Under the pieces are notes generated by a model. It was not told where the DNA came from and did not search any database. It was given only the letters and a program-made list of their open reading frames with translations. The position numbers and the translations under genes are program-made. A stretch of 61,284 nucleotides of DNA from a virus. The DNA lies in the IMG/VR virus record IMGVR_UViG_3300031857_000179, positions 1 to 61,284 of that record. The stretch is one strand, 5' to 3'. This document shows positions 1-61,284 of the stretch, piece by piece (position 1 is the stretch's first letter; every line of letters begins with the position of its first letter).

Positions 1-497
1 GCTTTAGATGCTGAGTATGGATTAGTTGAATTGTATCTTGCACGTTCGGTATACGCAACACCAGGAGGTGCTGAACCAAAGATTTCATCTGTGCTGAAAT
101 ACAAGAATGTTTCCAAGTTGTCAAGTCTTCGTGCATACTCTAGTAAGTGTGCAGTGCCAATAGTGTTATCTTGAATAAATTCCATTGGATGTGTGATAGA
201 CCTATCAACATGTGATGATGCGGCTAGATGAAGAATCGTATCAATCTTGCCTAGCTTGTTGATGAAGTTATTTACAAGAGGATTAATCTCTGCTTTTAAA
301 TCATGGAATACAATATTAACTCTCCTACGAGTTTGTGTATCGTATTTCTCCAAGACTTCATGTAGGCGATTCAAATTACCGGAGTAATCTAGTCTGTCTA
401 AAGTTGTAATATTCCAATCTGTCTTTTCAATCAACAAATCAATAACGTGGTGGGCAATGAAGCCACAACCACCAGTAATCAAAACATTCTTACTCAT
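1..497 (-). CDS. NAD-dependent epimerase/dehydratase, dTDP-glucose 4,6-dehydratase-like (partial)
   Basis: Only the first 165 or so residues are in the window; the C-terminus runs off the left edge. The N-terminus MSKNVLITGGCGFIAHH carries the Rossmann GGxGFI dinucleotide-binding loop. LHLAASSHVDRSI and the STDEIFG segment are typical of nucleotide-sugar dehydratases of the extended SDR family. The cut end reads YSASKA, the YxxxK catalytic pair. The family converts nucleotide sugars for LPS or capsule synthesis; the exact substrate cannot be told. It starts 8 bases inside the end of the next gene upstream, so it is co-transcribed with two glycosyltransferase-like genes. Confidence 0.85.
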   Translation of the reverse strand, partial: MSKNVLITGGCGFIAHHVIDLLIEKTDWNITTLDRLDYSGNLNRLHEVLEKYDTQTRRRVNIVFHDLKAEINPLVNNFINKLGKIDTILHLAASSHVDRSITHPMEFIQDNTIGTAHLLEYARRLDNLETFLYFSTDEIFGSAPPGVAYTERARYNSTNPYSASK

Positions 498-1176
498 TAA
501 TAATTGCTCCTGTTGGTGCGATAACACCTTCTAGTCCTATAGGTTTAACTGTTGTCCACTTGTATTTGTTTAGATTCTTGTAATAAGAATGCTCAACATC
601 AATATTATATTTCATCATATCGTTAAGTATATTATACAATTCTTTTCTAAAAATGTCAAGCAAATTGTAGTCCATATGCCACAATCTTAATTCAAATATT
701 CTATCTACACCAGCATGTTCTTGATGTTGTTTAGACATCCACGAATCAACTGTTGGTAGAAATACAAAAGAATCTTTGAAGTCTTCTTGGTCCACGGTGA
801 AGTTATCGTTTAGACAATAACGACCAGAGACTTTGTAAATTCTCTTGCTTTCTACCTTTTCAGTATAAAACTTATCAAGCATTGCAATAAAGCCTACAGT
901 TTCAGCCAAACTTCTTTGACCTTGTTCAGATAGTCTTTGTATTTGGTCATTCCAACCAGTCCACAAAAACTTAACACCCAAATCATGCATGCCTTGAAGA
1001 TAGCTTGCCTCTGGAATCTTATATGATGTATCAAACATGTATTTTACATTATTCGGGCACATCTTGTCAATAGACTTGACTGTGTTTACCGTCTGCTGAT
1101 ATCTTTCCTCATTTGAGAATACCGATAACTGCTTGACATTCAGAGCGGAAGAAATAAAAAAGATACCATCAACCAT
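490..1176 (-). CDS. Uncharacterised protein of a glycan-synthesis cluster
   Basis: A 228-aa protein starting MVDGIFFISSALNV. I chose the ATG at 1176 because it overlaps the stop of the upstream gene by 8 bases; the longer reading would need a TTG further into that gene. I recognise no catalytic motif. The order of aromatic and charged segments (WTGWNDQIQRLSEQGQRSLA, later YKVSGRYCLND) suggests a soluble enzyme-like fold. It sits between a glycosyltransferase-like gene and a sugar dehydratase with short overlaps, so a role in host or virion glycan modification is a reasonable inference and nothing more. Confidence 0.65.
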   Translation of the reverse strand: MVDGIFFISSALNVKQLSVFSNEERYQQTVNTVKSIDKMCPNNVKYMFDTSYKIPEASYLQGMHDLGVKFLWTGWNDQIQRLSEQGQRSLAETVGFIAMLDKFYTEKVESKRIYKVSGRYCLNDNFTVDQEDFKDSFVFLPTVDSWMSKQHQEHAGVDRIFELRLWHMDYNLLDIFRKELYNILNDMMKYNIDVEHSYYKNLNKYKWTTVKPIGLEGVIAPTGAIINE

Positions 1177-2005
1177 ATGTCTTCTCAATTACTTTGCGCC
1201 ACTCTGGTACTCTATCATACTGGTGAACAATAGTGAATTCGTGCCTATGACTTGTCCATACTTTGCCATCTTCAAAGATTGGTGTCTTCTCTAGCAAGTG
1301 TGGTCTGAATTGTTCAATCTTACTTGGATCGCCAGTCGTACCAAGTTGACAAGCCCAACCATCTTCCGATTTCATATAGAGTGATGTGTCTGTGTATGGA
1401 TGCTGTGAAATCATAAAGTTGAATGTAGATTGGTCACAGATTGGAATTGGGCGATTGATAGCCGCCGTGAAGATGTTGATACACAAATCACGCATAGCTG
1501 AACCAGTACCAGCTAGAACACCAACGTTGTATATTTCATTATCTTTGAATTTATCATAGATGTATTTACCATAAGTCTCAAGCAAATTTTGATTGCCCCA
1601 TGCTTCATCTTTATACAGAATGCTTTCGGAAGCAAACATTAGATTCTTGTCGCCAATGTTTTCTTCAATAAACTTAATTGGATTTTTCTGGAAGATAACA
1701 TCTTTAACGTCAGTGGTAATAACATACCGATAATCATTTCGGCATAGATGTTCATAGATGTGGATGAATCTCTCAACATGAACGGGAATTCCTTCATGTT
1801 TATACACAAGATTGCCTTGTGCATCTTGTTCAAATCCTATAATTGTGAAACCTGCGTCAGCTACTTTCATTGTAGTCTCGCGGTCACAATTCATAAGAAC
1901 TAGAACCTTGTCACCATCAAAGCCACTCTGATTGATTGAGTTAACCCAATACTTTAAAGTGTCCCAAGTATATCCGGTACTTGCACCGATAATCAAATCT
2001 TTCAT
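1169..2005 (-). CDS. Glycosyltransferase-like protein (GT-A type)
   Basis: A 278-aa protein, MKDLIIGASTGYTWDTLKYW at the start. YVITTDVKDVIFQKNP has the D-x-x-D arrangement placed after a hydrophobic strand, as in the metal- and sugar-nucleotide-binding loop of GT-A glycosyltransferases. Later segments (AGTGSAMRD, CDQSTFNFMI, WTSHRHEFTIVHQYDR) resemble phage and bacterial nucleotide-diphospho-sugar transferases. A GGAG ribosome site lies just upstream. It leads a three-gene set ending in a sugar dehydratase. The acceptor is unknown; cell-surface glycan or virion decoration are both possible. Confidence 0.6.
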   Translation of the reverse strand: MKDLIIGASTGYTWDTLKYWVNSINQSGFDGDKVLVLMNCDRETTMKVADAGFTIIGFEQDAQGNLVYKHEGIPVHVERFIHIYEHLCRNDYRYVITTDVKDVIFQKNPIKFIEENIGDKNLMFASESILYKDEAWGNQNLLETYGKYIYDKFKDNEIYNVGVLAGTGSAMRDLCINIFTAAINRPIPICDQSTFNFMISQHPYTDTSLYMKSEDGWACQLGTTGDPSKIEQFRPHLLEKTPIFEDGKVWTSHRHEFTIVHQYDRVPEWRKVIEKTYG

Positions 2006-2034
2006 AATAAACTCCTTAATAATATATATCTGTC

Positions 2035-2346
2035 TTACTGACCTGGTGTGTCTTTCTTGTATTTCTTTGCCAAGATAGAAGTGCCATCATTACCTGCGCC
2101 AGATGGTGGTAAAATGTCAGCATCAGGTACTTTTTTTTCTTCTTGTACACTTTTATGTAGTTGTACTCCAGTAACCTTCTGCACAAGTTCCCAAACTTCT
2201 TTTGTTTTCTTTTGGGCAAGGTATTCATCAAACTTTTTCTTTTGCTCTGGAGTTGCTTTCTGTTTGAACTTAATTAACTCCATGATGCCAATGTTACCAG
2301 CATAAGATGCTTCATTTATTTTCGCTTGTTCTTTGAAATTGTTCAT
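2035..2346 (-). CDS. Conserved phage protein of unknown function
   Basis: A 103-aa hydrophilic protein, MNNFKEQAKINEASYAGNIG, rich in Lys, Glu and Gln, with a disordered-looking C-terminus (PPSGAGNDGTSILAKKYKKD). The segment FKQKATPEQKKKFDEYLAQK should form a long helix. It follows the 93-aa gene upstream by one base, in the unit that begins at the 260-aa gene. Neighbours suggest late expression and possibly a structural or packaging-associated role, but no function can be assigned. Confidence 0.6.
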   Translation of the reverse strand: MNNFKEQAKINEASYAGNIGIMELIKFKQKATPEQKKKFDEYLAQKKTKEVWELVQKVTGVQLHKSVQEEKKVPDADILPPSGAGNDGTSILAKKYKKDTPGQ

Positions 2347-2347
2347 T

Positions 2348-2629
2348 TCATCCTCTTGTCAAATTCAATATCTTTTGTATCTGAGTTTCAAGTGTAGCTT
2401 TACGATTTGGCCACTTGATGATTGGTTGGTCAGCAGTTTTCAATAGTTTAGTTAGAAATGGTAATACAAGTTTTTCAACTTCATGTAAACGTTGTTTGTA
2501 TTCTTCTACAGTTTCTTCTTTCTCAGCGATAACCGAATTGTATTCTTCTTCGTTTGTAGCGGTAAATCCAAAATCATCTTCACCATACTCTTTCATAATC
2601 TCCGTTAAGTCAAATTTCTTATCGGCCAT
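2348..2629 (-). CDS. Conserved phage protein of unknown function
   Basis: A 93-aa acidic helical protein starting MADKKFDLTEIMKEYGEDDF. I placed the start at 2629 because its ATG shares one base with the TAA stop of the upstream gene (TAATG), the usual junction in this genome. The stretch EEYNSVIAEKEETVEEYKQR is likely coiled coil. Tight coupling to the DUF6267-like gene suggests the two are made together. No catalytic motif is visible. Confidence 0.65.
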   Translation of the reverse strand: MADKKFDLTEIMKEYGEDDFGFTATNEEEYNSVIAEKEETVEEYKQRLHEVEKLVLPFLTKLLKTADQPIIKWPNRKATLETQIQKILNLTRG

Positions 2630-3864
2630 TACTTGCTCCAATTCTTTGCGGCATTAAAGTTAGCATGTGCAAACTCTAGTCTATCAATCAACTTAACTGC
2701 ATTGCCTTTTAGTTTATCTACCGCTACAAAACCTTCTGGATTTGTAATCTTAAAGCCATCATCTGTGCGTAAGAATGTATTTGTAACTTGTTTCATACCT
2801 TGCAACTTCTTCACAATCATGTTCTTTGAATCTACAAGCATGTTCATTAAGTCAAATATGTTTTTCAATTCGCTTGCATTGTTGCGATAGAACCGCATAA
2901 TCTCATTCTTCTCTGCTTGACGTTTCAATTTTGTTTCTGCTTTTTTAGCATCAAGAATTTCTTTGTTAAGTTTAGCTTCAACCCACTTAATCAATTCTTG
3001 TGTATGTTTATAAGTATCTTTAATTGCTTGACCTTCTCGCACTTTGGTATTGTTGAAAGTCTTAATTTGAACAAGAAGATTCTCCGATGCGGAAATTCTA
3101 TTCAATGTCATTGAGTTTAGTTTCTGAAATATCGTACCAGCTTGCGAAAGCAAGTATGTAACATCTTTAGTTTCTTGTTCGGTGAAAGATGCAGTACCAG
3201 ATGCGTCAACAAAGTAAGCATCACGGAACCAAACATCTTTGGTTGCTTTCAAGTGATTGATATCAATGTTGAAAGATGCTTTCATATCATTGAAAGTTTT
3301 ACCTGTGTATGAAGTATGAAATACAATACCCATTTGAGCAGATAGCATACTTCTTGCTAATGCGCTATCACTAGGCACAGCATACACGATTGTGTTTGGT
3401 TGAAATGTGATGTATGATTCGCCTTCAATGCTTTGCTTCTTCAAGTCGCCTTTAGCGAACATCATATCGCCTTGAAGAACGCCAGTGATTCCCAGTTTTG
3501 GTAGATATCGCAAAGCAACTTTTAGTTTAGCATTCAATCCTTCTGATGGATGATTGTTGTCAATATCAGCATCTGTGTAATTCAGTTTTGGATTTACGTT
3601 GAAGACGCCTTTAGTGCCAACAAAGAATTTGCCATTGTCTGGATTGATACCAGCAAACACAGCAGGTGCACCATCCCATTTCGTAGTCACGTTAACTTTT
3701 GATTCTGCATGACCAGCAAGCATATCACGCAAGGAACGAAGGAATGCAATAGCATCTCTTGCGCCAGCAACACCACGATTTAATACTTCATCCTCAATGT
3801 GTTCAAGATGAAGATTGGCGCCTTCTTTCTTTGCGCCTTCTGTTAAGAATTCTGTGAATTTCAT
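2629..3864 (-). CDS. DUF6267-like phage protein with a KxDG nucleotidyltransferase-type motif
   Basis: A 411-aa protein of a family I associate with T4-like aquatic phages (DUF6267). Around residue 62 it reads VTTKWDGAPAVFAG, matching motif I (K-x-D-G) of the DNA/RNA ligase and capping-enzyme superfamily, followed by FFVGTKGVFNV and ITGVLQGDMMFA at the spacing where motifs Ia and III lie in ligases. The C-terminal 130 residues are Lys-rich and helical (LDAKKAETKLKRQAEKNEIM). The ligase-like assignment is inference; the protein may equally be structural. It overlaps the 260-aa gene by 4 bases and is transcribed from the same late promoter. Confidence 0.7.
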   Translation of the reverse strand: MKFTEFLTEGAKKEGANLHLEHIEDEVLNRGVAGARDAIAFLRSLRDMLAGHAESKVNVTTKWDGAPAVFAGINPDNGKFFVGTKGVFNVNPKLNYTDADIDNNHPSEGLNAKLKVALRYLPKLGITGVLQGDMMFAKGDLKKQSIEGESYITFQPNTIVYAVPSDSALARSMLSAQMGIVFHTSYTGKTFNDMKASFNIDINHLKATKDVWFRDAYFVDASGTASFTEQETKDVTYLLSQAGTIFQKLNSMTLNRISASENLLVQIKTFNNTKVREGQAIKDTYKHTQELIKWVEAKLNKEILDAKKAETKLKRQAEKNEIMRFYRNNASELKNIFDLMNMLVDSKNMIVKKLQGMKQVTNTFLRTDDGFKITNPEGFVAVDKLKGNAVKLIDRLEFAHANFNAAKNWSK

Positions 3865-4643
3865 ATTTCTTTTGCTTTTGAGCCAATCAATCTTTTTGGC
3901 ATAATCAGAACACGAACATTACTATACGTTTTTCCATCAGATTCATAGTTTCTTCCTGATGAATATCTTGCACCAATAATTGAAGTGTAATCAGCTTGCA
4001 TAAATTCTTTTACATCTGGATTGTAACTTGCATGTGCGGAAAAAACCATATGATGTTTTCCAGCTCTTGCAGTAAACGATACATCACCTTGGCCAATCAA
4101 ATGAATATTGTCTATTCCAAATTTTGTTTCGCCAAACTGTGGACCATATACAGCTTTACCAATAAGTGTTTTGTCTTTTATTGTTCTAAAGAATCTTTCT
4201 TTACCATTAACGATTGCAGTGTGAAAGCCAGTTAAAGTTTTTAAAAAAGCAACAAGTGTTTTATCTTTTGATATTGAGCCATTTTTGCTACCGTCAGCTT
4301 TAGTGGTAATACCGCTATACTGTTGAAATCCACTGGCATCTCTACCCATTTTATGAGAGATAAAACACACATCTACAAACTTCTTTTTCTTAGCATCATA
4401 TGTTACCAAAGCAATATCAGCCTTAGGTGTGCCTTCAACTTTATTTGCACCATAAATTTCTTTGAATGTGTGCTTACCGGCAACAACAGTTATTGGAGAT
4501 CCAATCTTAGCGATGTATCCATTAATTTGTTGAAGGACAGCTAATTCACCACGCTCAGTTGGTGTTGGTGAATTTAGCGCATATGATTTGTCTAGGTCTT
4601 TAAACTTATGAAGAAGACCGTGTACTTTAGCTGAACCTGCCAT
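3861..4643 (-). CDS. Phage protein with a weak PD-(D/E)xK-like nuclease pattern
   Basis: A 260-aa protein starting MAGSAKVHGLLHKFKDLDKS. The middle reads EGTPKADIALVTYD, about 20 residues, then VCFISHKMG and GFQQYSG. Asp on one strand and x-S-x-K on the next, followed by a conserved Gln-Gln-Tyr, is a pattern seen in divergent restriction-endonuclease folds; the usual Glu is a Ser here, so activity is doubtful. A T4-type late promoter lies about 20 bases upstream, and a small hairpin (TACTC/GAGTA) covers the GGAG ribosome site. It forms a unit with the DUF6267-like gene. Confidence 0.6.
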   Translation of the reverse strand: MAGSAKVHGLLHKFKDLDKSYALNSPTPTERGELAVLQQINGYIAKIGSPITVVAGKHTFKEIYGANKVEGTPKADIALVTYDAKKKKFVDVCFISHKMGRDASGFQQYSGITTKADGSKNGSISKDKTLVAFLKTLTGFHTAIVNGKERFFRTIKDKTLIGKAVYGPQFGETKFGIDNIHLIGQGDVSFTARAGKHHMVFSAHASYNPDVKEFMQADYTSIIGARYSSGRNYESDGKTYSNVRVLIMPKRLIGSKAKEI

Positions 4644-4663
4644 GTATACTCCATTTTATAGAG

Positions 4664-4671
4664 TATTTATA
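4664..4671 (-). promoter_or_regulatory. T4-type late promoter (TATAAATA)
   Basis: The minus strand reads TATAAATA exactly, the consensus recognised by gp55-RNA polymerase in T4. It overlaps the last codons of gp41 and lies 20 bases before the start of the 260-aa gene, so it separates early gp41 from a late unit to its left. Confidence 0.75.
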
Positions 4672-6067
4672 CACGGACTCCTTCAAACTTGGAATTGAAC
4701 TTCCTCTCACGATTACCAAAAGTATTCAGTGGCTTATCATCTGGAATCTGACCAGAATCAACTATAGACTGCGCTGAATCTTCAACATCATACAGTTTCA
4801 TTTTAGCCCTATCAACACCAATAACAAACTTCTTGTTTGAACTAGGATCATTATAGCGATTTTTCAACTGTTTCACCATGATTTGATTCAATTGTTCCAA
4901 TTCTTCCGTATTGATTAGCGCAAACATAAAGTCAGCAGTCGCAGGAAGACCAAAAGATTCTGAGGTATCAGTCAAGTCAACATCGGAATTACTGAAACCA
5001 GACCTTGTTGTTTGTGTAGCTGAAACAACTGGCACATTAAATTCCACAGCAAGACCACGCAATTCTTCTGCAATAGCTTTAACATAAGTGTATGAATTTA
5101 CATTCGCACCTTGTTTCAACCTAGATGAAGAACAAATATTCAGATAGTCAATGAAGATAATCTTTGGGCGAAAACTCTTTTTCAATTGCAATTCATTCAA
5201 CAAAGACCTGAAGTGCATAGAACTTGCACTTGCAGTTGGATACTCTTTGATGATTAGTTTGCCTTGTGTTTTGTTTTTCACACCTTGAAAGCGTTTTTCA
5301 TAATCTTCTTTGCTTATCAAATGCAAGTCATCAAGTTTAATGTTCAAGAGGTTCGCATCAATGCGTTCCGCAATCTTTTCCTCAGCCATTTCCATGGTGA
5401 TATAAAGAACGTCAAAGCCTTGTGATATACAGCCCGAAGCCATGTGGCACATGAACAAACTTTTTCCCACGCCAGTTCCAGCAAGAGCGATATTAAGCGT
5501 CTTGTTAGGTAGACCACCTTTTGTAATTTTGTTAAAGAAATCCAAATCAAAGGGGACTCGTTCTTCTTTGCGATGGTAGAATTCAAATCGTTCTTCATAA
5601 TCATTTATGTAATCGTGACCAACATTTCTATCAAATGAAACACCGAGAGCATCAGAAAGAATCTTTGGAATTTCACCTTTTGCTTTGGTGCCAAACTTAT
5701 CATCCAGAATTGTAACTGATTCCATGATTGCATTATACAATGCTTTATCTTGGCAAAACTTTTCTGTGTGTTCAGTCAGCCATTGAATATCAGTTGGATC
5801 ATCTTTGTTCGCTTTGATATCACTCAAAATTTGGATTGAGTTGCGAACCTGTTCTTCGGTGAGTTTCTTGCTCTCAGTAAAGTTAATCACCAGTGCTTCA
5901 TAAGTTGGAAGATTTTTGTATTTTTCTACAAATTCTTTTATCTCATTGTAGATGGTTCGTTCATTGTTATCTGAGAAATATTCTGTTTGAATGAATGGCA
6001 ATACCTTACGTGCGTATTCATCATTATATATCAGATTCTTCAGAATAGAGAGTTCTAGTCGGTTCAA
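4667..6067 (-). CDS. 41: Replicative DNA helicase gp41 (DnaB-like)
   Basis: A 466-aa protein. It unwinds DNA ahead of the replication fork as a hexameric 5'-3' helicase. LAGTGVGKSLFMCHMAS near residue 200 is the Walker A loop; PKIIFIDYLNIC is the Walker B strand; SATQTTRSGF follows as in the DnaB C-terminal RecA-like domain. The N-terminus NRLELSILKNLIYNDEYARK matches gp41 relatives from the first residue, and the initiating codon is TTG; no ATG is available nearby. It overlaps the small gene upstream by 44 bases. It lies downstream of UvsX and gp43 in one early unit. The primase gp61 is not in this window. Confidence 0.93.
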   Translation of the reverse strand: MNRLELSILKNLIYNDEYARKVLPFIQTEYFSDNNERTIYNEIKEFVEKYKNLPTYEALVINFTESKKLTEEQVRNSIQILSDIKANKDDPTDIQWLTEHTEKFCQDKALYNAIMESVTILDDKFGTKAKGEIPKILSDALGVSFDRNVGHDYINDYEERFEFYHRKEERVPFDLDFFNKITKGGLPNKTLNIALAGTGVGKSLFMCHMASGCISQGFDVLYITMEMAEEKIAERIDANLLNIKLDDLHLISKEDYEKRFQGVKNKTQGKLIIKEYPTASASSMHFRSLLNELQLKKSFRPKIIFIDYLNICSSSRLKQGANVNSYTYVKAIAEELRGLAVEFNVPVVSATQTTRSGFSNSDVDLTDTSESFGLPATADFMFALINTEELEQLNQIMVKQLKNRYNDPSSNKKFVIGVDRAKMKLYDVEDSAQSIVDSGQIPDDKPLNTFGNRERKFNSKFEGVRV

Positions 6068-6356
6068 TTTGTTTTTCCGTTAAAATTAATTCTGTTAGTA
6101 TGTCACCTAACATTGTAACAAAAGTTGCATCTTCTGTCAATGCATCCTTGTCATATTTCATCAAATTAACCACATGGTATCCAAACTTAAGTTTAGCCAT
6201 GTTAAGTTCCTCTGTTACAGATGCATAGGTATAATAGTATACAACACCAGCATAGTCACCCCGGAGGATTTCTATGCCAGTTAAATCTGTATCTTCAAAG
6301 TCGTGAAGTTTAAAGTCTACGCCTTCTTTAAACTTCTTCGGTTTCTTCCAAAACAT
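6024..6356 (-). CDS. Conserved small protein between UvsX and gp41
   Basis: About 110 aa, starting MFWKKPKKFKEGVDFKLHDF. Two adjacent ATGs lie at 6359 and 6356, with GGGG 4 and 7 bases upstream; a further ATG at 6392 sits deeper inside uvsX. A gene of this size at this position recurs in T4-like aquatic phages. The sequence mixes short hydrophobic strands (VVYYYTYASV, VNLMKY) with acidic loops and shows no catalytic motif. It overlaps uvsX by about 29 bases and gp41 by 44, so its translation is tied to both; a role in recombination or helicase loading is guesswork. Confidence 0.65.
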   Translation of the reverse strand: MFWKKPKKFKEGVDFKLHDFEDTDLTGIEILRGDYAGVVYYYTYASVTEELNMAKLKFGYHVVNLMKYDKDALTEDATFVTMLGDILTELILTEKQIEPTRTLYSEESDI

Positions 6357-7383
6357 CATTTTGCCCCATAATGTTTCCGTAAGAGATTTCATATTTCTTT
6401 CTCACAAAATCTTTGAAGTCCTCGCTTGCAAGAATCTCACCCCAAAATTCTTCATTCATGGTATCAGCAAGGCGTTTCTTATCGCTCATTTCTCCAGTTT
6501 CTCTATCAACTTTACAATACCAACCATTTGTTGGTTTAATAACATGCCCAGATTCAAGAGCAATATCAATTAAACCAGACCATTTGTTGATACCGCCATC
6601 ATAAGATACGCTAACAGGAATCTTAGACTTCTCTTTAACATACCGTGATTTCTCAACGTTGATAATGAAATTGTAGCCAGTAATTTCTGTGCCATCTTTT
6701 TCTTGTTGGCGACCGATGATGAAAATATTATCAGCCGAGTAGTATGAACCAGTACCACCACCAACAATTGCTTTCGGGAACATTCCAATTTCCATGTATG
6801 TGTGATTAACAACAACCATTGGAATATCTTTTAGATTCAAGTGAGGTGTAACCATACGGAACAAACTCTTAACTTGTTTCGCTCGGCTCATGTCAGCAAC
6901 AGATTTACCTTCAAGTGCATCATCAATTTCTTTCTTTGATGCAAGGTTACCGATAGAATCAATGATAATCATCACCCTATCGTTTCGCTCAATACCTTCC
7001 AACTGTTTCATTATGTCAAACTTGAGTTGTTCAATATCTGTAAGAGGAGTATGGAGCACCCGCTCTGTGTCAATACCAAAAGTATCAAAATAAGACTGCG
7101 GAGTACCAAACTCTGAATCGTAGAAGATAAGAACTGCTTCATCGTATTTGTCCATGTAAGATTTAGCCATCAACAAACTAAATGCAGTCTTAAAGTGCTT
7201 TGATGGACCAGCCCACATTGTAAGACCAGGCGTTAGACCACCCTCTAATTTACCAGATAACGCAACATTCACCATAGGAATGGATGTTGGTATCATATCT
7301 TTCTCAGTAAAGAATTTTGATTTAGATAGAATTGCACTATCTTTAATCGTAGAATTCTTTTTAATTTTGTCCAATAAACTCAT
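6328..7383 (-). CDS. uvsX: RecA-like recombinase UvsX
   Basis: A 351-aa protein. It forms filaments on single-stranded DNA and drives strand exchange and recombination-dependent replication. MWAGPSKHFKTAFSLLMAK is the T4-style Walker A (GPSxxFKT), VLIFYDSEFGTP and VMIIIDSIGNLASKK are the following core strands, and PMVVVNHTYMEIGMFPK is the L2 region. Length matches the family. It lies 9 bases downstream of gp43 with an AAGGAT ribosome site. The mediator UvsY and helicase UvsW are elsewhere in the window, completing the set. Confidence 0.95.
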   Translation of the reverse strand: MSLLDKIKKNSTIKDSAILSKSKFFTEKDMIPTSIPMVNVALSGKLEGGLTPGLTMWAGPSKHFKTAFSLLMAKSYMDKYDEAVLIFYDSEFGTPQSYFDTFGIDTERVLHTPLTDIEQLKFDIMKQLEGIERNDRVMIIIDSIGNLASKKEIDDALEGKSVADMSRAKQVKSLFRMVTPHLNLKDIPMVVVNHTYMEIGMFPKAIVGGGTGSYYSADNIFIIGRQQEKDGTEITGYNFIINVEKSRYVKEKSKIPVSVSYDGGINKWSGLIDIALESGHVIKPTNGWYCKVDRETGEMSDKKRLADTMNEEFWGEILASEDFKDFVRKKYEISYGNIMGQNDVLEETEEV

Positions 7384-7392
7384 AATTATCCT

Positions 7393-9927
7393 TTAGAAAA
7401 AATCTGCCAGTGAACTTGTTTTCTCTGATTGCCAATTCATACAATCAAGAATGATTTTGATTGGGTCAAGAAACGCTTTCTCAAATTGTAACTCATAATC
7501 AATGTAATTGTCAAGTCCAAATTCAGTTGGCAGGCGTGTTGGATACGATATTACCGTATCATTGATTGGGTTAGGTTGAATCAGGTATGTAAACTTTAAT
7601 TTTTCACCTTCTTGAACCTTAGGGTACTTGTTTGATAAGTTATGTTTATTCAACAGGTAATTATACAGCAACGCACCCTTAACATGAATCGGTGTACCCT
7701 TAGTATATATTTGCGCTTTGTCTGTGTATGTCTTCAAACCATTCACCGAACGAGGAAAAGATATTTCTTCAATCGGCAATGTTCTAAACTCTTTGCGGAA
7801 GTTGGCAATGAATTCTTGCACATCATCTTCGGTACCAGTTACCATCAACTTGATAACTTCTTTCATCTTATCGCGGATGGAAGATGGAGTAGAAGATTTC
7901 ACCATTTCAAGACCCATGACTTTCATCTGAGGCTCTGCGTATTGAACGCCTTCGTTGTTGTATACATTCAAAATGTACCGCTTCTTTGCTGTCCAGATAC
8001 CTTTGTTAGACAACCCTTCACGTTTCATTTGCATTTTTTGGGAATATGCGTTGACATACGTAGCAAGTTCCTGATAAGAGTTATCAATATATGGTTGAAT
8101 CTTATCTTCACAGACACGGTCCATGAAGGAGATAAGTTGATTAACATCCGTTTTCTTTGAATACACTTTATCAACCAACTCACCAAGACGGAGATAAATT
8201 GAATCTGTGTCTGAGGCAATAACATAATCTACACCATTCGTTTTTAACAAGTCGTTCATATACTTATTAATCTTTTCTTCAATCCAACGAATTGAAAGTT
8301 GACCTGCCGAAGTAACACCAAGTGCTAGACGCAAATCATAGAATCGGAAGTATTGTGAACCCATCGCACCATAAGCTGAATTCAATGAAACTTTTTTAGC
8401 AAGTTGCAGATTGTCATATCGTGCAATTTTCTTTTTCAATTCATACTTCTTATTGGCATCTGTTTCTTTTTCATATTCCTGTTTAGCAGAAATCATCAGC
8501 TTCTTAAACTTCTTACGGTCTTGATACATTTCTTCCAACATCTTAGGCAAGAAACCTTGTTCGGTTGTTCGGAAGAATTGACCATTAGGTGTAATGGTAA
8601 CACCTTGTAGTTTTGAAGTATCAACTTCTTTGCTCAACATCTTATCAACATTAACACCATCAGAAATAATCTGACGCATGTTGTCATCATAATCTTTGAC
8701 CTCAATAATTGTTTCAGGCGAAATGTTATATTGCATCATCAAATGTGGATACAAACTATTCAAGTCAAACGATGCAACGTAATCATGCACACCAATTTGT
8801 GGATCTTTTACATACGCACCCTCAAACGCACCATCTTTAACACTTGTCTCATTAGGAGGCACAACGATGTTTCGTTCAAGCAAATAGTTATAGATGATAG
8901 CGTCCCACATTCTAGTTTGTGTAAACACATCACCATAGTTAGACTTGGTATCATATGAAAGAGTCAAAGATAATTCAATCAGCTTTAACTTAGCTTCCAA
9001 TTCAACAATCAATTCAACGTCAACAATGTTATACTCAATAAACTTTTGATAGTTTAACTTATACAATTGGTGCAAGTTTTCAAATTCATCATAAGAAAGT
9101 TTTTTCTTGCCCAACTCAATGTTAGCTATGTTGTCCAGACGATATGAATCTTGTGACTTACCACCAGGAGCAAACCACTTATACAATTCAATATAGTCTA
9201 GTGATGAAATGCCATAGATTTCATACGAGATTAATTCACGACCTTTGATGTTGGTCTTTCGTTCTTGCACAATTCCCCATGGTGAAAGATTTTTCATTTC
9301 ATCTTCACCAAGAATCTTAACAAAGCGATTAACCAAATATGGAATATCAAAGAAGCGAGTGTTCCAACCAGTAATGATATCTGGTGTATCGTATTTCCAA
9401 TCTTCTAGGAATCTCTTGCAGAGGTCATATTCATCTCTGCATTTTATGTAAGTAACATCATCACGGCTGTTATTAAAATTACCGCAACCATAAACCTTCA
9501 TATCACCATCAAGCGTCTTTACCGCAATCGCTGTGATTGGCTCATTTGCTTTGTATGGGTCAGGAAAGCCATTTTCTGAACCGACTTCAATATCAATGAC
9601 TGCAATATTAATTTTGGCTTGGTCCCAATCAATTGCGCCTTTGAATTCATCAGCAATATAGGCATACTCATAACGTGTGTTTCCATAAATCTTAAAGTTC
9701 TCAACATCTTCATATCGCTTAATGAAGTCCCTACAATCACGAATTGAACCCATGGGAACTTCATCAAGGTATTCACCATGGAGAGTTTTCCATTTCGTTT
9801 CTTTTTTAGAAGGCAAAAACATTGTAGGCGTGTAACCCACACGGAGTTTTACACGCCTACCGTTCTCTACGCCTCTGTAAAGAATGTTGTTACCAACACA
9901 AATTACATTAGTGTAAAAGTTACTCAT
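7393..9927 (-). CDS. 43: Family B DNA polymerase gp43
   Basis: An uninterrupted 844-aa replicative polymerase with 3'-5' exonuclease. Exo I is AVIDIEVGSENG with Asp112 and Glu114; Exo II is TGWNTRFFDIPYLVNR. Polymerase motif A is SFDLNSLYPHLMMQYN, motif B is KKVSLNSAYGAMGS and motif C is ASDTDSIYL. The C-terminus ends in a hydrophobic-acidic tail (SLADFF) resembling a sliding-clamp binding peptide. It is slightly shorter than T4 gp43 and is a single chain, with no intein or split. Its start shares one base with the stop of the Sm-like gene upstream. Confidence 0.97.
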   Translation of the reverse strand: MSNFYTNVICVGNNILYRGVENGRRVKLRVGYTPTMFLPSKKETKWKTLHGEYLDEVPMGSIRDCRDFIKRYEDVENFKIYGNTRYEYAYIADEFKGAIDWDQAKINIAVIDIEVGSENGFPDPYKANEPITAIAVKTLDGDMKVYGCGNFNNSRDDVTYIKCRDEYDLCKRFLEDWKYDTPDIITGWNTRFFDIPYLVNRFVKILGEDEMKNLSPWGIVQERKTNIKGRELISYEIYGISSLDYIELYKWFAPGGKSQDSYRLDNIANIELGKKKLSYDEFENLHQLYKLNYQKFIEYNIVDVELIVELEAKLKLIELSLTLSYDTKSNYGDVFTQTRMWDAIIYNYLLERNIVVPPNETSVKDGAFEGAYVKDPQIGVHDYVASFDLNSLYPHLMMQYNISPETIIEVKDYDDNMRQIISDGVNVDKMLSKEVDTSKLQGVTITPNGQFFRTTEQGFLPKMLEEMYQDRKKFKKLMISAKQEYEKETDANKKYELKKKIARYDNLQLAKKVSLNSAYGAMGSQYFRFYDLRLALGVTSAGQLSIRWIEEKINKYMNDLLKTNGVDYVIASDTDSIYLRLGELVDKVYSKKTDVNQLISFMDRVCEDKIQPYIDNSYQELATYVNAYSQKMQMKREGLSNKGIWTAKKRYILNVYNNEGVQYAEPQMKVMGLEMVKSSTPSSIRDKMKEVIKLMVTGTEDDVQEFIANFRKEFRTLPIEEISFPRSVNGLKTYTDKAQIYTKGTPIHVKGALLYNYLLNKHNLSNKYPKVQEGEKLKFTYLIQPNPINDTVISYPTRLPTEFGLDNYIDYELQFEKAFLDPIKIILDCMNWQSEKTSSLADFF

Positions 9928-10223
9928 TAATATTTAGGAATAGATGATGCGATTTGAATACCAGAACCGAAGACTTGATTGTATTGATTCGACAATTCAA
10001 CCGCTGGTGTAGTTACAGTTAAAACATCCGAAGATGAAAATTTAATGCCAGTAGAAAACTCTACGCAGAAATCTAAGAATGGAGAGAAGCCCATCATTGG
10101 GCCATCTTTAGTTGGCTGTACAATAACCTGTACAGGTTGCTTTACGGTATATTCACCGCCACTATACTCAACATCACCAAGGATGGTTTGGTTTGTTTTG
10201 AAAGTAATAAGTTTTAAACTCAT
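9927..10223 (-). CDS. Sm-like phage protein
   Basis: A 98-aa beta-rich protein, MSLKLITFKTNQTILGDVEY. The pattern of a short strand, a G-D-V turn, a loop with GPMMGFSPF, and SSDVLTVTTPAVEL near the end resembles the Sm-like proteins of cyanophage origin. These form rings; their phage role is not established and RNA binding is only inferred from the fold. It sits directly before gp43 with a one-base overlap. A second Sm-like protein occurs at 29318-29749. Confidence 0.6.
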   Translation of the reverse strand: MSLKLITFKTNQTILGDVEYSGGEYTVKQPVQVIVQPTKDGPMMGFSPFLDFCVEFSTGIKFSSSDVLTVTTPAVELSNQYNQVFGSGIQIASSIPKY

Positions 10224-10456
10224 ACTTTAATCCTTTCTTCTGCAAAAAAGGTTTTCAATGTTACCCACTTCTTGGGGAACAACATTTCACGACCGCGGAA
10301 GTCGGCCATGTCTTGGGTTGGGTCATTAACTAGACCAATAAGTTCAACCATATTGTCAAACTCACGCAGAACCAGGTCATACTTGTATGCCTGGAGTTTG
10401 TTTTCAACTGCCATATGATAGGCGAGTTTTGATGTATTGATATTACTCAATTTCAA
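10220..10456 (-). CDS. Small phage protein of unknown function
   Basis: Up to 78 aa. The only starts near the upstream stop are TTG codons (10456 or 10450, the latter overlapping the stop of the MazG-like gene); an ATG at 10414 would remove 14 residues. The body (KYDLVLREFDNMVELIGLVN, then FRGREMLFPKKW) shows no known motif. It overlaps its neighbours by a few bases on both sides, so it belongs to the gp43 operon. Confidence 0.55.
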   Translation of the reverse strand: MKLSNINTSKLAYHMAVENKLQAYKYDLVLREFDNMVELIGLVNDPTQDMADFRGREMLFPKKWVTLKTFFAEERIKV

Positions 10457-10721
10457 TATTACTCCATTGTTTAAGTTTTAAAAATTTGTTTTGCTTTGCT
10501 AACATCAATTCTTTCCAATTGACACCAACATCTTTCTTCACAAGCAAATCAATCATAGCCAGAAGGTCACCCAATTCTTCCTGCAACATTTGAATGTTCG
10601 TTTTGTCTTTACCAGGTTTTAATTGGTCAGGACCGAAACGAAAACATTTGCTTATTGCTTGAGTGACTTCTGCACATTCTTCTTGCAGAATTAAAAGAAT
10701 TTCTCTTGTATCTTCATCCAT
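10443..10721 (-). CDS. MazG-like nucleotide pyrophosphohydrolase
   Basis: A 92-aa all-alpha protein. LQEECAEVTQAISK and, after a loop, LQEELGDLLAMIDLLVK supply the E-E-x-x-E and E-x-x-D metal-binding helices of the MazG/NTP-PPase superfamily. Such enzymes cleave (d)NTPs to monophosphates and pyrophosphate; substrate range cannot be told. It is the first gene behind the promoter at 10728-10756 and leads the unit running through gp43 and uvsX. Confidence 0.8.
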   Translation of the reverse strand: MDEDTREILLILQEECAEVTQAISKCFRFGPDQLKPGKDKTNIQMLQEELGDLLAMIDLLVKKDVGVNWKELMLAKQNKFLKLKQWSNIEIE

Positions 10722-10727
10722 AACGAT

Positions 10728-10756
10728 ATTATATCACAGTTTAACAAAAGGTGCAA
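10728..10756 (-). promoter_or_regulatory. Sigma-70-like promoter with extended -10
   Basis: The minus strand reads TTGCAC, 17 bases, then TGATATAAT, an extended -10. It lies inside the 3' end of the 119-aa gene and points at the MazG-like gene 7 bases on. The -35 box overlaps a small palindrome, GTGCTTGCAC. Confidence 0.6.
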
Positions 10757-11093
10757 GCACTGGAGCAGTCCATCCTTCAGGTTTCATAACTTTACCATCA
10801 GCACGTTTAATAACTTTACCAGTCTCAGAATCAATCTTGCATAGATTACTCCGAGCAACTTCGGCCCATGCGCCATCAACATCAAATCCACGCATACGAC
10901 AAAATCCAAGTATCACCCAAATCATGTCCATGCAAGCATCTAATTCTTCTACCAAATCATCTTTCTGATTAGCATCTTTGAATTCCCAAAATTCTTCTAC
11001 AATAAGATTTCGGTAGAGACTAATATTCTCCAGAGATGGTACTTGGTCACATGCGTCAATAAAAATATTAACGTCTTTATTCATATCAGTCAT
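10734..11093 (-). CDS. NTP-pyrophosphohydrolase-like protein
   Basis: A 119-aa protein starting MTDMNKDVNIFIDACDQVPS. A longer reading from 11132 would begin inside the tRNA gene and is rejected. Helices IVEEFWEFKDAN and LVEELDACMDMIWVILGF carry the paired acidic motifs of the MazG-like superfamily, and GKVIKRADGKVMKPEGW is the C-terminal segment seen in phage members. It likely trims nucleotide triphosphates during phage DNA synthesis. It is the second member of the superfamily here and lies next to the first. Confidence 0.78.
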   Translation of the reverse strand: MTDMNKDVNIFIDACDQVPSLENISLYRNLIVEEFWEFKDANQKDDLVEELDACMDMIWVILGFCRMRGFDVDGAWAEVARSNLCKIDSETGKVIKRADGKVMKPEGWTAPVLAPFVKL

Positions 11094-11109
11094 AATATAT
11101 CCTATTGGT

Positions 11110-11178
11110 TGCGGGACCTGGAATCGAACCAAGAACTGAGGATTATGAGTCCTCCGTAATACCGTTTTACTATCCCGC
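11110..11178 (-). tRNA. tRNA with CAU anticodon (tRNA-Met or tRNA-Ile2)
   Basis: Read on the minus strand: acceptor arms GCGGGAT and GTCCCGC pair over seven positions with one G-U; a short D arm is GTAA/TTAC; the anticodon stem is GAGGA/TCCTC around loop CTCATAA, giving CAU at 34-36; the T arm is CTTGG-TTCGATT-CCAGG. The discriminator is A and CCA is not encoded. The molecule is compact, 69 bases without CCA. CAU reads AUG as Met, or AUA if the C is modified to lysidine; sequence alone does not decide. It lies between a pyrophosphohydrolase-like gene and an AbrB-like gene. Confidence 0.92.
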
Positions 11179-11185
11179 GGTTGTT

Positions 11186-11404
11186 TTATTTAGTTTTTTG
11201 AAAAAAAGATTTGAAGATTCTCCAGTATCTTTTCATACGTGTTTCTTCAATCTTTTTAATGATAAGTTCGCCATTAACATAGTCAATGTCTAACAGGTCG
11301 TTTGTTTTCCAACCCATATCTTCCATAAGTTCTTTAGGCAATTCAATTATTGCATCTCCGTTTTCACAGATTTCAATAACTTGCGATGTATAAATTTTAC
11401 TCAT
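11186..11404 (-). CDS. AbrB/SpoVT-like small DNA-binding protein
   Basis: A 72-aa protein. GDAIIELPKELMEDMGWKTN followed by DLLDIDYVNGELIIKKI is the swapped-hairpin AbrB/MazE fold pattern, in which dimers bind DNA. The C-terminus is basic and aromatic (RMKRYWRIFKSFFQKTK). In bacteria such domains act as transcription regulators or antitoxins; no toxin gene adjoins it. Its start overlaps the stop of the deaminase gene by four bases (ATGA), and the tRNA follows immediately. Confidence 0.75.
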   Translation of the reverse strand: MSKIYTSQVIEICENGDAIIELPKELMEDMGWKTNDLLDIDYVNGELIIKKIEETRMKRYWRIFKSFFQKTK

Positions 11405-11940
11405 ATTCTATTCACTCCGACATTACACTTAATCAAAAAATCAATGCCTTGGTTATCTCTATACGTGTTACGATAAAATACACTATTAATGCCCGATTGA
11501 TAAATCAATTTAGCACAATCTAAACACGGCGCATGTGTCACGTATAATGTTGCATCATCACTTGAATTGGTTGACTTTGCTACCTTTGCAAGTGCGTTTG
11601 TCTCAGCATGAAGCACTTCAGGTTTAGTTTTTAACTTATAACGAAGCCATGGAAGGTCTTCAGTTTTTGGTAACTGTTGTTCACTCCATGGCCACTGTTC
11701 TTTAATTTCTTCAGGTGACAACCAACCACCCGCCGTTCGGTCCATATATTCTTTATCTTCGCAGTTATTATCCCAACCAGAAGGCATACCATTGTAGCCA
11801 ATACCTATGATTGTGTTATCTTTTACAATAACACAACCAACTTTCAAGCGGCGGGCTGAAGATAACTTAGCGTAAACTTCAGCCGCTTCCATGTGAGCGG
11901 TATTAAACTTGTTCAATTTTATTCTTTTGTTTCTTTTCAT
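11401..11940 (-). CDS. dCMP deaminase
   Basis: About 179 aa. It converts dCMP to dUMP, feeding dTTP synthesis. HAETNALAKV gives the zinc-binding His and catalytic Glu; THAPCLDCAKLI gives the two Cys ligands (PCxxC). VGCVIVKDNTIIGIGYNGMP is the typical N-terminal strand region. A longer insert (residues near TAGGWLSPEEIKEQWPWSE) precedes the HAE motif, as in phage enzymes. ATG at 11973 or 11940 are both possible; I prefer 11940, which overlaps the small basic gene less. Confidence 0.92.
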   Translation of the reverse strand: MKRNKRIKLNKFNTAHMEAAEVYAKLSSARRLKVGCVIVKDNTIIGIGYNGMPSGWDNNCEDKEYMDRTAGGWLSPEEIKEQWPWSEQQLPKTEDLPWLRYKLKTKPEVLHAETNALAKVAKSTNSSDDATLYVTHAPCLDCAKLIYQSGINSVFYRNTYRDNQGIDFLIKCNVGVNRI

Positions 11941-12076
11941 GCACAACAGGTTTATTACCAACAAGTTGTGCATGAATCATTGCATTCTTATACGAATGCC
12001 TTTCAAATGAATTAACGATAGTAGCCATACGGCGTTTAACACTACGATTAATTTTAAAATTAGCACCTGGTTTCAT
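11903..12076 (-). CDS. Small basic protein of unknown function
   Basis: A 57-aa protein, MKPGANFKINRSVKRRMATI, strongly basic, with a Lys-rich tail. It begins two bases outside the stop of the metallophosphoesterase gene and ends inside the deaminase gene. The net charge suggests nucleic-acid binding, but nothing more can be said. A longer reading to 12169 lies inside the phosphoesterase gene and is not preferred. Confidence 0.55.
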   Translation of the reverse strand: MKPGANFKINRSVKRRMATIVNSFERHSYKNAMIHAQLVGNKPVVHEKKQKNKIEQV

Positions 12077-12077
12077 A

Positions 12078-12932
12078 TCAAATCTCCAAAAATTTAAGTT
12101 CAAATCTATCAGCACGGGTTTCGTAACGAATGTAACCACGTGGATTACAAACAATTCTTGTGCTACCAATCATGTAATCAAAGTCTTCATGTGTATGCCC
12201 ATGAGTCCATAGTTTAATTTGTGGATGATCCATAATGAAATCATTCAAATCGGAACTATAACCACCATTCATAATCACTTCTTCTTTATACCGAGGATGT
12301 GTTGACTGTTTGCTAGGTGAATGATGCCCAACGACAACAAACTTTTGGTCAAACTTGCCTTCAATCATAATGCGAATATAATCCATCATTTGTTTATGGT
12401 CTTCCACAGCATCTTCTGGTGTGAAACGACTTTTGCGTTCATGGAATTTACCATCTTCATCTTTGAAGGTTGTTACCCGATTACTATTTTGAACACAACG
12501 GAAGTCATTCATCATACCCGACATTTGCATGAGAGTGATTGGATCTTCTTTGTTCATATCTGTCCACAAAGTACCACCAATGAATGTTACATCATCAATA
12601 ACAAAAGTATCTTTGTCTAAGATATGGAGATTGCGTATATAAGACAGCCTATCACGCAAAGTTGTAATAGTGTTCCGATAATCACCGTTATAGTGTTCAT
12701 GGTTCCCCATAATATAAATGACATGCGGAAATCTTTCACCACATTCTTGAAAGAATTTATGATATTTTTCAGAGCGAACATTTTTATCAAAGAATCCAAT
12801 ATCATCTTTTACCATCAAGTCTGCGGCCACACAAATATCTCCAGAGAGAATAAGAACATCAGCGTTCTCGGTATTCTCAAAAGATATTTCACCAAATTCA
12901 AGGTGTACGTCGGATGCTAGAGCAATTTTCAT
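12078..12932 (-). CDS. Calcineurin-like metallophosphoesterase
   Basis: A 284-aa protein with the complete motif series: ALASDVHLEFGE (D-x-H), LILSGDICV (GD), IYIMGNHEHYNGDY (GNHE), VVVGHHSPS (GH) and LWTHGHTHEDFDYM (GHxH). The family hydrolyses phosphoesters using two metal ions; substrates range from nucleic acids to nucleotides. It starts 27 bases after a likely -10 element and heads the unit with the deaminase and the AbrB-like gene. Its role in infection is unknown. Confidence 0.88.
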   Translation of the reverse strand: MKIALASDVHLEFGEISFENTENADVLILSGDICVAADLMVKDDIGFFDKNVRSEKYHKFFQECGERFPHVIYIMGNHEHYNGDYRNTITTLRDRLSYIRNLHILDKDTFVIDDVTFIGGTLWTDMNKEDPITLMQMSGMMNDFRCVQNSNRVTTFKDEDGKFHERKSRFTPEDAVEDHKQMMDYIRIMIEGKFDQKFVVVGHHSPSKQSTHPRYKEEVIMNGGYSSDLNDFIMDHPQIKLWTHGHTHEDFDYMIGSTRIVCNPRGYIRYETRADRFELKFLEI

Positions 12933-12941
12933 AGTTTACTT

Positions 12942-12987
12942 TCTGCCTTCAAGTGCTTATTATAACACAAGAAGGCAGATTTTTCAG
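12942..12987 (-). promoter_or_regulatory. Sigma-70-like promoter inside an inverted repeat
   Basis: The minus strand has CTGAAA, 17 bases, TATAAT (12964-12959), pointing at the phosphoesterase gene. Perfect 9-base arms, TCTGCCTTC and GAAGGCAGA, flank the -10 at 12942-12950 and 12971-12979. The arms could be an operator; on the plus strand the repeat is followed by a short T run and could act as a terminator. Confidence 0.55.
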
Positions 12988-12994
12988 GTAATAA

Positions 12995-13441
12995 TTAAAC
13001 TTTTTCTTGGAGTAATTGTGGTTTACTTACTGTATTGATAGCAATTTTAACCGGTTGTTTTTCAACTGGTACAATATTGATAAGTTTTACTGTAAGAACA
13101 CCATTATCCAAACTTGCACCATCAACTTGCACAGTATCAGCCAACGTTACAGTTTTCTTAAACGAACGTGTGCCAATACCACGATGTAGATAGTTTCTGG
13201 TGTCATCAAGGCCTTTTTCGCCTTTGATAGTCAAAGTATTTTTCAACACCTCAATAGTGATTTCACTTTCATTGAATCCAGCAACAGCAAGTTCAACGAG
13301 ATAATTATTATCATCAACTTTAACAATGTTGTGTGGAGGGAAAGTGGTAGGTTTTTCCGTTAGCATGGTATCAAATGTGTCAAGTAGTCGGTCAAAGCCA
13401 ACAACGGAAGGGTATAGATGTGTGAATCTTAATGTTGTCAT
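12995..13441 (-). CDS. hsp20: Small heat-shock protein Hsp20/IbpA-like
   Basis: A 148-aa protein with an alpha-crystallin domain: YLVELAVAGFNESEITIEV, NTLTIKGEK, YLHRGIGTRSFKKTVTLAD and GASLDNGVLTVKLI (the G-x-L motif). Hsp20 holds unfolding proteins and is a hallmark of aquatic T4-like phages. The ATG at 13441 follows an AAGGAG site; an upstream in-frame TTG would lie within that site. Between it and the upstream gene is a terminator-bearing, GC-rich non-coding segment, so hsp20 may be transcribed by read-through or attenuation. Confidence 0.93.
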   Translation of the reverse strand: MTTLRFTHLYPSVVGFDRLLDTFDTMLTEKPTTFPPHNIVKVDDNNYLVELAVAGFNESEITIEVLKNTLTIKGEKGLDDTRNYLHRGIGTRSFKKTVTLADTVQVDGASLDNGVLTVKLINIVPVEKQPVKIAINTVSKPQLLQEKV

Positions 13442-13465
13442 AAAGTTCTCCTTTAAAAGCAAGTT

Positions 13466-13492
13466 AAAAAAATGTTACCCCGAAGGCATAAC
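13466..13492 (-). terminator. Intrinsic terminator with C(UUCG)G tetraloop
   Basis: On the minus strand GTTATGCC-TTCG-GGGTAAC forms a stem with one bulged base and the extra-stable UUCG loop closed by C-G, followed by a run of seven T. It ends a transcript just before the hsp20 ribosome site. Confidence 0.75.
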
Positions 13493-13590
13493 TTCCAGCT
13501 TACCTTATACTGGTCCAAACTATCGTGTCGGAGGTGTAATTACACGGACGCCTTATACCGTAGCATCAAACAGCCCTAAGGTGGGTACAG
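13466..13590 (-). ncRNA. Candidate structured non-coding RNA or attenuator leader upstream of hsp20
   Basis: This gap has no minus-strand frame of useful length. Bases 13501-13590 are 43/90 G+C (48%), against 33/90 (37%) in the next 90 bases. A late promoter lies just upstream and an intrinsic terminator ends it, which would give an RNA of about 115-120 nt. It contains the perfect palindrome GTGTAATTACAC (13535-13546), a CCAG/CTGG hairpin, and two copies of GTATAAGG (13552-13559 and 13504-13511), the second of which extends to UAAGGU and can pair with the ACCUUA at 13577-13582. Free small RNA and cis-acting leader are both possible. Confidence 0.5.
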
Positions 13591-13776
13591 TTATTTATAC
13601 AACTTTACGAAGGCCGAGCCATTTACAAAGTATTTTCTTTGTGGTTCTTCCGGCTTGTAAACTTGAATAAATGTCATAGTGCTATCAACTCTTTTTTCAT
13701 ACAGATTACTGGTGCAAACAATCTCACCAGTGTAGATGTTTTTCAACTCTGTAATTTTTTCTTTCACTTTTTTCAT
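13591..13776 (-). CDS. Small phage protein of unknown function
   Basis: A 61-aa protein, MKKVKEKITELKNIYTGEIV. The pattern of short strands (TFIQVYK, KYFVNGSAFVKLYK) suggests a small beta barrel; no named family is recognised. It follows regA by 12 bases and is the last coding gene of the clamp-loader/RegA unit before the non-coding segment. Confidence 0.6.
   Translation of the reverse strand: MKKVKEKITELKNIYTGEIVCTSNLYEKRVDSTMTFIQVYKPEEPQRKYFVNGSAFVKLYK
13592..13599 (-). promoter_or_regulatory. T4-type late promoter (TATAAATA)
   Basis: The minus strand reads TATAAATA across the last codons of the 61-aa gene. It is placed to start transcription at about 13585, at the head of the candidate RNA and about 145 bases before hsp20. 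Because it lies in coding sequence, chance occurrence is possible. Confidence 0.55.
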
Positions 13777-13788
13777 AGTTCACCTCAA

Positions 13789-14190
13789 TCATTCTTGAGA
13801 CTTCTTTCCAATGTTATATTTGCTGACTAGTTCCCATTCATCTTTTTCTTTGTAAGATATAATCTTAATTTGATGTATCGGAGCAATCTTGTCTACCATA
13901 ATGTCAGGATTAACAATCTTAACTAGACCCCATTCTTCTAGGAGTTTAGCTATTGCGTTTCGCCTTTCAATATCGTTATCTATGATGCTAGATGGTTTTC
14001 CGTCTAGTGCGAATAATTCTTTAAAGTGGACAATATAGTATTGCCCTCTCTTGTGTAGGATGTGGCAAGACTGGTATAGAACCCGTTCTTTACGTGAGGA
14101 TACACCAATTCTGGTTAGCGTTTCTCTCACTTTTAAAAAGTCATCGTGTTCGTTTAGCGTCACCTCAACAAAGGTTGATAAGTCGACCAT
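13789..14190 (-). CDS. regA: Translational repressor RegA
   Basis: A 133-aa protein. RegA binds initiation regions of early mRNAs and blocks ribosome entry. The segments FLKVRETLTRIGVSSRKERV, LYQSCHILHKRGQYYIVHFK and LLEEWGLVKIVNPD align closely with T4 RegA, as does the C-terminal EWELVSKYNIG. Gene order (44, 62, regA) is the T4 order, although two genes intervene between 44 and 62. It follows gp62 by one base. Confidence 0.95.
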   Translation of the reverse strand: MVDLSTFVEVTLNEHDDFLKVRETLTRIGVSSRKERVLYQSCHILHKRGQYYIVHFKELFALDGKPSSIIDNDIERRNAIAKLLEEWGLVKIVNPDIMVDKIAPIHQIKIISYKEKDEWELVSKYNIGKKSQE

Positions 14191-14191
14191 T

Positions 14192-14575
14192 TCATTTCCT
14201 TAATCCACCGATATCGGTTTTTTCTTTTAATTCTTGGATTTGTTCATCGCTAAGTAGGCGCAAGGCTTCACGGGCTTTAGAATCGGATAGACCGAAGTAT
14301 GTCTTTACACATGCTATATCTTCACTTTTTTCAGCCTTAACCCACTTATTGAAAGGTCTTTTCTTGGACCTAACTATATTTAGTAAATAGTCATTCTGTA
14401 GTTTCTTGTCTAGGAGAGACCTACGATTCATTTCATTAGCATACATGATACAGTCCTTGTGATAGGAAAGCGCACGATTCACCAGATATGGCTCATAGGA
14501 CTTCTCAGTCGCATCATCTACAATCATCTGCTTTTTACCCTGCAGGATCTCATTTACATATTCAAAAGGATTCAT
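14192..14575 (-). CDS. 62: Clamp-loader small subunit gp62
   Basis: A 127-aa protein that with gp44 loads the gp45 sliding clamp. VNRALSYHKDCIMYANEMN, LDKKLQNDYLLNIV and KKRPFNKWVKAEKSEDIACV follow the pattern of short gp62 proteins in aquatic T4-like phages; T4 gp62 itself is longer (about 190 aa). Position next to regA supports the call. It starts inside the end of the AT-rich 236-aa gene (14-base overlap). Confidence 0.88.
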   Translation of the reverse strand: MNPFEYVNEILQGKKQMIVDDATEKSYEPYLVNRALSYHKDCIMYANEMNRRSLLDKKLQNDYLLNIVRSKKRPFNKWVKAEKSEDIACVKTYFGLSDSKAREALRLLSDEQIQELKEKTDIGGLRK

Positions 14576-15272
14576 TATAGTTAAAAATTGGTAAAAAATA
14601 TTTGGAATTCTGGATAAAATTTCTTTTAAGTCTTATTTCCAGGCGAGTTTTACTTTTATAAATTTTAATGTCTGCGAAATCATAGTCTATAAGAGAGTTT
14701 ATTTTCATATAATGTTTTGATAAAATGTAATTGTCATCGGAATATAAAACTATATCTCCAGTTGGTTTAAAACCACAGATAGAACAATCCATAGAATTTT
14801 TATCTCTAACTATAATCAATAAACGATAGTCTTTTACAGAACAAACTTTATCTTGCCAGCCATCTACAAATAGTGACCAAAGAGAATTGGAATTATTATC
14901 ATAAAAATATGAAGATGTGGTTTCTTTAAACGTCTGATATAAACTTGCTTCTGTTGTGTGTGACCCATCTAATATACTTATAGATTTAACATCACAACCT
15001 ACATTATTATAACTTACATCAACAATTGAGTTGCCAGCACCTGACCAAATGGAATTCTCCAAACTTTCACAAACAACATATTCCCATATTTCTTTTCCTA
15101 AACTTAATGGATATCCTTTGTCTAAATATTTTTTCAAAGGTTGAATTATATTAGATATTTCGGTTTGGAATATTTCTTGAAATCTTTTTCCCAAAAATTC
15201 TTTAAGTTCTAAACTTTGCATAGGAATAAGAAAAGTTTTTTCTTCAATTTTTTCGCCGAATACATTAATCAT
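14562..15272 (-). CDS. AT-rich gene, PD-(D/E)xK-like nuclease candidate
   Basis: A 236-aa protein, MINVFGEKIEEKTFLIPMQS, lying inside the clamp-loader operon. SIVDVSYNNVGCDVKSIS gives Asp85 and Asp94-x-Lys96, the spacing of a PD-(D/E)xK core; Glu64 or Glu69 could be the helix acid. The family includes many restriction and repair nucleases. The first 180 bases at its 3' end are about 23% G+C, whereas a 60-base sample of gp44 is 43%, which suggests recent gain. The start is the ATG overlapping the upstream TGA (TGATG). Catalysis and target are unproven. Confidence 0.65.
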   Translation of the reverse strand: MINVFGEKIEEKTFLIPMQSLELKEFLGKRFQEIFQTEISNIIQPLKKYLDKGYPLSLGKEIWEYVVCESLENSIWSGAGNSIVDVSYNNVGCDVKSISILDGSHTTEASLYQTFKETTSSYFYDNNSNSLWSLFVDGWQDKVCSVKDYRLLIIVRDKNSMDCSICGFKPTGDIVLYSDDNYILSKHYMKINSLIDYDFADIKIYKSKTRLEIRLKRNFIQNSKYFLPIFNYNESF

Positions 15273-15562
15273 CACATAAGCATTCTAATCAAACCAATCG
15301 TATCAATGGTAGTCAACAATAGGTAGTTAGCCAGCATGCCAAAAGATTTCCTAGTCCAAGAAGCCCAAGCATAGATAGCACAGCCAGTAATCCAAATAGG
15401 ATATAGAGCCAAGAGGGGAGGAGTTGGTACGGTAAGTGCCATAGTAATACTACACCCAATACTAATAGCCCAAGCAAGAAGCTCGGCAGCAAAGCGAAAA
15501 GGATGAGAACGGTAGTCATCTTTGATCCAATCAAATGTGGGCTTAAATAAATCTAATATCAT
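15272..15562 (-). CDS. Small membrane protein of the clamp-loader operon
   Basis: A 96-aa protein with two or three hydrophobic segments: FAAELLAWAISIGCSITMAL, LLALYPIWITGCAIYAWAS and MLANYLLLTTIDTIGLIRML. A similar protein sits between genes 44 and 62 in T4-like cyanophages as I remember them. It has a cytoplasmic-looking charged N-terminus (KPTFDWIKDDYRSHPFR). Function is unknown; membrane attachment of the replisome is one idea without evidence here. Confidence 0.8.
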   Translation of the reverse strand: MILDLFKPTFDWIKDDYRSHPFRFAAELLAWAISIGCSITMALTVPTPPLLALYPIWITGCAIYAWASWTRKSFGMLANYLLLTTIDTIGLIRMLM

Positions 15563-15744
15563 AGATTTTCCGATTCAAGTTTAACATCATGGTGGTGTTT
15601 TAGTTTCAAGTATGCATTGAAAACAGACTTAGGCACGATGCCGTCTCCATACTGGTATGTAATCTGCTCAATCGCTTTAACTAATTCCCGAGAATATTTA
15701 ATCTCGGTGGCTGTTCCAATTGGATGTACTTCAAAATCACTCAT
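15559..15744 (-). CDS. Small conserved protein next to gp44
   Basis: A 61-aa protein, MSDFEVHPIGTATEIKYSRE. It overlaps gp44 and the membrane-protein gene by 4 bases at each end. YSRELVKAIEQITYQYG and SVFNAYLKLKHHHD look helical. I recall equivalents at this position in related phages, without function. Confidence 0.68.
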   Translation of the reverse strand: MSDFEVHPIGTATEIKYSRELVKAIEQITYQYGDGIVPKSVFNAYLKLKHHHDVKLESENL

Positions 15745-16673
15745 ACAAACTCCACGCTTACCATAAGTTCAGTCAAACAAGCAACGGTGTTAATCTCAGC
15801 ATCAGCAACGAATGCTTGCTTGTATTGATAGTCGGCTAGAATAATAACCGCTTGAGGTATGCTTTGTGGTTGCAATACTTCATAAAGACTATCATACAGT
15901 TTGCGATACAATGTTGCGGCATCAAAGTCAGCAGTAGCAACCCATTTACGAATTGCACCGAAGTCTTTGTTCTTCAAGTGTTTGGTGATTTCTGCAATTG
16001 ATATATCACCAATCTGTGCGAGAATACCAACATCAATCTTACCAAACTGTGAGTAGCGTTGCAACTCATTCAAGATGCGCCGAAAGTCTGGAAAGTGTTT
16101 CTTGATTAACTCGGCGATTACCTTGTCTTCATACTCAACATTTTCACTTTGCAAAATTGACTGAATGCGCTTGAAAAACTGACCAGCCATCTTTGTCTTT
16201 TCATCATTCTTCAATGTGAAATCAACAACAGCACACCGACTGTGTAGTGGATCAATGATACGATTCTTAAAATTACATGTAAAGATGAATGAGCAGTTTG
16301 ATGCAAACTCTTCCATTGCATTACGCAAAGCTGGTTGCGTTGAATTTGGATTCAGATAGTCAGCTTCATCAATGATGATAACTTTACGACCGCCAGTGAA
16401 TGACATTGACGAGGCAAAGTCTTTAATCTTGGTACGAAAAACATCAATGCCTGATTCATCTGAACCGTTAATCATAATGTAGTCAGCCTCAATCTGATTA
16501 CACATTGCTTTCGCAACAGTAGTCTTTCCTACACCTGCACCGCCAGATAGTAACAGGTGTGGAATCTTTTCCGAATTAACATATTCTTGGAACGGCTTCT
16601 TCAAGCGTTCCGGTAGAATACACTCCTCAATAGTCTTGGGACGATGTGCTTCCGTCCACAATAAATGTTGCAT
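15741..16673 (-). CDS. 44: Clamp-loader large subunit gp44 (AAA+ ATPase)
   Basis: A 310-aa AAA+ protein. LLLSGGAGVGKTTVAKAM is Walker A, VIIIDEADYLN is Walker B, FTCNFKNRIIDPLHSRCAVV contains sensor 1 and the SRC arginine finger. It acts as a tetramer with gp62 to open and load gp45. N-terminal LLWTEAHRPKTIEECILPER is typical of the family. It lies 34 bases after gp45 with a GGAG site. Confidence 0.96.
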   Translation of the reverse strand: MQHLLWTEAHRPKTIEECILPERLKKPFQEYVNSEKIPHLLLSGGAGVGKTTVAKAMCNQIEADYIMINGSDESGIDVFRTKIKDFASSMSFTGGRKVIIIDEADYLNPNSTQPALRNAMEEFASNCSFIFTCNFKNRIIDPLHSRCAVVDFTLKNDEKTKMAGQFFKRIQSILQSENVEYEDKVIAELIKKHFPDFRRILNELQRYSQFGKIDVGILAQIGDISIAEITKHLKNKDFGAIRKWVATADFDAATLYRKLYDSLYEVLQPQSIPQAVIILADYQYKQAFVADAEINTVACLTELMVSVEFV

Positions 16674-16707
16674 AAAAACTCCATAATAAAAAATTCAAAA
16701 AGAAAAA

Positions 16708-17391
16708 TCAACCTTCGCTGGTTGAACCGAGTTCTGTAGCAACCCAATATTGCAAGGGCTTTGTGGTGTTCTTAAAGTGTGCGATACCTTTGAAAGAAAT
16801 AGAAATCTCATATGAACCAGGAATCATTTTTAGGTTCTCGGTTTTAAACAACATCTTATATTTCTTTCCATTGCCTGCACCAACATCAAGTTGATTACTG
16901 TGGGTGGATGTGTTTTTGTCATCTAGTGCAGAGACAAAGATTTTGCTACCATCAGAAGTTACTGAAATGTGTGGAGTAGCAAGAGTTGAAGCGGACCGCA
17001 TAATGAATTCAAGATCCGCCTGAGAGATAGCAAAAGTCACTTCAGGATCTGGCATTTTAACTGATTTATCGGATGCATTTTTAATCATAGTCGCATCACA
17101 AATACGATATGTAATTTTGCTACGACCGCTGGTGTCATTGATAATTGCAGACTTGGTTGCGGTATCAATTTGAAGCTGTGAATTATCCTGATGCAATCCT
17201 AGGACTGCAAGGAATTTATTCAAGTCATAGATACCGAAATCTTCATCAATCGTTTCGGCGATTGTTGTTTCAGCCAAAACTTGTTTAGATGCATCACAGG
17301 TACGCAATACGCTACCCTTACGGAACATGATACCATCATTGATAGATGCGAAGTTTTTCAATACGGTCAAGGTGTCTTTAGACAATTTCAT
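16708..17391 (-). CDS. 45: Sliding clamp gp45
   Basis: A 227-aa protein forming the trimeric ring that tethers gp43 and, in T4, also activates late transcription with gp55 and gp33. KLSKDTLTVLKNFASINDGI, VLAETTIAETIDEDFGIYDL and the C-terminal TTKPLQYWVATE match gp45 of T4-like phages in order. Length is as expected. A consensus promoter lies 24 bases upstream of the start, so gp45 leads the unit gp45-44-62-regA. Confidence 0.94.
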   Translation of the reverse strand: MKLSKDTLTVLKNFASINDGIMFRKGSVLRTCDASKQVLAETTIAETIDEDFGIYDLNKFLAVLGLHQDNSQLQIDTATKSAIINDTSGRSKITYRICDATMIKNASDKSVKMPDPEVTFAISQADLEFIMRSASTLATPHISVTSDGSKIFVSALDDKNTSTHSNQLDVGAGNGKKYKMLFKTENLKMIPGSYEISISFKGIAHFKNTTKPLQYWVATELGSTSEG

Positions 17392-17414
17392 AATATACTC
17401 TCCAAAAAAATTTA

Positions 17415-17443
17415 ATTATACAATATTCATTCAGCATTGTCAA
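17415..17443 (-). promoter_or_regulatory. Consensus sigma-70 promoter of gp45
   Basis: The minus strand reads TTGACA (17443-17438), exactly 17 bases, TATAAT (17420-17415). The -35 is inside the 3' end of the upstream gene. This perfect match implies strong early transcription of gp45 and the clamp-loader genes by unmodified host polymerase. Confidence 0.85.
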
Positions 17444-17813
17444 GCGAATACTTAACATCATGCTCATACAAAAAAGATAGGCAACACATAGCATGGGCTA
17501 GATGATGTATACCTGATTCTGGGTCTAGTTTCTCACCCATTTTCCATGCCCATATATGGCGTTCCAGTGCATCAAAGTATCTGCGTTTGGAATCGGGAAC
17601 TCTTTTCCAGTTATCTCTCTCATATTTCTGAGCACCGAAAGTGAGAACCCGTACCATTTCTTGTTGAGCAAGAGGCGGAATCAAACCATACTCTAATTTG
17701 TTTCCGTCAAACTTACGACCGCCTGTAGTTGCAGTCTCTGATCCAGTTGCGCCAGCCGCCAGGTCCAGCGGCGTTGGCACCCACTCCTCCAGCGGTGGAT
17801 ATGAAGTTGCCAT
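17427..17813 (-). CDS. dATP/dGTP pyrophosphohydrolase-like protein (DUF5664 type)
   Basis: A 128-aa protein. GRKFDGNKLEYGLIPPLAQQ, LTFGAQKYERDNW, RRYFDALERHIWAWKMGEK and GIHHLAHAMCCLSFLYE are the signature segments of the phage family annotated as dATP/dGTP diphosphohydrolase N-terminal domain. It probably adjusts the purine dNTP pool. Relatives (MazZ) serve 2-aminoadenine genomes, but no PurZ is in this window. The first 30 residues (PPLEEWVPTPLDLAAGATGS) look disordered. Its start overlaps the stop of the glycosyltransferase gene. Confidence 0.8.
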   Translation of the reverse strand: MATSYPPLEEWVPTPLDLAAGATGSETATTGGRKFDGNKLEYGLIPPLAQQEMVRVLTFGAQKYERDNWKRVPDSKRRYFDALERHIWAWKMGEKLDPESGIHHLAHAMCCLSFLYEHDVKYSLDNAE

Positions 17814-18628
17814 TACAGTTTACCCGTTAGTTCAGCAATCTTAGCGAGATTACCCGTGAAAGGATATGTGCCAATATGCTGTGTCTTCATCCATGGGCAC
17901 AAGAAGATAGAACCACCAGCTTTGCGCCATAGTTGACAAAACATATAATCTTCACTTAGGTATCTTTCAGAACCACCGCCTGTTGCGCTATCAAGTGTAT
18001 CAATCACGGTATCAAAATATGCATGGATATATCTTGAGCCATCAAAGTGTGCTTGCCCAACGTGGTCAGGTTTGTAACGCAATTGGGGATATTTTTCTTC
18101 CAAGATTGGAAACACTTCTCGCTTGACCATCATGTAGCCAGTACCAATCTCCAAAACTTCTAGAGGTTCAGTTACTGAAAATTGTTGTGTGCCTTTAACG
18201 ACATTGAACACATAATCGCCAACAAGATTTTCTAATTCATGTGCTGGCAAATCTGGATGTTTACGTGCGGCTAGTGCGATGTTGTTCCAGTTGATAGCTT
18301 TCTTGGGATAAGGACCACCAATAACTTCTTTATCAAGTGCTAGAAGTGCGACTACATCTTGTGGATTGTAATGCACATCAGAATCAATAAAAAGTAGATG
18401 GGTACAATCGGAGCGGAGAAATTCATCTACCAAATAATTTCTGGCCCGTGTGATTAATGATTCATTGAACAAGAATGAAAATCGTGTTTCAACACCATAT
18501 TTGGACATGAGTGCTTGTAAGTCAAGACTAGCCTTAACATACATGCCGTGTGCCATACCACCATACATCGGTGTCGCAACAAATAATTTGTGCTTCTTCA
18601 AGTCTTCAATTTTAACTTTTATTTCCAT
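17813..18628 (-). CDS. Glycosyltransferase, GT-A fold
   Basis: A 271-aa protein. LFVATPMYGGMAHGMYVKAS at the N-terminus, then HLLFIDSDVHYNPQDVVAL with the D-S-D metal-binding motif, then EVIGGPYPKK and LEIGTGYMMVKREVF, which is typical of phage glycosyltransferases of this type; SEDYMFCQLWRKAGG is the acidic catalytic-loop region. It might glycosylate DNA, virion protein or host glycans. It sits between the HTH gene terminator and the pyrophosphohydrolase-like gene, far from the glycan genes at the left edge. Confidence 0.78.
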   Translation of the reverse strand: MEIKVKIEDLKKHKLFVATPMYGGMAHGMYVKASLDLQALMSKYGVETRFSFLFNESLITRARNYLVDEFLRSDCTHLLFIDSDVHYNPQDVVALLALDKEVIGGPYPKKAINWNNIALAARKHPDLPAHELENLVGDYVFNVVKGTQQFSVTEPLEVLEIGTGYMMVKREVFPILEEKYPQLRYKPDHVGQAHFDGSRYIHAYFDTVIDTLDSATGGGSERYLSEDYMFCQLWRKAGGSIFLCPWMKTQHIGTYPFTGNLAKIAELTGKL

Positions 18629-18639
18629 AATTTATCCAT

Positions 18640-18677
18640 AAAAAAAGAGGATGCGATACAAGTATATATCACATCCT
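18640..18677 (-). terminator. Intrinsic terminator after the HTH gene
   Basis: On the minus strand an 11-pair stem (AGGATGTGATA with TATCGCATCCT, one U-G pair) closes an 8-base loop and is followed by C and seven T. It ends the HTH transcript, 20 bases after the stop codon. Confidence 0.85.
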
Positions 18678-18697
18678 TCTTAGCAATCGCCTAAAGA

Positions 18698-18979
18698 TTA
18701 GGCAAAAGTGCTAACACCCTTTGCACGTAGGGCTTTGATGCCTTCTGCAACCATGCGCTTGGTTGGCTGACCAAGGCGGTAGAAGGAGATTTTACGACCA
18801 TTAGCAAGAGTTTTGCTGTTAGTGTAAATTGCGTGTCCATCTTCACGCAATTCGTTGATACGTGCGGCAACATTGGTGATGCCGAAACGTGCCCGTGCCT
18901 GGGCAGTGGTGAAGGTATTGTAACCATCAGTCTTGCTCAAAGCGGCAAGCATTTTTTCTTTAGTAGTCATTTTAGACAT
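18698..18979 (-). CDS. Small helix-turn-helix protein (HTH_39-like)
   Basis: A 93-aa basic protein, MSKMTTKEKMLAALSKTDGY. TTAQARARFGITNVAARINE followed by LREDGHAIYTNSK and KISFYRLG is a winged-helix pattern of the HTH_39 type found in phages. It has its own promoter (19048-19076), a leader of about 60 bases and its own terminator, so it is a monocistronic and probably abundant early product. It is a good candidate for a phage transcription regulator; targets are unknown. The start at 18979 has a GGAG site. Confidence 0.8.
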   Translation of the reverse strand: MSKMTTKEKMLAALSKTDGYNTFTTAQARARFGITNVAARINELREDGHAIYTNSKTLANGRKISFYRLGQPTKRMVAEGIKALRAKGVSTFA

Positions 18980-19047
18980 AATAAAACTCCGTAATAAAAC
19001 CACACTTTGGGAATACACTTGAGAGGTGGTCATTCTCAAGATTCATA

Positions 19048-19089
19048 ATTATAACAAACCACTAAGAGTAAGTCAATACTCTTAGTGGT
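19048..19089 (-). promoter_or_regulatory. Sigma-70 promoter with its -35 in a hairpin loop
   Basis: The minus strand reads TTGACT (19076-19071), 17 bases, TATAAT (19053-19048). The six bases of the -35 are exactly the loop between perfect 13-base arms ACCACTAAGAGTA and TACTCTTAGTGGT (19077-19089 and 19058-19070). The same hairpin lies 12 bases after the CobS-like stop codon and could terminate that transcript. Confidence 0.82.
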
Positions 19090-19100
19090 AAATGTATCAA

Positions 19101-20285
19101 TTAAAATGGTACTTCTTCATTATGTGAAGGTACATTCACTGTAATAGGATCTTCTTCTTTGGCTGGTGCATCAAGTTTGGTGTACAAATCAAGGAAAGAC
19201 ATTTTGGTATCGGTATCAAAACGATTCAGACACAAAGATACCGCTTTCATTCGGTCACCATGCACACCATATGTTTTGCAAATATGTACCAAACGGCGAG
19301 TGGAGATGATTTCATCAACACCACCTTCGGAGAATGTTTTGCGAATTACATCAGCCCAAGTAACAAGTTTTTCGGCAAATTCATCATCGGTACGACCAGC
19401 AGAGGTCAATTCTTTTTTGATGATTTTACGCTCAACTGCAACAGGAGGATATTCTTGTTCGTAGGTATTCAAGAAACGTTCCAAGAAGGCTTCGTTCAAT
19501 ACGTTGGTGAACATATAGCGACCATCTTCGGAGCCTTTACCTTTTGTATTGGCTGTAGCAACAATTGTAAAGCCTTCGCTAGGATATACAATCTCGCCTT
19601 TTTTCTTCAACATGAAAGGCTTACCCTCTAGTACCCGTTGCAAGCAGGACAAGTTTTGTGCGCCGTAATCAATTTCATCAATACACAAAACGGCACCTTG
19701 TCGTGCGGCGGTAGTAACAGGACCGTCACGCCATTCCATCTGACCGTTAATCAAAACAAAGTTGCCAAGCAAATCGCCTTCATCGGTTTCTGGTGTCATT
19801 GAGATACAAACGAATTTGCGTTTTGCTTTGGCACAGGCTTGTTCAACGGACATTGTTTTACCGTTGCCAGATTGACCAGTGATAAAGATGGGAAAGAATT
19901 GTTTGCTGTTTACGATAGCCAGCAAATCTTCATAGTTGCCAAAGGGCACATAATTTTTGTACACTTCTGGAACTAGATTTCCAGTCTCAAGGTCGGTAGA
20001 TACATTAGCAATTCGGTTTTGTGCAACAGGTGCAACCGGTGCAATTTCAGTTTTCTTCATAGGTAAAACTTGAGCAGATAAATCAACTGCGGAAACATTA
20101 GCAGTTGGTAGTTTATATAGCCCACGACCAGCACGATTTTCTGGATCTTTTGTGAACCATTGTGGATATTTTAGGTCGGCCTCATTACAAATTGCCCAGA
20201 TATCTTCAACATTCAAAGTTTTTTTACCAGTAGCCAGGGCTAAAGAAATAAACTTCTCACGGGCCGAAACATTCACTTTACGCAT
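19101..20285 (-). CDS. cobS-like: AAA+ ATPase, MoxR/CobS-like
   Basis: A 394-aa protein. FITGQSGNGKTMSVEQACA is Walker A, AVLCIDEIDYGAQNLSCLQ is Walker B, TIVATANTKGKG is sensor 1 and LNEAFLERFLNTY holds the arginine-finger region, all in MoxR/CobS style. The first 90 residues form a separate domain (NVEDIWAICNEADLKYPQWF). Related phage genes are annotated cobS, but cobalt chelatase activity needs CobN, not present here. MoxR ATPases work with VWA partners; the zincin-VWA gene lies directly upstream. It has its own consensus promoter. Confidence 0.88.
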   Translation of the reverse strand: MRKVNVSAREKFISLALATGKKTLNVEDIWAICNEADLKYPQWFTKDPENRAGRGLYKLPTANVSAVDLSAQVLPMKKTEIAPVAPVAQNRIANVSTDLETGNLVPEVYKNYVPFGNYEDLLAIVNSKQFFPIFITGQSGNGKTMSVEQACAKAKRKFVCISMTPETDEGDLLGNFVLINGQMEWRDGPVTTAARQGAVLCIDEIDYGAQNLSCLQRVLEGKPFMLKKKGEIVYPSEGFTIVATANTKGKGSEDGRYMFTNVLNEAFLERFLNTYEQEYPPVAVERKIIKKELTSAGRTDDEFAEKLVTWADVIRKTFSEGGVDEIISTRRLVHICKTYGVHGDRMKAVSLCLNRFDTDTKMSFLDLYTKLDAPAKEEDPITVNVPSHNEEVPF

Positions 20286-20319
20286 AATATAAACTCCATT
20301 TCAATCAATCAATACAATA

Positions 20320-20358
20320 ATTATAACAGGGAAACACCACCTTGTCAATAGGTGGTGT
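20320..20358 (-). promoter_or_regulatory. Consensus sigma-70 promoter with its -35 in a hairpin loop
   Basis: The minus strand reads TTGACA (20348-20343), 17 bases, TATAAT (20325-20320), a perfect consensus. Perfect 9-base arms ACACCACCT and AGGTGGTGT (20350-20358, 20334-20342) enclose a 7-base loop that contains the -35. It drives the AAA+ gene and may also end the upstream zincin-VWA transcript. Confidence 0.85.
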
Positions 20359-20368
20359 TGTAAAAATG

Positions 20369-22687
20369 TCACAAAGCAATCTCGCCAATGAAACGATTTA
20401 CCAAAACACGGCTTACTTGTTTCTTCTTATTCATTTTCATAAATGCATTCTTTAGTTTACCAGCAGTAACTGCACCATCAACATGTAAACTTTCGTTTTC
20501 AATGTCAAGGTCATCGCCGCCAGGAATAATAAAGAATTTATTGTACCCAGAATTTTTAGATTCTAGGAATCTTTCCGCTTTGATGATTTGTGCAAGTTGT
20601 TTAGTGGCTTCTTTTCTTTGGTAGTAAGAATCATTAGAATGACCCTCATAAACTTGGCGCAACGATTCACCTTTTTCGTTGATGTAACGGCGCTCAATGC
20701 CAGCACGGAGACCAGCACCAGTTCCAGCAATGAAGAAACCGATAATCTTAGAACCTGTAGTTTTGCGATACCAATTGAAAACTGATTGGCGCACAGGACA
20801 TTCATCATCCTCAACCATCAATTCTTCAAATTTATTTTTCGTATCACGCAAAACAAGATTGAATTGACCGTGACCAATACCTACCGTGCTAGAGTAAGAT
20901 TGACCTTTGTAATCTACACGCTCACCAATTATGGTGGTAATTCTGTCGGCATCACCATCGTGCATGATAACCGTGTTCACAATATCAAGATTGTTCACCT
21001 TGCGAAATTGCTCAACGAGCGGCTTCAAGGCAATCATTGCTTCGGTCATAGGAGTATTTGACAAATTCTCAGTCTTAGGTGTTGAAAATTTACGATTACC
21101 ACGATAACTATAACTACCAGCCAAAGCCATGATATTTTTAGAGCACCGGGTAAATTCACTCGCACTCATTTTTGAATTCAAATACTCACGCAAGAAAACA
21201 TCTGAGCCACTTAATTCGTGGAGGTTTTTGGTGAATGAACGATTATTTTCACGGCCGTGGTCAAGTTGAAAAGCACCGGTATCATTGCCAAAACCATAAA
21301 CAACAAAAGGAATATTCACTTTGCGGCAGAACATTGCGAGAACCAAAATTTGTTCCCATGATGATTCCATATTGTTTTGCATTGAACCCGAACGGTCAAG
21401 CAACAAAACTAAACCATGCGATTTGCCTTTTGGTACAAAGGTTGCTTTGCGGAAAATATTGTCATCAACTTGGTATTTGTAGATGCGGTTAACATCAATA
21501 TCACCAGTCTCAGAAATTTTCTGTTTGGAATATTTTGATGCGGCTTTACGCATTTCAAATTCTTTCGCAAGCAGAGAAATGTAACGGTCATTCCGATTTT
21601 TGAATTCACGGAGCAAAACATTCTGAGTATCTTTATATGAATCAAACCGGTCAGCCCAATACATTTCCATCAATTCATGTACCCGTTTGTATGGAGTAAG
21701 AATTTCAGAATAAATTGGAGTTGGCAAATTCACATACAAATATTCTTTGCATGATTTGTCCAACAATTGACCTTCGTTTTCACGGTACTTTTCATCAGTT
21801 TCGCAAACTGGTTCAAAATCTTCATCTTCACTGGTACTATTGTGTGATTCTTTATCACGGTTAATAGTATTGCTTTTCTCTGGTTGTTCTTCTGATTTTT
21901 CTTCCGAATCAGAATCTGATTCACCTTTGGATTCTGATTCATCTTCACCATCGGATGATTCTTTTTCAGTTTTGCCAGCTTGAGGTTGGCCATCTTCCTG
22001 ATTTTCTTCTTCATCATTGGAAGAATCATCATTGCTGTCCATGTCCGTTTCATAATCACCATCTTCATCATCATAGAATGAATTCAGTTGGCGAATTTTT
22101 TCTTGTTGCAATTCTTTTTGTTCGGTTTTTGAATAGTCAAAAATTGCTTCGGTAATACGGACAACATCTTCCCACGTTTCGCACGATTCAACATCGGCTA
22201 ACATTTTGGTTTCTTCATTGTTGAATTGAATGCCCAATGCAACACCGCCTTTAGTGTAAAGGTTCAAGCGGTCAATGAAAGGCAAAGCATTGACATTTCG
22301 GTACTTGATACCGAAAAAATCTTTTTCTAATAGTTGACCGTATGCTTTGACAAACGATTGGCGCAAGCCAGGGAAACGGCGTTTGACTTTTTTCTCAATG
22401 CGGGCATCTTCAACCACATTCAGGAAGTTTTTGAAATTTTTATCAAATTTGCCAGTGCCCATAACTGCATTGTGCCAACCTTCTTCTGGCGTTTCCAATG
22501 CGTGACCAACTTCATGCCCGGTCAGCAAATCATACATTTCGCCAGACATATCTTTCCAGACTGGAAGGGTAAGAACACGGTCTTTAAGATTAAAAGAAGC
22601 CGTGGATACTTTGCGGTGCTCAACGGTGAGGTTTTCGGTAGCCATCAACTTGGCTAATTGGGATTTGGATTCTTGGGTAAACTGCAT
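20369..22687 (-). CDS. cobT-like: Zincin-VWA protein, CobT-like
   Basis: A 772-aa protein with three parts. Near residue 58 HEVGHALETPEEGW gives the HExxH zinc motif and about 30 residues later VVEDARIEKKVKRRF can supply the third ligand, as in zincin proteases. Residues about 210-300 are a long Asp/Glu/Ser-rich linker as in CobT. From about residue 425, HGLVLLLDRSGSM gives the VWA MIDAS D-x-S-x-S, with later VIMHDGDADR. With the adjacent AAA+ protein it forms a chelatase-like or MoxR-VWA pair. The target is unknown; metal insertion or protein remodelling and cleavage are possible. Confidence 0.85.
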   Translation of the reverse strand: MQFTQESKSQLAKLMATENLTVEHRKVSTASFNLKDRVLTLPVWKDMSGEMYDLLTGHEVGHALETPEEGWHNAVMGTGKFDKNFKNFLNVVEDARIEKKVKRRFPGLRQSFVKAYGQLLEKDFFGIKYRNVNALPFIDRLNLYTKGGVALGIQFNNEETKMLADVESCETWEDVVRITEAIFDYSKTEQKELQQEKIRQLNSFYDDEDGDYETDMDSNDDSSNDEEENQEDGQPQAGKTEKESSDGEDESESKGESDSDSEEKSEEQPEKSNTINRDKESHNSTSEDEDFEPVCETDEKYRENEGQLLDKSCKEYLYVNLPTPIYSEILTPYKRVHELMEMYWADRFDSYKDTQNVLLREFKNRNDRYISLLAKEFEMRKAASKYSKQKISETGDIDVNRIYKYQVDDNIFRKATFVPKGKSHGLVLLLDRSGSMQNNMESSWEQILVLAMFCRKVNIPFVVYGFGNDTGAFQLDHGRENNRSFTKNLHELSGSDVFLREYLNSKMSASEFTRCSKNIMALAGSYSYRGNRKFSTPKTENLSNTPMTEAMIALKPLVEQFRKVNNLDIVNTVIMHDGDADRITTIIGERVDYKGQSYSSTVGIGHGQFNLVLRDTKNKFEELMVEDDECPVRQSVFNWYRKTTGSKIIGFFIAGTGAGLRAGIERRYINEKGESLRQVYEGHSNDSYYQRKEATKQLAQIIKAERFLESKNSGYNKFFIIPGGDDLDIENESLHVDGAVTAGKLKNAFMKMNKKKQVSRVLVNRFIGEIAL

Positions 22688-22712
22688 GGTGTTCCTTCTA
22701 ACTACAGATACA

Positions 22713-22740
22713 AGTATATCAGGACCAGAACGAATGTCAA
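22713..22740 (-). promoter_or_regulatory. Sigma-70 promoter of the zincin-VWA gene
   Basis: The minus strand reads TTGACA (22740-22735), 16 bases, TATACT (22718-22713), 26 bases before the ATG. One mismatch in the -10. Confidence 0.72.
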
Positions 22741-22754
22741 GTACTACTAAAGTA

Positions 22755-23591
22755 TTATGTTGTCAAAAAACAACTATCTTTCTTCTGCCAAAATGCGGGT
22801 CTATTATTCCAACAATCTGTGGTAACACTTTCGTATCCATATTTTCTGAGTGTCTTTCCGAACAATCTTCCCATTTGTTTTCCATCATAGACTTCGGTAC
22901 CATCTTTGTATTGATTGAAGTGACCAATGGCTCTTCCGTTGAATGTGTTAGCAATCAACATATATGTTGGTGACCCTTGTTCAATCACATCAATCAAATG
23001 CTCAATCGGTCTGTCAAAGTGTTCAAAGTATTCGGAAGCAAAAAACAAACTTGTTCCTGGCTTTTCAACTTGTGTAAGATTTTCAATGATTTTGAAATTG
23101 TATTTGTCGCCCAACTCTGTTGCCATCTTATACTGGTAACTATCTTTTAGATTTGTACCATAGACATTTGAGTTCGGAAACAATTCTTTCATACCAACTG
23201 TAGTATAACCGAAACCGCATCCCAAGTCAACCACATTGTCAACATTACCAATGTATTCAACTATACTTTTACCAAACATAGACTTTGGTGCATTGATTTC
23301 TTTGAGATACCTTCTAGAGTATTTTGACCAACACATCCATACTTCGCAGAAATAATAAGCATCAGAGTAAACAGAATAGTCTGGCGTTCCTGTTTCCAAT
23401 GATGCATACCATCTATTCTCAAGGTCTTTCATTTGACGCATATCATCATCGGGTATGATTGCGCCATCATGCGCTTTCATACAATTCAATGTGACTTTCA
23501 ATGCCGCCTCAATATCTATGTCTGCAACCTTAGCGCAGTTTTCAAGATACCGCTTTAGACTCTCTTTGCCTATTTCATCAACAATACTCAT
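22755..23591 (-). CDS. SAM-dependent methyltransferase, class I
   Basis: A 278-aa protein. VDNVVDLGCGFGYTTVGMKE is motif I, the SAM-binding glycine loop, and SLFFASEYFEHFDRPIEHL occupies the motif IV position. There is no N-P-P-Y typical of DNA amino-methylases, so a small-molecule, sugar or base-derivative acceptor is more likely. The start is the ATG overlapping the upstream TGA (TGATG). It is directly downstream of the TAGT-like glycosyltransferase, which suggests they act on the same product. Confidence 0.82.
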   Translation of the reverse strand: MSIVDEIGKESLKRYLENCAKVADIDIEAALKVTLNCMKAHDGAIIPDDDMRQMKDLENRWYASLETGTPDYSVYSDAYYFCEVWMCWSKYSRRYLKEINAPKSMFGKSIVEYIGNVDNVVDLGCGFGYTTVGMKELFPNSNVYGTNLKDSYQYKMATELGDKYNFKIIENLTQVEKPGTSLFFASEYFEHFDRPIEHLIDVIEQGSPTYMLIANTFNGRAIGHFNQYKDGTEVYDGKQMGRLFGKTLRKYGYESVTTDCWNNRPAFWQKKDSCFLTT

Positions 23592-24496
23592 CAATCTGGT
23601 TTCCAATTACGAATCAACTTCATTCCATATTCGTTGTTGCCTTCTGGAACTATTGCATCAGATTTCATTCGCAACTTGTTTACTTTGAATGGATTGTAGT
23701 CAACATAATGATGCCAACGACCATAACGCCAAACAACTCTTGCAACATCTGGATGCATATCTGCAAGCATCTGTGATTTGTTAATTGTACCGCTACTATT
23801 GTAACCAGTCTTTTTAAAGTTCTCATCAGCATCTGCAAATTCTTTATGATAGAATTCTTCGGTGTTACCACCCTTAACTGTCTGTGTAGCCGCCTTACCT
23901 TGCAAGAATGCATTGAACTGAATGGTACAATCACCATCTTTCAACACGCGGAGACAGATATCAGTATCTTCATTGTACCGACCACGCCAACGATGTTTAC
24001 AATCATTGGAGATTAGCAAACAGGAATAGATTCGTGTGTTAGTTACGAATGGTGGATACTTTGAATTTGGTGCAATGAAGAACCGATACTGAAAGCCAGA
24101 GATTGGCACATTCTCAAAGCGGTCAACAAAATCTTCTGCGGCTCGGAAGATAGCGCCAGATTCAACACGATAACGTTTGTTCTGGTTCAATCGGTAGAAA
24201 TCAGAAATGTTATCATCTAGTACCCAATGCTTTTCTGCACCAATTTCAATCGCATGATCCCAACACCAATTTCTAGCACGACCTGGTCCATCACCATGAT
24301 TACTGAATGGTGCAACTAGCAATGTAACATATGGGCGAATCTTAAAGTCGTCCAATGCTTTTTCATAATTCTCCAAGTCTTGTGGCTCAATCGCAATGTA
24401 ATGAGGAACTTTCATACGAGCGAGTGACCGAGAAGTCAACATAGATTCATGCCGACCTTTAGATATAATATAAACTGGATACTTAGGGTTAATCAT
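23591..24496 (-). CDS. TET-associated-type glycosyltransferase (TAGT-like)
   Basis: A 301-aa protein starting MINPKYPVYIISKGRHESML. This N-terminus, then VPHYIAIEPQDLENYEKAL, GDGPGRARNWCWDHAIE, HWVLDDNISDFYR and NEDTDICLRVLKDGDCTIQF plus QTVKGGNTEE, match my memory of the TAGT/GREB1-like glycosyltransferase family that decorates oxidised pyrimidines in hypermodified phage DNA. DDN is the likely metal site. The ATG overlaps the upstream stop (ATGA). No TET/JBP dioxygenase is in the window, so the acceptor base is unknown. Confidence 0.82.
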   Translation of the reverse strand: MINPKYPVYIISKGRHESMLTSRSLARMKVPHYIAIEPQDLENYEKALDDFKIRPYVTLLVAPFSNHGDGPGRARNWCWDHAIEIGAEKHWVLDDNISDFYRLNQNKRYRVESGAIFRAAEDFVDRFENVPISGFQYRFFIAPNSKYPPFVTNTRIYSCLLISNDCKHRWRGRYNEDTDICLRVLKDGDCTIQFNAFLQGKAATQTVKGGNTEEFYHKEFADADENFKKTGYNSSGTINKSQMLADMHPDVARVVWRYGRWHHYVDYNPFKVNKLRMKSDAIVPEGNNEYGMKLIRNWKPD

Positions 24497-24864
24497 TCTA
24501 CAATCCAACGATTCAAGGAATTTTCTTCAATGTCAAGTTTTGGATACCAAATACTTTTGCTCTTATCAGTTAATCCTTGGTCAATCAACTTAGCAAACGC
24601 ATTATAATCTTCTTCATTTCGGAAGTTTACATACAGTTGTTTCCATGGAGGATTATCATTCTGGTCAAAAGTTGGCATACCTTTCCAATACTTCTTAAAG
24701 AATTGGTCTCTGGTAAGCAATGAATCATCAACTTCAACTACAGGAAGTTTTTCTTCTTGCGTTTGTTCACCATCCATGAATTTGGAAACATCGTTGATAT
24801 CATCACTCTCAAAATCAAGACAACTTTCATACTCGGTAGTTTCATCAACTTTTATATCGCTCAT
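24493..24864 (-). CDS. Acidic phage protein linked to the TAGT gene
   Basis: A 123-aa protein. The first 50 residues are acidic and probably disordered (TTEYESCLDFESDDINDVSK). The rest forms one domain: FFKKYWKGMPTFDQ, PPWKQLYVNFRNEEDYNAFA and SIWYPKLDIEENSLNRW. I recall this KYWKGMP...W domain in phage proteins near DNA-modification genes, but its function is not known to me. It overlaps both neighbours by 4 bases. Confidence 0.65.
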   Translation of the reverse strand: MSDIKVDETTEYESCLDFESDDINDVSKFMDGEQTQEEKLPVVEVDDSLLTRDQFFKKYWKGMPTFDQNDNPPWKQLYVNFRNEEDYNAFAKLIDQGLTDKSKSIWYPKLDIEENSLNRWIVE

Positions 24865-25448
24865 TTTGAATGCCTTACAATTTTCTTAATTAATTTTGTT
24901 TGACGTTTTCTTGCCATCTGCATAGCAAGAGGCTTAACTTTCTCAAGGAATACTTTACCGTCAAGATGTTCTAGTTCATGCTGAAAGCATTGTGCTGTTA
25001 TACCACGCAACCACAACTCTTTTGGTTGTGAATATTCATCATAGTAATTTACAAGAACACCTTCATATCTAGGTACGCCAACAAACAATGCTGGATACGA
25101 CAAGCAACCTTCACGCATTAGTTTTGGATCACCATCAACATCAATGATTTTTGGATTGACGCAAACCATTTGAAATTGGTCTGTACCAATCACAAACATT
25201 CTAAATTTAAATCCACATTGATTAGCTGACAATCCAACACCATTATAGGTATGCATTGTCAACTTCAATTGTTTGATAAATTTTTGAATCTCTGGTTGCA
25301 TAATTTGAGACATATCAAAGTCTTCAACTGGTGTTCTTAGTAACGGATGACCTTCCGTTAAAATAGACAACGGAAGAATCTTTTCTTCCAAAACTTTGGT
25401 TGGAGATTTAGACTCCGTATTAATAACTAAAATATCATCATCATTCAT
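24861..25448 (-). CDS. def: Peptide deformylase
   Basis: A 195-aa protein with all three metal-site motifs: GVGLSANQ (residues 70-77), EGCLS (113-117) and QHELEH (156-161) followed by LDG. It removes the formyl group from nascent proteins. Phage deformylases are common in aquatic T4-like phages, where they are thought to favour host or phage protein turnover during infection. It overlaps gp46 and the acidic gene by 4 bases. A longer N-terminus than the minimal phage form precedes the domain. Confidence 0.94.
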   Translation of the reverse strand: MNDDDILVINTESKSPTKVLEEKILPLSILTEGHPLLRTPVEDFDMSQIMQPEIQKFIKQLKLTMHTYNGVGLSANQCGFKFRMFVIGTDQFQMVCVNPKIIDVDGDPKLMREGCLSYPALFVGVPRYEGVLVNYYDEYSQPKELWLRGITAQCFQHELEHLDGKVFLEKVKPLAMQMARKRQTKLIKKIVRHSK

Positions 25449-27157
25449 TTTACTATCCTTGAAAAATTATTTACCTTCTCAAACCGAATTAAGTTTCGGA
25501 ACTTATCTTGCAGTATGTCACCCTTGTGTGATATCACAAACAGATTTACATCTTCAAGCATCTGTAGAATTGTCATCAAGTACTCAGTTCCATTATTATC
25601 TAGGCTACTATCAAACACTTCATCTAGAATCAACAAATTGGTATTCGTAGAATTCTTAAGTTTTGCTACCGCTCTCCATGTCAACATAAGTGCCATGTCA
25701 ATTCTCTGTTTCTCACCCTCACTAAAAGATGCATAGCTGAATTCATCACGATGGCGTGACTTGATTGTTTCTTTGAACGATTCATCAAGATTAAAATTCA
25801 CAAAGAAATCCAGCGATGCTAGATACTTATTTACCATCTTGTTTATGATAGGCAAATATTGCTTAATGATTTTTGTTTTGATTCCAGTATCTTTTAACAA
25901 CAGAGAGGCAGCTTCAAGATATGTCTTTTCTTCTATTAACGATTTCTTTTTGGATTCTAACTCTGCTAATTGTATTTGCAATGCGAGAAGTTTATTGGTC
26001 TCCGAGGACAAGTTTTCCTTGGATGATGACAATACTCCTATCTCTTTCTGCAATTTTCCTATGTACTTATTCAATTCAATGATGGTTGAATTGTTGGATG
26101 CAACAGCAACCCATTTGACTTGAATAGCATTAGAAATTTTTGTAATATCATTTAGCCGATTTTGTTGCACTAGAATGTCAGATTCAAGTTTTGTCAAACC
26201 GTGAGTACACTTCTCAACTTTATCATTCAAATCTGTTATTTGTTTTTCTTTAAATTCCAACTGGATGCTTTGGCGACAAGTTGGGCAATCATCATTATTT
26301 AGGAAAAAGTTTACATCTTTACGATACTTTGACAAGTTGGTTTCAATCTGTGTTTCAAATTGATTTAGCTTTTTCAATTTATCGTTTACAATAGACTTGT
26401 CTTCTATTTCTTTTTGCAGGGCAGAAATAGCTGTGTTCATGGAATTGATTTCTGTTTGTACCAAATCAATCTCAAGCCAAACATTGGCTACTTCCAATTC
26501 TTTGCTCACAATCAATTCATCGGTATTCTTCTTAATTTTTTCTGTGTGTTCTTCTACCAATTTGTGTTGATTGGAACACAAATCTAATTCGTGTTTGTTA
26601 GACTGAATGCTTTCTTTGTTGATTGAATGTTTATCTCTTAGCAGACCATTCATTGTGGAAAAGATTTGAATGTCCAACAAATCTTCAATGATTGCTCTCC
26701 TGTCAGCCGCAGAGAGTTGCATGAATGGCACAAAAGAAGCTGAACCGAGAATGACAATCTGTGTGAAAGACTTGTAGTTTAATTTGAGAATGAATTTCTC
26801 TAGATGTTCTTGATAGTCTTTTACAGCCGCATCTTGATTCAACATTTCGCCATCAACATAAATCTCAAAGATGTTTGGTTTGATACCACGAATGATTTTG
26901 AATTTCTTGTTTCCAATATCAAACTCACACTCAACGACACAATCTTTTTGATTGATTGAGTTTACCAATTGTGGTTTATTGATAGAACGAAATGGTTTTC
27001 CAAACAACACAAAGCACAGCGCATCAAGCAAGGTGGACTTGCCCGCACCGTTTGTTCCAACTACCAGTGTGTTTGTACTATTGCACAGATTAATTTCTGT
27101 GAAGTAATTACCAGTAGAAAGAAAGTTCTTAAATTTTATTGATTTGAAAAAAATCAT
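25445..27157 (-). CDS. 46: Recombination endonuclease subunit gp46 (Rad50/SbcC-like)
   Basis: A 570-aa SMC-type ATPase. LVVGTNGAGKSTLLDALCFV is Walker A; the centre is coiled coil with a zinc hook at NNDDCPTCRQSI; ASFSEGEKQRIDMALML is the signature motif; LLILDEVFDSSLDNNG is Walker B. With gp47 it resects DNA ends for recombination-dependent replication. Length is normal for T4-like gp46. It overlaps gp47 by 4 bases. Confidence 0.96.
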   Translation of the reverse strand: MIFFKSIKFKNFLSTGNYFTEINLCNSTNTLVVGTNGAGKSTLLDALCFVLFGKPFRSINKPQLVNSINQKDCVVECEFDIGNKKFKIIRGIKPNIFEIYVDGEMLNQDAAVKDYQEHLEKFILKLNYKSFTQIVILGSASFVPFMQLSAADRRAIIEDLLDIQIFSTMNGLLRDKHSINKESIQSNKHELDLCSNQHKLVEEHTEKIKKNTDELIVSKELEVANVWLEIDLVQTEINSMNTAISALQKEIEDKSIVNDKLKKLNQFETQIETNLSKYRKDVNFFLNNDDCPTCRQSIQLEFKEKQITDLNDKVEKCTHGLTKLESDILVQQNRLNDITKISNAIQVKWVAVASNNSTIIELNKYIGKLQKEIGVLSSSKENLSSETNKLLALQIQLAELESKKKSLIEEKTYLEAASLLLKDTGIKTKIIKQYLPIINKMVNKYLASLDFFVNFNLDESFKETIKSRHRDEFSYASFSEGEKQRIDMALMLTWRAVAKLKNSTNTNLLILDEVFDSSLDNNGTEYLMTILQMLEDVNLFVISHKGDILQDKFRNLIRFEKVNNFSRIVK

Positions 27158-28224
27158 TCAGTCACTTCAACATTCAAAGATTCAACATATAACTCACGCA
27201 TTAGATTCTTTAGTTTATCAGAATCCACATCAAGTGTCAACCCATCAATATACTTGGAAAGAATAGTCATGGTATCTTCCGCTTGGTCAATTAATTCCTG
27301 ATCATCATCTATTGTAGTATCAGAAAAATCTTCTACCACAGCAACATCGGCTACACCAGCTTTGTTCAATTGCTCAAGCACATAATCAAAAAGATAAGCA
27401 TTTGTTTTGTTTACCACAACCACTTTGACATAAGTGTCTTTGTGTACCGAGAAGTCATATGCTTTCCAATACTCAAACGATTGTGATTCATCATCATAGT
27501 TAATCTTGTAGAACATTCTACATGGATTTGAAATGAATGTCAAGTCTCTTGTCTCGGTATCAAAGACATGAAAGCCTCTTGGATCATTGAAGTCAGTCCA
27601 GGTAATTTCATATTGATTACCAAGATAGTGAATTGTACCATCTGAAGACTTGTGGTGAAAGTGTCCAGATAGAACCATATCAAATCTATCAAAGATTTTC
27701 TTATCTAGTCCAGCATGACAAACATTACCTCTATCCATCTCAAAGCCAGAAATTTCAAAGTGCCCGAACACAATTTCCGACTTGGTGTCTTGCAAAAACT
27801 GAAGTGAATTTTCGTAGTTGGATGAGTTGATCCATGGCATTAATGTGATTGGAAGACCATCATAGGTTCTTTCAACAGGATCAATAAACACATTGATGTT
27901 ATCATACCTATCAAACAATTCATGCATGGCATTAATTTCGTTTGTGTTCTTGTATGTCACATCATGGTTACCAACGATAACATCCATCTTGATGTTTTCT
28001 TTTTCAAGCACATCAAAGAATCGTTTGCGCCATGAATTCAAAATGACATAGTTGATAAATTTGCGTCTATCAACCACATCACCAAGATGCACAATCTGAG
28101 TTATGTTATTCTCTTTTAGGTATGGAAAGAATGTACCTTCCCAGAATTTAAAAAAGAACTCATTGAACAATAAACTATCACCACGTGCGCCAGCATGTGT
28201 ATCATTAATTAAAGCAATCTTCAT
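27154..28224 (-). CDS. 47: Recombination endonuclease subunit gp47 (Mre11/SbcD-like)
   Basis: A 356-aa metallophosphoesterase nuclease. LINDTHAGARGDS, IVHLGDVVDRRKF, VIVGNHDVTYKN, VFGHFEISGFEMD and VLSGHFHHKSSD give the five metal-binding motifs in order. It forms the nuclease core of the gp46/gp47 complex. The acidic C-terminus (EDFSDTTIDDDQELIDQAED) likely binds gp46. It overlaps the nucleotidyltransferase gene by 4 bases. Confidence 0.96.
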   Translation of the reverse strand: MKIALINDTHAGARGDSLLFNEFFFKFWEGTFFPYLKENNITQIVHLGDVVDRRKFINYVILNSWRKRFFDVLEKENIKMDVIVGNHDVTYKNTNEINAMHELFDRYDNINVFIDPVERTYDGLPITLMPWINSSNYENSLQFLQDTKSEIVFGHFEISGFEMDRGNVCHAGLDKKIFDRFDMVLSGHFHHKSSDGTIHYLGNQYEITWTDFNDPRGFHVFDTETRDLTFISNPCRMFYKINYDDESQSFEYWKAYDFSVHKDTYVKVVVVNKTNAYLFDYVLEQLNKAGVADVAVVEDFSDTTIDDDQELIDQAEDTMTILSKYIDGLTLDVDSDKLKNLMRELYVESLNVEVTE

Positions 28225-28673
28225 AGTGTACTTTTATTAGCCACTCTCTTACGTAATTCGGTTGTTGAAAAACTATGTCTGCGTTGATTGTAGAAAACTT
28301 TAATTGCTCGTTCTTCACAAATTTGTTTACCTGTGAAATCTTTATCTTTGTATTCTTCACCAATAATTCGTATTGTGATTGGTAAGAACATCAACATGTC
28401 TTCAAGGTCTTTCTCTGTTTGGTACACAATAATTTCATCTACAAATTTAACAGCCGAAAGCTGGACATATCGTTCAACAATAGACTGAACTGGTTTGTTT
28501 TTAGATTCTGGTCTATCAATTGATGGATCCATCTGTAATGCAACAATTAGGTAATCACATATTGATTTTGCTTCGGCCAGCATCAAAATGTGACCAGCAT
28601 GAAGCAAGTCAAAAGTGGAACAAGTAAAACCAACAGGCTTACCAATCATATTATCAGGCAACACTAGCATCAT
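28221..28673 (-). CDS. Cytidylyltransferase-like nucleotidyltransferase
   Basis: A 150-aa protein. VGFTCSTFDLLHAGHILML contains the H-x-G-H nucleotide-binding motif, and RRHSFSTTELRKRVA is the family's S-T-T-x-x-R C-terminal motif. This resembles TagD/RfaE-type enzymes that make CDP-glycerol or ADP-heptose. In a phage it could serve glycan or lipid-head-group modification. It lies between gp55 and gp47 in an otherwise recombination/transcription operon. Confidence 0.85.
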   Translation of the reverse strand: MMLVLPDNMIGKPVGFTCSTFDLLHAGHILMLAEAKSICDYLIVALQMDPSIDRPESKNKPVQSIVERYVQLSAVKFVDEIIVYQTEKDLEDMLMFLPITIRIIGEEYKDKDFTGKQICEERAIKVFYNQRRHSFSTTELRKRVANKSTL

Positions 28674-28686
28674 TATACTCCATAAA

Positions 28687-29250
28687 TTAAAGTTTGTCGG
28701 GTAATTGTTCGTCTAAAACTGTTTCTTCTAGGAATTTATCCAAGACTTTTAGTTTAGTTTTCTTCTTTTCATTCTTCTTTGCCTCAAATGTTTGAATGAA
28801 TTCGGAAAGATTGTCATACAAGACAAACTGTTTCATGTTACCTTCCGAATCTTCATACATTTCACCTTCATCAAGAAGACCAAACTGTTCGGTAGCTTTA
28901 TACTTAACATACAGTTGTTTCTTCTCTTTTTGAATGCGCCTCAGAAAAGCAAAGTATATGATTTGGGTAAAGTATGCGAATGGATTGGAAGACTTGATTG
29001 GATCAAAGTTCCGAAAATACATAATGCAATTCTCAATACCATCACATACCATTTCTTCTCGGAAAGAATACGATATAAAGTTTGGTTTGCGAGATAGATG
29101 GTTAGCAATTTTTAGGAAGCATTCGCCGATATAGTTTGGTACTATAGGATCATCCTTGCCCTCAGCTTTGGCTTCATCACATGCCGTTTTATAGTCTATC
29201 AATGCCTTCAAAAAATCGGCATTGTTAACATAGTGTTTTTGTTTCATCAT
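28687..29250 (-). CDS. 55: Late sigma factor gp55
   Basis: A 187-aa protein that directs host RNA polymerase to TATAAATA late promoters. YVNNADFLKALIDYKTACDE, SYSFREEMVCDGIENCIMYF and NFDPIKSSNPFAYFTQIIYF with FLRRIQKEKKQLYVKYK match T4 gp55 in order, covering the sigma region 2 equivalent. The hydrophobic-acidic clamp-binding tail of T4 is replaced by ETVLDEQLPDKL. Many TATAAATA-type sites in this window support its function. Two ATGs in tandem open the gene. Confidence 0.93.
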   Translation of the reverse strand: MMKQKHYVNNADFLKALIDYKTACDEAKAEGKDDPIVPNYIGECFLKIANHLSRKPNFISYSFREEMVCDGIENCIMYFRNFDPIKSSNPFAYFTQIIYFAFLRRIQKEKKQLYVKYKATEQFGLLDEGEMYEDSEGNMKQFVLYDNLSEFIQTFEAKKNEKKKTKLKVLDKFLEETVLDEQLPDKL

Positions 29251-29264
29251 TATTTCCTAAAATA

Positions 29265-29297
29265 ACACTTGACAGACGCCAGTGTCGTGCGTATAAT
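29265..29297 (+). promoter_or_regulatory. Perfect sigma-70 promoter on the plus strand
   Basis: TTGACA (29269-29274), exactly 17 bases, TATAAT (29292-29297), in the 67-base gap between gp55 and the Sm-like gene. It points right, against every gene in the window. Arms ACACT and AGTGT (29265-29269, 29281-29285) flank the -35. Transcripts would be antisense to the Sm-like gene and uvsW. No comparable minus-strand promoter is visible in the gap. Confidence 0.75.
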
Positions 29298-29317
29298 ACA
29301 CCCTGTGGGGTCTGCAA

Positions 29318-29749
29318 TTAATGTAATAAGTTCTTCTTTATGTGTTTGATTGAATCTTGTATCTGCTCAAACTCATCATCGTCACCCTCACCATCATCTT
29401 CTTCATACTCATCATCAGATTCTGTAAGCAATGCTTCATCAATAGCATCTGCATTCATCTTAATCATTTCATTACTATCTTCTACAGCACTCAGGTAGTA
29501 ATCAACAAGAGACTTCTTAGGTTCAATTATGGTAAGAACGCTTGTCTCATATAACTTAGCTGTATTCTCTCCAATCAATTCTAAAGGCAACCATGGTGCC
29601 ATCATCACCATAGATTTACCAGAACTGATTCTCTTAAAGAACAAACTCATAGGACTGTTCATTACAACCATTTTGCTTTCATCTATATGATACGAGGCTA
29701 TGATATCTTCGCCATCTTGTAATCTTAGAATTTTTATTTCGTTATGCAT
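29318..29749 (-). CDS. Sm-like phage protein with acidic tail
   Basis: A 143-aa protein. HNEIKILRLQDGEDIIASYH, MVVMNSPMSLFFKR, GKSMVMMAPWLPLE and ETSVLTIIEPKKSLVDYYLS match the Sm-like protein family of cyanophage origin; MMAPWLP is the most telling segment. The C-terminal 40 residues are very acidic (DDEYEEDDGEGDDDEFEQ). The phage role is not established. It follows uvsW with an 8-base overlap, the usual position in related phages. Confidence 0.8.
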   Translation of the reverse strand: MHNEIKILRLQDGEDIIASYHIDESKMVVMNSPMSLFFKRISSGKSMVMMAPWLPLELIGENTAKLYETSVLTIIEPKKSLVDYYLSAVEDSNEMIKMNADAIDEALLTESDDEYEEDDGEGDDDEFEQIQDSIKHIKKNLLH

Positions 29750-31208
29750 TTTTTAACTCTATGTTGTAAAACTTGTAGGTGAACTTTTCTTCTTCGTATA
29801 TTTTAACACGTTCAACAAAATGTTTCAAGGTAAAATTGGTAAACTTGCCTATTCTAAAATCGTCTGAGATATCAAATAAGACTGCTGATTCTTTGTTGTC
29901 GCCTTTTCGTAATCCACGACCAATGGACTGCAAATTGCGAATGCGAGATTTAGATGGAGAAGCAAAGATGACATTGTGTAGGTTGCGAATGTTAATCCCA
30001 GTACTAAAAGTGCCATAAGATGCCACAATAATAGCATCGCTTTCTCCTTCTGTAATAGCACGAATTGATTCTCTGACTTCAACATCTGTATCTCCGTAAA
30101 CAAAAAATACTTTACGATTTCCCTTTTCAGCATCTATCAACTTAAACAATTCTTTACCGTGTTTCTCAACCAATTGAAAGAGAACTAGAGAGTTTCCTTT
30201 TAATGACAAAACTAGATTTTTAATAAATGCATTTCTTTGTGCATTCATAACTATGTATTCTATCTCGGATTGATAGTCCCAAGACCTAGCTTGTTTACAC
30301 GCTTCTTCTGGATGTTTGAGTATTAGACATTTTATTTTGAAATCTGCAAGTTGTTTGTTGTCAATCAATTCTTTGGTAGTTATTACTTTTAATACAGCAC
30401 CAAACAAACCCTCAAGAACAAGTTTGTGTGTTTGTGTGCCATCAAGAGTACCAGTACAACCTATACGATACTTCGTTTCTGTAAGACCACTCATAATTGT
30501 AGCCAACGACTTAGCTTTAAATTGATGCGCTTCATCACCAAGAACAAAATCAAATTGTTCAAAGTATTCTGGTTCACGATTGTAGATAGATTGCCAGGTA
30601 GTAATAGTTAAAAACTTATCTATGTTTCTATCTTTACCTGCGTATTGTTTGTGGCAGTTTGTTTCAGAATCATATCCGTATGATTTGAAATCTGAATACA
30701 TCTGTTCTACCAAAGATGTTGTTGGTACAATCAACAAACCTTTCTTAAGGTCTTCATCTTGTATCTTGCGGAGAATCAAATAAAGAATGAGAGATTTGCC
30801 AGATGCTGTTGGTGAAAGTAGTAGTGAGCGTTTGTTTCTTATCGCATGAACAAAAGAAGATAGTTGATAATCTCTTGGTACAATAGGTAAGTTTAGTGTT
30901 GAGATAAACTGTTCAGCTTCTTTAACTGAAAAATTGTTTGTTAAGTTAACTTCTGGATAATAATATACTTTGTAGTTTCTATCATCACAAAACTTTTGTA
31001 TGTATGGTATCAAACCATAGTACATAGAGTAAGTTCTTAAATCAAGAAGGCGTATCTTTCCATCCCATAACCTATTCTTGTATGCTGGTGTAAATTGATA
31101 TCCAGGAACATGAAATGTAAAATGGTCAGATATTTCTTGAGCGAGGCTTTTTTCACACTCTAACTTTATATAAGCCTCATTGACTTTACTAATAATTAAA
31201 TCAGACAC
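29742..31208 (-). CDS. uvsW: Recombination helicase UvsW
   Basis: About 488 aa, SF2 helicase that unwinds D-loops and R-loops and branches DNA. LLSPTASGKSLILYLI is motif I, VLGDEAHQFKAKSL is motif II (DEAH), IGCTGTLDGT is motif III and QSIGRGLRKGDN is motif VI. The likely start is a GTG at 31208, giving SDLIISKVNEAYIKLE and overlapping the uvsY stop by 8 bases; an in-frame TTG at 31232 is the alternative. No ATG is available. Confidence 0.93.
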   Translation of the reverse strand: MSDLIISKVNEAYIKLECEKSLAQEISDHFTFHVPGYQFTPAYKNRLWDGKIRLLDLRTYSMYYGLIPYIQKFCDDRNYKVYYYPEVNLTNNFSVKEAEQFISTLNLPIVPRDYQLSSFVHAIRNKRSLLLSPTASGKSLILYLILRKIQDEDLKKGLLIVPTTSLVEQMYSDFKSYGYDSETNCHKQYAGKDRNIDKFLTITTWQSIYNREPEYFEQFDFVLGDEAHQFKAKSLATIMSGLTETKYRIGCTGTLDGTQTHKLVLEGLFGAVLKVITTKELIDNKQLADFKIKCLILKHPEEACKQARSWDYQSEIEYIVMNAQRNAFIKNLVLSLKGNSLVLFQLVEKHGKELFKLIDAEKGNRKVFFVYGDTDVEVRESIRAITEGESDAIIVASYGTFSTGINIRNLHNVIFASPSKSRIRNLQSIGRGLRKGDNKESAVLFDISDDFRIGKFTNFTLKHFVERVKIYEEEKFTYKFYNIELKNA

Positions 31209-31635
31209 CCTGTACGAACCGTTCCCAATCAATAAATGATTTAAGTTGAAATGTTCTACTATGTAGTTCTTTCAAAATCAACTCACAGCAACTGACGATT
31301 TCTTCATGCATCATTCTAGATGCAATAAATTTATTCAAGTCTTCATCTGCTTCCATGTATGTGGTAATTTCAGACTTGATAGTGAATGGAAATGGTGCCC
31401 AACCATACTTTCTCAAATCATCATCGCCCATCTTACCTGTATAGTATTCCCATTTAATTTTCTTCATCCGGGAATATTTGAAGTCAGCATCTTTACAAAG
31501 CAACTTATGGTGTGATAGAATGTTCAGATACTTGCTGTGAAGCTGTGGTATATCAATTAGTGCTTTACCAGGCTCTGTTCTATCAATTTTGGAATCTTTA
31601 TTCCACTCATTCATTAATTCTTCAAGTTTAGTCAT
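31201..31635 (-). CDS. uvsY: Recombination mediator UvsY
   Basis: A 144-aa protein that loads UvsX onto gp32-coated single-stranded DNA. LEELMNEWNKDSKIDRTEPG, LHSKYLNILSHHKLLCKD and KIKWEYYTGKMGDDDLRKYG follow the T4 UvsY layout, including the YYTGK segment. It has an AGGAGG ribosome site and a sigma-70-type promoter 20 bases upstream. It is the first early gene after the capsid block. Confidence 0.92.
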   Translation of the reverse strand: MTKLEELMNEWNKDSKIDRTEPGKALIDIPQLHSKYLNILSHHKLLCKDADFKYSRMKKIKWEYYTGKMGDDDLRKYGWAPFPFTIKSEITTYMEADEDLNKFIASRMMHEEIVSCCELILKELHSRTFQLKSFIDWERFVQGV

Positions 31636-31654
31636 TACAATTCCTCCTTGTAGG

Positions 31655-31683
31655 AGTATACATCAATTAAAACATTTTGTCAA
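31655..31683 (-). promoter_or_regulatory. Sigma-70 promoter of uvsY
   Basis: The minus strand reads TTGACA (31683-31678), 17 bases, TATACT (31660-31655). The -35 is inside the last codons of the tail-tube-like gene. It restarts early transcription at the late/early junction. Confidence 0.8.
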
Positions 31684-32206
31684 TAGTGTAGTAGGTATAT
31701 CTGAAAGATGCATCAGATGTTAGAATATTTTCTGGTGTATCTTGTGAGGCTAACATAAATGATGCTAGAGATGTTGGAAATACATCTACAAACTTAAATC
31801 TGTATAGTGGTGTAAATGCAGATGAGTATATGGTAAGTGTTGCATCAGAAAATTGTGGTGTCTTTGGATTACCAAAATTTTTAGATAGTCTAGGCAATTC
31901 ACGATATTGTTCAAAGTCTTCTGGAAATGTCATAGCACGAATCCAATCGTGTATCTCAATCCATGAACGCATTTCTTCATCAATAGCAAATGTAACGTTA
32001 AGTAAATCATAGATTGCTTTTTCACCAGGAGAATATTTCTCTACGAATGGTGTAGACACTGGTACTTCTCCCATAGAGATACCAGGTACTGATACCGCTT
32101 GACAGAAATACTGAATGTTTGGCACCCGTGAGAAAGTTAATTGAAACTTATTTGGGTGTAAAAAATTCTGATTTAGTGGAGTGCTTGATGTTGGTGTAGT
32201 TGCCAT
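31667..32206 (-). CDS. Tail-tube-like virion protein (gp19 family)
   Basis: A 179-aa protein. NKFQLTFSRVPNIQYFCQAV, VSVPGISMGEVPVSTPF and DEEMRSWIEIHDWIRAMTFP, then YRFKFVDVFPTSLASFML, follow the T4 tail-tube fold, and it shares this design with the main tube protein at 38853. A gp19-like gene between gp23 and uvsY is common in aquatic T4-like phages; it may cap or join the tube. A late promoter lies 6 bases upstream. Confidence 0.82.
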   Translation of the reverse strand: MATTPTSSTPLNQNFLHPNKFQLTFSRVPNIQYFCQAVSVPGISMGEVPVSTPFVEKYSPGEKAIYDLLNVTFAIDEEMRSWIEIHDWIRAMTFPEDFEQYRELPRLSKNFGNPKTPQFSDATLTIYSSAFTPLYRFKFVDVFPTSLASFMLASQDTPENILTSDASFRYTYYTIDKMF

Positions 32207-32211
32207 ACGTA

Positions 32212-32219
32212 TATTTATA
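32212..32219 (-). promoter_or_regulatory. T4-type late promoter (TATAAATA)
   Basis: Exact TATAAATA on the minus strand, between the gp23 terminator and the tube-like gene. Its closeness to the ATG (5 bases between) implies a very short leader or a leaderless mRNA. Confidence 0.75.
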
Positions 32220-32223
32220 AACG

Positions 32224-32252
32224 AAAAAAGGGGAACATTTCTGTTCCCCTTT
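32224..32252 (-). terminator. Intrinsic terminator after gp23
   Basis: On the minus strand AAAGGGGAACA, a GAAA tetraloop and TGTTCCCCTTT form an 11-pair perfect stem whose last pairs run into a six-T tract. It ends the capsid mRNA, 28 bases after the stop codon. Confidence 0.92.
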
Positions 32253-32280
32253 AAAGTGCCTCTCTTAATGGAGGCTTAGA

Positions 32281-33615
32281 TTACATAATGTTCGTAATCT
32301 TGAATGCACGGTAGTACAAGTTGCTTGTCTGTGTCAAAGCACCTTGACCTTGGGTTGCACCTTCAGCAAATGGATTAGCAACTAGACCGTAACGGGTCTT
32401 GAAGCCAATTTTTGGCTGGAAGGTTGTAGTATCAACCGCACGAACCATTTGTAGAGGAACGTATGGGCAATAGAACAAACCAGCATCATAAGCGTTAGAA
32501 CCTTTGAAGCCCATAACTGCAAACTCAGAAGTAGAGTTAGCGCCGAAATATGGATCAATATACACTTTGATACGACCGAACAATGTACCAGCAAAAGTAT
32601 TACCGGTGTCATCAACTGTTAAGCTAACTTGACCTTGTAGTGCTGATGAATAGTCTAGGATGCCAGCCATTGCAAGAGCAGAAGCTACATCAGAAGAACA
32701 AATCATCACGTTACCTTTACCACGACGGGTTGTCTTAGCAATGGTGTTAGCTTCACGTTCCAATTGGAATGCCAAGCCTTTAACTTTTTCAACCATCCAA
32801 CGACCGTTAGAATCGGTGTCAAGGTCAAAAGTACCAACTGTGGTTGTACCAACTTTACAGCCAACTTTAGCAACTGTATAGATTGTGCGTAGAACTTCAC
32901 GGTTGATTTCAGCAAGAATCTCAGAAGAAAGAATGTTGCTCAATTCGGTTTCTGCGTCAAGACCATGAACTGCTTTCAAGTCTTGTGCAAGTTCCATTGA
33001 GTATTCTGCTTTCAACTGACGAGTACGTGCAGTAACGGTAACTTTCTCAATTGAGAAGCCCATTTCTTGTAGTGCGTCACCTTCACCAGATGCAGTGGTC
33101 AAACCAGTAGAAGTGTTAGCATCAAACACGCCATATGGACGGTCAGATGTAGCAGACTTCATTGCAAAGGTTTGTTGTGCAAGAGATGCACCAGCAGCCG
33201 AGAAGTTTGTATTAGCTTCGTTGTAGAAGGCTTCATTTGTACCTGATGGCTGAGTGTTGGTACCATAGATTGAACGCATTGCGAAAATCATACCTGTTGG
33301 GCCAGTCATAGGCTGAACACCGCAGATATCATAAGCAATTAGGTTAGGCAATGAACGGCGAACCAAGCTGATAAGGATTGGGTCAAAACCGGCAACAGCA
33401 CCAGTTGCTAGAGCACCGCTACCGAAACCACCAGTACCAGCAGAGTTTGTTGGTGCGGCTTCGTTAAGCATGCCAGATTCTTTAGCCATAGCTTGTACTT
33501 GGTTCTCAAGTACCAATGCTGTAACAGCACGTTTGTATGGATCAGAAATTTTTGGTAGGTCGCTGTGTTCTAGAACAGGCGCCCATTTTTTTTGTAGGTC
33601 TTCGGAAAGATACAT
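32281..33615 (-). CDS. 23: Major capsid protein gp23
   Basis: A 444-aa protein building the head lattice. LIAYDICGVQPMTGPTGMIF, AMRSIYG, KVTVTARTRQLKAEYSMELA, QDLKAVHGLDAE, VMICSSDVASAL and VPLQMVRAVDTTTFQPKIGF are diagnostic gp23 segments in order. The N-terminal segment before the cleavage region by gp21 (around AKESGMLNEAAP) is present. A strong AAGGAGA site and a dedicated terminator fit its high expression. Confidence 0.97.
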   Translation of the reverse strand: MYLSEDLQKKWAPVLEHSDLPKISDPYKRAVTALVLENQVQAMAKESGMLNEAAPTNSAGTGGFGSGALATGAVAGFDPILISLVRRSLPNLIAYDICGVQPMTGPTGMIFAMRSIYGTNTQPSGTNEAFYNEANTNFSAAGASLAQQTFAMKSATSDRPYGVFDANTSTGLTTASGEGDALQEMGFSIEKVTVTARTRQLKAEYSMELAQDLKAVHGLDAETELSNILSSEILAEINREVLRTIYTVAKVGCKVGTTTVGTFDLDTDSNGRWMVEKVKGLAFQLEREANTIAKTTRRGKGNVMICSSDVASALAMAGILDYSSALQGQVSLTVDDTGNTFAGTLFGRIKVYIDPYFGANSTSEFAVMGFKGSNAYDAGLFYCPYVPLQMVRAVDTTTFQPKIGFKTRYGLVANPFAEGATQGQGALTQTSNLYYRAFKITNIM

Positions 33616-33638
33616 TTAGAGTTCTCCTTGGGTTTTAA

Positions 33639-34655
33639 TTAAAATCGGGTTGTTTTTGAAATTGATTGAACAATAGAGTTAACGAATGCATCGGAAGAAA
33701 TAGCTTGTTTCTTATCTTCAACAACGTCATTCACTTGTTCGTGAAGTTGGGCTTCATCAGCCTTCTTTACACCAGAAGGGAAATAGTTTTCACGAATTGT
33801 CTCAAGTTTCTGTTTGTATTCTTCCTCTGTGGAGAACTCTACACTCTCTGCAAGTGCTTTGATTTTTTCAACTTGAGTGTCGGTTAAACCTTCACATACT
33901 TCACGGGTAACTTCTACTTTGTGAGCTTCGGTAAGTTCTTTACGGTACTGTACTGAACGCTCAACTTCCTCGTTTAACTTGCCTTCCAATTCATCAATCT
34001 TGGTAGCCATTTCGTCAACGAGGTCAACTTTCTCTGCAGGAACATCAATGTAGTGTTCTGCGAATAGGTTACGGAGACCAGAGATGAAATCTTCTGTCAA
34101 TTCAGCACGAATGCCTTTTTCAATTGCGATTTCATTGTCTGCCATCCACTGCTCAACCACATAAGCAATATAGTCATTTACTTTTTCGGTCAAGTCTTCT
34201 TTAACTGCTTCAACTGCTTCTTCTAGCATAGATGCGTAGCGAGATTCAGTTTCTTCTTCAATTTGTTTAACTCGGTCAAGGACACGGGCTTCAAAAATTG
34301 TAGTAACTTTTTGTTTGAATTCTTCTGAGATTGTGTTGTCATCAGCAAACAATGCGTTGATATCTTCGGAAAGATTTAGTTCAACTTCTTCAACTTGTTC
34401 TTCTGAAACAACTTCACCCTCAACTTCTACTTCTTCTTGTTTAGCAGAAGCCGCAGAAGGCTTGGTCGCAGGTGCTGTAGCACTCTTTGATGCGGGAGTA
34501 ATTTTGTGCGAGTCATCGTCTTGCTTGGCATTCATTGGGGTTGGGCCGCCAGCATCAACTTGTTCGCCAGGTAGCTTTTCTGGAGGCATAGCATTCTTAC
34601 CCTTGCCTGATGCAAGAATCTCAGCAGCCGCCTCAAAAAGTTTATTTGTAGCCAT
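33639..34655 (-). CDS. 22: Prohead core scaffolding protein gp22
   Basis: A 338-aa, highly charged, largely helical protein. NLSEDINALFADDNTISEEF, KVTTIFEARVLDRVKQIEEE and RNLFAEHYIDVPAEKVDLVD are typical of gp22. It forms the assembly core of the prohead and is degraded by gp21. Residues about 20-95 are low-complexity (Ala, Ser, Glu rich). It has its own late promoter 25 bases upstream and precedes gp23. Confidence 0.93.
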   Translation of the reverse strand: MATNKLFEAAAEILASGKGKNAMPPEKLPGEQVDAGGPTPMNAKQDDDSHKITPASKSATAPATKPSAASAKQEEVEVEGEVVSEEQVEEVELNLSEDINALFADDNTISEEFKQKVTTIFEARVLDRVKQIEEETESRYASMLEEAVEAVKEDLTEKVNDYIAYVVEQWMADNEIAIEKGIRAELTEDFISGLRNLFAEHYIDVPAEKVDLVDEMATKIDELEGKLNEEVERSVQYRKELTEAHKVEVTREVCEGLTDTQVEKIKALAESVEFSTEEEYKQKLETIRENYFPSGVKKADEAQLHEQVNDVVEDKKQAISSDAFVNSIVQSISKTTRF

Positions 34656-34679
34656 TAGGAATCTCCTTTTGTGTATATT

Positions 34680-34687
34680 TATTTATA
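34680..34687 (-). promoter_or_regulatory. T4-type late promoter (TATAAATA) of gp22-gp23
   Basis: Exact TATAAATA on the minus strand in the 36-base gap between gp21 and gp22. It should drive the capsid and scaffold genes up to the terminator at 32224-32252. Confidence 0.85.
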
Positions 34688-34691
34688 ATAA

Positions 34692-35342
34692 TTAAAGTTT
34701 TGATAGAAAATTTTCAAAGAGGCGAATAGCCACTTTTTCAACATCTTTTCTTGGGGCTCTTTGAATTGCTTGTTTTGTTCTGTCTATATCAACCTCAACA
34801 AAACGTCCTTCAACAAATAACCATTCTTTGTTTTCCATGATGCCGTTTACGAATGCACCTGGTGCTGAAGGATCAGCAACAATATCTGCGGCCGTAGCCA
34901 AACGAAAATCACCACCAACAATGTTAATTCCGTCTTCACCAGGAATCAAAGAACCCATGCCTCTTGAGGAAACACCTAGACTAACTCCAGAATCAATAAA
35001 ATTCTTTACAATGTTGCCGTATGGTGTCTCAAGAATTTGTGCTTTACCAATAAAAACATTACCATTTTCTTTAAGAGAGATGATTTTGTGTGAGACACGT
35101 TCCAAATTTAATGTTGGTGTATCTGGATGACCTAATTCTCCCAAAGCACGATTTGTCATAATGTACTCTTGGTTATATCTACCAACTTCTTCTCGTAGTG
35201 TATCCATCTTGTACATTCTACGATTCTTGTTAGCTTGTTCTCCAACTAGAAAGACTCCTTCAATAAAAAGGTTTTTCTTTCCGTTTTCTTTTACTTCAGT
35301 AATATACTGAACGTCTTCAATAGTTTCTGTAATTAATTTCAT
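34692..35342 (-). CDS. 21: Prohead core protease gp21
   Basis: A 216-aa serine protease starting MKLITETIEDVQYITEVKEN. NRALGELGHPDTPTLNLERV carries the catalytic His, and SGVSLGVSSRGMGSL the catalytic Ser, as in the gp21/herpesvirus-like fold. It cleaves gp23, gp22 and other prohead proteins during maturation. The start ATG at 35342 follows the upstream stop by one base; an extension to 35432 would read through the neighbouring gene. Confidence 0.94.
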   Translation of the reverse strand: MKLITETIEDVQYITEVKENGKKNLFIEGVFLVGEQANKNRRMYKMDTLREEVGRYNQEYIMTNRALGELGHPDTPTLNLERVSHKIISLKENGNVFIGKAQILETPYGNIVKNFIDSGVSLGVSSRGMGSLIPGEDGINIVGGDFRLATAADIVADPSAPGAFVNGIMENKEWLFVEGRFVEVDIDRTKQAIQRAPRKDVEKVAIRLFENFLSKL

Positions 35343-35343
35343 T

Positions 35344-35712
35344 TTATGTTCTATCCAAATCTGTTGAATACGTTGCAGTTTTAGACACTTCCAAGAAAAC
35401 AGTACCGCTAGTTGCGATGGTAACTGTAACATTACCTGTATTAGTGTTGGCTAAACTAGTGCCCAATTCATCAAGATTTATCTGCCCACTGTTAAATAAT
35501 GTGGCTAAAGTTATCAACGTATTACTTGCTCCATGTCTGCCAACAGATATACTACCGCCTGTTGACCAAGCAATACGTTTAATATTTGCAGACAGAACAG
35601 TTTCTAAAGCAGTATTTGTTGATAATTGACTTACATTAACATTTACTGTTGAAGGACCTTCTACCCTAATAATACTTGAGCTTCTTAGTTGGTTTGTTAT
35701 TTCAAATGCCAT
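35344..35712 (-). CDS. Probable virion structural protein
   Basis: A 122-aa beta-rich protein. ITNQLRSSSIIRVEGPSTVN, IAWSTGGSISVGRHGASNTL and TVTIATSGTVFLEVSKTATY suggest an immunoglobulin-like or jelly-roll domain. Similar small proteins lie in the head operon of aquatic T4-like phages; capsid decoration is likely but not shown. It sits between the gp68-like and gp21 genes, tightly spaced. Confidence 0.68.
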   Translation of the reverse strand: MAFEITNQLRSSSIIRVEGPSTVNVNVSQLSTNTALETVLSANIKRIAWSTGGSISVGRHGASNTLITLATLFNSGQINLDELGTSLANTNTGNVTVTIATSGTVFLEVSKTATYSTDLDRT

Positions 35713-35713
35713 T

Positions 35714-36145
35714 TTATTTTATTCCCATTGAAGTGCGGCGGCGCAAAGACATTTTTCTTTTCAGTAATGTTCTATTCAACTTTGCTCTGCCTTTAGTTTT
35801 CCAATATCTCTTTAACTTTCTTGACTTTTGAATTCTTGCCATTGCAGGAATTCTTTTAACTGTATTACCAGAAATTCTAAATCCTTTTATTGCTGAACGT
35901 CTTACATTGCGTTGAACAATAATTCTACCCTTTGCGTTGCGTCTAATTCTACGGCGAATCTTTTGAATTCTACCCATACGTTGAATGTTTGCTTCATCAA
36001 TTACTTCAACTTCTTCATATATATCGGCTGCAACGGTACGCTTTATTTCTTCTAATCTTTTAGAAGCAACTTCATTCAAGCGAGTAAAAAGTTCTTCTTT
36101 CGCTTCTACAAGTTTACCTTCAAAAATTAAATCAATTAATTTCAT
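35714..36145 (-). CDS. 68: Prohead core protein, gp68-like
   Basis: A 143-aa protein with a helical acidic N-terminus (LVEAKEELFTRLNEVASKRL) and an extremely basic C-terminal half (RRRIRRNAKGRIIVQRNVRR, later RTLLKRKMSLRRRTS). This layout and its place between gp67 and gp21 match gp68-like core proteins of aquatic phages. The basic part could contact scaffold acidic regions or DNA. It overlaps the 266-aa gene by 4 bases. Confidence 0.78.
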   Translation of the reverse strand: MKLIDLIFEGKLVEAKEELFTRLNEVASKRLEEIKRTVAADIYEEVEVIDEANIQRMGRIQKIRRRIRRNAKGRIIVQRNVRRSAIKGFRISGNTVKRIPAMARIQKSRKLKRYWKTKGRAKLNRTLLKRKMSLRRRTSMGIK

Positions 36146-36942
36146 TTAGCTTTACTAAACGCAAAGTCTGATGCTTTAGAAAAATGTGCTGGTGACTTAT
36201 GTACCATATCAGCAAACTTCTTTTTGTTTTCGTCATTTAATGCTTTATGCACTTGTGTCAAAGCTGATGCTGTAAAGTGGTCAACTTTACGTGTTTCGCC
36301 AGTTGCAAACTTTACAGACTGCGCTGAATTACCAGCAACAATCTTGTGTAGAGTATCCATAACTGCTTCTTCAATTTGCTCAACTTCTTCGGACTGAATA
36401 TCACCAGTGCCGGTTATTGAAAATGGAATAGCAAAATCTCTATTCAATTTTTGATTATGGTATGTTGCAACTCTAACATTACCAGGATACAAACGCACCG
36501 CTGTTCTTTTTAGAAGTAATACAAATGGAGGCTCATTACGAAGATCCTCACCAATCATTTCTATTTCTTCTTTAATGTTATCTGCTGGTAATGTATTCAA
36601 AGCATCACCAACTTTAACTCTGTGTGCTTTTACTTTTCTACCAGTAATGTCAAGTTTGAAATCTGATGTATCCAACAAACCTTCTGATACTGCTTTACGT
36701 GCAGTGCGATACATCTGTGGATTATTCGTAATCATATCTACCATTTTGGTAAACATGTTTTGAATGATAGCACGGTCAGCTGGAGAAAAGTTTGGTTTCT
36801 CATCTGACATTTTACCAAGAATTTGGTGTAGTCTTTGAAGTTGTGCTTTGTTAGCCAAGCCTGCACGAACGAGTGCATCAAACTTTGTAAAGTCTTGCTT
36901 TTCTTCTTCAACGACAGTTTTAAATTCTTGTAAAGACTTCAT
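36142..36942 (-). CDS. Head-operon protein of unknown function
   Basis: A 266-aa protein, MKSLQEFKTVVEEEKQDFTK, lying between the gp67-like and gp68-like genes. The N-terminal short helix (SLQEFKTVVEEE) resembles delivery or cleavage peptides of other prohead proteins here. The centre (RNEPPFVLLLKRTAVRLYPG, TYHNQKLNRDFAIPFSITGT) forms a beta domain. It is expressed with prohead genes and may be an internal head protein; I recognise no family. Confidence 0.68.
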   Translation of the reverse strand: MKSLQEFKTVVEEEKQDFTKFDALVRAGLANKAQLQRLHQILGKMSDEKPNFSPADRAIIQNMFTKMVDMITNNPQMYRTARKAVSEGLLDTSDFKLDITGRKVKAHRVKVGDALNTLPADNIKEEIEMIGEDLRNEPPFVLLLKRTAVRLYPGNVRVATYHNQKLNRDFAIPFSITGTGDIQSEEVEQIEEAVMDTLHKIVAGNSAQSVKFATGETRKVDHFTASALTQVHKALNDENKKKFADMVHKSPAHFSKASDFAFSKAK

Positions 36943-37118
36943 TGTTCTTCTTGCGTTTCTACTTCTTGTTCTCTACCATTAAATAGTGTTGAACCAATTT
37001 CTTGTTTCTTTGCATCTAATGCTTCAAATGCTTTTGCAGAAATCAATTCTTCTAAAGCGGTCTTAGCTTCGGCACCTTCACCAGCGCCAAGCAAATCTAT
37101 AAATTGTCTTGTGTCCAT
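36939..37118 (-). CDS. 67: Prohead core protein, gp67-like
   Basis: A 59-aa protein starting MDTRQFIDLLGAGEGAEAKT. ALEELISAKAFEALDAKKQE followed by IGSTLFNG is the pattern of gp67-like core proteins in T4-like aquatic phages. The C-terminus is acidic (REQEVETQEEQ). Its stop overlaps the next start (ATGA). It lies directly after the portal gene, as gene 67 does in T4, and has its own late promoter. Confidence 0.85.
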   Translation of the reverse strand: MDTRQFIDLLGAGEGAEAKTALEELISAKAFEALDAKKQEIGSTLFNGREQEVETQEEQ

Positions 37119-37131
37119 AATTACTCCTTTA

Positions 37132-38799
37132 TTACCTATTTATAACTCTTCCGAATCTCTTTACAACACTATCTAATTCTGGTGTTGAAGATTCTTCTGA
37201 GCCTGTTTCTGTCACGTTATCTTCTGGCGCAAATTGTTCTGGTGTAGCTTGGTCTTGTTGTTGCATATCTTGTTGCATTGGTTGACCATCTGGACCAAGT
37301 TGTTGTTTTTCTGGCTCAGAATCAATTTGCTTTTGCATTTCTTCTACTTCATCATCAGTCAAATGCAATACATTTTTCTTTACCCACTCTTGTGAGTAAT
37401 AACGACCAACATATGGATCAATTTGTCCGAGTGTTTGTAATCTTTGTGATAGCAATTCGGCATCACGCAATTCTGTGAAGTTATTATCTTTTCTATAGTC
37501 ATAGAAAACATCTTCTCTAAATGTTTCCCATTCTTCCTGTGAACAAATACCTTTTAATGATAGTTGTATCTTAAGCGCATGGTCAAATATTTGAGAAAAT
37601 TTGTTTCGTAGTTTAACAACAAACTTATTAAATTTTAATTCATCACGGGTAACTTCGGTTGATCTACCAATACCAACCATACCACCACCTTGTGGCTCAA
37701 GTCTTGAGTATGGAACATTCAATGACTGTAATAGTTTCTTTTGAAAGTATTGTACGTCTTCCATTTGACCAAGATTTTGACCAGCTGGCAATGTAGTAAT
37801 CTCTGTACCTTTACCACCTTCACGGCGAGGTAACCAGAAGTCTTCAAGCATAGACATGTGTTTACGGTCATCACGCAATTCGCCAGTGTTAGCATCATAA
37901 ACAACTTTGTTTTTATACTTAACCATAACATCACGTAAGTATTGTTCAGCTTTACCCTTTGGTAAATTACCTACGTCAATGTAAAATACTCTACGCTCTG
38001 GTGCTCTTGAAACACGATAGATAACAATCGCATCTTCAATCATACGTAATTGATTGAGTGGCTTAATTGCTTTGTGTAGATAAGAAATAACGAATGTGTT
38101 CTTTGCATCCATCATTCCAGAATTAACATTTACAATTGCATCTGGCGCAATTCTTAGTCCAGAATTAACGCTTGCTGTATAATTTTGTGCAGTTGTGCCT
38201 TTGTCGTTGTAGACATAGTATTCAGCCATTGATTTGATAATGTCTGCACCCGTTTTTAAATCACGACCCTTTTGCACTTCACGCACTTTGCGGATTTTGC
38301 GTGGATCAATGTATCGTAACTCTTGAATACCTTCTTTAGGATTAGATTCGTTTACGATAATATGGAAATAAATTCTTCCATCAATATACCAACGACGGAA
38401 GATATCATCTGCTAAGTTTGAGAAGTTTAACATTGATAAAACATTATCAAATTCTTCTCTGATTTTTTTCTTAATTGATTCTGGTTGCTTCAAATCGTCA
38501 AGAACGATATCAACAACTTTACCTTTATCATCGTGACTGATTGCTTCATCTACAATCTCAGTAATTGCCATATCACACTCTGGGTGATTGGACATTTCAC
38601 GATAGCGAGTAATTAATTCTAGTTCGTTGCGAACTGCGCCTTCTAAGTCAACATATGTACCATAGTGTGCATTCTGGGTAATCGTAACTGCGCCATCATC
38701 CAATGCTTCCGTCGGAAGGGCGAACGAAGCCTGTTCAGGTTTTTCTTTCTGAACAATATCTTTTTCACCGAGTGTGAAGCCGAATAGTTTTATAGCCAC
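37132..38799 (-). CDS. 20: Portal vertex protein gp20
   Basis: A 555-aa protein forming the DNA entry ring of the head. HYGTYVDLEGAVRNELELIT, YREMSNHPECDMAITEIVDE, FFSNLADDIFRR-type region (NFSNLADDIFRRWYIDGRIY), QLRMIEDAIVIYRVSRAPER and RVFYIDVGNLPKGKAEQYL are highly conserved gp20 segments. The C-terminal 80 residues are Gln/Pro/Glu-rich. The start codon is GTG with an AAGGA site 8 bases upstream; no ATG is near. Confidence 0.97.
   Translation of the reverse strand: MAIKLFGFTLGEKDIVQKEKPEQASFALPTEALDDGAVTITQNAHYGTYVDLEGAVRNELELITRYREMSNHPECDMAITEIVDEAISHDDKGKVVDIVLDDLKQPESIKKKIREEFDNVLSMLNFSNLADDIFRRWYIDGRIYFHIIVNESNPKEGIQELRYIDPRKIRKVREVQKGRDLKTGADIIKSMAEYYVYNDKGTTAQNYTASVNSGLRIAPDAIVNVNSGMMDAKNTFVISYLHKAIKPLNQLRMIEDAIVIYRVSRAPERRVFYIDVGNLPKGKAEQYLRDVMVKYKNKVVYDANTGELRDDRKHMSMLEDFWLPRREGGKGTEITTLPAGQNLGQMEDVQYFQKKLLQSLNVPYSRLEPQGGGMVGIGRSTEVTRDELKFNKFVVKLRNKFSQIFDHALKIQLSLKGICSQEEWETFREDVFYDYRKDNNFTELRDAELLSQRLQTLGQIDPYVGRYYSQEWVKKNVLHLTDDEVEEMQKQIDSEPEKQQLGPDGQPMQQDMQQQDQATPEQFAPEDNVTETGSEESSTPELDSVVKRFGRVINR
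37137..37144 (-). promoter_or_regulatory. T4-type late promoter (TATAAATA) of the prohead core genes
   Basis: Exact TATAAATA on the minus strand, inside the last codons of gp20 and 19 bases before gp67. It should serve gp67, the 266-aa gene, gp68, the 122-aa gene and gp21. Confidence 0.82.
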
Positions 38800-38820
38800 T
38801 TTGATTTTCCTTTACATTAT

Positions 38821-38847
38821 AAAAAAGAGGAGAGCCTGGGCTCCCCC
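38821..38847 (-). terminator. Intrinsic terminator after the tail tube gene
   Basis: On the minus strand GGGGAGC-CCAG-GCTCTCC (one G-U pair) is followed by TC and six T. It lies 5 bases after the gp19 stop and limits read-through into the portal gene. Confidence 0.85.
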
Positions 38848-38852
38848 CTTAC

Positions 38853-39398
38853 TTAGACTACTAGGTCCTCTACTGATTCCCACCATTGATAGGTAAGATT
38901 TACAGTAAATTCTTCAATTGTATCATTAGCACTCCAGTCAACATCAATTGATGACAAGTCGGTTGGGAATACACCAATGAACTTGTACTTCTTCAAAATG
39001 GAACCAGCTTTACCATACTGACGAACTTCTCCGTCTGTTGTATAGCCTAGTTGAGTAGCAGCCGCTGGATTACGAACGTTTAGATTGTGGCTGTTAATGC
39101 CATTCATCCAACGTTCAAATGCATTACGAATGACAAAATCCTCGTCATTGATAATTGTAATAGACCAATCTTGAAAGGATCTATTTCCCGCAAACTTTAA
39201 TTCACGACCAAAGTATTGAACTGGCACAGTACCGATTGTTGAACCAGGTAGTTGAGCAGTCTTGCACATAAAACTTAATTTAGTTTGTGCAGTTCCTGGC
39301 AATGAGAATGCTGGGAATGGAAGCGTTACCTCAAATAAATTTGGGCGTGCTCCATCTCCCTGCATCTGAGAGCGGAATTCGTTAATGTTAAATGCCAT
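38853..39398 (-). CDS. 19: Tail tube protein gp19
   Basis: A 181-aa protein. INEFRSQMQGDGARPNLFEV, FMCKTAQLPGSTIGTVPVQY, FGRELKFAGNRSFQDWSITI and IRNAFERWMNGINSHNLNVR are gp19 hallmarks, with GVFPTDLSSIDVDWSANDTI near the end. It polymerises into the inner tail tube. It is followed by its own terminator and preceded by a late-promoter variant. Confidence 0.96.
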   Translation of the reverse strand: MAFNINEFRSQMQGDGARPNLFEVTLPFPAFSLPGTAQTKLSFMCKTAQLPGSTIGTVPVQYFGRELKFAGNRSFQDWSITIINDEDFVIRNAFERWMNGINSHNLNVRNPAAATQLGYTTDGEVRQYGKAGSILKKYKFIGVFPTDLSSIDVDWSANDTIEEFTVNLTYQWWESVEDLVV

Positions 39399-39418
39399 TT
39401 AAGTTTCTCCTATCTCTC

Positions 39419-39426
39419 TATTTATT
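39419..39426 (-). promoter_or_regulatory. Late promoter variant (AATAAATA) of gp19
   Basis: The minus strand reads AATAAATA, one base from the T4 late consensus, 20 bases before gp19 at the same spacing as other late promoters here. Confidence 0.6.
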
Positions 39427-41101
39427 AAACTCTTCCAACAATTTCTTCAAATGCTACACCAGTGCGAACAGCGGTAAAATTCAATTGAATGAAGTTGATA
39501 GAACGAGCGGGTTTGATGTAAATATCGCCAACAAATTGATTCTGGTCAATAACTTCTGCTGTATTATTTGTAGTATCAGCAACAACACGGTAATCATAGA
39601 TGCCGCGGCGACCTTGTACATCACGCAAGAATGGTTCTACAATATTAACAAAAGCGGCTCTTGTAAATTCGTCATTGAATTCAAACAATGAAGAACGGGC
39701 TGCCTTAGCAATAGATTTTTCTAGAACGATAAACAAGCGGCGAACGTTGATTCTATCAAATGCACTTGGGCGATTCAATAGAGTTTTGTCTCCGTATAGT
39801 ATTGTGCCTTCGCCTGGGAATGTAACAACTGAATTTACACCAGCTTTGTACAATTCATCACGTTGAGCCTTAGTTGGGTTCCAAGCAAGTCTAACAACGT
39901 TCTTGATAACACCACGATTTAGACCAGCTGGTGAGAACCATGGATCACGCTCATTATCAGTACGAACACATAGACCAGCAATATCGCCGTTCAATGGTAC
40001 CCAACGATATACATCGTTGTACTTGTCATATTGATACTTGTAGCCAGAATCCATAACTGCGTATGAAGACTTGGTATATGTACCTGCTGTGGCAATTACT
40101 GTTGTAGATACTGAACCAGAATTGTTTACAACATCGTCTTGTTCAGGCGAAACAAATACCATACAATCTTTGCGTGTTTCAGCCAGTGCGATTAGATGGT
40201 TTGGCGTATTTGAGCCAATTGTAGCACCTGCCATCAATAGAGAAACATCTACCGCATCAGGATTTGCAAATTTGTCATATGCCGTGTTTATGTTAGCTGC
40301 GGTTGGTGTATCATCAACACCGCCGGAAAAATCTGTTGCAACCGCAGTAGATATAACATTATATGAAACTGCACCAGTTGCAGCCGTGCCCCAGTTTGAA
40401 TTTGTGTTGGCGGCATGACCTCCCCACCAAATGTATTTGGATCTAGAGTTTAAAACGTCTTTATAATAATTGCTTGAGCCATCTGAATTCTTAGCATCGC
40501 TTGCTTTAGAAACATAACCCCATTTTTCAAGAATTGTGTTGGCAGTACCAGAAATTTTACCAGTTTTATCAATAACAATAATGTGTAATTCATCATTTGT
40601 TGAACCACGTTGAGAGGCATACGTTGAAGTTGCTGGTGCAGAATCAAATTCTGCTTTATATGAATTCCAACCTGTGTATGAAGAACTGTCCGCCATTTCA
40701 ACACGAATAGAATTACCTAATTCGCCCGCCCACTTAGCGTGGAATGCAATACTGCTGTTTGCAGAATGATTTTGTTGGTAGTCTGTTTCATTTTCAATCA
40801 ATACTGTGTTTGCTGTATTTGAAGATGCATTTTTAGCGCCTGCTCCAACAGCACGTACAATTCTTAAGTCGCTTCCATATGATAGGAAGTTGGCTGCGGT
40901 AAAGAATGTCTGGAATGTATTTGCGTCTGGTTTGCCGAATCTATCTACAAGTTGCGTTTCGTTGCTAATGATAGTAATTTCATTAGCTGGACCCCATGTA
41001 AAAGCGCCGGCTAAACCACCAATCGTAGTTGCAACAGAAGGAACAACTGTTGTCAAATCTACTTCGGAGATATTAACTCCTGGTGATAATTGGAAAGCCA
41101 T
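39425..41101 (-). CDS. 18: Tail sheath protein gp18
   Basis: A 558-aa contractile sheath subunit. AFQLSPGVNISEVDLTTVVP and AGAFTWGPANEITIISNETQ at the N-terminus, RDPWFSPAGLNRGVIKNVV, INVRRLFIVLEKSIAKAARS and GDIYIKPARSINFIQLNFTA near the C-terminus are conserved gp18 segments. It is shorter than T4 gp18 (659 aa), with differences in the variable outer domains. It lies upstream of gp19. Confidence 0.97.
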   Translation of the reverse strand: MAFQLSPGVNISEVDLTTVVPSVATTIGGLAGAFTWGPANEITIISNETQLVDRFGKPDANTFQTFFTAANFLSYGSDLRIVRAVGAGAKNASSNTANTVLIENETDYQQNHSANSSIAFHAKWAGELGNSIRVEMADSSSYTGWNSYKAEFDSAPATSTYASQRGSTNDELHIIVIDKTGKISGTANTILEKWGYVSKASDAKNSDGSSNYYKDVLNSRSKYIWWGGHAANTNSNWGTAATGAVSYNVISTAVATDFSGGVDDTPTAANINTAYDKFANPDAVDVSLLMAGATIGSNTPNHLIALAETRKDCMVFVSPEQDDVVNNSGSVSTTVIATAGTYTKSSYAVMDSGYKYQYDKYNDVYRWVPLNGDIAGLCVRTDNERDPWFSPAGLNRGVIKNVVRLAWNPTKAQRDELYKAGVNSVVTFPGEGTILYGDKTLLNRPSAFDRINVRRLFIVLEKSIAKAARSSLFEFNDEFTRAAFVNIVEPFLRDVQGRRGIYDYRVVADTTNNTAEVIDQNQFVGDIYIKPARSINFIQLNFTAVRTGVAFEEIVGRV

Positions 41102-41145
41102 TTTGTGTTCTCCTTTTTTTTATTATAGAACTAAATCGTATTATC

Positions 41146-41153
41146 TATTTATG
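41146..41153 (-). promoter_or_regulatory. Late promoter variant (CATAAATA) of gp18
   Basis: The minus strand reads CATAAATA, one base from the T4 consensus, between gp17 and gp18. Confidence 0.6.
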
Positions 41154-41156
41154 TTT

Positions 41157-42791
41157 TTATAAAGTTGACGATATATAACCCTTGCGCTTTGCTGCCGTCC
41201 AAAGGTCTTCTCCGTCAAAATGTTTTTCTTCTTCTAAGCCGTCATCCAAAATACCTATTGGTAACATTTCTTCTTCCATTTGAAGGTGTCGTTCTTCCAA
41301 AAGTCTTTGTCTAACATCGGAATTTGTTATTTCCTTGAAGAAACTTTGTGCTGTCAACCATGAAAAAAGTACCAAAGTCATCACAATATCATCATTGTTG
41401 CCCTCTTCGGCTTTATAAGAATCTTTATCTCTTACAAAGGTATTTAGCTCCGCGATGGTGTCAAAGTCTGTAGTGGTAAGTTTGTCAGTTTCTATCAACG
41501 TTTTCAGATTGGAACAGCCAATCTTTTTGACTGTCTTGGATGTTTTAACACCATAGGCTGCACCTTTCTTGAAACCACTGGCAATATGTTGACCCTTAAT
41601 GTCGTGGCTTTCAATACGAAAGATGTTTTCATACTCCAAATCATAATGTAAAATGTCAACCACTTGTTGCCCAACGCTATTAGTTTCTACCAATATCCAA
41701 GCACGATTGTATCTGTTAGCAAGATTATAAACATATGTTGGAAAGATGAAAGCTGATAGTTTATTATCCCTAAACTTAGCTACATGTTTGTATGGTATTT
41801 CGGTAACGTCAATAATTGAGCATACCGAATAGTCTAGTCCAACACCTTCCGCACAATCCACAATAGCCATGTAAGTATGACCCGGTTTTGGTGCTTCGTA
41901 AATATCTAAGTATTCTTCTTTCTCTGCTGGATTATTAAACGCAAGCATCTTTAGTTTAGCACCAGGAATCAATGTAGCAGAAGAACCAATGAACTCGGTT
42001 TCAAACTCCTGCCTAAACTGTTCTTCACTGGTGTTTCTAATCGTTTCTTCACGCCAGGTTGCATCTCTTCCTGGCACCATAGACCAATGAACTTCAAATG
42101 GCACATATAATGAACGCTGTTCAACGGCATCTGTCCACATTTTGTAAAACTGATTCAATCCATGTGGCGTTGAAACGATAATAACTTTTGTGGTTTTACC
42201 AGACGAGATTACCGGATAAGTGGAAGTAAAGAATTCGGCTGCAATGTTTTGTGGAACGAAAGCAAACTCATCCAAGAATACTAAATTGTATGTTCCTCCA
42301 CGAACACCAGATGCATTTGTTGCGTAAGCTGAAATCTCAGAACCATTCTCAAGAACGATGTTTCCTTTGTTCCATTCCATAATGCCTTGTTGCATCCACA
42401 ATGGAAGATATTCATAGGAGTATTTGATGCGACCAAGAATGTCACGGGCTAAGTCGCCTTTGTTTGCTAAAATTGCAATCTTGTAGTCATCCGAAAACAA
42501 AACAGCCCAAAGCATATAACCTGCTGTTGTGGTTGTTTTACCAACTTGTCGTGGCATCTTAGCAATAGAGAAACGATTGCTGTGGAAACCACGAACCATC
42601 TCCTCTTGAAAGTTCCACATATCAAAAGGAATTAAACCCAAGTCTACGTTAACAATCTTTACATAATTTTTAATGAAGTAGACTGGATCTTTAATGCACC
42701 GAGTAATCTCAATCAGCTGGTCATTGGTATACTCTACTTGTACGCCAGACCGCTTTAACTTTGGATTACCTAAATAACCACCGATTGACAT
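41157..42791 (-). CDS. 17: Terminase large subunit gp17
   Basis: A 544-aa packaging motor. IAKMPRQVGKTTTTAGYMLW is the ATPase Walker A; YNLVFLDEFAFVPQNIAAEF is Walker B with the catalytic Glu; IIVSTPHGLNQFYKMW is the coupling motif. The nuclease domain has YMAIVDCAEGVGLDYSVCSI and later GNNDDIVMTLVLFSWLT. It translocates and cuts concatemeric DNA. Its ATG shares a base with the stop of the Dps-like gene. Confidence 0.97.
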   Translation of the reverse strand: MSIGGYLGNPKLKRSGVQVEYTNDQLIEITRCIKDPVYFIKNYVKIVNVDLGLIPFDMWNFQEEMVRGFHSNRFSIAKMPRQVGKTTTTAGYMLWAVLFSDDYKIAILANKGDLARDILGRIKYSYEYLPLWMQQGIMEWNKGNIVLENGSEISAYATNASGVRGGTYNLVFLDEFAFVPQNIAAEFFTSTYPVISSGKTTKVIIVSTPHGLNQFYKMWTDAVEQRSLYVPFEVHWSMVPGRDATWREETIRNTSEEQFRQEFETEFIGSSATLIPGAKLKMLAFNNPAEKEEYLDIYEAPKPGHTYMAIVDCAEGVGLDYSVCSIIDVTEIPYKHVAKFRDNKLSAFIFPTYVYNLANRYNRAWILVETNSVGQQVVDILHYDLEYENIFRIESHDIKGQHIASGFKKGAAYGVKTSKTVKKIGCSNLKTLIETDKLTTTDFDTIAELNTFVRDKDSYKAEEGNNDDIVMTLVLFSWLTAQSFFKEITNSDVRQRLLEERHLQMEEEMLPIGILDDGLEEEKHFDGEDLWTAAKRKGYISSTL

Positions 42792-43225
42792 TATTTAATA
42801 ATACTTCTTAACATCCATGCTTTCTTTTGGTGAGCACCCAAAAGGTCTTGCAAGAAGTTACCGATTGCTGGCTCATCGGCTTGTTCGGCTGCAACAATAC
42901 CAGCACGGAGATGTATAATGAATCTATCGTTATCACGCTTCAATTCAGTCATCATAGCAAGTGCCATAGGAATGTTTTGTGATTCTTCTAAGTCAGCTAA
43001 TTCCAACATTCTTTCTAATGATCCTGGAGCATAACTATCTAATTGACGGATGTGTTCCGCAATAGGGTCGTTTTGATTGAAAACTTCGGTGTAGAATCCA
43101 TTGAGAAAATCGTGATATTGTGGAAAATTAGCCCCCTCAATATTCCAATGGAAGCCATGCGATTTTAGATACAGAGCAAAATTGGTACCCAAGATTACTT
43201 TTAGTTGTTGAATTAGTTGTTCCAT
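42791..43225 (-). CDS. Dps/ferritin-like protein
   Basis: A 144-aa four-helix protein. YLKSHGFHWNIEGANFPQYH followed by FLNGFYTEVFNQNDPIAEHI supplies the His, His, Asp and Glu residues of the inter-subunit Dps ferroxidase site; later helices match the Dps layout. Dps proteins bind DNA non-specifically, store iron and protect from peroxide. It lies between terminase subunits gp16 and gp17, so it is late-expressed. It might protect DNA during packaging or travel in the virion; both ideas are inference. Confidence 0.82.
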   Translation of the reverse strand: MEQLIQQLKVILGTNFALYLKSHGFHWNIEGANFPQYHDFLNGFYTEVFNQNDPIAEHIRQLDSYAPGSLERMLELADLEESQNIPMALAMMTELKRDNDRFIIHLRAGIVAAEQADEPAIGNFLQDLLGAHQKKAWMLRSIIK

Positions 43226-43226
43226 T

Positions 43227-43610
43227 TTATCCTACTTGTTTAATTTGTTTAATTAAATCTCTTGTTGAGCCTACAAATACCGCTTTGTCTACATTCACTA
43301 CAGTGTGTTCTTTAACTGGTGACAAATCTCTTTTTCTCTTTTGCAACTCAAGTAAATCTTTATTAATGTCAGACATATTTTTAATTAGCGTGGCTGCAAC
43401 TTCATATGCTCTTGGATGATCCGTTGCTTTTGCTACCATAAGAATATTGTCTACAGCAACTCTACCTTTTTCTGCTAACTCACGAATATTATTTCTTGCA
43501 AATTCAAAATCCGAATCCACATCTGTTGGAACAATTTCAACTATAGAAGATTCGTCTTCTGCTAGTGGTTGAACTCCAAAGATGTTGGATAGATTTTCAT
43601 TAGTTTTCAA
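43227..43610 (-). CDS. 16: Terminase small subunit gp16
   Basis: About 127 aa. KTNENLSNIFGVQPLAEDES at the start and FEFARNNIRELAEKGRVAVD, then HPRAYEVAATLIKNMSDINK and LLELQKRKRDL match gp16 of T4-like phages. It recognises DNA and stimulates gp17. The start is probably the TTG at 43610, which overlaps the stop of the upstream gene and has AAGG at proper distance; a longer TTG reading from 43637 lies inside that gene. Confidence 0.88.
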   Translation of the reverse strand: MKTNENLSNIFGVQPLAEDESSIVEIVPTDVDSDFEFARNNIRELAEKGRVAVDNILMVAKATDHPRAYEVAATLIKNMSDINKDLLELQKRKRDLSPVKEHTVVNVDKAVFVGSTRDLIKQIKQVG

Positions 43611-44425
43611 TCTACACCTTGCCCTTTGATATACCAAGTATTTCCACTAACATACAATAGTGTAGCCCAACCACGAGGATACACATTTGCATATCCTCTT
43701 ACTGTAGAATTGTTAGCAACATAAAGAGTAACATCATTTGAGGTTGCAACATTAATTTTTCCAGTGCCATTAAGAACAATATCAATTACTGTGCCCGTTG
43801 GCCATGCAACAACGCCAGCGTTTGGAATTGTAATTGTTTGAATTTGTGTATTTGTGCTATAGATATGTTTTCCACGATCTGTCAACTGCAATGTGTAATC
43901 TTGTATTTGAATATTTTGTGATATATTCAATGCAGTATTAGCGGCTGTGTATGCACTATTAGCTTGATTGAATGCATTGTTAATATTATTAGTTAATATA
44001 ATAACACTTGCTCCAACATTGGCTGCCCTCGCCGCAATTTCTACGCCTACGTTTGCTTGTCCAGCTAAAGCGGCCGCACCAGTATTAGCTTGATATCCGG
44101 AAGTTACAGCGATAATACTAGCACCTACGTTTGCTTGTCCAGAGGCTACATCAGCAATTCTGCCAGCTCCTACGTTTGCTTGTCCAGCTAAAGCGGCTGC
44201 ACCAGTATTAGCTTGATAGGCTGATGTTACCGTAATAAGACCTGCGCCTACGTTTGCCAGTGAAGCAACATCAGTAGCAAATGTTGAATCAAGATGTGTT
44301 GTTAATGATAACAGTGATATAGTGTTTGATGTTCCGCTTGCTGTGTTGGAAATTCCAAATATAACATTTGCTGGTATATTTCCAACACCAGAGATAGCGG
44401 TTAATTGAGATAGCTTTTTTGCCAT
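43607..44425 (-). CDS. Repeat-containing virion protein in the terminase-neck operon
   Basis: A 272-aa protein starting MAKKLSQLTAISGVGNIPAN. The centre is built of repeats of the type QANVGAGLITVTSAYQANTG and QANVGASIIAVTS, rich in Ala, Asn and Val, likely a trimeric beta-helix or coiled rod. The C-terminal domain (YTLQLTDRGKHIYSTNTQIQ, later WATLLYVSGNTWYIKGQG) resembles fibre-tip domains of aquatic phages. The repeats are shared with the fibre protein at 57700. It may be a head or neck fibre. Confidence 0.75.
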   Translation of the reverse strand: MAKKLSQLTAISGVGNIPANVIFGISNTASGTSNTISLLSLTTHLDSTFATDVASLANVGAGLITVTSAYQANTGAAALAGQANVGAGRIADVASGQANVGASIIAVTSGYQANTGAAALAGQANVGVEIAARAANVGASVIILTNNINNAFNQANSAYTAANTALNISQNIQIQDYTLQLTDRGKHIYSTNTQIQTITIPNAGVVAWPTGTVIDIVLNGTGKINVATSNDVTLYVANNSTVRGYANVYPRGWATLLYVSGNTWYIKGQGVD

Positions 44426-44439
44426 TTAGACTTCCTATT

Positions 44440-45441
44440 TTAAGTCAAAGTACTTGGAAATTCTGTAATCGTTTCTGTGAATCCAAAATCTTCATCCGAG
44501 TTTGCTGATACTGGATCTGGTACAGTTACAATTGCAACTGTTTTTAATGGATTCAAATCTACGGTATTTATTGTATATGTAGCATTAGAATAATCACCAA
44601 CAATTACATCATCTTCTTCAAGCAAATCATTTAAGTCCGACACAACTAATGTGCCACCGCTATTATTTGCAAAGTATACAACAGTTCCTGTTTTGTTTTT
44701 GGATGAACTTCTAACAACTTCGCCCGTAACTAAAACACCAGAACCATTAGCATAATCAACGTATACTTTTTGTGATAGGGTGCTTCTTGAATCTGTGTAG
44801 ATATTTGTATTTGCTTGTTCAATTAAACCAACTGTGCTTACTGGTGGGAAGATATATCCTTTTACTGTAAAAGATAAGTTCCAAATTATAAGTCTAGTCG
44901 TAGACATGTCGCCTTCATACTCTGTTTGTGGTGTCACAGAATTAAGAATAACTGGCATATCATATTTTCTACCTAATGAAGGTATTAAATCCACAGTCAC
45001 AGTAAAGTCTGGTGTGAAGTATGGCAATATCTGTTCAAGAATTTGTGTACCATCTTCTGTATTCCTAACATAGATAGCTAACTCAAATTCAAAGTTGTAT
45101 GGTATTGGTGCATACTGTGATGATACTGCACCTGTTGTAGCATTCGTGGAATAGTTTCTGTTTATAGTATTAAATTTTCTGGATGAATCATATTCTAATC
45201 CAACCAAATCAAAAGAAATTCTGGGTACATATGTCGCAATGGATTTTGTTAGTGTTGGATCAGATACTAGTCGTGTAACATATTTTTCTTTAGCACCATA
45301 AGAAAGAGGAACACGCATTCTCTCATGCTCAATTGTTCCAGCTTTATTGTATCTTACCAATAACAAGTCATTGAATAGTGTGCCAAAAGCAACTACTACT
45401 TTACGAATTGTTCTATTGTAAAAATGAGAATTATTTAACAT
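44440..45441 (-). CDS. 15: Tail completion and sheath stabiliser protein gp15
   Basis: A 333-aa protein. MLNNSHFYNRTIRKVVVAFG, TLFNDLLLVRY, ERMRVPLSYGAKEKYVTRLV and VPRISFDLVGLEYDSSRKFN are near-universal gp15 segments. It caps the tail tube and joins head and tail. The protein carries a C-terminal extension after the core (from about residue 215, STLSQKVYVDYANGSG onwards). It overlaps gp14 by one base. Confidence 0.96.
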   Translation of the reverse strand: MLNNSHFYNRTIRKVVVAFGTLFNDLLLVRYNKAGTIEHERMRVPLSYGAKEKYVTRLVSDPTLTKSIATYVPRISFDLVGLEYDSSRKFNTINRNYSTNATTGAVSSQYAPIPYNFEFELAIYVRNTEDGTQILEQILPYFTPDFTVTVDLIPSLGRKYDMPVILNSVTPQTEYEGDMSTTRLIIWNLSFTVKGYIFPPVSTVGLIEQANTNIYTDSRSTLSQKVYVDYANGSGVLVTGEVVRSSSKNKTGTVVYFANNSGGTLVVSDLNDLLEEDDVIVGDYSNATYTINTVDLNPLKTVAIVTVPDPVSANSDEDFGFTETITEFPSTLT

Positions 45442-46349
45442 CAGGCTTCACCAAAAGGATTGTGTTCTGTGAAATCTAATATTCCATCAGATTCAGTTTC
45501 TATTCTAACATTGTCTGCGATATCTTCAAATAAGTTATTACCAACTTGTGAGTCATCATTGTAAGATAATGCGCTTCTCAATGCATTACTTGTGTTGCCG
45601 CGAACATTACCTGTAGCAAAAGAACCTTGCACACGAATAATGTTAACCGATGAGTGTGCGCTATAAGAATGAACAATAGCTTGTGCGTTTGCTGTTGCTA
45701 ATGAAGAACCTTGATATATGATTTCTCCAGGAACAAAAGAACCAGTACTTGCTGGAAATACTGTTGTGTTTGCTAGAGGTAAAGTTGCACGTTTGTAACT
45801 ATCAAATATCTGGTCATCAATTTCATCAACACCAGTGGAAATAATTTCTTCACTAAAGACAAATTGTTTTAGTTTCAATGCATACACATAGACATTGCCA
45901 CCACGACCACGACCTAGTGTGTAGAACATTGCTTGATTATTTTCATGTTCTACAAACGATATCTCAAAGAAGTTTTTCAATAGAGGAATGTAGACTAAAT
46001 CGCCTTCTCTTGGTCTAGTCAAAGTTGTGCCCATGGAAGCAAATCTTCTCCGTGACATTAGTAGAGTTACCTCATCCCTAATCTCTAAGCCAAACTTTGA
46101 TATGAAATCGCCTTCGCCATCCATTCCACTAACATTTTCCAGATACATTTCAATTCCGTAAGCACTACGAAACTCTTTTAGGGTGTCTTCACCATAGAGC
46201 ATATCCACTTGGTCTCTTGTCGTTTGTGGTAGATAATAAACATCCATGCCATGAATTTGCATAGCTTCAATCACCAAATCTTCTACCAGCAATTGCTCAC
46301 TGGTTATTTGGTGTTGTGGAAAATTATTAAAATAGAAGTTCGTAGACAT
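45441..46349 (-). CDS. 14: Neck protein gp14
   Basis: A 302-aa protein. FPQHQITSEQLLVEDLVIEA, MQIHGMDVYYLPQT, TLKEFRSAYGIEMYLENVSG and KFGLEIRDEVTLLMSRRRF match gp14. With gp13 it completes the filled head before tail joining. A beta-rich insert (GEIIYQGSSLATANAQAIVH) lies in the C-terminal half, followed by the conserved end with NLFEDIADNVRIETES. Confidence 0.95.
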   Translation of the reverse strand: MSTNFYFNNFPQHQITSEQLLVEDLVIEAMQIHGMDVYYLPQTTRDQVDMLYGEDTLKEFRSAYGIEMYLENVSGMDGEGDFISKFGLEIRDEVTLLMSRRRFASMGTTLTRPREGDLVYIPLLKNFFEISFVEHENNQAMFYTLGRGRGGNVYVYALKLKQFVFSEEIISTGVDEIDDQIFDSYKRATLPLANTTVFPASTGSFVPGEIIYQGSSLATANAQAIVHSYSAHSSVNIIRVQGSFATGNVRGNTSNALRSALSYNDDSQVGNNLFEDIADNVRIETESDGILDFTEHNPFGEA

Positions 46350-46350
46350 T

Positions 46351-47307
46351 TTATCCTACAAAGATTTCACTAGGCATACTGCTGATGGTATACATTTCTT
46401 CTTCTAGTTTATCCAACTCAGTTTGTGCTTCTTGCATAATTCTTGGACCATCTAGTGTTACACCGCCAGGCATTTGAATGCCAGCAAACTTTGAAAGATT
46501 GGTACCCCATTGATATTTAATTTTAGCTGTAGCGTAGTTCTTCAAAAACTTATCATTCCAAACATCCGTAACGCCGGCTTTTGTTGCTGTGTTAGCTGTA
46601 ATGTTTGTCGTTAAACTACTTGCAATAGTAATACTTGTTGGAGAATTGATTGTACGAATCTGAACTTCTTGACCACTAGATAGTGTGATAATGTCGTTTT
46701 CAATAACTTCTTGGTCAAAAATTGTTCCGGTTCCAGTAATAGTATTGCTTGTTGTTGTGCCCGTCAAAGTGCCTGTCAAAGTAACTGTATCTGGGCGCAT
46801 TGCACGATAGCATTCCACAACAACATACTGACCAACTTGTAAGTCTCTAGACCAATCAATGTCTAAGAAAATTCTATTTTGTTTACGATTAAATCTGAAC
46901 AATGGTGTACCAGAGAACAACAGATTCAATGTACGAATGTGTTGCATGGTAATTTCATATGAAACATACGACACAGATGTGAAGTCATACAAATCATGCA
47001 AACGCAACTGATAGCGCAAGTCAAACATATTGACTGAGGAAGATGACTGGTCAAACGGTATGATTCCAGTAACAAAAATTACTGGATCTGGGCAATAAAT
47101 CCATCTGCGGTCAATATCAGCTTGAGTGATTTGATGCTTCAGGTACATTTGTTCGCAACCATCAAAATGATAGTCTTCAAAGAATTGTAGTGCATCATCA
47201 ATTCTGTCTTCAACTTGGTCATCATCCACGTTGATTTGGATTACTGGATGACCCAATCTGCGTAGGCAGTAGTCTTTGAATGTCGCTCTAGTTGTGGGTT
47301 TAGCCAT
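46351..47307 (-). CDS. 13: Neck protein gp13 with an inserted beta domain
   Basis: A 318-aa protein. FKDYCLRRLGHPVIQINVDD, DDALQFFEDYHFDGCEQMYL, VGQYVVVECYRAM and, after an insert, YATAKIKYQWGTNLSKFAGI and MPGGVTLDGPRIMQEAQTEL are gp13 segments. Residues about 174-246 (LTGTLTGTTTSNTITGTGTI onwards, with TSITIASSL) form an extra small beta domain interrupting the conserved sequence. A late promoter lies 26 bases upstream. Confidence 0.94.
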   Translation of the reverse strand: MAKPTTRATFKDYCLRRLGHPVIQINVDDDQVEDRIDDALQFFEDYHFDGCEQMYLKHQITQADIDRRWIYCPDPVIFVTGIIPFDQSSSSVNMFDLRYQLRLHDLYDFTSVSYVSYEITMQHIRTLNLLFSGTPLFRFNRKQNRIFLDIDWSRDLQVGQYVVVECYRAMRPDTVTLTGTLTGTTTSNTITGTGTIFDQEVIENDIITLSSGQEVQIRTINSPTSITIASSLTTNITANTATKAGVTDVWNDKFLKNYATAKIKYQWGTNLSKFAGIQMPGGVTLDGPRIMQEAQTELDKLEEEMYTISSMPSEIFVG

Positions 47308-47333
47308 TTATAGTTCCCAATAGTTTTATTATC

Positions 47334-47341
47334 TATTTATA
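47334..47341 (-). promoter_or_regulatory. T4-type late promoter (TATAAATA) of gp13
   Basis: Exact TATAAATA on the minus strand, in the gap before gp13; it should drive gp13-gp14-gp15 and perhaps the terminase genes. Confidence 0.82.
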
Positions 47342-48092
47342 CTATCAAGGCACCAGTCTTGGAATCATATTTTTTATTAGGATCAAACCACTTAAATCTT
47401 TCCCACCCAGGCTCATTCTCAAGCACTCTTTTGCCTTGAGAATACACACCAATGTGCTCCACAAGATTACTTCCATCTTGATTTTTAAGAATGGCCATCT
47501 TCATTTTGTGTTGTTCTCTGAAGTATTTCATTACTGGATACTCAGCCAGATTGCAACCTTCAACTTCTTTCACCGGCTCTTTTGTTACCCAAACTGGATA
47601 TAATGATGCCATTGTCCAAAAATAGTCATCTCTAACATCATATCGGTACTCTCTAAAGAATTTATCTTCCCATGTGATTGCTGGCTTATTCAATTCAAAG
47701 TCGTACCATGGATTTCGTTTTAGATTGACTTGGCAGAAATCTTTATTTTCTTCTAAGAAATCTATCAGATTTTGTATTTTGATTGGCTCACCAAATACTA
47801 CATCGTCTTCATGGTGCCAGATATAGTCATAGTCTTGCGTAGCTAGATAATTCCATAACTCAGTCCAAGTTGGAGTTAGTCCTTTATTTACCTCATGTAA
47901 AACAACTTCATTGAAACCACTTCTTTTAGCCAAATCTATAATAAGATTATCATTCCTATCTTTTGGATAATCGTCTATGAATATACCATATACTTCATGG
48001 TCTCCAAAGTCAATATACTTTTGATGTGATTCTAAAGTTGGAATTAAGAATTCTGGTCTGTTTGTGGAAAAGATAACTCTGCATATTTTCAT
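47337..48092 (-). CDS. Glycosyltransferase, GT2-like
   Basis: A 251-aa protein. ICRVIFSTNRPEFLIPTLES is the GT2 N-terminal strand-loop, and YDYIWHHEDDVVFGEPIKIQ has the E-D-D acidic metal-binding motif. The C-terminal half (FFREYRYDVRDDYFWTMASL, later GVYSQGKRVLENEPGW) resembles phage-encoded versions. It lies between the neck genes and two oxygenase genes, an island that could modify virion proteins or host glycans. Confidence 0.75.
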   Translation of the reverse strand: MKICRVIFSTNRPEFLIPTLESHQKYIDFGDHEVYGIFIDDYPKDRNDNLIIDLAKRSGFNEVVLHEVNKGLTPTWTELWNYLATQDYDYIWHHEDDVVFGEPIKIQNLIDFLEENKDFCQVNLKRNPWYDFELNKPAITWEDKFFREYRYDVRDDYFWTMASLYPVWVTKEPVKEVEGCNLAEYPVMKYFREQHKMKMAILKNQDGSNLVEHIGVYSQGKRVLENEPGWERFKWFDPNKKYDSKTGALIV

Positions 48093-48093
48093 A

Positions 48094-48648
48094 TCAATAT
48101 TCTGTCGTTATGAAAAATAGTTGAAATAATCTACCATCTTCCTTGTCTTTACCAAAGTAATCTAAAGACATATGATAATTGTTTCCACGATACAACACTA
48201 ATCTGTTGTAAACATTTCCAACTCTATCAACAAGTTCCCACTTGGTCATGTCTTGTGTGACGCCAGATAAATCTGTGCCATCTTCCATCATACTACCAGT
48301 TTTTTTGTATCTGAATATTCCTGTGCCGCCAGATAGTGGAGCATCGGGAGTAAGATATAAAACACCTGCCCAAGTGTTATATGAATCAGCATGAATCCAA
48401 CTTCTATCCATTGAAGTTGTTAGTTGAAAACTTCCTGTATAGCCATCGTTTGCTTGCCAGTCCGTAACATTTCCAGATACATCTTGGAGTATTTTTTGTA
48501 TGGTTTCTTTTGTGCTTTCATTGATAAAAGTTTTTGTTCTAGTGCCCGGCCAATTGCCAGTAACATCAAACTCTTGTGCTAAAGCAAACTCTCTCACATC
48601 ATTTGGATTATTATAGAACTCATCAATCACAATCATATTAGTTTTCAT
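48094..48648 (-). CDS. 2OG-Fe(II) oxygenase-like protein (DUF6445 type)
   Basis: A 184-aa protein. RSWIHADSYNTWAGVLYLTP gives H-x-D, NRLVLYRGNNYHMSLDYFG gives the distal His and DGRLFQLFFI the 2OG-binding Arg, the order of a double-stranded beta-helix dioxygenase. The N-terminus MIVIDEFYNNPNDVREFALA is typical of the DUF6445 family. Substrate is unknown. It follows another oxygenase by one base. Confidence 0.75.
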   Translation of the reverse strand: MKTNMIVIDEFYNNPNDVREFALAQEFDVTGNWPGTRTKTFINESTKETIQKILQDVSGNVTDWQANDGYTGSFQLTTSMDRSWIHADSYNTWAGVLYLTPDAPLSGGTGIFRYKKTGSMMEDGTDLSGVTQDMTKWELVDRVGNVYNRLVLYRGNNYHMSLDYFGKDKEDGRLFQLFFITTEY

Positions 48649-48649
48649 A

Positions 48650-49222
48650 TTATCTCCACTTAGGACCTTCCATCCATACTGCTAATGAATGTCTTGTTCC
48701 TTCTGTCACGGGCAATGCGGCATGACTTACGAAAGACGGAAGAAATATTGCAGTGCCTTGCTGGCGTATTTCTTCCTTATCCGGAGAATTTTGTGACAAG
48801 TCATACATTTCAAAATCACCGCCTTCATAAGTTGTCGGATCAGTCAACTGGATTACACAAGTAAGTTTTCTGTGGAAGTGTGGATCACCATTCATCCAAA
48901 ACACATCGTGGTGTCTTTTATATTCGCCTTGATATTCAGATGAATATTCAGCCAATTGCACAAAACTTAATCTAGTTATATGAAAATTGAAGAAGTCGTG
49001 ATTTGCTTGAATTGCCATTTTCCAAATCTCATCAAAGAGAAATTGGAATTTGGGTTCTTGATGAATAAACCGAATGTCGCTTCTGCGATATTCGTCATCA
49101 TGTATTTCATTTGAAACACCCATAGATGCTTTTTTAGAAGGTAACTTTAAACCTTCATCTAAAATGAAATCGCATTGCTCTTTAGTAAATCTACTTTTGA
49201 AGTAGCACCATTCACCATTCAT
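48650..49222 (-). CDS. 2OG-Fe(II) oxygenase, prolyl 4-hydroxylase type
   Basis: A 190-aa protein. YKRHHDVFWMNGDPHFHRKL carries H-x-D, TCVIQLTDPTTYEGGDFEMY is the core strand, AIFLPSFVSHAALPVTEGTR the distal His and HSLAVWMEGPKW the Arg region. The family hydroxylates proline or other residues. Aquatic T4-like phages commonly carry such genes near structural genes. The collagen-like fibres encoded next door contain many prolines, making them tempting substrates, but this is untested. Confidence 0.88.
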   Translation of the reverse strand: MNGEWCYFKSRFTKEQCDFILDEGLKLPSKKASMGVSNEIHDDEYRRSDIRFIHQEPKFQFLFDEIWKMAIQANHDFFNFHITRLSFVQLAEYSSEYQGEYKRHHDVFWMNGDPHFHRKLTCVIQLTDPTTYEGGDFEMYDLSQNSPDKEEIRQQGTAIFLPSFVSHAALPVTEGTRHSLAVWMEGPKWR

Positions 49223-49224
49223 AA

Positions 49225-49431
49225 TTAGTTAATTACTTTAGATGCTAATGGTCCTTGAGGTTTGTTTTCTAACTGCGCTCTTGCTTGTTGAGAAATAGAA
49301 TCAATAACTGGTCTGCTAAACTTGTGTGGGATTTCTTCCAAGCCAGCTATAAGAACATTTAACCAACTTGTTTTAACAGTTAGTGTAACTTGTTGTTCTT
49401 CTTGTTGTTGTGGTTGCATTGCGTCATTCAT
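49225..49431 (-). CDS. Small protein of the fibre region
   Basis: A 68-aa protein, MNDAMQPQQQEEQQVTLTVK, Gln-rich at the start, then TSWLNVLIAGLEEIPHKFSR and PVIDSISQQARAQL. I recall similar short proteins in fibre regions of aquatic T4-like phages, without function. It is separated by two bases from the oxygenase gene. Confidence 0.65.
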   Translation of the reverse strand: MNDAMQPQQQEEQQVTLTVKTSWLNVLIAGLEEIPHKFSRPVIDSISQQARAQLENKPQGPLASKVIN

Positions 49432-49474
49432 GTCAAACTCCTTTATAATGAATTAATAAACTATCTAATATATA

Positions 49475-49837
49475 TCACAGCATTGTTGGTGCTGTATTGG
49501 ATGCTGGTGCCCAAGGCATCTGCGATTCAGAAACAGGATTTACATGTTGGTCAATTTGTTCTTGAATTTTTCCATTCACATGCGCTTCATAAGAACCAAC
49601 GACAACATCTTTAATCCATTCAAGGACAACTTCTTCGGTTAGTTCTTCAAATGGAACAAACACATTTCCTTCAGGCATAGTTGTTGATGTGAATGGTGTT
49701 GCACCAGAAAATGTTCCTATGTTACCATTTTCATCGGTACCAATTTTTTGCCAGTATGTTTGCACAACTGCGTTTTGATTGGCACCTTCGTTTTTAGTTT
49801 TTAGACTGGTGACTTTCCAGGTATATGTAATGGCCAC
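49475..49837 (-). CDS. Phage structural protein, DUF7936-like
   Basis: A 120-aa protein, start codon GTG with an AGGAGA site. AITYTWKVTSLKTKNEGANQ, VQTYWQKIGTDENGN and VFVPFEELTEEVVLEWIKDV, ending in MPWAPA, form a domain that recurs at 55400-55732 (TWNISAMNC..., YIPYANLTKEDVLGWIW, ALPWEN). These small proteins sit among fibre genes and may be fibre-associated or chaperone-like; the function is unknown. Confidence 0.7.
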   Translation of the reverse strand: MAITYTWKVTSLKTKNEGANQNAVVQTYWQKIGTDENGNIGTFSGATPFTSTTMPEGNVFVPFEELTEEVVLEWIKDVVVGSYEAHVNGKIQEQIDQHVNPVSESQMPWAPASNTAPTML

Positions 49838-49871
49838 TATTTTCTCCTAAAATGTTGGCGGGTTAATGATT

Positions 49872-49879
49872 TATTTAGA
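49872..49879 (-). promoter_or_regulatory. Possible late promoter variant (TCTAAATA)
   Basis: One base from TATAAATA, 35 bases before the GTG-started gene and overlapping the end of the 111-aa gene. Confidence 0.4.
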
Positions 49880-50210
49880 CTCTTGCAAAATAACCTTTAG
49901 TTTCTAGATTTGCATTTTCATTCAAATAATCCTCTGAAGTTTTGTCTCCAAGTTTTACAATTTCCGATATTTCTAGTCCTAATTTAGATGCAACATATTC
50001 TAAAACAATATCATCATTTGTTGTCCACTGCTTATAAGTTTCCGAATCCAAATCAATGTTATCACTAGAAAAATTACTTCCATCGGAACAAATTACTCTA
50101 TATCCCAAAACGGGTCTCTGTGTTCCTAAAGAATAGTTTACAACAGTTACTTCCAACTTATCTAAAGTTTTATTTAATAAGTTTATCGGTTTTAATTTTG
50201 CATATAACAT
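49875..50210 (-). CDS. Uncharacterised protein of the fibre region
   Basis: A 111-aa protein, [20 protein letters not shown]. It has alternating strands (EVTVVNYSLGTQRPVLGYRV) and a helical acidic part (YVASKLGLEISEIVKLGDKT). No family is recognised. Its ATG shares a base with the stop of the zinc-ribbon gene. AT-rich compared with the fibre genes around it. Confidence 0.6.
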   Translation of the reverse strand: MLYAKLKPINLLNKTLDKLEVTVVNYSLGTQRPVLGYRVICSDGSNFSSDNIDLDSETYKQWTTNDDIVLEYVASKLGLEISEIVKLGDKTSEDYLNENANLETKGYFARV

Positions 50211-50452
50211 TAATTACTCCATTTATTTTTTGGGCACGATTCAGTAATTGAATATATTTTTTTACCTATAGGACAATTACATTCGCCACAGTAATAATCA
50301 ATAATTTTTTTTAATAGTTGATTAGTAAATTCTTTACACGATTCACACTCTTGGCAAATTTTTTTTCTTTGATCCGCTAAATTTCTTTGTTCTTCGTTTG
50401 GAGCTAAAGAAATTTTCCAAGTCCTTAGCTTGTTCTCAAAACTACTCATCAT
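50210..50452 (-). CDS. Small putative zinc-ribbon protein
   Basis: An 80-aa protein. CQECESC and, 23 residues on, CGECNCPIG provide Cys clusters suited to one or two zinc sites. The rest is basic ([20 protein letters not shown]). Similar small Cys-rich proteins appear beside fibre genes in related phages; function unknown. The ATG pair overlaps the stop of the S74 fibre gene. Confidence 0.62.
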
Positions 50453-51816
50453 TTTATTTTTTTCTCCAACTCAAGTATTTTTTTGCTTTGTTCTTTAAGT
50501 TCTTTATTTTGTTCTTTAAGTGCTTCAATTAATAATGGAACTAACTTTTCATATTGAACAGTTAGATAATTTTCGCCCGATTTTGATACTTTTCCGTTTT
50601 CGTGATCCACATCAAACGGCGCCAATACAACAGCTTCTGGTAATACTTCTTCAACATCTTGAGCAAAAACACCAACTTGATTTTTTTGTATATCATATTC
50701 AGCTAAATTTTTTGCTAGTTCATTCCAATTAAATGTAAATCCATTCAATTGATTGACTTTGTCCATTGCATTTTCAATAGGACGGATATTTGTTTTCAAT
50801 CGTTCATCAGATGCTCCAGCACTAACGCTTCCAGTAAATGACACATCGTTACTGAAAGTTGCACGTAATCCTAAATTGGCATCTCCATTACTACTAGCAC
50901 ATCCTTCAAATGTGTAAAATTGTAGATATACGCCTTGACACAGATATGCTGGATTACCACAACAATTGTTTGAACGTTGACCTCTTATCTTAGCGCCATA
51001 AAAGTCTTGACCTGTGTCACGATATCCATAAAAATTTATATCGTAAGAACCACCACTAAAACTTAATGGATCACCATAGACGCCAAACGTTAATCCACGT
51101 AATTTGGAATAACTATTTGGATCCGTGTAATAGCCGGTATCATTATAATCATAGAAGATTGGTGCACGATGCGACCCAGATGCAAACATATTTCCGCCGG
51201 TATCTATTCCTGCAACGGTAGCCCCGGCCGCTTCAGAGTAAAAGTGGAACGATTCTGTGCCGACTAACACCGAAGCCGTTCGCTTACCAACATACCAACC
51301 GCTGCCAGACCCGCCGTTATAGCGAACCATAGCCTCATATCCGTTGCCTGGGTTTATGTAAAGGTATTTGTGTGCGGCACCAGTTATAGTTAAATCGCTT
51401 GCCGTTATACTTTGGCCCGAAGAAAATGTTCCAGTTGGACCAGTTGGTCCTGTTGCGCCAGTTGGTCCCTGTGCTCCTTGAGCGCCTTGAGCACCTTGAG
51501 GTCCTGTTGGTCCCGCTGGTCCCTGGGCTCCTTGTGCTCCTTGTGGTCCTGTTGGTCCAGTACCACCTGCTGGACCTTGTGCTCCTTGCGGACCAGTGGG
51601 ACCAGTACCGCCCGTTGGTCCCTGTGCGCCAGTTGGTCCTGCGGGCCCTTGAGCACCAGTCGGTCCTTGTGCGCCTTGTGGTCCAGCTGGACCAGCAGGA
51701 CCAGTGGGTCCAATTAATCCTGTGCTGACACCAACCCATTGACCATTGGCTGCAATTACTTGAGAACTGCCTATTGTTAGGCCATTCTTTATGATAAAGT
51801 CTTGATTACTGGCCAT
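50449..51816 (-). CDS. Tail fibre with collagen-like repeats and S74 chaperone domain
   Basis: A 455-aa protein in three parts: a shared N-terminal module ([20 protein letters not shown] and [11 protein letters not shown]), about 100 residues of Gly-x-y triplets ([13 protein letters not shown] type), a beta-rich receptor region with repeats of the YYTDPNS kind, and a C-terminal intramolecular chaperone ([37 protein letters not shown]) that folds the trimer and cuts itself off by a Ser-Asp site. Overlaps the next fibre gene by 11 bases. Confidence 0.93.
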
Positions 51817-53518
51817 TGATAATCTCTCTTAGTTCTTCAATTTGTGTTTGTTGTTCTTTGATTGCTTCAATCAATACAGAAGTTATTTTTCCATAGTCAA
51901 CAGACAATAATTTTTCCATTATAACTTCTTCAGAGAATGGTTTCTTTTTATCATATTCACTAATAACTTCTGGTATAATTTCTTGTATTTCTTGTGCAAT
52001 TACTCCAATTGAATGTACGCCAGAATCAATCCAATCAAAGTAAACTCCTCTGAGTTGTCTTACTTTTTCTAGTGCATTTTGAATTGTCTTAATATTTGTT
52101 TTTAACCTTCTATCAGAATTTGCCGCTACGTTTCCTCTTGCTGTAACATTACCGTTTTGATTGATATAGAAGTTTTGATTCCATGAAGAGCCATCAACAG
52201 CACCTGTTCCACCATAAAAATTAATTGCATCACTTGAGTCATTATGTATTAACCAATATGGTTGATTGCCGTTTGTTGCACGAAGCGTCATTGATGCATA
52301 CGTTCCACGAACTGTAAGTTGTTCAGCATGAACTCCAGATCCTGTCCAATCGCCTAAAACACGAAGATATCTTAATTGATTGAAACCGTTGGGATTACAA
52401 TAATACCCAGTATCATCTATATCATAGTAAATTGTTGCACGAATGTCATTATAAACTCTTACATTACTATCACTTTCACCAACAGAGAATATTTTTGCGC
52501 CAGAAGAACCAACAGCGTTATTATAAAAACGAGTGCCACCATAACTTGAATACGCACCAATTCTTATACCTGTATGCCAATCCAATGTTAACTTAGTATA
52601 GTTGCCACCAACATTCTCCATGGCCGTGTAAATACTATAAGCATTATCTAAAGTAGTGCCAATATACAATCTACCTGTGGACGCCGTATCATATGCGTTA
52701 CCACCATGACCACCAACAATCGTACTAACAAATCTACTTGTAGCGTTTGGATCTACATAATAACTAGTGTCATTGGAGTCGTAGAAGATTGGTGCTCTAT
52801 GCGAAGCGGCCACCGTGTTGACCCCGTCCATATCCAATTGCCAGCGATTAGCGGGTGCTGACCATCCACCAATACGTAATACGTTATCGGAATCCAGTCC
52901 CATGTTTACTGCATATATACCGGCTCTATGAAACGACATAAACGCAGAGTTAGTGCTAGTTGCATATGCTTGTAAAGGTGGACTACTCAAACTTCCGGAA
53001 GTTGTTCCTAAATTTGATTGAAAATAATTTGCGGCAGTCCAAGTATTGCTTGTTCCTAAGATTGATGCGCCAGAAGGACCAGTGGGTCCAGCTGGTCCTT
53101 GTGCGCCTTGTGCGCCTTGTGCGCCTTGTGATCCAGTTGGTCCTGTTGCGCCAGTTGGTCCCTGTGCTCCAGTAGGACCAGGAGGTCCAGCAGATCCCTG
53201 TGCGCCTTGGGCGCCTTGAGGACCAGTAGGACCAGTACCGCCAGTTGTTCCCTGTGCGCCTTGTGGACCAGTAGGACCAGTTGCGCCCTGTGCGCCCTGT
53301 GCGCCTTGCGGACCAGTAGGACCAGTACCGCCAGTAGTTCCTTGAGCGCCCTGTGCTCCCTGAGGTCCGGTCGGTCCTGTTGCTCCCTGAGCACCTTGTG
53401 CTCCTTGTGGTCCAATTAATCCTGTGCTGACACCAACCCATTGACCATTGGCTGCAATTACTTGACTAGAACCAATAGTCAAACCATTTTTTACAATAAA
53501 GTCTTGATTAGATGCCAT
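51806..53518 (-). CDS. Tail fibre with collagen-like repeats and S74 chaperone domain
   Basis: A 570-aa paralogue of the neighbouring fibre. It has the same N-terminal module ([20 protein letters not shown]), then about 115 residues of Gly-x-y repeats, a central beta region with repeated [17 protein letters not shown] and [14 protein letters not shown] motifs, and an S74 chaperone ([37 protein letters not shown]) with Ser-Asp cleavage point. Likely an adhesin; its tip region differs from that of the neighbour. Confidence 0.93.
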
Positions 53519-53526
53519 TTAATATC

Positions 53527-53922
53527 TTAAGCTGGCTCAGTAGGCCAAATTACGGTTGTTGGAAATGTAGATTGTTGTGTAATGTCCCTAAGTGCTTGAC
53601 GATATGCCACCCACTTTTCCCTTGTAGCATCGGGCACATCCGGCGCTTGGGTCCAATCAGTTTGAGCAATTAAATAATCCCGCAGACTTCTTATTTCCGA
53701 AGAGGCTCTAACAGGATCAAAAACGAACGGCGCTACTGGTCCATATATGCCAGCCTTTAAATCTGCATATAATTTTTGACCATGTGGCTCTGGATCCCAA
53801 GCATTAGCACCAAACGGAATTGCGGAATCAAACTCTGCCCACTTAATCATACAGTCAATATGCGTTTCTTCAACATTACCGTACACCGGGTTAGTAACTG
53901 TCTCTAATGTAAATTTAGCCAT
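53527..53922 (-). CDS. Tail fibre assembly/chaperone-like protein
   Basis: A 131-aa protein. The C-terminal segment SEIRSLRDYLIAQTDWTQAP followed by DVPDATREKWVAYRQALRDI and FPTTVIWPTEPA is the phage tail assembly chaperone signature (Phage_tail_APC/DUF4376 type). Such domains usually sit next to or at the end of tail-fibre genes. The N-terminal 70 residues (TLETVTNPVYGNVEETHIDC) are of unknown type. Confidence 0.8.
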   Translation of the reverse strand: MAKFTLETVTNPVYGNVEETHIDCMIKWAEFDSAIPFGANAWDPEPHGQKLYADLKAGIYGPVAPFVFDPVRASSEIRSLRDYLIAQTDWTQAPDVPDATREKWVAYRQALRDITQQSTFPTTVIWPTEPA

Positions 53923-53931
53923 GTTATTCCT

Positions 53932-55368
53932 TTAAGATATTCTGATTGCAACGCCAGCTGCCGAATATGTATTACCCAAAAATTGCCAAGTTCCAGAAAG
54001 TCCTGTTGTGGTAGGTGAGTTATAATAATAAACAGCGCATCCTGAAACATTGGTACCTGGCACTGTTCCATTTGCAATTCCTGCACCAGCTGCCAAAACA
54101 GAGATACTACCAACAGTATTAAAAGATGATGAGAAAGAAGATCCTGTTGGTCCTGTACCGCCCTGTGCTCCAGTTGGTCCTGTTGGGCCCAATGGACCTG
54201 TTGGTCCTGCTGGTCCTTGAGCGCCTTGAGCACCTTGTGCGCCTTGAGCACCTTGTGGTCCAGTTGGTCCAGTACCGCCAGTTGGTCCTTGTGGACCTCT
54301 AGGAATAGTAAAATTAAAAACTGCCGCCGCACTAGTTCCGCTATTAGTGACCGCAGAAGTTCCACCCGCTGGCCCAGTAGTTGTTGGACCTAAAGATATT
54401 GATGCGGCAGTTCCTGTTGCTCCTTGAGGGCCAGTAGGACCAGCGGGTCCCTGTGCGCCTTGGGCTCCTTGGGCTCCTTGAGGGCCAGTAGGACCAGCGG
54501 GTCCCTGTGCGCCTTGGGCTCCTTGGGCTCCTTGAGGGCCAGTAGGACCAGCGGGTCCCTGTGCGCCTTGGGCTCCTTGGGCTCCTTGAGGGCCAGTACC
54601 TCCTGTTGCTCCCTGAGCGCCTTGCGGTCCTGTTGCGCCTTGAGGACCTGTAGCACCTTGGGCTCCTTGGGCTCCTTGTGGTCCAGTTGCACCCTGAGGT
54701 CCTGTTGGTCCAAGTGGTCCTGTGGGTCCTTGTGCGCCAGTTGGTCCTGTTACTCCTATTACGCCTTGAGCGCCTTGCGGCCCAGTAGGACCTGTAGCTC
54801 CTTGTGCGCCCTGAGGTCCTGTTGGTCCTGTTGGTCCGCCTGGTCCTTGTGCGCCCTGTGGTCCTGTTGGTCCTGTAGTGCCTATGGGACCTTGTGGACC
54901 AGTATTACCCATTGGACCAATTGTTGATACAACTTGCCAAGTATAACTATCGTAAATAAGTTCAATAGTTGTACCTCTAACATCAGCTAACAAATCATTA
55001 ACTGAATTTTCAATTGTACTTCCGTTACCAGCAATAGTTAAATTATTTACTGTCCAATCATATCCATCTGTAATTACAACTACATTGCCAACTGAAGGTG
55101 AAGCTGGTAAAGTTATTGTAAATGCACCGGTATAAGTATTTGCAATTAATTGTTGACCTGATGTTGCAGTAGTATTTGCAGTAACTACTACCCAAGGTGC
55201 AGCCGCTCCTTGTGGACCTGTTGGACCATTTGATCCTGCGGGACCAGTACTTCCTTGTGGACCAATAAGTCCTGTATTAGCACCAACCCAACGACCATTG
55301 GCTGCAATCACTTGCGATGAGCCAACTGTTAGCCCATTCTTTATGATGAAGTCTTGATTAGATGCCAT
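53932..55368 (-). CDS. Collagen-like fibre protein
   Basis: A 478-aa protein. It begins with the shared module ([32 protein letters not shown]), contains a beta domain ([40 protein letters not shown]), then more than 220 residues of Gly-x-y repeats broken once by [20 protein letters not shown], and ends in a small beta tip with [18 protein letters not shown]. No S74 chaperone. Three perfect 54-bp tandem copies lie in it. Probably a trimeric collagen-type stalk on the virion. Confidence 0.88.
54427..54588 (-). repeat. Three perfect 54-bp tandem repeats
   Basis: Copies begin at 54427, 54481 and 54535, with no base difference, and a fourth begins at 54589 but diverges after 10 bases. Each encodes 18 residues ([18 protein letters not shown] in one phase). 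The lack of drift indicates very recent duplication. Confidence 0.95.
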
Positions 55369-55399
55369 ATTTTATATAGTCTTGTTAAAAAATGGAATT

Positions 55400-55732
55400 T
55401 TAATTTTCCCAAGGCAATGCTGGAGTAATCACGGGTGGATTAATTGCCGTGTCAATCTGTTGTTGTACCGCCGCTTCTGTAGCGTCCTTATCTACACCAG
55501 ATGCCCAAATCCAACCAAGAACATCTTCTTTTGTTAAGTTAGCATATGGTATGTATGTTGATCCAGCGGCGTAAGTCACACCACAAGTTGAGTAAACAGA
55601 TCCACTGTAAGTCTTACCATCTTGTACTTGTGTGCCACTGCATTGCCAGTGAACGGTGAATACGACATTTGTTTGCCCCTCTGCTTGAGGATAACAGTTC
55701 ATTGCGCTGATGTTCCAGGTGATTGTTGACAT
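55400..55732 (-). CDS. Phage structural protein, DUF7936-like
   Basis: A 110-aa protein. STITWNISAMNCYPQAEGQT, VVFTVHWQCSGTQ and STYIPYANLTKEDVLGWIWA correspond segment by segment to the 120-aa protein at 49475, including the closing LPWEN. Two diverged copies in one fibre region suggest each serves a different fibre set. Function unknown. Confidence 0.7.
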   Translation of the reverse strand: MSTITWNISAMNCYPQAEGQTNVVFTVHWQCSGTQVQDGKTYSGSVYSTCGVTYAAGSTYIPYANLTKEDVLGWIWASGVDKDATEAAVQQQIDTAINPPVITPALPWEN

Positions 55733-55735
55733 GGT

Positions 55736-56008
55736 TTATGCTCCTTTAAGCGCCGCTACATCGGCTTGCAGTTGGGTGATGAGTGCTTGTTGTTGTTCTA
55801 GTAAAGTTTGTAAACTAGAGACTTGGGGTTCAGTCTGATATACAGGGACGGGTGCTTCTAAAAAAGCAAGGTGATGGGCTACCAATTCGGGAATTTCAGT
55901 TTCACTGTTTGCACAAAAAACATTAAAGTTAATTTTTTTCCCCAAATGTTCCATTGAAATATTATATCCAAATGATTGGTCTTGAATCTTGTTGACAGTA
56001 TATTCCAT
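55736..56008 (-). CDS. Small fibre-region protein with C-terminal coiled coil
   Basis: A 90-aa protein. The first half (FGYNISMEHLGKKINFNVFC) is beta-like; the end, SLQTLLEQQQALITQLQADV, is a heptad-repeat helix likely to form a trimer or dimer. Located three bases after the DUF7936-like gene. No family recognised. Confidence 0.62.
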   Translation of the reverse strand: MEYTVNKIQDQSFGYNISMEHLGKKINFNVFCANSETEIPELVAHHLAFLEAPVPVYQTEPQVSSLQTLLEQQQALITQLQADVAALKGA

Positions 56009-56016
56009 TTTTTTCC

Positions 56017-57669
56017 TTAGGCTGTTGTTCTTGTTCGGACAAAGAAGAACCCAAATGTAGCAGTTCCACCATAAACATTATTAGTCCAAGTATACCCACC
56101 AATACCACTGTTATAAGCAAAAGATCCAGCTTGAGCAATGACGTTTGAAACTACAGTTACTGCTCCGCCACCGCAAAGGTATAGTGTTACGGCTCCATTT
56201 TGCCAATTATTCACTACTAGCATTCCTGACGCACTAGGAAAATCAACTGTGCCGCCGTTAGCAATACTGGTAGCTCCTCCAGTTACGTCAACTGTGTATT
56301 TACCCGGTGTTTGAGTAATGCTAAAGTTACCGCCTGAGTCAATACGGACACGCTCTCCCCTAACCCCAAGGCCGCGAGTTCCAAAAGTTAATGCTGATTC
56401 TCCATCACCAGTGCGTATTGCCGAGATTGCCGCATCTCCGTTGTTTCCTACTGCAAATTGAATTCCGGTGTAGGCTCCAATAGTTGAACTGGCATTGTTT
56501 ATGTAGTAGTGAAGGGATGAAGTTTCAAAATCAGAAGATGAATACACTGTGTTCGAATCTAATCTAGTTTTGAAACGTCTTCCAGAAGATGTATCCCCAA
56601 CTATTAAGTTACCGCTTGCATCAAGGGTCATTGCTTGGGTGGCGGTGAGCGCATTACCTGCTGTGCCAGAGGCGGCGTTAAACCATTGATGTTTGCCAGC
56701 CGATTGGTAATAATAAGAAACAGCAGATGAACTTACTGAATATTTCCAGCCTGTGGAAGAATAGAAAGCACCCGCCGTTACTACCGTGTCAACACTGCCA
56801 AAAGAAACAAGACCCGAACCTACGCCCTGCAGTTCAAACGATTTGACACCAGAACTTGTAGCACTAGGCGTAACACCCAACCCTAAGTTACCGCTAGAGT
56901 CAATACGCATATTTTCGGTAAAACCACCAGTCCCGTTTATTGCAGCCCATTTACCAAATGTAAACGCATTACCAGTCTTAACACCAATTGCAGGCTCTGC
57001 CCCTGAATGACCACTCCATAAGCCAACAAATTTTGAGTTATCAGAATTGCTGGCAAAAATATTTGTGCCTGTGCTAGTGCTTGCAGATTGAATTAAAAAC
57101 GCATATGACGCATCACTAAATTTACCAGTTGAAGGAGATGTAGTCCCTACACCCAAGTTACCGCTGGAGTCGATAGTGGCACGAACTGTGTTGTTAGTAG
57201 AAAATTTTAACGAAGCGTTATAAAAGTTATTGATATTTGAAGAGCCATCTGTATTGTCATAACTTAAACGCAAGCCCTCAGTTGTCGATGCCCCACCTCC
57301 AACAAGAAGATATCCAACGCCCGAATTAGAAATGGCAAATCTACCCAATTCACCCGCCGTTGCACGAACATCTAATCGGCTAAGTGGCGAACTTATTCCA
57401 ACCCCCAAATTTGTGCCATCCCAAACTAAGTTGGCAGATGCGCCTAATGAACCACTATTGTTGAATTGAATTTGTGTATTTGAACCACCAATGGCTGGTG
57501 TTGCACCTTGGGGACCAGTAGCGCCTTGTGCTCCTTGGGCGCCCTGAGCGCCTTGTGCTCCTTGTGCGCCTTGAGGTCCAGTAGCACCTTGAGCCCCCTG
57601 TGGACCTTGAGGACCAGTAGCGCCTACTATGACGTTACCAATTACTGTTGATAATCTTGTTGTTGCCAA
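56017..57669 (-). CDS. Tail fibre protein with short collagen-like stalk
   Basis: A 550-aa protein starting at a TTG with AAGGGAT upstream; no ATG is available. After STVIGNVIVGATGPQGPQ and about 35 residues of Gly-x-y repeats it has NTQIQFNNSGSLGASANLVW, then repeated RIDSSGNLGLGVTP / DASGNLIVGDTSSG units typical of beta-helical bacterial and phage fibres. The C-terminal domain (MLVVNNWQNGAVTLYLCGGG, FGFFFVRTRTTA) is a compact tip. No S74 domain. Likely host-binding fibre. Confidence 0.85.
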   Translation of the reverse strand: MATTRLSTVIGNVIVGATGPQGPQGAQGATGPQGAQGAQGAQGAQGAQGATGPQGATPAIGGSNTQIQFNNSGSLGASANLVWDGTNLGVGISSPLSRLDVRATAGELGRFAISNSGVGYLLVGGGASTTEGLRLSYDNTDGSSNINNFYNASLKFSTNNTVRATIDSSGNLGVGTTSPSTGKFSDASYAFLIQSASTSTGTNIFASNSDNSKFVGLWSGHSGAEPAIGVKTGNAFTFGKWAAINGTGGFTENMRIDSSGNLGLGVTPSATSSGVKSFELQGVGSGLVSFGSVDTVVTAGAFYSSTGWKYSVSSSAVSYYYQSAGKHQWFNAASGTAGNALTATQAMTLDASGNLIVGDTSSGRRFKTRLDSNTVYSSSDFETSSLHYYINNASSTIGAYTGIQFAVGNNGDAAISAIRTGDGESALTFGTRGLGVRGERVRIDSGGNFSITQTPGKYTVDVTGGATSIANGGTVDFPSASGMLVVNNWQNGAVTLYLCGGGAVTVVSNVIAQAGSFAYNSGIGGYTWTNNVYGGTATFGFFFVRTRTTA

Positions 57670-57699
57670 AGTTCACTATCCCTTTGTTGATAAATTTTA

Positions 57700-59898
57700 T
57701 TATGTCGGTATCAGAGTTATTGCTGTCTTAAATGTAGTTACTGCATTGTTTGGTGTAGCTAACAAACTTAAAGTACCAGTTGAAATTGTAGCGTCAAATA
57801 CGCCCAATGTCGCACCAGTTTTAATATTACCATACTGAGACAAATACACAGTTGTTCCATCGTGAATCAAAGTCATCTCTAGTAATTCATATGATGAACC
57901 GCTAGAAATCTGAACGAGATATTTAGCTGAACGATATGCAGTTGTTGAGAATGAATCTAATGTAAATTGAGTAGCAGACGCAGTTGTTACAGCAGTAGAT
58001 TCATAAACTGCATTCGTATTAATTGTTGCTACTGTATTTGATGTTAAACTTGAACCAATTATTGCACCGCTGGTAGACAATGCACCAGTCATCACATCAC
58101 CAGCTTTATCAACTTTGGTAATTAGACCAGCGCCTACGTTTGCTTGATATGCTGATGTAACAGTAATAAGTCCAGCGCCAGTATTTGCTTGATAGGCCAA
58201 TGTTACAGTATTAGCGGTTGATATTAGACCTTCACCAACGTTTGCTTGATATGCACTTGTGACTGCAATTATACTAGCACCAACGTTAGCATTATCAGCT
58301 TGTCTACCAGATGCAATACTAGCGGCTAAAGTTGTATTAGCCGTATTCGCATCAATTCTAGCGGAACCAACGTTAGCTTGATATGCGGATGTTACAGATA
58401 TAACAGCCGCACCAGTATTTGCTTGTGCATTACTATAAATTGTATTTGAGTAATCTAATGGATCAAGTCCGCGCAATGTGATTACATTCGTAACTAGATT
58501 TGCGCTTAGTGTTGCAACTCTTGTGTTTGCAATATCAATAATATTAGTTGGTTCAATATTTGTTTGCAGATTATCAAACAAGTAATATTTGCCATCAGAG
58601 AATTTGCGAATCAAACCTGTGTGATTGTTTGGCGTATTAGCGTAGTGACCAATGAAACCAATATCCAACAAATCTGATTGATTTTCTTTACCTAATTGGA
58701 TAAGAGTGTCTGAAACACTCAATGAGGTAACATTAAGTGTTGTTGTAGCTCCAGTAATAACTAAGTTACCCGAAACTGTCAAGTCACCAGTAATTGTACC
58801 ACCAGCTTTTGGTAATGCGGCATTTGCTGTGGTGTATGCTAAGTTAGCTTGAGAGAAAGCAGAGTTGCCTCTATCATATGCGGCATTAGCTTGATTTCTT
58901 ACCCAAGTATCTACAGCATTGTTTGCGGCATTAAAAGCAAGATTAGCCTGATTAAATACATTAGTTATGTTATTGGATAAAGTAATTACACTTGCGCCAA
59001 CGTTAGCTTGCGAAACTGTTTGATATGCTAGTAGTCCAGCGCCTACGTTTGCTTGATATGCTGATGTAACAGTAATAAGTCCAGCACCTACGTTTGCTTG
59101 GTAAGCTGAAGTAACAGTAATAAGTCCAGCACCAACGTTTGCCTGTCCTGCTGTTACTGCTGAGTTAGCGGCATCATATGCGGCATTAGCTTGATTTCTA
59201 ACCCAAGTATCCACAGCATTATTAGCAGCCGTAAACGCTAAGTTGGCTTGAGCAAATGCAGAAACAGCAATACCAACACCAGAGTTTGCTTGTGCGTATG
59301 CTAAGTTAGCTTGTGCAAAAGAACCGTAAGAAGTATTTGCTTGATTGAATGCTAGATTGGCTTGATTGAAAGCATTGAGCGCAATGTTAGCAGTAGCCGA
59401 TGATGATACGGAAGGTGCGCCAGTTGTTGATTGAAAAACAAAATCAGATGCGCCGGAGATTACAATCTGCCCACCATTATTTCCAATAACAATACCATCA
59501 ATGTTGATTGAACCTGGACCGACAAACAAATCTTTCCAACGATTTCCAACTGAACCTAAACTATAAACATTATCTGTTGTTGGAGTTACATTACCAGTTA
59601 CAATTACATTACCAGAAATTGTGCCGCCAGCAGAATTGAATTTTGTATTAGCTGTACTATAGGCCGTATTTGCTTGAGCGAATGCTGAGTTTGCTCTATC
59701 AAACGCTAAGTTTGCTTTTGTGAATGCAAATTGGTCTAACTGCGCTGATTCTAAAGCAAGAGAAAAACCACCAGCTGTTGTGCCATCATGGACAACAACT
59801 GTTTTCTTATCTGTGTCAACGGTAATCTCAGCCACTGCTCCAGTAAATGTTGCAGTTTGGGCTGTATTTCCTCTTCTTAACTGTAATTGCGTTGGCAT
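57700..59898 (-). CDS. Long repeat-rich fibre protein with Mtd-N-like head
   Basis: A 732-aa protein. PTQLQLRRGNTAQTATFTGA and VAEITVDTDKKTVVVHDGTT match the N-terminal domain of major tropism determinant-like fibres that anchors to the baseplate. The body is built of repeats (AYQANVGAGLITVTS; NQANLAFNAANNAVDTWVRN) that predict a long trimeric rod, interrupted by TLNVTSLSVSDTLIQLGKEN. The C-terminal tip ends QYGNIKTGATLGVFDATI. DNA copies of the 15-residue repeat are near identical at 58120-58200 and 59035-59150. Confidence 0.85.
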   Translation of the reverse strand: MPTQLQLRRGNTAQTATFTGAVAEITVDTDKKTVVVHDGTTAGGFSLALESAQLDQFAFTKANLAFDRANSAFAQANTAYSTANTKFNSAGGTISGNVIVTGNVTPTTDNVYSLGSVGNRWKDLFVGPGSINIDGIVIGNNGGQIVISGASDFVFQSTTGAPSVSSSATANIALNAFNQANLAFNQANTSYGSFAQANLAYAQANSGVGIAVSAFAQANLAFTAANNAVDTWVRNQANAAYDAANSAVTAGQANVGAGLITVTSAYQANVGAGLITVTSAYQANVGAGLLAYQTVSQANVGASVITLSNNITNVFNQANLAFNAANNAVDTWVRNQANAAYDRGNSAFSQANLAYTTANAALPKAGGTITGDLTVSGNLVITGATTTLNVTSLSVSDTLIQLGKENQSDLLDIGFIGHYANTPNNHTGLIRKFSDGKYYLFDNLQTNIEPTNIIDIANTRVATLSANLVTNVITLRGLDPLDYSNTIYSNAQANTGAAVISVTSAYQANVGSARIDANTANTTLAASIASGRQADNANVGASIIAVTSAYQANVGEGLISTANTVTLAYQANTGAGLITVTSAYQANVGAGLITKVDKAGDVMTGALSTSGAIIGSSLTSNTVATINTNAVYESTAVTTASATQFTLDSFSTTAYRSAKYLVQISSGSSYELLEMTLIHDGTTVYLSQYGNIKTGATLGVFDATISTGTLSLLATPNNAVTTFKTAITLIPT

Positions 59899-59921
59899 TT
59901 AATATCCTTAAATTATCAATC

Positions 59922-59929
59922 TATTTATG
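59922..59929 (-). promoter_or_regulatory. Late promoter variant (CATAAATA)
   Basis: The minus strand reads CATAAATA, the same variant as before gp18, 24 bases upstream of the 732-aa fibre gene. Confidence 0.6.
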
Positions 59930-60643
59930 TTACGTTAAATAGCCAAGGTCTTTTTCCAAGTAAAAGCCTTCGGGTGTTACTGGATTATCTGAACAATCAT
60001 AAACTGGTCCAGCCAGTTCTCCTTGTATGAATGTATTATCTGAAACGAGAGCAACCAAACTTTCAGTAACAAAACCATAAGGCGCAGTTGGAAAATAATC
60101 TGATGAAGAAGTTCCTCCTCCAACAGAAACGGTATTAGCATAATCATATGCGGCTTGTGCTAAACCACTAGCTGAGTTTGCTTTATCAAAAGCCAAATTG
60201 GCTTGTCCAAATGCTGAATTTGTTCTTCCCGTAACAACAATTAGTCCAGCACCAACGTTTGCTTGTCCAGTTGTTACTGCGGAATTGGCTGCATTGTATG
60301 CTAAGTTTGCTTGTGCAAATGCTGAGTTTGAAACATTACTAATTCTTGTGGTGACATTACTTGTGATTTCACCGGCAACAATATTATCGGTAGTTAAAGT
60401 TTTTGTTGTTTTATCAAATTTTAGATTTGCTGATGCGCCAAATGCACCAGAATCATTAAATTGAATTTCTTGATTTAGTCCAGTAGGCTCAGTTATAACA
60501 TCAAATAAAATTGCGGTATTTGTTTGATTACCATAATACAGTTTACCATCGGCATAGTTAATAGCCAATTCGCCCGGCGATAATGTAGTTGGTGTATTAC
60601 CTGATGCGCCTGAATTTTTTAACTGAATTAGTGTGTTTGCCAT
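59930..60643 (-). CDS. Fibre-related protein with Mtd-N-like head
   Basis: A 237-aa protein. NSGASGNTPTTLSPGELAIN and YADGKLYYGNQTNTAILFD are the Mtd-N-like anchoring domain. LNQEIQFNDSGAFGASANLK is shared with the fibre at 56017, and GQANVGAGLIVVTGRTNSAF, AFDKANSASGL with the 732-aa fibre. The end (VAGPVYDCSD-type region ELAGPVYDCSDNPVTPEGFY) is a different small tip. It could be a shorter companion fibre. Confidence 0.8.
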   Translation of the reverse strand: MANTLIQLKNSGASGNTPTTLSPGELAINYADGKLYYGNQTNTAILFDVITEPTGLNQEIQFNDSGAFGASANLKFDKTTKTLTTDNIVAGEITSNVTTRISNVSNSAFAQANLAYNAANSAVTTGQANVGAGLIVVTGRTNSAFGQANLAFDKANSASGLAQAAYDYANTVSVGGGTSSSDYFPTAPYGFVTESLVALVSDNTFIQGELAGPVYDCSDNPVTPEGFYLEKDLGYLT

Positions 60644-60653
60644 TTACCGAATC

Positions 60654-61217
60654 TTAGAATGTTCCGCCAGATTTTACAATATCATCATCAATTGGAAGAA
60701 CTGGTTCTTCAACAGCAATCTCTGGAGTATCAGGTTGAACAACTTCACCAAGTTTAACTTTTTTAAGTTTGTTTGCAGGAACTACAGTTTCCAATCTTGC
60801 AACATATTTAGTGAGTTCTTCAATCCGATTATTGTTTTGCATTAAAACATTTTGGGATTCACTCTTAGCGGTCAACACATCTTGTTGTGCAGATTTTAAT
60901 TGCCTCATGTAGTCATTGACTGCATTTTGCAATCTATCTTTTTCTTGTTTCAAAGAATCATTATTTCCGGAAGAACTTTTTAGATTATCTCGTTCGGTCG
61001 TTAGTTGATTTATAACTTTATCTTTTTCAACAAGTTGAGATTGATATGTTATATTCGCTTCAGAAACTTCTTTTAACCTTCTCACAGAATCTTCTGCTTC
61101 TTGTAAACTATTCTTATTTACTTCAATTTGTGCTTGAAACATTAAATTCTGCTTGACAACTTCCATAAAATTGCCAAGCAAAACTTCTACATAAGCATTT
61201 TGTAATCTCACATCCAT
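60654..61217 (-). CDS. Coiled-coil protein of the fibre region
   Basis: A 187-aa protein. RLQNAYVEVLLGNFMEVVKQ opens it; residues about 30-145 are long heptad-rich helices (LVEKDKVINQLTTERDNLKS, YMRQLKSAQQDVLTAKSESQ). The tail is acidic and ends DDDIVKSGGTF. The closing GGTF is shared with the gene cut by the window edge. Probably a virion-associated or assembly protein; no family assigned. Confidence 0.72.
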   Translation of the reverse strand: MDVRLQNAYVEVLLGNFMEVVKQNLMFQAQIEVNKNSLQEAEDSVRRLKEVSEANITYQSQLVEKDKVINQLTTERDNLKSSSGNNDSLKQEKDRLQNAVNDYMRQLKSAQQDVLTAKSESQNVLMQNNNRIEELTKYVARLETVVPANKLKKVKLGEVVQPDTPEIAVEEPVLPIDDDIVKSGGTF

Positions 61218-61239
61218 AATAAAATCCTTTCATTATAAT

Positions 61240-61284
61240 TTAGAATGTTCCACCATTTAGGTGTGCAAAAGTTGGTGCTCCAGA
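61240..61284 (-). CDS. C-terminal end of a gene cut by the window edge
   Basis: The last 14 codons and stop of a minus-strand frame, reading SGAPTFAHLNGGTF. The ending GGTF repeats the end of the coiled-coil protein next to it. The body lies outside the window, so nothing else can be said. An AAAGGA ribosome site for the coiled-coil gene lies between them. Confidence 0.5.
   Translation of the reverse strand, partial: SGAPTFAHLNGGTF

Follow-up and report, generated by a model that had tools for sequence, protein, structure and literature searches.

The promoter-early stem-loop (PeSL) of T4-type phages was reportedly described by Arbiol et al. in 2010 and by Comeau et al. in 2014; its outline here follows papers that cite them (PMC4503421, PMC3950731), and the genomes of RB49, KVP40 and T4 were scanned as PeSL references. 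As we read them, several early promoters of RB49 carry a separate terminator stem upstream of the -35 box, and at positions 121,736 and 115,033 of this genome (NC_005066, minus strand) a 7-bp stem-loop makes up the whole 17-bp spacer, TTGACA-GGGGATC-GGT-GATCCCC-TATAAT, with one variant containing one G-U pair. A 5-bp stem in the promoter spacer (TTGACATTACCCTAGAAATAGGGTATTAT) occurs in Melnitz, an isolated OM43 phage that has a related winged helix-turn-helix (HTH) gene. None of the 93 TTGACW promoters found in RB49, KVP40 and T4 has a stem of at least 7 bp around the -35 box. PeSLs are composite promoter-terminator motifs of T4-type phages (cited in PMC4503421). In the haloarchaeal virus HGTV-1, a promoter box and an inverted repeat precede many ORFs, an arrangement that its authors compared with PeSLs (PMC3950731); the promoter there differs in being of the archaeal TATA-box type, and the likeness to the junctions treated here is one of description.

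Gene junctions with a -35 box in a hairpin loop

Our study concerns two gene junctions, J1 and J2, in a stretch of 61,284 bases, hereafter the window, which is the whole IMG/VR virus record that was analysed. It comes from a T4-like phage of freshwater metagenomes and carries T4-type genes for the sliding clamp, the clamp loader, a cobS-like AAA+ protein and a cobT-like protein; by DNA, the closest named phage records are cyanophages, which match part of the cobS gene at 65% identity. J1 occupies the gap between the cobT-like and cobS-like genes and J2 the gap between the cobS-like and winged-HTH genes, and both junctions and their flanking genes are co-directional on the minus strand. The features are the following.

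20369..22687, minus strand: cobT-like/peptidase gene (phrog_459), upstream of J1
20333..20359, minus strand: J1 stem-loop with 10-bp perfect arms and a 7-nt loop, ATTGACA; putative terminator
20343..20348, minus strand: J1 -35 box TTGACA, within the J1 loop
20320..20325, minus strand: J1 -10 box TATAAT, extended (TG one base ahead), 17 bp from the -35 box; predicted promoter of the cobS-like gene
19101..20285, minus strand: cobS-like AAA+ gene (phrog_249, PF07728), between J1 and J2
19058..19089, minus strand: J2 stem-loop with 13/13 perfect arms and a loop that is exactly TTGACT; putative terminator, tail TTGTTATAAT
19071..19076, minus strand: J2 -35 box TTGACT, the entire J2 loop
19048..19053, minus strand: J2 -10 box TATAAT, extended (TG one base ahead), 17 bp from the -35 box; predicted promoter of the winged-HTH gene
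18698..18979, minus strand: winged-HTH gene, 93 aa (PF14090, phrog_4973), downstream of J2

The J1 hairpin reads AACACCACCT(ATTGACA)AGGTGGTGTT (20359-20333) and its stem starts 9 nt past the stop codon of the cobT-like gene, while the J2 hairpin reads ACCACTAAGAGTA(TTGACT)TACTCTTAGTGGT (19089-19058) and starts 11 nt past the stop codon of the cobS-like gene. As RNA, J2 folds with -22.9 kcal/mol (z -5.9) and J1 with -15.0 kcal/mol (z -3.1). The first-pass annotation had described J2 correctly, including its coordinates, its 13-base perfect arms enclosing exactly the -35 box and its TATAAT at 17 bp; for J1, the perfect arms, the TTGACA in the loop and the TATAAT at 17 bp all hold, but the stem has 10 bp and not 9. 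It was also right that the arms of J1 and J2 are unrelated to each other, so that the two sites share an architecture rather than a common operator. The U-tails in the window are weak (J1 TCCCTGTT; J2 TTGTTATAA), and a simple terminator scan of the window listed J2 and did not list J1. The early status of the two promoters is predicted from their sigma-70 consensus. A further full-consensus promoter, TTGACA-17-TATAAT, was observed at 29269 on the plus strand in the gap 29250-29318; it runs antisense to the minus-strand genes around it.

On the sequence evidence, we hold it very probable that each of the two junctions is a fused terminator-promoter between co-directional early genes and, in function, a compressed PeSL. 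The hairpin most likely acts as RNA, as an intrinsic terminator or a 3'-end stabiliser, with the -35 box fitted into its loop; termination of the polymerase at the stems and initiation at the promoters is what we infer. The RNA of the upstream gene would fold into the hairpin a few nucleotides past its stop codon, and this would release RNA polymerase or at least shield the 3' end, while the same ~40 bp, as DNA, would serve the next gene as a strong sigma-70 promoter of the extended -10 type. Terminator and promoter can share bases because TTGACA is usable as a hairpin loop and the U-tail fits into the 17-bp spacer before TGnTATAAT. In such a case, phage regulatory DNA would be compressible to the point where ~40 bp end one transcript when read as RNA and start the following one when read as DNA, with both readings maintained through large sequence change. 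More speculatively, the fused layout would leave the terminated polymerase on the next promoter; in single-molecule work, intrinsic termination often left the polymerase on the DNA, where it can start again close by and in either direction (PMC6978322).

The comparison with known systems indicates that J1 and J2 are a compact version of the PeSL and not a new kind of promoter. As in PeSLs, a terminator-type stem-loop and a strong predicted sigma-70 early promoter share a short gap between co-directional phage genes, and the promoter side, judged from sequence only, is complete (TTGACA or TTGACT, 17 bp, TATAAT, extended -10). The difference is that the stem overlaps the promoter rather than preceding it, so that the -35 box is the hairpin loop at J1 and J2, whereas RB49 and the relative G007 have the form with a separate stem. 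Since the stems of RB49 and Melnitz lie upstream of the -35 box or in the spacer, the window sites are the most compressed of the series. Repeated similar copies, which mediate gene shuffling in hyperplastic regions in the case of PeSLs, were not found here, the arms of J1 and J2 being unrelated and the J2 core being tied to one junction. The two sites would thus work like a PeSL with no sign of cassette shuffling, the cobS and winged-HTH neighbours being conserved. A mobile cassette was likewise considered and rejected: in a pattern scan of IMG/VR, the J2 core was found solely at its own junction, in 50 contigs, downstream of cobS in 50/50 and followed by a recognisable winged-HTH gene in 49/50. 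Our literature searches returned no description of a terminator loop that contains a -35 box; as evidence of absence, this is weak.

About 16 similar promoters, TTGAC(A/T)-N16-17-TATAATGG, were observed in a dense array at ~67,700-97,200 of the uncultivated relative G007 (L137-L138); most of them follow a short stem of the TGTTGT...ACAACA type, and the array resembles a classic PeSL hyperplastic region.

Evidence for selection on the transcript of the upstream gene

Relatives were collected from IMG/VR in four protein scans that used cobS-like sequences as queries; these gave 188 sequences including the window, with 66 distinct J1 and 68 distinct J2 junctions. Among them, compensatory changes in the arms occur while the -35 box remains in the loop. 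In the alignment of the 11 distinct J2 sequences that keep the register of the window, 91.6% of the cells are paired, whereas sliding one arm lowers this to 36-50%; two-sided changes affect 4 pairs in 17 cells (shuffled mean 4.9 cells, 0/500), and the six inner pairs are invariant. The departures from Watson-Crick pairing were counted in the 20 distinct J1 and 23 distinct J2 hairpins that surround the -35 box, using a hairpin parser that gave G-U and A-C equal score. On the sense strand, 32 of these cells are G-U and 7 are A-C (binomial p 7e-5, kinship ignored). Had the palindrome been selected as DNA, no distinction between G-T and A-C mismatches would be expected, since each appears as the other on the complementary strand. 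The tails are also directional: in 20 distinct hairpins, the 5 nt after the stem contain a mean of 2.95 U's on the sense side and 1.05 on the other. The excess of G-U over A-C and the sense-side U's together indicate that the selected molecule is the RNA of the upstream gene, and, as the stems start 9-11 nt past stop codons, they are most naturally read as intrinsic terminators or as stabilisers of the 3' end.

Terminators with a full U-tract stand at the corresponding junctions of several relatives, for example AAACACCACT(TGCCTG)AGTGGTGTTTTTTTTGTATAAT and GCACAGAGTA(TTGACT)TACTCTGTGCTTTTTGCTATGAT; complete terminators occupy the same place in L022, L044 and L023, as well as in L083 and L251, which have five to seven U's. 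Together with the covariation, the G-U bias, the directional tail and the distance of the stems from the stop codons, these classic terminators support the proposal, made from the window alone, that the upstream gene's terminator has been combined with the promoter of the gene that follows. In comparison with an ordinary intrinsic terminator, J1 and J2 have the 10-13 bp stem past a stop codon, the sense-side U enrichment and the RNA-level covariation; they differ in that their loop holds a conserved promoter element and that the U-tract, in the window, is shortened by the -10 region. A milder version, which overlaps the fused terminator-promoter, is that the stem protects the 3' end or marks it for processing and does not terminate efficiently, so that most polymerases read through and the promoter adds to their output. 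We regard it as possible though unlikely: the weak U-tails of the window and the close spacing of co-directional genes speak for it and RNA-level selection fits it equally, but the strong U-tracts at the same place in several relatives and the directionality of the tails do not favour it.

The position of the stem relative to the promoter varies among the relatives. In counts uncorrected for phylogeny, the -35 box lies in the loop in 27/66 distinct J1 and 30/68 distinct J2 junctions, and 7/66 and 8/68, respectively, have it overlapping an arm; a strong stem lies entirely upstream of the -35 box in 19/66 and 4/68, and a promoter is present with no strong stem in 13/66 and 20/68. A recognised promoter is missing in 6/68 distinct J2 junctions. 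The 20 distinct J2 junctions that keep the promoter with no strong stem imply that the hairpin is dispensable in some phages. The stem is also preserved in other registers, such as GCCAGAATGGT(TGACAG)ACCATTCTGGC, CAGGACCTAT(TGACTTG)ATAGGTCCTG and ACCTGAGAACCT(ATTGACA)AGGTTCTCAGGT, and across relatives the register shifts freely and the loop size ranges from 3 to 9. The relatives with a hairpin upstream of or around the -35 box form a natural series for tests of the coupling between termination and re-initiation.

This variation bears directly on a structure-dependent promoter, the other possibility raised in the first-pass annotation, in which cruciform extrusion or the reading of single-stranded DNA would show the -35 loop to sigma. 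The J2 loop is exactly the -35 box and the box lies in or near a loop in many relatives, as this explanation would have it; fixed geometry and DNA-level selection are nevertheless not what was found. Loop and register vary, in other clades the stem precedes the -35 box or is missing from consensus promoters, the boxes and the 17 bp between them are optimal for duplex DNA as they stand, and a DNA structure is strand-symmetric, yet the departures in the sense RNA are G-U by 32 to 7. We consequently judge this possibility highly improbable.

Palindromes over -35 boxes are typical operators, and the gene that immediately follows J2 encodes a winged-HTH protein (PF14090), so that a repressor, perhaps this protein itself, could be imagined to bind the arms and block the -35 box. 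This too would be very surprising. Conserved half-sites with fixed spacing were not observed: the arms change wholesale among close relatives that retain the gene, the loop length and hence the half-site spacing varies, the arms of J1 and J2 are unrelated, and the G-U bias indicates RNA.

Comparison with shuffled DNA

In the window, 2 of the 13 TTGACW sites with a -10 box sit in the loop of a stem of at least 10 bp, whereas none of the 94 TTGACW sites lacking a -10 box reaches a 7-bp stem; a stem of 8 bp is reached by 0 of the 204 promoter-like sites in 100 copies of the window generated with a first-order Markov model. The comparison with shuffled DNA that had been proposed as a check of these hairpins thus comes out in favour of an excess at promoters (2/13 against 0/204). 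A third case was identified at another gene junction of a sister genome (G001:11288), where GCCATCTG(GTTGA)CAGATGGC precedes TATAAT, and G002 carries a hairpin of this type with one U-G pair. Short AT-rich gaps can accommodate both elements anyway, but a chance coincidence of terminator and promoter in a small gap has a negligible probability given the 0/204 in shuffles, the two sites in one window, the third in a sister genome, the long-term maintenance of the stem through compensation and the restriction of the window's -35-in-loop stems to TTGACW sites that have a -10 box.

A candidate pseudoknot in the leader of the winged-HTH gene

Special attention was given to the J2 leader, whose order is CTTGAGA-ATG-ACCAC-C-TCTCAAG-N14-GTGGT, followed by GGAG and the start codon at 18979. 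Its features are the following.

18999..19040, minus strand: candidate H-type pseudoknot; stem 1 19040-19034/19024-19018, CTTGAGA/TCTCAAG; stem 2 19030-19026/19003-18999, ACCAC/GTGGT
18987..18990, minus strand: winged-HTH Shine-Dalgarno sequence GGAG, 8 nt past the pseudoknot and 7 nt ahead of the ATG

The J2 transcript is predicted to start at about 19043-19041, and the pseudoknot should begin 1-3 nt later. The H-type fold is kept in nearly all relatives, among them L008-L083, L200, L240, L251 and L298. In an alignment of 26 distinct sequences, 96.2% of the cells pair, against 28-44% when slid, and two-sided changes are found at 10/12 pairs in 42 cells (shuffled mean 10.5 cells, 0/500), including all six pairs of stem 2. 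Because MAFFT split stem 2, the arms were excised and aligned without their linkers, and the registers of bulged or shifted members were set by hand. It is important to note that a looser, unanchored pseudoknot scan is unspecific, as 206/680 shuffles pass it, against 58/68 real junctions, and 10 Markov windows contain 7 passing sites; the evidence for the pseudoknot is therefore the anchored pair count. A search of Rfam gave no match for the leader, with only tRNA at the gathering threshold and only chance-level leader matches at a relaxed one.

The J2 transcript thus probably opens with an H-type pseudoknot that covaries strongly and lies shortly before the ribosome-binding site of the winged-HTH gene. 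We consider this pseudoknot a likely new cis-regulatory RNA of these T4-like phages, and its position suggests control of the winged-HTH gene; backed by two-sided changes in 10/12 pairs and absent from Rfam, it is a more novel lead than the fused hairpin. According to a 2010 review, the T4 gene 32 pseudoknot is possibly the only viral one in translational autoregulation (PMC3014915). The J2 structure resembles the gene 32 leader pseudoknot of T4, T2 and RB69 (PMC3014915) in being H-type and in its place in the leader of a T4-type phage gene whose product binds nucleic acid; it differs in belonging to another gene and in ending 8 nt before the Shine-Dalgarno sequence, whereas that of gene 32 ends ~67 nt before the start codon. 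A bolder proposal, which we find doubtful, is that J2 is a three-in-one cassette in which the released polymerase would restart at the next promoter and the covarying pseudoknot would control winged-HTH translation, possibly by autoregulation, making it a second phage pseudoknot of the gene 32 type and a new RNA family.

A second pseudoknot-like leader, AAGGTA...TGCCTT with AAGTTA/TAACTT, was observed at 13452 of the window (minus strand), upstream of the ORF 12995-13441, and at G001:102301; its score is near chance level, and it may be a terminator. The closest isolate homologue of the winged-HTH protein, with 50% identity, is encoded by Stenotrophomonas phage DLP_6 (L268, 82033-82272).
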